A stretch of DNA of 17,107 bases, taken from Bacteroidaceae bacterium (lineage in GTDB: Bacteria > Bacteroidota > Bacteroidia > Bacteroidales > Bacteroidaceae). Location of the stretch: assembly GCA_900752815.1 (NCBI GenBank), contig CAADWS010000016.1, positions 1 to 17,107 of the forward strand, written 5' to 3'. The notes beneath the pieces are model-generated. The model did no database searches. It was not told where the DNA came from and saw only the letters and a program-made list of their open reading frames with translations. A program made the position numbers and the translations under genes. Numbering within the stretch: the first letter of the stretch is position 1; each line of letters starts with the position of its first letter. This document shows positions 1 to 17,107 of this stretch, one piece after another.

Positions 1-14
1 GGAGGGATCGCGGA

Positions 15-407
15 ATGCAGAAAAATAAAATGCCCGTTCCGACGGAAGCGCAAGAGCAAATGACGCTGTTTTCGTGGGCGGCTATGCAAAGCGGGAAATA
101 TCCCGAATTGAATTTGCTTTATCACGTCCCGAACGGCGGGAGCAGACACAAGGCGGAAGCGGGACGGCTTCGGGCGGAGGGCGTGAAAGCGGGCGTTCCC
201 GATCTATGCTTGCCCGTTGCGCACGGGCAATATCACGGGCTTTACATAGAGCTTAAACGGCAACGCGGCGGCAGGACAAGCGATCATCAATCGGAGTGGC
301 TGGACGCTCTTTCGGCGCAGGGCTACAAAGCCGCGCTTTGCTACGGCTGGGAACAGGCGGCGGGAACAATTATCGAATATCTAACCGGAGGTGGCACACA
401 TGACTAA
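15..407 (+). CDS. VRR-NUC domain nuclease
   Basis: A 130-residue protein covering essentially one VRR-NUC domain, the PD-(D/E)XK-like endonuclease fold common next to phage replication modules. Visible signatures are an N-terminal Glu-Ala-Gln-Glu helix, the HVPNGG turn, the GVPDLCLP motif (metal-binding Asp, about residue 63), the IELK motif (Glu and Lys, about residues 78-80), then a Gln-rich SDHQ..W helix and a final Gly-Tyr segment. It probably cuts branched or structured DNA during replication or recombination; the substrate is inferred from the family. The start is ATG 15, with GGAGG at 1-5 nine bases upstream. It overlaps the next gene by 8 nt (400-407), suggesting translational coupling. 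Length is normal for the phage stand-alone form. Confidence 0.9.
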   Translation: MQKNKMPVPTEAQEQMTLFSWAAMQSGKYPELNLLYHVPNGGSRHKAEAGRLRAEGVKAGVPDLCLPVAHGQYHGLYIELKRQRGGRTSDHQSEWLDALSAQGYKAALCYGWEQAAGTIIEYLTGGGTHD

Positions 408-1008
408 AAAGCAAACAGAGCTTTCCGAAGAGTTGCGGGAAGCCGTATTTGAAGCCGCGCGCGCAGGGGCGGCGGAAGCATACACACAGAACACGGGGTA
501 CGTAAATTACTTCAAGGCAATGGAAACATTGCTGTATAACTACAAGAAGCTGGCGGCGCTTGTAGCCGATGAAGAAGCGTATTGCGAAGTTGAGTATCAC
601 GCGGGACGAAAGACGTTTTCAACGACACCACAGGCGAAGGGCTTTATTCAGCGCAAGACGGAAGCGGAGATCGTCGAGGAAATGCGAGAGGAAAAACAAA
701 AGCAGTTCAAAGAAACGAAATCCGGCTTTGACAGCTTGACGCGCGCTATTTCTCTTTTCGAGGGGCATAAAGAATTCGTTGTGATCCGGCTTTACTATTT
801 CGGCGAGGACATCAACGGCAATCCGCGAGAGGGCGGAACGGCGACGTGGGAAGAGATCGCGGAAGAGCTTTCCGACGCGGGCATTCTCAAAGAGATAAAG
901 ACGGCGCGCCGCTGGCGGAACAAGATCGTCAATGATATGGCGGTATGCGTATTCGGCATTCCGGCGGCGGTATCAGCGGCGACATACCGGAAAGCCGTTG
1001 ACAAATGA
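400..1008 (+). CDS. Sigma-70/ArpU-like late transcription regulator
   Basis: A 202-residue, mostly helical, charged protein. The C-terminal part (about residues 140-185, around TWEEIAEELSDAG and ARRWRNKIV) looks like a sigma-70 region 4 or RinA/ArpU-type helix-turn-helix. Proteins of this kind sit directly before the terminase genes of Firmicutes phages and switch on the packaging and structural operon. An in-frame GTG exists at 391, but ATG 400 is the better start: GGAGGTGG at 387-394 is correctly spaced for it. The gene ends at 1008, immediately before paired GACCAAA repeats and a strong promoter, which are plausible binding sites for the protein. The regulator role is inferred from fold and position. 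An unrelated phage HTH protein is the alternative. Confidence 0.65.
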   Translation: MTKKQTELSEELREAVFEAARAGAAEAYTQNTGYVNYFKAMETLLYNYKKLAALVADEEAYCEVEYHAGRKTFSTTPQAKGFIQRKTEAEIVEEMREEKQKQFKETKSGFDSLTRAISLFEGHKEFVVIRLYYFGEDINGNPREGGTATWEEIAEELSDAGILKEIKTARRWRNKIVNDMAVCVFGIPAAVSAATYRKAVDK

Positions 1009-1025
1009 CCAAAACGCGACCAAAC
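1007..1025 (+). promoter_or_regulatory. Tandem GACCAAA repeats, possible activator operator
   Basis: GACCAAAA (1007-1014) and GACCAAAC (1018-1025) are direct repeats with an 11-bp period, about one helical turn, so both lie on the same DNA face just upstream of the -35 box at 1034. The first repeat starts within the stop codon of the upstream regulator gene. A role as operator for that regulator is inferred from placement only. Confidence 0.45.
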
Positions 1026-1033
1026 AATGCACC

Positions 1034-1062
1034 TTGTCCGCGACGCTTACGCGTGATATAAT
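1034..1062 (+). promoter_or_regulatory. Late-operon promoter, sigma-A type
   Basis: The -35 box is TTGTCC (1034-1039) and the -10 box is a perfect TATAAT (1057-1062), separated by exactly 17 bp. TG at 1054-1055, one base before the -10, makes it an extended -10 promoter. It is the only clear promoter in the window and precedes an unbroken run of same-strand packaging, head and tail genes. The weak CC end of the -35 would suit activator help. Confidence 0.75.
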
Positions 1063-1100
1063 AATTACGCTGAATTATTGCGAATTGAATAGCGCGGGAT

Positions 1101-1140
1101 AAAGCCTTTTGTGTGAATGCACGGAAGGCTTTTTCTTTTG
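1101..1140 (+). terminator. Terminator-like hairpin in the late leader (attenuator)
   Basis: AAAGCCTT (1101-1108) pairs with AAGGCTTT (1125-1132). Inside it GTG (1111-1113) can pair with CAC (1120-1122). The stem is followed by a T-rich run (1130-1139). This has the shape of an intrinsic terminator but lies about 30 bp downstream of the expected transcription start and before the HNH gene. It would therefore act on the late transcript itself, as an attenuator or antitermination point, unless it ends transcripts from the upstream early genes. Confidence 0.55.
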
Positions 1141-1181
1141 CTCTTTTGCACAGACTTTTCCACAGGAAGGAGGATAACCGC

Positions 1182-1529
1182 ATGAAGCCGTGGGCGGAAA
1201 GGTTCTACAATTCGGACGCTTGGCGTTCATGCCGCGACAGCTTCTTGAAGTCGAAGGGCTACTTGTGCGAACGCTGTTCAACGCCGGACGATCCAGTAAC
1301 CGCGAAGATCGCACATCACAAAACATACTTGACGAAGCAGAATATCAACGATCCATACATAGCGCTTTCGTGGGATAATCTCGAAGCGCTTTGTCAAGAT
1401 TGCCACAACAAAGAACACCACCGGAACGACAAGAAAAAACGGTACGCATTCGACGAAGCGGGAAACCTCATATCCCCCCCTATTCGCTCAAAATTTAGGG
1501 AGGGTTCGACACCGAGGGCGGGAGATTAA
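1182..1529 (+). CDS. HNH endonuclease, packaging-associated
   Basis: A 115-residue HNH nuclease. Two zinc-binding CxxC pairs are visible (CERC at 29-32, CQDC at 71-74) with the active-site HH at 45-46, Asn in the DNLEALC motif (about residue 66), and His after the second CxxC (75 and 79-80). HNH proteins next to the terminase genes (as HK97 gp74) stimulate terminase cutting of concatemeric DNA in cos phages. The start is ATG 1182, preceded by AAGGAGG at 1167-1173; the reading frame stays open to 1113 but the extra 23 codons lie over the leader hairpin and lack a good RBS. It is the first gene of the late operon. Confidence 0.9.
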   Translation: MKPWAERFYNSDAWRSCRDSFLKSKGYLCERCSTPDDPVTAKIAHHKTYLTKQNINDPYIALSWDNLEALCQDCHNKEHHRNDKKKRYAFDEAGNLISPPIRSKFREGSTPRAGD

Positions 1530-1607
1530 AAATACTCCGCAGGCGCGCGCATAACGGGTGTACGCGTTTAAGGGGGTGTGGGTTGACCGGAAAAGGGGGT
1601 GATATTT
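1470..1607 (+). other. Possible cos region between HNH and terS
   Basis: The stretch runs from a seven-C run (1474-1480) at the end of the HNH gene, through a GGGAGGG block (about 1498-1505), into 78 non-coding bases with GCGCGCGC-like alternation (about 1544-1551) and two AGGGGGTG runs (1571-1578 and 1594-1601). In phages with P27 TerS and an adjacent HNH, the cohesive-end site is commonly found here. I cannot identify the nick positions, so this is placement plus composition only. The second G run also serves as the terS ribosome binding site. Confidence 0.25.
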
Positions 1608-1961
1608 ATGGCGACAAAGAAGGACTTGACGAAAGAAGAAAAGATCAAGCGGGAGTTTTCCCGATTGAAGCGCATTTTCAAAGACTTGGATAAAAACAAG
1701 TTGCAGACCGTCGAAAGCCTTATCAAGAACGCGGCGTTCATGGCGGTATCCCTTGAAGAATTGCAAGAGATCATCAACGAAGAGGGCTACACCGTCGAAT
1801 ACCAAAACGGCGCAAATCAGAGCGGGACGAAGCAAAGCGACGCGGTGAAAACACATATCGCCATGACAAAAAATCACGCCGCAATTATCAAACAGCTTTG
1901 CGATCTTGTACCGCCGGAGAAGAAAAAGGAAAGCCGTTTACAGGCGTTACGGGACGAATAA
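1608..1961 (+). CDS. terS: Terminase small subunit, P27 family
   Basis: A 117-residue protein, highly charged at the N-terminus (repeated Lys/Glu), followed by the segment typical of the P27 family: an LKRIFKDLDKNK helix, KNAAFMAVSLEELQEIIN, a Tyr-Gln-Asn-Gly turn and a C-terminal KNHAAIIKQLCDLVP helix. TerS oligomers recognise the packaging site and hand DNA to TerL. ATG 1608 is chosen over the in-frame GTG 1599 because GTG 1599 lies in the AGGGGGTG ribosome binding sequence itself. The stop codon is only 2 nt before the TerL start, and TerL lacks a strong RBS of its own, so the two are probably translationally coupled. Confidence 0.88.
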   Translation: MATKKDLTKEEKIKREFSRLKRIFKDLDKNKLQTVESLIKNAAFMAVSLEELQEIINEEGYTVEYQNGANQSGTKQSDAVKTHIAMTKNHAAIIKQLCDLVPPEKKKESRLQALRDE

Positions 1962-1963
1962 AA

Positions 1964-3616
1964 ATGCCCTTTTCAAATTACATTTACGAGTATTACGACG
2001 GCATTTCTTCCGGAAATATAACCGTCGGCAAGTGGGTTCGCCTTCTGTATGAATACATCGTGAAGGGGCTTCAAGAAGGGCTTTTCACCTTCAACGCGAA
2101 GAAGGCAAACAAGGCAATTCGGTTTATCGAAAACTTTTGCCATCATTGCGAAGGGCGCACAGACCTTTTGAAGCTGGAGTTGTGGCAGAAAGCCGCCGTT
2201 TCCGTTATGTTCGGGATCGTCGAAGAGGACGGAACGCGCGTCTTTCGCGAAGTGTTTATTGTGATCGGGCGCAAGAACGGCAAAACGCTTTTTGCGTCAG
2301 CTGTCATTGCGTACATGGCGTATCTTGACGGAGAATACGGCGCGAAAATATATTGCCTTGCGCCGAAGCTGGAGCAAGCGAACATCGTTTACGATAATTT
2401 CTATCAGATGATTAAAAAAGAACCGGAGCTTTCCGACCTATCGAAGAAGCGCCGTTCCGATATTTACATCGAAGAAAGCAATACCGCGATCAAGCCGCTT
2501 GCGTTCAACGCGAAGAAATCCGACGGCTTCAATCCGCATTTAGTCGTGAACGATGAAGTCGCGTCGTGGCGCGGCGACGGCGGCTTGAAGCAGTACGAAG
2601 TTATGAAATCCGCGCTTGGCGCGCGCCGCCAGCCGATGATCCTTTCGATCTCAACGGCGGGTTACGAAAACGACGGTATCTTCGACGAATTGATGAAGAG
2701 ATCGACCGCGTTTTTGAAGGGAGGAAGCAAGGAACGCCGCCTTCTTCCCCTGCTTTACATGATCGACGACGTGGAGAAATGGAACGACCTTGAAGAGCTT
2801 AAAAAAGCAAATCCGAATATGGGCGTTTCCGTTTCGCCGGACTTCTTCAAAGAGGAAATCGCCGTCGCCGAAATGAGTATGTCGAAGCGGGCTGAATTCC
2901 TTACGAAGTATTGCAATATCAAGCAGAATTCTTCCGTCGCGTGGCTTGATTACGTCGTCGTTGACGGCGCAGGAATTCACGCGAAGCTGGAGGATTTCAA
3001 GGACAGCTACGCCGTGGGCGGCATAGACCTTTCGCAAACAACAGACTTGACCGCCGCTTCCGTTGTGATCGAGCGGGACGGCGTTCTATATGCCTTCGCA
3101 CAATTCTTTATGCCCGCGAACCGCCTTGAAACGGCGCAAGCGATCGACGGCGTACCGTATGACATCTTCGTAAAGCAAGGGATCGTCAAGCTATCCGGCG
3201 AAAACCACGTCGATTATCGCGACGTTTACGAATGGTTTTCTATGCTTCGGGATCAGTACGGAATATATATCTTGAAGATCGGATACGACCGCTATTCCGC
3301 GCAATATCTGATCGACGACTTGAAGAACGCGGGCTGGCAGACGGACGACGTATGGCAGGGTGAAAACCTTGCGCCCGTGATCCGCGAGTTTGAAGGCGTT
3401 ATCAAGGACGGCAATTTCAAGATTGCCGACAATAACTTGTTGAAGGCGCACTTCCTCAACGTCGCATTGAAGCACAACATGGAAACGCGGAAGTTCCGTC
3501 CCGTGAAGATCGAACAGCGGGCGAGAATTGACGGCTTTGTTTCCGTGATCGACGCGCTGACCGTGCGACAGAAATATTATAACGAAATCGGCGAAATGCT
3601 CAAAAATGCGGGGTGA
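1964..3616 (+). CDS. terL: Terminase large subunit (Terminase_1 type)
   Basis: A 550-residue packaging motor and nuclease of full family length. The N-terminal ATPase half shows an adenine-binding-like LWQK (about residue 74), a Walker A GRKNGKT (about 102-108), a Walker B LVVNDE (about 193-198) and a coupling motif SISTAG (about 228-233). The C-terminal RNase H-like nuclease half shows GGIDLSQTTD (metal Asp about 356), GYDRYSAQ (Asp about 443) and a late DGFVSVIDAL motif. It docks on the portal, translocates DNA by ATP hydrolysis and cuts it at headful or cos ends. ATG 1964 is the start; an in-frame ATG at 1898 would overlap terS by 64 nt without an RBS. No motif residue appears to be missing. 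Confidence 0.95.
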   Translation: MPFSNYIYEYYDGISSGNITVGKWVRLLYEYIVKGLQEGLFTFNAKKANKAIRFIENFCHHCEGRTDLLKLELWQKAAVSVMFGIVEEDGTRVFREVFIVIGRKNGKTLFASAVIAYMAYLDGEYGAKIYCLAPKLEQANIVYDNFYQMIKKEPELSDLSKKRRSDIYIEESNTAIKPLAFNAKKSDGFNPHLVVNDEVASWRGDGGLKQYEVMKSALGARRQPMILSISTAGYENDGIFDELMKRSTAFLKGGSKERRLLPLLYMIDDVEKWNDLEELKKANPNMGVSVSPDFFKEEIAVAEMSMSKRAEFLTKYCNIKQNSSVAWLDYVVVDGAGIHAKLEDFKDSYAVGGIDLSQTTDLTAASVVIERDGVLYAFAQFFMPANRLETAQAIDGVPYDIFVKQGIVKLSGENHVDYRDVYEWFSMLRDQYGIYILKIGYDRYSAQYLIDDLKNAGWQTDDVWQGENLAPVIREFEGVIKDGNFKIADNNLLKAHFLNVALKHNMETRKFRPVKIEQRARIDGFVSVIDALTVRQKYYNEIGEMLKNAG

Positions 3617-3623
3617 TAAAAAC

Positions 3624-4856
3624 ATGGGAGTTTTTGAAACTATCTTCCGGAAGCCGAAAGCCGACTTGAAGGCGGAAGGCTATTTCAAAATGCTAAACGG
3701 GTACACGCCCGTTTTCAGCAACGCGCCGGAAAGTATTTACGAAATGGAGCTTACGCGCGCGGCGATACATTCGTTCGCGTCCTTCGCTTCAAAGCTGAAA
3801 CCGGAGATCAGCGGCACGGCGCAAAAGAACCTTGAACGGGCGTTGCAGTTCAAGCCTAATCCGTTCATGGATACATCGAAGTTCATTTACAGGATCGCGA
3901 CGATCCTTTCGGTGAATAATACTTGCTTCATTGTTCCGATCGAAGATGAATTCGGCGGGCTGATCGGGTATTATCCCCTGCTTCCTCAACGGTGCGAAGT
4001 TGTCGAGTACAACGGTGCGCCGTTTTTGCGTTATACGTTCGGGAGCGGGCAGAAAGCCGCGATCGAGTTTGAACGCGTCGGCGTAATGACGCAGTTTCAA
4101 TATACCGACGATTTCTTCGGCGAGAGTAACGCCGCGCTTCGTCCTACAATGCAGTTGATCCACACACAAAATCAAGGCATTATCAACGGCGTTAAAAATT
4201 CGGCTTCTATTCGCTTCTTGGCGAAGGTTGCAAATATGTTGAAGCCGGAGGACATCACAAAGGAGCGCAAGCGCTTCACGGCGGATAACCTTTCGGCGGA
4301 AAATCAGTCGGGAATGGTGATCTACGACGCGAAGTTTGCTGACGTGAAGCCGATCGAAAGCAAGCCGTTCACGGTCAACGCCGCGCAGATGGCGCAGATC
4401 AACGAAAACGTGTTTAACTACTTCGGCACGAATGCGGGCATTCTGCAAAACAAATACACGGAGGACGAATGGAACGCGTATTACGAAGGCAAGATCGAGC
4501 CTTTCGCGATCCAGCTTTCGCTTGTTATGTCGAATATGACGTACACGGCGCGGGAATTGTCCTTCGGGAACGCGATCACGTTTACCGCGAACCGCTTACA
4601 ATACGCAAGCAATCAAACGAAGCTGAATATCAGCACACAGTTATTTGACCGCGGCTTGCTGAACCGAAACGGCGTTATGGACGTTTGGAACATGGCGCAC
4701 GTTGAGGGCGGCGAGAAATATTATATCCGCAAGGAATACGCGGAAGTTTCAGAATTGGGAAAGGAGGTTACACCAAATGCCAAAAAAGACGGATCGGGAG
4801 TACCGAACAATGATCCAGCCGCTATTGATCCCGACGGCGGCGGAGAAGCGAATTGA
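3624..4856 (+). CDS. Portal protein, HK97 type
   Basis: A 410-residue portal protein. It matches the HK97 portal family in length, gene position (between TerL and protease) and features: an N-terminal MGVFETIFRK helix, a beta-rich wing including the QRCEVVEYNG and YTFGSGQ strands, the FGESNAALRP segment and C-terminal helices with ENVFNYFGTNAGILQNKYTE-like sequence (clip/crown region). The dodecameric portal forms the DNA channel at one capsid vertex and anchors terminase and connector. ATG 3624 has GGGGTGAT at 3609-3616 as ribosome binding site, which also carries the terL stop. The in-frame ATG at 3606 would place the start before that RBS. The Gly/Asp/Pro-rich last 30 residues overlap the protease gene by 80 nt. 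Confidence 0.93.
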   Translation: MGVFETIFRKPKADLKAEGYFKMLNGYTPVFSNAPESIYEMELTRAAIHSFASFASKLKPEISGTAQKNLERALQFKPNPFMDTSKFIYRIATILSVNNTCFIVPIEDEFGGLIGYYPLLPQRCEVVEYNGAPFLRYTFGSGQKAAIEFERVGVMTQFQYTDDFFGESNAALRPTMQLIHTQNQGIINGVKNSASIRFLAKVANMLKPEDITKERKRFTADNLSAENQSGMVIYDAKFADVKPIESKPFTVNAAQMAQINENVFNYFGTNAGILQNKYTEDEWNAYYEGKIEPFAIQLSLVMSNMTYTARELSFGNAITFTANRLQYASNQTKLNISTQLFDRGLLNRNGVMDVWNMAHVEGGEKYYIRKEYAEVSELGKEVTPNAKKDGSGVPNNDPAAIDPDGGGEAN

Positions 4857-5379
4857 TACGGATTTCTACGTGGAGGGCTACGCAACAACGTTCGACAAGC
4901 CCTATTTGCTGTATGAGTGGGACGGGAACAAATATTACGAACGGATTGACCGGAACGCCCTTGCGGGTGCGGATATGTCCGACGTAATCATGCAGTATAA
5001 CCACGAAGGAAAGGTGCTTGCCCGCCTTTCCAACGGGACGCTGGGCGTTGAAGCTAACGATAACGGGCTTTTCACGTTCGCGGACTTGTCGAAATCGCGC
5101 GCGGCACAAGATATGTTCGAGGAAATCAAGAACGGACTTGTTACGAAAATGTCGTGGGCTTTCCGCGTATCGGAAGATAGCTACGACCGCGACACACGCA
5201 CACGCACGATCTTGAAAATTGCGAAGGTTTACGACGTTTCGGCGGTATCCATTCCGGCGAACGCCGATACCGATATTTCGGCACGATCCTATTTCGACGG
5301 AGTGATCGAAAGGGAACAGCAGGAGCGGCTGGAACGCCGGAAGAAACTTTTGAAAATCAAACTAATGACGGAGGTTTAA
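4777..5379 (+). CDS. Prohead protease, HK97 gp4/S78 family
   Basis: A 200-residue prohead maturation protease. Family signatures are VEGYATTFDKPY at about residues 32-43, ERIDRNAL at 55-62, the catalytic His in QYNHEG (His 76), the GLFTFADL strand (97-104), the catalytic Ser in KMSWAF (Ser 126) and the closing VSAVSIPANADT motif (154-165). It cleaves the N-terminal delta domain of the capsid protein and itself during head maturation. The C-terminus is a charged helix. AAGGAGG at 4761-4767 fixes ATG 4777, although this makes an 80-nt overlap with the portal gene; ATG 4810 would shorten the overlap but lacks a comparable RBS. Confidence 0.92.
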   Translation: MPKKTDREYRTMIQPLLIPTAAEKRIDTDFYVEGYATTFDKPYLLYEWDGNKYYERIDRNALAGADMSDVIMQYNHEGKVLARLSNGTLGVEANDNGLFTFADLSKSRAAQDMFEEIKNGLVTKMSWAFRVSEDSYDRDTRTRTILKIAKVYDVSAVSIPANADTDISARSYFDGVIEREQQERLERRKKLLKIKLMTEV

Positions 5380-5383
5380 CACA

Positions 5384-6544
5384 ATGAGAATTAAAGAAAT
5401 CGAAGCCCGCCTTGCGGCTATCAAGCAGGAGATCGAACAGCGCGGCGACGCTATGACCGCCGCAGAGATTGACGCGCTGGAGCAGGAAACCACACAGCTT
5501 ACCGAAGAGCGCGCCGGACTGATTGCCGCCGCCGAGAAGCGCAACGGCATTCTTGACAATATCGCGAAGGGCGCGGGCATTGTTTCCCGTTCCTTCCAGC
5601 AGAACAACGGCGATGACAACACCGCGCCCGACGATCCCTTCGGTACGCCCGAATATCGTTCCGCGTGGCTGAAAAACATTCGCCGCCTTCCGCTGAACGA
5701 CGCGGAGAAGCGCGCATTCAGCAACGCAAGCGGCGCGGGCGCGGAGGTTATCCCGACACAGACCGCGAACGAGATCATCAGCAAGGTAAAGACGCTTGCG
5801 CCTATGCTGAATGAAGTTACCCTTCTGCACGTCAAGGGCGCTGTAAAGTTCGCGATCGAAGGCACGAACAACGCCGCCGCGATCCACACCGAGAACGCAA
5901 GCATTACCGCCGCCGCTGACACGCTGACAACCGTTTCCCTTTCCGGTTATGAGATCGTCAAGCTGGTTCAGATTTCCGATACTGTAATGACTATGAGCAT
6001 TACCGCGTTTGAAAGCTGGATCGTCAATATGCTGGCGGAAGCTATCGCCCGCAAAGTCGAAGATTTGCTTATCAACGGCACGGGTTCTTCCCAGCCGAAG
6101 GGCATTGAAAACGCGAACACTTGGGGCGCGACCAACAGCGTTACCGTTGCAAAGACGGGCGCGCTTACCGCCGCAAACGTGCAGACGTTGATCGGGCTTC
6201 TGCCTTCCGGCTATGACCGTAACGGCAAGTTCGTTATGAACAAGAAAACCTTGTTCACCGACTTTATGCCGTTGCAGGACAACAGCAAGAACCACATTGT
6301 AACCGTTCAGAACAACGCGTACTTCGTGTACGGCTATCCCGTTCTTCTGTCCGATTACGTCGCGGATCACGAAGCCTTCTTGGGCGACTTCAAGAAGGTT
6401 TGCGCGAACCTTGCCGAAAATATCGGCGTGAAGAGCGCCTACGACATCGACACGAACAGCTACAAATATAGCGGTATCGCGATCTTTGATTGCGCGCCCG
6501 CTATCGGCGAAGCCATCGTGAAGCTGGTTAAGGCGACCGCCTAA
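5384..6544 (+). CDS. Major capsid protein, HK97 fold
   Basis: A 386-residue HK97-family capsid protein. Residues 1 to about 65 are a charged coiled coil (IEARLAAIKQEIEQ and onward), the delta domain that acts as internal scaffold and is removed by the upstream protease. A low-complexity Asn/Asp linker (about 70-85) and a Gly/Ala-rich segment (about 110-120) mark the likely processing region. The mature body shows the spine helix and P-domain, including TQTANEIISKVK, ISDTVMTMS, a GTGSSQPKGI loop (about 230) and a C-terminal FDCAPAIGEAIVKL strand. The RBS is ACGGAGG before ATG 5384, four bases after the protease stop. Long GCC/ATC-rich codon usage suggests high expression. Confidence 0.95.
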   Translation: MRIKEIEARLAAIKQEIEQRGDAMTAAEIDALEQETTQLTEERAGLIAAAEKRNGILDNIAKGAGIVSRSFQQNNGDDNTAPDDPFGTPEYRSAWLKNIRRLPLNDAEKRAFSNASGAGAEVIPTQTANEIISKVKTLAPMLNEVTLLHVKGAVKFAIEGTNNAAAIHTENASITAAADTLTTVSLSGYEIVKLVQISDTVMTMSITAFESWIVNMLAEAIARKVEDLLINGTGSSQPKGIENANTWGATNSVTVAKTGALTAANVQTLIGLLPSGYDRNGKFVMNKKTLFTDFMPLQDNSKNHIVTVQNNAYFVYGYPVLLSDYVADHEAFLGDFKKVCANLAENIGVKSAYDIDTNSYKYSGIAIFDCAPAIGEAIVKLVKATA

Positions 6545-6561
6545 AGCGGGAGGGCTGACAA

Positions 6562-6861
6562 ATGCTTGACAAGGTAAAGCTGGCGTTGCGGTTGAGCGGG
6601 ACGGCGCTTGACGGCGAAGTTTCCGATCTCATAAACGCGGCGATCGCTGATCTTCGCCTTGTCGGTATCAACATTCCGGCGGAAGCGGGATCGTCCAGTA
6701 AAACGCTGGGCGATCCCCTTCTTGATCGGGCGGTTGTGCTTTATGCAAAGGCGGAATTCGGCTTCAATGACGACGCGGAGCGTTACCGCAACGCATACGA
6801 TTATTTGAAGTGCGCCTTGTCGCTGACCGCTGATTACACCGAAGAAAGCGAGGGTAAATAA
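6562..6861 (+). CDS. Head-tail connector protein, HK97 gp6-like
   Basis: A 99-residue all-helical protein, beginning MLDKVKLALRLSG, with NAAIADLRLVGI and a DRAVVLYAKAEFGF helix, matching the gp6-like phage_connect family. Members form a ring under the portal that extends the DNA channel. It is placed directly after the capsid gene, as usual, with GGGAGGG at about 6549-6554 upstream. Its stop codon abuts the start of the next gene with no gap. Confidence 0.85.
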   Translation: MLDKVKLALRLSGTALDGEVSDLINAAIADLRLVGINIPAEAGSSSKTLGDPLLDRAVVLYAKAEFGFNDDAERYRNAYDYLKCALSLTADYTEESEGK

Positions 6862-7215
6862 ATGAGATGGGGCGAACAAATAACATTGGTTGCCTTGTCT
6901 GAACCTTCGCCGCGCACGAACGAACACGGCTTCCCCGTCGCCCGCACAGAAACCGCGACAACGGTTTTCGCTGACAAGAAATCCGTGGGCTTTTCGGAGT
7001 TCTACAAGGCGCAACAGGCGGGCTATACGACGGAATTAAAATTCGACGTGCATTCCTTCGAGTATGAGGAACAGCAGATCGTGGAATATCCCGTTTCGAG
7101 CGGGAAACGGTATCGCGTCCTTCGGACGTACACGCACGGGAACGGAGAATTTACAGAGTTGACGCTGGTTAATCTTCCGGAAGCGGAAGGGGGCGGCAAC
7201 AATGGCGAAGTTTAA
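6862..7215 (+). CDS. Head closure protein (head-tail adaptor)
   Basis: A 117-residue beta-rich protein with an N-terminal WGEQITLV strand, an alternating hydrophobic core (EYEEQQIVEYPV, KRYRVLRTYT) and a flexible Gly-rich end. Length and position after the gp6-like gene match the SPP1 gp16 / phage head-tail joining family, whose ring closes the connector and stops DNA leakage. It starts immediately after the preceding stop (TAA ATG). It overlaps the following gene by 14 nt. The assignment rests on order and fold features rather than a unique motif. Confidence 0.75.
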   Translation: MRWGEQITLVALSEPSPRTNEHGFPVARTETATTVFADKKSVGFSEFYKAQQAGYTTELKFDVHSFEYEEQQIVEYPVSSGKRYRVLRTYTHGNGEFTELTLVNLPEAEGGGNNGEV

Positions 7216-7618
7216 CGTTGTCGGGCTGGACGACGTACAAGAAGCAATGCTTCGGCAAGACGCGATCGTTGAAGAAGCCGTGCCGGAAATGCTCAAAGCG
7301 GGTGGCGCAGTAATGCAGAAGGCACAGCAAGAAGAGATCAAGACAAGGTTCAACAGCAGACGAAGCACGGGGGCGCTTCTTGCGTCCATCAAAGTATCCG
7401 CCGTGAAAGAGATTGACGGCGGAAAACGGGTTGAAATCTATCCGAACGGAAAGGACAAGCACGGAGTACGCAACGCGGAAAAAGGCTTCGTCCTTAATTA
7501 CGGGCGTTCAAATATGCCCGCGCGCCCGTGGTTCACGGCGGCGAATGAAAAGGCGGCGGACGACGTTGTTTCGGAAATGCGCCGCGTATGGGAGGAAAAG
7601 CAAAATGAAGAACGTTGA
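7202..7618 (+). CDS. HK97 gp10-like tail completion protein
   Basis: A 138-residue protein with the HK97-gp10 family pattern: an N-terminal GLDDVQEAM segment, a long helix ending in AQQEEIKTR, a TGALLASIKV strand, the EKGFVLNYGRSNMPARPWFTAA motif (about residues 97-118) and a terminal helix. These proteins sit at the head-tail interface and help join tail to head. RBS GGAAGCGGAAGGGGG lies inside the previous gene. It overlaps the next gene by 14 nt, which provides that gene's RBS. Confidence 0.88.
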   Translation: MAKFNVVGLDDVQEAMLRQDAIVEEAVPEMLKAGGAVMQKAQQEEIKTRFNSRRSTGALLASIKVSAVKEIDGGKRVEIYPNGKDKHGVRNAEKGFVLNYGRSNMPARPWFTAANEKAADDVVSEMRRVWEEKQNEER

Positions 7619-7937
7619 CAGCTTGTTAAAAGCGGAGCTTGAAAAGCTGGGCGTTCCCGTCGAACGCCTTAAATACGGCGGGAAGGCGGCTTGCTTTATC
7701 GTCTATCAGCTTGTCGTGGGGCGCGACACGTTCTTTTCAGACGATGAAGAGGGCGCGCAGGAATTCACGTATCAAGTACACGTCTATTCAAAAACGGATT
7801 ACATCGACATTCTTCAACGCTTGAAAACAGCATTGAAGGCGGCGGGGTTCTACGCGATCACGATAGACGCGGAAACATACGAACAGGACACGGGATATTA
7901 CCACGTTCCCGTTGAAATCAAGTATATGGAGGTATGA
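7605..7937 (+). CDS. Tail terminator protein
   Basis: A 110-residue protein positioned exactly between the gp10-like gene and the major tail protein, where siphoviruses encode the tail terminator that caps the tube. The composition fits: an N-terminal helix (MKNVDSLLKAELEKLGVP), a central beta pair (ACFIVYQLVV, FTYQVHVYSK), a helix (DILQRLKTALKAAGF) and a final strand pair. GGAGG at 7591-7595 marks ATG 7605; the frame remains open further upstream but without an RBS. No catalytic motif is expected. Confidence 0.78.
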   Translation: MKNVDSLLKAELEKLGVPVERLKYGGKAACFIVYQLVVGRDTFFSDDEEGAQEFTYQVHVYSKTDYIDILQRLKTALKAAGFYAITIDAETYEQDTGYYHVPVEIKYMEV

Positions 7938-7940
7938 CAC

Positions 7941-8501
7941 ATGGCAACAATCGGTTTGCGCGATCTTTACCGCGCACCCATCACGATCGGCACGTCCGGC
8001 GCGGAGGAATACGGAACGCCCGTGCGTATGGCGAAAGCTATTTCGGCGGAGCTTTCCGTTGAAGTCGCCGAAGCGATCCTTTACGCCGACGACGGCGCGG
8101 ACGAAGTTGTAAAAGAATTCGTATCCGGAGAAATCACGCTGAACGTGAACGATCTTCTTCCGGCTGATCTTGCCGCCCTGCTTGGACAGAAGCAGGACAC
8201 GGACAAGGTTGTTTACGGTTCTGACAGCGACGAAGCGCCCTATACCGCAATCGGCTTCCGCGCGAAGAAGGCGGGCGGAACGTACAAGTACATTTGGCTT
8301 TACAAGGTCAAATTCGCGATCCCCGATGAAAACTACACCACGAAGGGCGACAGTATCGAATTTACTACGCCGGAGATCGTCGGACAGTTTATCAAGCGTT
8401 CCGACGGATTGTGGAAGGCTGAACACGTCGCAGAGCCTACGAACAGCGTGGCGACGGCTTGGTTCACTTCCGTTCGTGAGCCTAACAACGCGGGCAGTTA
8501 A
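7941..8501 (+). CDS. Major tail tube protein
   Basis: A 186-residue beta-sandwich protein starting MATIGLRDLYRAPI, with the family pattern of an N-terminal strand, an AELSVEVAEAILYADD segment, an acidic loop, the KYIWLYKVKFAIPDENY strands (about residues 116-132) and a short C-terminal tail with no Ig-like domain. Hexamers stack to form the tail tube. GGAGG at 7928-7932 precedes ATG 7941. It is followed by a 59-nt gap with a strong hairpin before the chaperone gene, which may reduce expression downstream of this highly expressed gene. Confidence 0.88.
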   Translation: MATIGLRDLYRAPITIGTSGAEEYGTPVRMAKAISAELSVEVAEAILYADDGADEVVKEFVSGEITLNVNDLLPADLAALLGQKQDTDKVVYGSDSDEAPYTAIGFRAKKAGGTYKYIWLYKVKFAIPDENYTTKGDSIEFTTPEIVGQFIKRSDGLWKAEHVAEPTNSVATAWFTSVREPNNAGS

Positions 8502-8511
8502 TCGAATATCG

Positions 8512-8550
8512 AAAGGAGGAACGGCGGGAAGTCTGAAAAGGCTTCCCGCC
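8512..8550 (+). promoter_or_regulatory. Shine-Dalgarno plus GC-rich hairpin before the chaperone
   Basis: AAAGGAGG (8512-8519) is an excellent Shine-Dalgarno but lies 41 nt from ATG 8561. Between them GGCGGGAAG (8523-8531) pairs perfectly with CTTCCCGCC (8542-8550) around a 10-nt loop. Folding would shorten the distance to about 13 nt. The following TTATTCTG is a poor U-tract, so it looks less like an efficient terminator than a translational element or partial attenuator. Confidence 0.6.
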
Positions 8551-8560
8551 TTATTCTGCT

Positions 8561-8950
8561 ATGAGCGCAATTAAAGACGGACGTTTCCCGATCATGCTGG
8601 ACAAGGAAAGGCACCTTCTTTTCAGTCTGAACGCGATCGACGAAATGCAAGACAAATTCGGCGGCTTCGATCGCCTTGATACCGTGCTTTCCGGCAAGGA
8701 CAGCATTAAAAATCTTCGCTGGCTTCTGACCGTGCTTTTGAATGAGGGCGCGGCGGACGACGAAGAACCGCTTACCGAAAAACAGGTGGGCAAGCTCATT
8801 CATACGGGCAATTTTGCCGACGTGAAAGCGGCGATCTTCAAATCCTTTTCTATGGGCAACAACGGAACGCCCGAACCGCCCGAACGGGACGAAGAGGAAG
8901 AGGACGACGAAGAGGACATCGAAAAAAACGCAACAGCGGGCAAGGAATAA
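8561..8950 (+). CDS. Tail assembly chaperone G
   Basis: A 129-residue chaperone, with the family opening of a short basic strand (KDGRFPIMLDKERHLLFSLNAIDEMQDKFGGFD), a central helical region (KNLRWLLTVLLNEGA) and an acidic tail of consecutive Glu/Asp around residues 107-120. G binds the tape measure protein and recruits tube subunits; the longer GT form is made by frameshifting near the end of this gene. There is no upstream in-frame start: a TGA lies at 8534-8536, so ATG 8561 is forced despite the distant Shine-Dalgarno. The TAA stop at 8948-8950 falls in the loop of the frameshift hairpin. Confidence 0.88.
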   Translation: MSAIKDGRFPIMLDKERHLLFSLNAIDEMQDKFGGFDRLDTVLSGKDSIKNLRWLLTVLLNEGAADDEEPLTEKQVGKLIHTGNFADVKAAIFKSFSMGNNGTPEPPERDEEEEDDEEDIEKNATAGKE

Positions 8951-9132
8951 TCGACCTTGCCCGCCTTCTTTATATCGGCGTAACGCTTCTTCGCTGGAGC
9001 GAAGCCGAAGTATGGCGCATGACACCGTATAAAATTTTGACGCTTTTCAAAATTCATCGTGAATTCAATCCGGATCGTTTCAAGCCCGTTCCGAAAGAAG
9101 TTGATATTGACGACGTGCTGGGAGGGATATAA
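8561..9132 (+). CDS. Tail assembly chaperone GT (-1 frameshift fusion)
   Basis: A fusion read by -1 slippage at A AAA AAC (8923-8929). It joins 123 codons of G to 67 codons of the -1 frame, which continues from CGC at 8929 to TAA at 9130-9132, about 190 residues in total. The T part contains IIDLARLLYIGVTLLRWSE and WRMTPYKILTLFKIHREF, the hydrophobic, Trp-rich helices typical of T domains, and ends one base before the tape measure start. The T frame has no start codon with an RBS of its own, so fusion is the only sensible way to express it. GT contacts the tail tube protein and is absent from the virion. Confidence 0.85.
8923..8964 (+). promoter_or_regulatory. Programmed -1 ribosomal frameshift signal
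   Basis: The slippery heptamer A AAA AAC (8923-8929) is in register with the G frame. A 6-nt spacer follows, then a perfect 10-bp stem GCGGGCAAGG (8936-8945) / CCTTGCCCGC (8955-8964) with a 9-nt loop containing the G stop codon. Spacer length and stem strength match classical -1 stimulators. Confidence 0.88.
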
Positions 9133-12066
9133 ATGGCGAAAGAAGAGCAGATCAAAACATCAATCGACCTTACAGGCGAAAAAGAGTATCGCGCCGCTTG
9201 CACTAACATAAATTCTTCCCTTCGCGAAATCGGATCGGAAATGAAGCTGACGACGGCGGAATTCGCCGACAACGCAGACAGCGTGGAAGCGCTGACCGCG
9301 AAACAGAAGCTATTACAAAAGCAGTTCGACGAACAGGCGAAGAAAGCAGAAGCGGCGGAAAAGGCATTGAAGAAAATGCGCGATAACGGTATCGAACCGA
9401 CAAATCCCGCATATCAGAAAATGCAAACAAATCTGAACAACACCAAAGCCGACATGGTGAAAATTCAAAAGGAAATCGACGACACTTCTAAAAAGCTGAA
9501 AAGCTCAAAGGTGGATTGGGAGAGCGTCGGCGAAACCGTCGGCAAAGCAGGAAAGGCGATCGGCGCGGCTTGCGCGGCTATGGGTGCGGCGATTGCGGCG
9601 GCGGGTGCGGCATTCTTCGGGCTTGCCGAAGAAACACGCGAAGCCCGCGAAAACATGGGTAAACTTGAAACCAGCTTCACGACGGCGGGACATTCGGCAG
9701 AGGACGCGAAAAACACCTATACGGAGTTGTACGGCGTTCTTGGCGACGACGGACAGGCAACAGAAGCCGCCGCCCACCTTGCGAAGCTGACTACGAACGA
9801 AAAAGAGCTTTCGGACTGGACAAACATTTGCACGGGTGTTTACGCGACATTCGGCGACAGCTTGCCGATTGAAGGCTTGACCGAAGCCGCGAACGAAACG
9901 GCAAAGACGGGATCAATCACGGGCAATCTTGCCGACGCGCTGAATTGGGCGGGCGTTTCCGAAGATGATTTTCAAGCCAGCCTTGACGCTTGCACATCGG
10001 AGCAGGAGCGGCAAGCCCTTATCACGTCCACGTTGAACGGGCTTTATTCAGAAGCGGCGGACAAGTACAGAGAGGTAAACGGCGACATTATCGACGCGCA
10101 GAAGGCAACAGCAAATCTGAACAGCGCTATGGCGGCGCTGGGCGCGATTGCTGAACCGATCATTACAAAGCTGAAACAGCTTGCGGCGGAGCTTTTGCAG
10201 GAAATAACGCCGTTCGTCGAGCTTATCGGAAAAGGCTTGACGGGTGCGCTTTCCGGTGCAGAGAGCGCGGCGGAGGACTTCACAGACGGCTTGCTGGGTA
10301 TGGTTACGTTCGCGATCGAAAAGCTAACGGAAATGTTACCGACCTTCCTTGAATTCGCGGTGAAGATGATCGCGAATATCGCTACGGGCATAGCTCAATC
10401 GTTGCCGACGCTTGTTCCTTCGCTGGTTCAGCTTGTAACGGACATCGTGCAAGTTCTGATCGACAATATCCCGTTGCTGATCGACGCGGCTTTACAGCTT
10501 GTAACAGGGCTGGCGGAAGGCATTATAAACGCAATCCCCGTTCTTGTTGCGGCGCTTCCGCAGTTGATAACCAGCTTGATCGACGGTTTGCTTTCCGCAA
10601 TCCCGCAGATCATTCAAGCGGGTATCGACCTTCTGACGGCGTTAATTACCGCCCTTCCGGAGATCATCACAACGATTGTTGAAGCGATCCCGCAGATCAT
10701 TGAAGGCATTATAACGGCGCTTACGGAGAACATACCGCTTATCATTCAAGCGGGCATTGATCTTCTTGTCGCGCTCATACAGGCTTTGCCGCAGATTATA
10801 ACGACGATCGTTCAAGCGATCCCGCAAATCATAAGCGGCATTGTAAACGCGCTGATCGGCAACATCGACCAAATCATTATGGCGGGCGTTCAGCTTTTCG
10901 TGGCGCTCATTCAGAATTTGCCGACGATCATAGTTGAAATCGTGAAGGCAGTTCCGCAGATTGTTTCCGGCATTGTGCAAGCGTTCGCGTCGCTGGGCGG
11001 CGAAATGATAAACGCGGGCGCAAACCTTCTTCACGGCTTGTGGGAAGGTATCAGCGGGGCGGCTTCGTGGTTGTGGGAAAAGGTATCCGGCTGGGCTTCG
11101 TCCCTTGTTTCGGGTATTAAGGACTTCTTCGGCATTCATTCCCCGTCAACGGTATTCGCTGAAATCGGCGGCAACATGGCGGACGGCGTGGGCGTAGGCT
11201 TCACCGACAACATGGGCGGCGTTGAAGGCGATATGACCGCCGCAATGGGCGGAGCGGGCGCGCTGACGGCGGCGGAAGCAGTAAACGCCGTGAACAACGG
11301 CATTATTGCGAACGTTGAAGGCTTGTCCGGAGCGGTGAACGCGATCGTCGAGCGGGTTATTACCGGACTGACGGCGCAAGCTCAACGTTTCAATCAAGCC
11401 GGACAGGACTTCGACAAGAACATAGCTTCCGGCATGGTGGCGGGTATCGTGCAGATCACGCAGAAAGTACCGCAGATCGCGCAAAGCATTATTACCGCAT
11501 TCACGGCACAACATCAAAAGTTCGTAACCGAAGGAACGAACATCGACAAGAGCATAGCGCAAGGAATGATCGCGGGTATCCCGCAGATCACGGGCAAGGT
11601 TGCACAAATTATTCAGCCCGTTATTACCGCGCTTCGCTCTTACGTATCGGAGTTCACGGCGGCGGGCGAAGAGATGGTGCGCGGCATTTGGCAGGGCTTT
11701 CAAAATATGTCCGGCTGGCTTGAAAGCCGTGTCCGCTCTATGATGAGGGATATTGTGGCGGCGGTTGAAGAGGAAATGGACATCAATTCCCCGTCGAAGG
11801 TTTTTGCCCGTATCGGTTCGTACATGGCGCAGGGCTTGGGCGAAGGCTTCGCCCGCGAAATGCGCGACGTTGAAAGTTCGATCCGGCGCGAAACGTCGAA
11901 CGCCGTTCCGGAATTTCGTTCCGGAGAGGGACGCGACACGCGCGGCGGCGGTACGCCTTCCGTTGAAGTCGTGCAAAACATCTATGCGAACGAAACGAGC
12001 TACGCCGAACAGCAAAGACAGGCGGCGCGGCAGTTCCGGCAGATTGCGCGGGAGGTTATGGCATGA
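9133..12066 (+). CDS. Tape measure protein
   Basis: A 977-residue protein, the largest in the window, sets tail length (roughly 1.5 angstrom per residue in the family, so a tail of about 145 nm is expected). Residues 1-135 are coiled coil; about 140-165 form an Ala/Gly-rich hydrophobic segment. About residues 400-620 contain five hydrophobic 44-residue repeats (LPxxI / IPQII). Two copies of an SPS-V/K-VFA-IG-MA-G motif (INSPSKVFARIG near residue 890, and HSPSTVFAEIG near 670) flank a second set of repeats, QxFxxxGxxIDKxIAxGMxAGI, about residues 750-840. The last 50 residues are charged. ATG 9133 follows GGAGGGAT directly. The stop overlaps the next start as ATGA. No lytic domain was recognised. 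Confidence 0.95.
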   Translation: MAKEEQIKTSIDLTGEKEYRAACTNINSSLREIGSEMKLTTAEFADNADSVEALTAKQKLLQKQFDEQAKKAEAAEKALKKMRDNGIEPTNPAYQKMQTNLNNTKADMVKIQKEIDDTSKKLKSSKVDWESVGETVGKAGKAIGAACAAMGAAIAAAGAAFFGLAEETREARENMGKLETSFTTAGHSAEDAKNTYTELYGVLGDDGQATEAAAHLAKLTTNEKELSDWTNICTGVYATFGDSLPIEGLTEAANETAKTGSITGNLADALNWAGVSEDDFQASLDACTSEQERQALITSTLNGLYSEAADKYREVNGDIIDAQKATANLNSAMAALGAIAEPIITKLKQLAAELLQEITPFVELIGKGLTGALSGAESAAEDFTDGLLGMVTFAIEKLTEMLPTFLEFAVKMIANIATGIAQSLPTLVPSLVQLVTDIVQVLIDNIPLLIDAALQLVTGLAEGIINAIPVLVAALPQLITSLIDGLLSAIPQIIQAGIDLLTALITALPEIITTIVEAIPQIIEGIITALTENIPLIIQAGIDLLVALIQALPQIITTIVQAIPQIISGIVNALIGNIDQIIMAGVQLFVALIQNLPTIIVEIVKAVPQIVSGIVQAFASLGGEMINAGANLLHGLWEGISGAASWLWEKVSGWASSLVSGIKDFFGIHSPSTVFAEIGGNMADGVGVGFTDNMGGVEGDMTAAMGGAGALTAAEAVNAVNNGIIANVEGLSGAVNAIVERVITGLTAQAQRFNQAGQDFDKNIASGMVAGIVQITQKVPQIAQSIITAFTAQHQKFVTEGTNIDKSIAQGMIAGIPQITGKVAQIIQPVITALRSYVSEFTAAGEEMVRGIWQGFQNMSGWLESRVRSMMRDIVAAVEEEMDINSPSKVFARIGSYMAQGLGEGFAREMRDVESSIRRETSNAVPEFRSGEGRDTRGGGTPSVEVVQNIYANETSYAEQQRQAARQFRQIAREVMA
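10336..10995 (+). repeat. Five tandem 132-bp repeats in the tape measure gene
   Basis: Repeat units begin at 10336, 10468, 10600, 10732 and 10864, exactly 132 bp (44 codons) apart. Each starts with an Ile/Leu-Pro pair (except IDQ in the last), followed by a hydrophobic helix of the type IIQAGIDLLxALIxALPxII. The units at 10600 and 10732 are the most similar in DNA (for example ATCATTCAAGCGGG in both). Divergence at wobble positions shows the duplication is not recent. Confidence 0.8.
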
Positions 12067-12950
12067 GGACACAAGAAAAATTAATCTACACGAACGAGCG
12101 CGGGGAAAGCATAGAGTTTTCCCCCGCTTCTTCGTATCACGTAAACTTCAAGGACGTTACCGGACTTTCCGACGTGCGGAACGCTATTTACAGCACCAAC
12201 AGCATGGGGCAGGACGGCGACACATACTTGGGCTATCGGATCGAAAGCCGCGATATTGACATCGTGGGATACATCAAGGAGCGGGACAAGCAAGCGGCGC
12301 AGAACCTACGCCGGAAGCTGAACCGCATATTAAATCCGCAGTACGAAGCAACGTTGACGTATGTTTTCGGCGACTTCCGGCGGGTGATCGGGTGCAAAAT
12401 CGACGACGCGCCGATCTTCAAGCGAAAGCCGATCTTCGAGCAATTCACGGTTAGCTTGTCTTGCCTTAATCCGTTTTGGAGAGAGGAAACGGAAACACGC
12501 GAGGACATAGCAACGTGGATCGGCGGCTTTGAATTCCCCGTTCCGGACGGGCTGGAGCTTTACGACGGCTGGGAAATCGGCTATCGCCAGCCGTCGCTGA
12601 TTGTGAACGTCTACAATTCCGGAGACGTGAAAAGCGGTATCCGGATCGAGTTCCGCGCGATCGGCGCGGTTACAAATCCCGTATTGCTGAACGTCGATAC
12701 ACGGGAGTTTATCAAGCTGAATATTTCGCTTGTAGCGGGCGACGTTTTAACCGTTTCCACGGGCTACGGTGAAAAAGCCGTGAAGCTGAACCGTGGCGGC
12801 ACGATTACAGACGCGTTCCGCTATCTCGACGTTGATAGTTCGTATTTGCAGATCGCCGTGGGCGACAATCTCTTCCGTTATTCAGCGGACGCGAACGCCG
12901 AAAATCTCGAAGTTTCGATCTATCACAATAACTTGTATTTGGGGGTGTAG
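12063..12950 (+). CDS. Distal tail protein (Dit)
   Basis: A 295-residue protein immediately after the tape measure, the usual place of Dit, the hexameric hub of the siphovirus tail tip. The N-terminal ring domain is recognisable: FKDVTGLSDVRNAIYSTNSMGQDGD, then the DIDIVGYIKERD and LRRKLNRILNP segments typical of phage tail family proteins, and a CLNPFWREE motif (about residues 133-141) ending the first domain. The rest, about 150 residues, is a beta-rich galectin-like C-terminal domain. It starts at ATG 12063, overlapping the previous stop in ATGA, which implies coupled translation. Confidence 0.87.
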   Translation: MRTQEKLIYTNERGESIEFSPASSYHVNFKDVTGLSDVRNAIYSTNSMGQDGDTYLGYRIESRDIDIVGYIKERDKQAAQNLRRKLNRILNPQYEATLTYVFGDFRRVIGCKIDDAPIFKRKPIFEQFTVSLSCLNPFWREETETREDIATWIGGFEFPVPDGLELYDGWEIGYRQPSLIVNVYNSGDVKSGIRIEFRAIGAVTNPVLLNVDTREFIKLNISLVAGDVLTVSTGYGEKAVKLNRGGTITDAFRYLDVDSSYLQIAVGDNLFRYSADANAENLEVSIYHNNLYLGV

Positions 12951-12954
12951 CGCG

Positions 12955-14076
12955 GTGGAATTATACGTTTATAGCCGCGATATGACACTTCAAGGGATCG
13001 TCGAAAAGATTTCGTCCTTGATATGGACGCGGCGTTATTGGAGTTGCGGCGAATTCAAGTTGCTTGTTCCCTTCACGGAGGAACACGCCCGCTTGCTGGT
13101 GAAGGAAAATATCATCATCAAGCGCGGCGGCAACGAAGCGGCGGAAATCCGCTATATTCACATCACGAAGAATTCACAGGGCATGGAGGAAATAGAGGTT
13201 CAAGGCAAGTTCCTTCTTTCATGGATCGGCAAGCGCATTTTGACAACGCAGATCATCACGAAGGACACAACACAGAACATTCTATACGCCATTGTGAAGC
13301 AGACTTGCACGAACGCAGGAGCGGCGCGCAATATCCCGAATTTCAGCATATCCACGACCGACGCAGACACCGGAAGCGGGCAGATCGACTATACTTCGGA
13401 GCAGTACGCGAACGCCCAGCTTGCGGCGGAAACGGCGGCGAAGGCGGCAAAGCTGGGTATTCGGGTTCTGACAAATGCCCGCACGGGCAAGCATACCTTT
13501 TCCGTTTACGAAGGGCGCGATCTTACGGCGGGCAATACCGCAGGGAACGCGCCTTGTATCTTTTCGCAGGAGTTCGACAACATCGTTGAACAGGAATACA
13601 CGAACAGCGTTGAAAACCTTAAAACAACGGCTTACGTCGGCGGAGAGGAAAAAGAAGGCGTAACGCGGAAGGTTGCCGAAGTCGGCGGCAGTTCGACGGG
13701 GCTTTCCCGCGACGAAGTTTTCATCAATGCAACGGACATCGTGCAGGAATACGAAAACGAGAGCGGGCAGACCGTAACGCTTACAACGGCGCAGTATTTA
13801 GCGCTTCTTTCCGCGCGCGGCGTTGAAGAGCTGGAGCAATACGCGGAAACGCTTGCTTTCGGATCGAAGATCAACACGAACGCGAATTTGAAGTACGGCA
13901 CGGACTACGATTTAGGCGATCGGGTAACGTGTATCAATAAGCGCTGGAACGTCCGCATTGACGTTCGCATAACGGAGATCGCGGAAACCTACGAAACCAG
14001 CGGCGAAGAAATAGATATTACCTTCGGCGAGAGCTTGCCCGCGCTTCTGACACAAATTCGGCAGATTACGAAATAA
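12955..14076 (+). CDS. Gp37-like tail-tip protein (Sipho_Gp37 family)
   Basis: A 373-residue protein with the layout of siphovirus ReqiPepy6 Gp37-like proteins: an N-terminal ELYVYSRDMTLQGIVEKISSLIWTRRYWSCGEFKL segment, a GGNEAAEIRYIHITKN strand pair, and a C-terminal YDLGDRVTCINKRWNVRIDVRITEIAETYE domain. It forms the baseplate cone under Dit, as Tal/gp27-like proteins do. The start is GTG 12955, only 4 nt after the previous stop, with GGGGGTG (12941-12947) as RBS. The frame stays open far upstream inside dit but those codons are a shadow of dit. No peptidase motif was recognised. Confidence 0.85.
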   Translation: MELYVYSRDMTLQGIVEKISSLIWTRRYWSCGEFKLLVPFTEEHARLLVKENIIIKRGGNEAAEIRYIHITKNSQGMEEIEVQGKFLLSWIGKRILTTQIITKDTTQNILYAIVKQTCTNAGAARNIPNFSISTTDADTGSGQIDYTSEQYANAQLAAETAAKAAKLGIRVLTNARTGKHTFSVYEGRDLTAGNTAGNAPCIFSQEFDNIVEQEYTNSVENLKTTAYVGGEEKEGVTRKVAEVGGSSTGLSRDEVFINATDIVQEYENESGQTVTLTTAQYLALLSARGVEELEQYAETLAFGSKINTNANLKYGTDYDLGDRVTCINKRWNVRIDVRITEIAETYETSGEEIDITFGESLPALLTQIRQITK

Positions 14077-14092
14077 AGGAGGGCTTCACAGC

Positions 14093-14983
14093 ATGGAAAA
14101 ATCAAGTTTCTTCAATAGCGTTTCGCACGATCGCACGTACAAGGCGGAGGATTGGGCGGAATACTTTGCTTCGTTCATCGGGAACGGCGTTTTCCCCGTC
14201 CCTTCGACGGGGCTTCAAGTCGTCGCAAACGACGGAATGAAGCTGAACGTTAAAACGGGCAAAGCGTGGATCAACGGTTACTTCTACTTCAACACGGGCG
14301 ATCTTGCCGTCGAGCTTGACACGGCGGACGGACAGTTGAACCGCATTGATCGCGTTGTCGTGCGCTGGGATTTGACAAACCGCGTTATGTCGGTGAAGGT
14401 CAAATCTTCTTCGTTCAGCGCGTCCCCTACCGCGCCCGCATTGCAGAGGGACGCGGACGTTTACGAGCTTGCGCTGGCGGACATCTACGTGGGCGCGGGC
14501 GTAACAGCAATCACGCAAAGCAAGATCACGGATCAACGCTTGAACACGTCGCTTTGCGGCGTTGTTGCCGCCGTCGTTCAGCAGATCGACACGGCGGCTT
14601 TTAACGCACAGCTTCAAGCGTGGTTCGCTGAATATCAATCCCTTTCGGCGGCGGAGTACAACACGCTTGTTTCGTATATGAATTCGCTGAAATTGCAGGG
14701 TAACACGCAGTACGAAGCGTTCGAGCAACACATGGCGGATTTTGAAACACAGGCGGCGGCGGACTTCAACGCATGGTTTAACGGCTTGCAAAACGTCCTT
14801 GACGATAACGCGGCAACAAATCTTCTGAATATCACGAATGCGCTTGACGCGCGCGTGGATATGCTGGAAGCGGTGCTTTTCAATGACATTACGACAAATC
14901 CGTTCTTGATCCTCTTCGATGATCTCGACGGCGTAACGTCTACGGGCATTTGGAACGAGAGTTTGCAGAGGATCGAATGTTGA
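14093..14983 (+). CDS. BppU-like upper baseplate protein
   Basis: A 296-residue protein. The N-terminal 100 residues include GLQVVANDGMKLNVKTGKAWINGYFY, the repeated short-strand module of siphovirus baseplate/structural proteins (gp16-like/BppU N-terminal type), then DRVVVRWDLTNRVMSVKV and ELALADIYVGAGVTAITQSKITDQRL. The remainder is helical and probably coiled coil (residues 180-265), giving a stalk. Such proteins connect the tail tip to receptor-binding proteins. AAAGGAGG at 14076-14083 precedes ATG 14093. It is the last conserved structural gene before the DGR, and its short non-specific C-terminus suggests that the receptor-binding head lies in another protein. Confidence 0.72.
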   Translation: MEKSSFFNSVSHDRTYKAEDWAEYFASFIGNGVFPVPSTGLQVVANDGMKLNVKTGKAWINGYFYFNTGDLAVELDTADGQLNRIDRVVVRWDLTNRVMSVKVKSSSFSASPTAPALQRDADVYELALADIYVGAGVTAITQSKITDQRLNTSLCGVVAAVVQQIDTAAFNAQLQAWFAEYQSLSAAEYNTLVSYMNSLKLQGNTQYEAFEQHMADFETQAAADFNAWFNGLQNVLDDNAATNLLNITNALDARVDMLEAVLFNDITTNPFLILFDDLDGVTSTGIWNESLQRIEC

Positions 14984-15363
14984 CGCGGTACGCTTGCACG
15001 GCGGCGGAATTGTCGTGCGTGATCGGAAACATCTTCGCGGAGCTTTCCCCGCCATGCGCGGCTTGCGGCGCGGAGGCATTACAGATCACAGGAACAACGG
15101 TTACAGGGAACGCGGCAACGCTGACCGTTACCGAAGCGGGCTTCGATTTCGACGGGTGCGCCGACGATACCGCTATGATCGAGCGAATGCGGAAAGGACG
15201 GTGCATATATGCAAAGACCGGAGCGGGAGCGGAAAGAACCGACGGAATTCAACGTGATTGTGAAAGCGAAAGACCTTGTAAAGCACACCTTCACGATCAC
15301 GAATTCGACAGAGCGCTACCCGAAGAAATACCGCTTCACGCTTGTAAACAGGATACAGGATAA
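14977..15363 (+). CDS. Hypothetical protein overlapping avd
   Basis: I do not recognise this 128-residue protein. ATG 14977 overlaps the end of the previous gene by 7 nt and has AGAGGA a few bases upstream. The first 75 residues look like a real protein: a helix (TRYACTAAELSCVIGNIFAEL), a CxxC (PPCAACGA, about residues 29-32), then Val/Thr strands ending near FDFDGC. The last 50 residues lie in a second frame under the start of avd (155-nt overlap) and have His/Cys/Arg-rich composition untypical of the neighbours, so the true product may have been longer or shorter before the DGR arrived. A small baseplate or tail-tip accessory is the best guess by context. Confidence 0.45.
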   Translation: MLTRYACTAAELSCVIGNIFAELSPPCAACGAEALQITGTTVTGNAATLTVTEAGFDFDGCADDTAMIERMRKGRCIYAKTGAGAERTDGIQRDCESERPCKAHLHDHEFDRALPEEIPLHACKQDTG

Positions 15364-15613
15364 AGCGGTGGACATTTACGAATGCGTCCTTGAAGCGAAC
15401 GAATTAGACCTTCGGGACGCGCAGGAATACAGACAACGGCAGAAGCTACAAGCAAAGGCGCTGACCTATTGCAAGGAGCTTCTATTTTTCATAGAGCTTT
15501 CGCAGGAAATGGGCTTTATTTCTATGAGCAGTTGCGAATATTGGTCAAAACTTGCGCTTGAAGTGAAGTACATGACGACCGCGTGGAAGAAGCGGGACAA
15601 AACGAGAGCTTGA
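15209..15613 (+). CDS. avd: DGR accessory variability determinant (Avd-like)
   Basis: A 134-residue basic protein predicted as a four-helix bundle like Avd and the related S23/IVP fold. Helix 1 is about residues 14-32; helix 2 (about 38-65) carries the family-like RYPKKYRFTLVNRIQ signature; helix 3 is about 70-101; helix 4 is about 106-128. Avd forms a barrel-shaped pentamer that binds the DGR reverse transcriptase and template RNA and is required for retrohoming. ATG 15209 is preceded by GGAAAGGA at 15190-15197, and its 155-nt overlap with the upstream open frame is unusual. Its stop (15611-15613) stands at the left edge of the template repeat. Recognition rests on fold, pattern and the TR and RT next to it. 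Confidence 0.85.
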   Translation: MQRPERERKEPTEFNVIVKAKDLVKHTFTITNSTERYPKKYRFTLVNRIQDKAVDIYECVLEANELDLRDAQEYRQRQKLQAKALTYCKELLFFIELSQEMGFISMSSCEYWSKLALEVKYMTTAWKKRDKTRA

Positions 15614-15616
15614 AAA

Positions 15617-15754
15617 ACGTTCGGGGTACATCTTGATACGCCTAATTCGTCGAACGCCAACAACGTCCGCAACGTCAATTCGGACGGCTCTTTGAACAAC
15701 AACAACGCGTACAACGGCAACAGGGGCGTTCGCCCGCTTCGGTGGACTATGTGA
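15617..15754 (+). repeat. DGR template repeat (TR)
   Basis: A non-genic stretch between avd and the RT that nevertheless reads as protein. From 15632 the frame gives LDTPNSSNANN, then VRNVNSDGSLNNNN, then AYNGNRGVRPLRWTM and TGA at 15752-15754. Twelve of about 40 codons are Asn, mostly AAC, with an AAC run at 15695-15706. AAC-rich sequence is the hallmark of TRs, because adenine mutagenesis of AAC can give many residues but no stop. The GVRPL-type ending and the Asn/Ser/Tyr pattern match the variable end of phage C-type-lectin-like DGR targets. The exact ends need the VR, which is outside the window. The left edge is set at the first bases after the avd stop. Confidence 0.85.
15722..15736 (+). 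other. GC-rich hairpin at the TR 3' end, IMH*-like
   Basis: GGGC (15724-15727) and GCCC (15732-15735) form a small stem around GTTC inside a G/C block near the 3' end of the TR. DGRs have a G/C-rich initiation-of-mutagenic-homing sequence in the VR, with a near-copy (IMH*) at the TR end. Placement and base content fit, but proof needs the VR for comparison. Confidence 0.35.
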
Positions 15755-15909
15755 ACGAGTAGGCACAGCCGAAAGCAGAATACCACCATCAAAGGAAGGT
15801 GTATCCCGTCGCCGCTATCCACGGCGGGGACGAATACAGGATCGCCGATACCGGAGCATACCGCCTTCAGGCGGCTGGCAAAGGTTATAAACAGCGAGGA
15901 TTTTTTATT
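15755..15909 (+). ncRNA. Structured DGR RNA segment between TR and RT
   Basis: These 155 nt separate the TR stop from the RT start. They contain GCCG (15811-15814) / CGGC (15822-15825) with outer CGTC/GACG pairing, and a strong CCGCC-TTCA-GGCGG tetraloop hairpin (15861-15874). In the studied Bordetella DGR, RNA downstream of the TR folds and primes cDNA synthesis with RT and Avd. The same role is inferred here. A GTG-started reading frame (15799) crosses the segment in frame with the RT but has a poor case as a start. Confidence 0.55.
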
Positions 15910-16965
15910 ATGACAGACTTTGAAAAGATACACAGTTTTGAAAGCCTATACAATGCCTACCGAAAGGCGCGGCAAGGCAAGAGGTGGAAAGGAGCGGCGG
16001 CAAAGTTTGAAGTTAATCTTCTTGAAGCGCTGAACCTATTAAGCGCGCAGATCAGAACGAAGCGCTATACCATGTCCCCGTATAACACGTTCGAGGTATA
16101 CGAACCGAAGCGCCGCGTGGTTATGTCGAACAGCTACAAAGACAAGGTTGTTCAACATTCGCTTTGCGATAACGTGCTTGAACCGATTTTGACACGATCG
16201 TTCATTCGCGATAACTACGCGTCGCAGGTGGGGAAAGGTACGCATTACGGGTTAGACAGGCTTCAAGAGTTCATGCGGAGGTTTTACAGGAAGAACGGAA
16301 TTGACGGCTGGATACTGAAAGGCGATATTTCAAAGTATTTCTATTCGATCCGGCACGACGTTTTGAAAACCTTAATCCGCGAGAAGATAACCGATCCGGA
16401 CGTTTTGTGGCTGATTGATCTTATCATCGACAGCACCGAAGGCAACGTCGGAATACCGATCGGCAATCAAACTTCACAGCTTTTCGCCCTTCTCTACCTT
16501 GACGGGCTGGATCACTTCGTAAAGGAAAAGCTGGGTATCAAATATTACGGGCGCTATATGGACGACTTCTTTTTGATCCATCACGACAAAGCACATTTGC
16601 AGGAGTGCCGGAAGCAGATTGAAGCGTTCGTACAGGCGCGCGGGCTTTCGCTGAATGCGAAAACAAATATCTTTCCCTTAAAACACGGCGTTGATTTCTT
16701 GGGCTTTCATACATACTTGACCGAAAGCGGCGCGGTGATCCGCAAGGTGCGCCGCAGGAGCAAGAACAATATGAAGCGGAAGTTGAAGAAATTAGCCGCC
16801 CTTCACGCGGCGGGACGGATCGACGCAAAGACCGTTGAACAATCCTATCAAAGCTGGAGAGGACATGCCGAAAAGGGAAACAGTTATCACTTGATCCGGC
16901 GGACGGATCATTATTACAACAGCTTAATGAAAGCAAAGGAGGCGGCGCAATGTCAAAAACATTAG
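15910..16965 (+). CDS. DGR reverse transcriptase
   Basis: A 351-residue reverse transcriptase that copies TR RNA into mutagenised cDNA. Motif A is LKGDISKYFYSI with catalytic Asp 139; motif C is YMDD at 216-219; the DGR hallmark IGNQTSQ (184-190) has SQ where group II intron and retroviral enzymes have SP, a change linked to loose fidelity at adenines. NAKTNIFPLKHGVDFLGF follows (motifs D/E), then a Lys/Arg-rich C-terminal thumb. No maturase, endonuclease or retron domain is present. ATG 15910 has GAGGA (15896-15900) as RBS; the alternative GTG 15799 would add 37 residues from the RNA segment. It overlaps the next gene by 16 nt. Confidence 0.93.
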   Translation: MTDFEKIHSFESLYNAYRKARQGKRWKGAAAKFEVNLLEALNLLSAQIRTKRYTMSPYNTFEVYEPKRRVVMSNSYKDKVVQHSLCDNVLEPILTRSFIRDNYASQVGKGTHYGLDRLQEFMRRFYRKNGIDGWILKGDISKYFYSIRHDVLKTLIREKITDPDVLWLIDLIIDSTEGNVGIPIGNQTSQLFALLYLDGLDHFVKEKLGIKYYGRYMDDFFLIHHDKAHLQECRKQIEAFVQARGLSLNAKTNIFPLKHGVDFLGFHTYLTESGAVIRKVRRRSKNNMKRKLKKLAALHAAGRIDAKTVEQSYQSWRGHAEKGNSYHLIRRTDHYYNSLMKAKEAAQCQKH

Positions 16966-17107
16966 GCAGTTTGACGGTGGGCGCGAAGATTGAAGTTCCG
17001 GTTCTTTCGGCGTATCAATCGCGCTTCGGATCGAAGATCGTTTTCAAGATCGCCGACAAGAACCACAGCGGCTACCCGTCGAATTCCGTAACGCTGATTA
17101 CGGAAAA
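16950..17107 (+). CDS. DGR target protein, DUF6273-like N-terminus (partial)
   Basis: The first 52 codons of a gene cut by the window edge. AAAGGAGG at 16935-16942 and ATG 16950 are clear, and it overlaps the RT by 16 nt. The sequence runs from LGSLTVGAKIEVPVL to ADKNHSGYPSNSVTLITEK, resembling the start of phage DUF6273-like proteins, whose C-terminal C-type-lectin-like fold often ends in a variable Asn/Ser/Tyr-rich stretch followed by GVRP. The TR codes for exactly such an ending, so this gene is the probable diversified receptor-binding protein. The VR itself is not in the window, so this stays an inference. Confidence 0.75.
   Translation, partial: MSKTLGSLTVGAKIEVPVLSAYQSRFGSKIVFKIADKNHSGYPSNSVTLITE

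Follow-up and report, generated by a model that had tools for sequence, protein, structure and literature searches.

A DGR that lies directly behind the tail genes of a phage raises the question of what it diversifies, and whether proteins of the virion are its only targets. We addressed this question on a stretch of 17,107 nucleotides (contig CAADWS010000016.1; hereafter, the window), in which siphophage genes for packaging, head and tail lead into avd, a TR, an RT gene and a target gene of which 52 codons are included. All the evidence on targets comes from relatives, since both VRs fall outside the window, and the main interest of the locus lies beyond its end, in a second target shared by the two nearest relatives. 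Taken as a whole, the locus is likely to be best explained as the DGR of an nd12-like siphophage with one adhesin target and a second target that works more probably inside the cell.

The DGR core behind the tail genes

Judged from its sequence, the window contains a DGR core (Table 1). The tail proteins that precede it are of the siphophage type, one carrying Sipho_tail and SPP1_Dit and the next Sipho_Gp37 (Pfam); the reading frame of the latter is open from 12793, and its start was set by offset from the nd12 CDS at 15141-16262. A preliminary description of this DNA had placed an Avd-like protein, a TR, a DGR-type RT and the start of a target directly after the tail genes, an arrangement that is confirmed here. 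The Avd protein, of 134 residues, is basic (pI 9.2), as had been described, and it also matches NCBIfam DivGenRetAVD (E 5.8e-11) and Pfam bAvd (E 2.7e-6), both under the curated cut-offs. The RT frame is open from a GTG at 15799, the likely start being the ATG that matches the annotated nd12 start (nd12 CDS 18096-19151). Its translation contains the previously reported motifs IGNQTSQ, which is a mark of DGR RTs, and YMDD. The TR core, with 28 adenines in 102 nt, lies outside genes, between the avd stop and the RT ATG, and is contained in the repeat given earlier (15617-15754). The VR of the target gene lies beyond the window end, and no Pfam match was obtained with the 52-codon piece.

Table 1. 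Features of the window and the matches on which their assignment rests
Feature	Position	Strand	Basis
Tail tape-measure protein	9133..12066	+	nd12 counterpart L005:11319-14252 matches phrog_58 tail length tape measure, E 2.2e-90
Distal tail protein (Dit)	12063..12950	+	Sipho_tail E 8.5e-16, SPP1_Dit E 1.5e-11
Sipho_Gp37-like tail protein	12955..14076	+	PF14594 E 1.5e-78; nd12 counterpart: minor tail phrog_538 E 1.1e-91
Virion structural protein upstream of DGR	14093..14983	+	phrog_1220 (head protein) E 1.7e-94
Avd accessory protein	15209..15613	+	phrog_3206 'Avd protein of DGR' E 6.1e-29
TR core	15638..15739	+	aligns with VR1 and VR2 of relatives; almost every mismatch is at A
DGR reverse transcriptase	15910..16965	+	phrog_1423 'Reverse transcriptase' E 4.9e-135; Pfam RVT_1 E 1.4e-15
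Target 1 5' end (tentaclin, DUF6273 and Ig-like), from ATG	16950..17107	+	579-aa gene in nd12 and G001

The DGR of Bordetella phage BPP-1 consists of avd, TR, RT and a C-lec target with adenine-specific mismatches, and these recur in the element described here, its target being putatively of the C-lec type. The differences are that the BPP-1 target is Mtd, whereas target 1 here is a DUF6273/Ig-like protein, and that a second, remote target occurs in the relatives of the window. The DGR-type RT and the Avd-type accessory protein were found in the window itself and the adenine-diverged near-copy of the TR on relatives only; the window DGR is almost certainly of the BPP-1 kind. It is not new. Phage nd12 (OR777946.1), which is 98.8% identical over 14800-17107, presents the same avd-TR-RT-tentaclin order, differing in that its TR has AAT where that of the window has AGG, and the window DGR is thus a further copy of a published one.

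The tail-side target in the nearest relatives

Besides nd12, the nearest relative is contig G001:C11 (27,481 bases; 99% identical over the queried stretch). In both, target 1 is a protein of 579 aa with VR1 about 2 kb after the TR, and in both DUF6273 (PF19789) is found over its cut-off at residues 45-264 (E 1.6e-36 and 3.9e-35, respectively), together with the Ig-like Big_13 (402-475) and Big_9, both under the Pfam cut-offs. The two genes hence show the tentaclin layout of an N-terminal C-lec domain followed by Ig-like domains, and the nd12 protein is presented as a founding tentaclin (PMC10743442). Among PHROGs, nd12 target 1 matches phrog_10993 'Hoc-like head decoration' (E 8.1e-204) and also phrog_9958 (E 3.2e-18).

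VR1 was located at L005:19815-19908 in nd12, where it encodes residues 226-257 of 579, and at L008:3027-3123. The alignment of TR and target that the preliminary description had called for was run on relatives, and in G001:C11 it returned 89 identities out of 102 with all 13 mismatches at TR adenines, for which the chance probability is about 5e-8. Against the window TR, nd12 VR1 shows 14 mismatches at A and two others, the latter being the sites at which the TR of nd12 differs from that of the window; against its own TR there are 14 at A and none elsewhere over 94 nt. The lack of a TR near-copy and mismatches placed away from adenines, which had been named as grounds for rejection, were found neither in G001 nor in nd12. 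The earlier claim of a complete DGR core with an adenine-directed target is hence supported, its target part through relatives, and we expect with high confidence that VR1 is present in the window's own phage.

Following the scheme that derives from BPP-1, Avd and RT would turn the TR transcript into cDNA that carries errors at adenines, and this cDNA would then take the place of the matching stretch in the target genes. The window would represent that half of an nd12-like siphophage genome which contains the structural genes and the DGR; the hosts of the phage are probably Oscillibacter-like gut bacteria, and target 1, the lectin/Ig-like tentaclin encoded beside the tail genes, is most likely a virion adhesin. 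That the phage varies a receptor-binding protein in order to switch hosts, as had also been proposed, is something we can only infer, and target 1 may serve adhesion of a kind other than a receptor-binding host switch.

A second variable repeat away from the structural genes

The same TR scan returned a further near-copy, VR2, in both nd12 and G001:C11. This remote repeat, which lies in another gene, was outside the view of the preliminary description. In nd12, VR2 (31951-32021) differs from its own TR by 13 mismatches at A and none elsewhere; in G001 it lies at 1390-1461, 18.6 kb upstream of the TR, with six mismatches at A and one other with respect to its own TR, in a gene (725-1618) that ends 2.77 kb before the base equivalent to window base 1. 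The comparison was extended to 14 records with TR, VR1 and VR2 (nd12, G001, G006, G004, G003:C32, G026 twice, nd4, Lelie, FP_Toutatis, FP_Brigit, L114, L115 and L118), where G006 is the contig of L015 and L101, G004 the genome of L174 (Oscillibacter sp. ER4) and G003:C32 from the genome of L173 (O. valericigenes An907). In VR2, 136 of 140 mismatches fall on a TR adenine and four elsewhere, totals that, the records having been chosen for their second VR, describe its character and not its frequency; the corresponding figures for VR1 are 189 and 6. As the two G026 copies are identical over the compared stretches, counting them once gives 125 versus 4 for VR2 and 184 versus 5 for VR1. The TR stretches compared contain 24-35% A. 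The 3' flanks of such repeats are termed IMH in the VR and, in altered form, IMH* in the TR; a flank common to VR1 and VR2 and absent from the TR was recognized by eye, with no motif model, in nd12, G001, nd4, Lelie, L114, L115 and L118. As far as sequences can tell, one TR is matched in these relatives by two adenine-diverged VRs, and it is very likely that the window's own phage carries VR2 as well.

The genes surrounding the second target, so far as they could be assigned, belong mostly to DNA metabolism or regulation. In nd12-like phages the second target follows a pyrophosphatase gene (phrog_3301, E 7.8e-40; Pfam MazG under its cut-off), a Dam-type methylase being encoded upstream, and it is followed by a replication initiation gene (phrog_3584), a DNA methylase, a resolvase-like gene and an HNH gene (both in L015) and the terminase; the methylases around it are of the Dam and N6/N4 kinds. 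In G001 the pyrophosphatase and second-target genes overlap by 7 bases if a GTG start is assumed, and do not overlap from the ATG 9 bases further on. In G026 the order is pyrophosphatase (phrog_3301), D12 DNA methylase, Lar-like gene and second target, with successive overlaps of 7, 4 and 4 bases. The second target is followed by a DNA polymerase exonuclease subunit in nd4, by a Holliday resolvase in L114 and L118, by a helicase in L114 and L115, and by a replication initiation gene in G003:C32, where an OGG-type glycosylase lies 2 kb upstream. Regulators precede it in Brigit, with an exonuclease, RecT and a replisome organiser downstream. In Toutatis and Lelie it comes directly after a phrog_24518 gene, which is also found near the second target of the nd12-like L009. 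The second target of Toutatis additionally has two methylase genes 3.6-5 kb away on its upstream side and, 2.6 kb downstream, a gene for replication initiation. Coding away from the structural module and near DNA-modification genes was thus observed in nd12-like phages, G026 and Toutatis. Adjacent methylase genes occur in nd12-like phages and G026, and none adjoining the second target was found in nd4, L114, L115, L118, G003 or Brigit. Among the neighbours that could be assigned (several could not, including the gene before the second target in nd4 and both neighbours in Lelie), no head or tail gene was found, the case of L114 apart: its gene immediately upstream is transglycosylase-like and also matches 'lytic tail protein' and 'internal virion protein' families, a result that argues against a purely non-structural setting in that genome.

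The second-target protein itself is a C-lec part to which different N-terminal modules are attached. Its best match is phrog_9958 in nd12, nd4, Lelie, L114, L175, L016, Brigit and also G026. The C-lec part alone makes up a 212-aa protein in P0117 and P0119-P0121. It is preceded by DUF3310 in nd12, G001, L009, L010 and L173 (by Pfam in nd12, G001 and L173), the nd12 protein having DUF3310 at 8-67 (E 2.5e-16) and DUF6273 (E 5.7e-10), and by Lar (PF14354) in L014, L175 and P0242, all three over the gathering score (E 3.4e-7, 2.5e-7 and 4.1e-8); the Lar part of L175 also matches phrog_599. The Lar form is rare, PF14354 being present in 2 of 120 listed relatives of the L014 protein. In G026 the Lar-like protein is a separate 63-aa gene (PF14354, E 1.1e-8; phrog_599), the stop of which overlaps the start of the second target, and some forms of 289-290 aa present a diverged N-terminus that lacks a DUF3310 entry. 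Structure models of the Lar and DUF3310 parts were of low confidence. Maximum KD19 hydropathy spans 0.58-1.57 in 10 second-target proteins, and the highest value, that of G003, lies at the margin for a membrane segment. Lactococcal SaV, of which DUF3310 is the domain, is described as a toxic protein that is transcribed early and interacts with AbiV, a protein of abortive infection (PMC11373665, PMC8306868), and Lar is described as modulating host restriction in a way that protects the Rac prophage (PMC11318856).

Virion or cell: alternative readings and earlier reports

The SaV-type DUF3310 fusion, and the fusion or gene overlap with Lar, point to an intracellular role. The second target, a C-type-lectin protein encoded between a MazG-like gene and replication/DNA-methylase genes, would more probably be made early and act inside the cell than on the virion. 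We consider it probable that the protein is not part of the virion, and quite possible, if short of probable, that it is a counter-defence or host-takeover protein. More tentatively still, it may be postulated that one DGR randomises both a virion adhesin and an early cytoplasmic lectin-fold protein with an exchangeable N-terminal module (SaV-type DUF3310, Lar or none), thereby sampling binders for intracellular host defence or takeover proteins. We infer retrohoming activity, the second target of the window's phage, and its early expression and function, early expression because of gene content; the evidence from gene position is indirect.

The strongest alternative places both targets on the virion, as proteins for receptor binding or adhesion, with the second acting like BPP-1 Mtd in spite of its distance from the tail genes; receptor binding has indeed been proposed for it in the paper on tentaclins (PMC10743442). 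In its fold the C-lec part is similar to extracellular lectins, the PHROG families of the two targets cross over (second targets match the Hoc-like phrog_10993 over the VR region, just as target 1 matches phrog_9958), and the lectin fold and the transglycosylase-like neighbour of L114 leave room for such a reading. We nevertheless regard it as somewhat unlikely, given the DNA-metabolism or regulatory genes around the second target in most backgrounds examined and its association with Lar and DUF3310. Furthermore, no Ig domain was found in the second targets scanned with Pfam. Mtd-like beta-prism and beta-sandwich attachment domains are stated to be absent from the second target (PMC10743442). 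A 479-aa relative (P0015) in which the second target is joined to an Ig-like domain is taken for a probable assembly chimera.

It is improbable that the system is one of tropism switching as in BPP-1, in which only the tail-side target matters. VR1 does start 1.97-2.13 kb after the TR in each of the 14 records, and single-target phages are said always to retain the tentaclin (PMC10743442). Against this, an adenine-diverged VR2 is present in both G001 and nd12, and its codons vary among close homologues: eight second-target proteins of one length show on average 4.4 residues per column at the 11 codons overlapping TR adenines versus 1.25 at 272 non-VR columns. Very improbable is the idea that the DGR has decayed and ceased to diversify its targets, as might be read from the G001 TR, which at non-A sites departs from each of its VRs (AAT in the TR, AGG in both VRs). 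In the window both avd and the RT gene keep an open frame, and the differences of VR1 and VR2 from their TRs are confined almost entirely to adenines and vary from one close relative to the next. An RT of the group II intron, retron or DRT type next to a coincidental repeat, to which matches with NCBIfam group_II_RT_mat (E 4.2e-34) and Drt3a (E 3.9e-20), both far under cut-offs, might point, can be practically dismissed, for it is contradicted by the adenine-specific TR/VR pairs, the Avd neighbour, the DGR-type motif and a best PDB match to 8ub7_A, presumably the BPP-1 DGR complex (E 2.5e-43 versus 5.2e-17 for a group II RT).

Two-target DGRs have been reported before. Those of nd12 and nd4 were published in 2023, DUF3310 in the nd12 second target included, in a text that states a tail sheath gene for both phages (PMC10743442); we found no match to the phrog_23 sheath in nd12, which has Dit and Gp37-type tail genes instead, and obtained such matches in nd4 and Lelie. 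In Quimbyvirus, a Bacteroides phage with its RT spread over three frames, one target is described near the tail genes and another at a distance from them, in a defence-related island with methyltransferase and nuclease genes close by; the latter is read as non-structural and conflict-related, and the text consulted makes no mention of a Lar or DUF3310 fusion (PMC8008677). The intracellular reading of the second target favoured here agrees with that one earlier printed hint, and in open-licence PMC main texts we found no paper that ties this second target to Lar or takes it for an intracellular protein. Viral DGR targets have been classed mostly as structural by Roux et al. (PMC8144416). Should the second target act in the cell, hypermutation by phage DGRs would concern more than attachment alone, and their error-prone copying would also furnish novel specificities directed at host proteins inside the cell.

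Among Faecalibacterium phages, two VRs served by one DGR are described for Lelie, CP11 and Lagaffe_CP, with a small DUF6273 second target of function left open in the first two and two Mtd-like targets in Lagaffe_CP; the same article cites Roseburia phage Shimadzu, with a tail protein and an unknown protein as targets (PMC11792537). Lelie being an induced phage of a cultured host (PMC11792537), its two-target layout makes the proposal directly testable. For FP_Brigit (NC_047909.1), a Hoc-like target 1 is the only DGR target named in the text consulted (PMC5883640), and we located a second VR at 4373-4449, in gp06.

Second targets and their neighbourhood

FP_Brigit and FP_Toutatis, for each of which passages of the original paper (PMC5883640) name one target, each carry a second VR, in gp06 and gp24, respectively (table). 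Toutatis-like and nd12-like phages alike carry a phrog_24518 gene close to their second target, and hence the two genes may travel together. In many second-target proteins of 289-290 amino acids (P0030-P0039 and others) the N-terminus is strongly diverged and the C-lec part nearly constant, a sequence pattern that would fit decay of the DUF3310 part or a change in its role.

An nd12-like second-target gene is also present in O. valericigenes An907, on a contig (G003:C33) in which neither an RT nor a TR match was found. A TerL relative was not found in this genome by a search run without a positive control. This locus is perhaps a remnant prophage that has retained its second-target gene.

Coordinates of features in related phages and genomes
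Feature	Source	Location	Mismatches to TR at A	Mismatches elsewhere
phrog_24518 gene near second target	FP_Toutatis	L191:10836-11486		
phrog_24518 gene near second target		L171:39364-40005		
phrog_24518 gene near second target	nd12-like	L009:974-1648		
Second VR, gp06	FP_Brigit	L192:4373-4449	7	1
Second VR, gp24	FP_Toutatis	L191:11937-12030	13	0
nd12-like second-target gene	O. valericigenes An907	L173:3199-4092		
Full avd ORF	nd12	L005:17395-17799		

Tail type and avd annotation of phage nd12

The Tentaclins paper (PMC10743442) attributes a tail sheath gene to nd4 and nd12. In contrast to this statement, the nd12 tail is siphophage-like, since its proteins include Dit, Gp37-type and phrog_88 members (counterparts of window 9133-14983) and no phrog_23 sheath was found among them. 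As regards avd, the GenBank CDS 17554-17799 of nd12 is in frame but shortened, and CDS 17163-17549 is annotated in a frame other than that of avd.

Template variation and multiple DGRs

The triplet at 15722-15724 of the window TR is AGG, and the same site reads AAT in the TRs of nd12, MT837771 and the close relative G001. Both G001 VRs (VR1 in L008 and VR2 in L007) nevertheless carry AGG, while the TR in L008 carries AAT; on these sequences, either the VRs would derive from a window-like TR or the G001 contig would represent a mixture of strains.

Multiple DGR prophages seem to coexist in genome G005, the source of L175 with its Lar-bearing second target, because its eight matches to the window TR (TRs and VRs pooled) are spread over several contigs. 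A different dual-target layout is seen in L123, L124, L130 and L161, where the TR is preceded by two VRs, located upstream at distances of about 0.5 and 1.1 kb.
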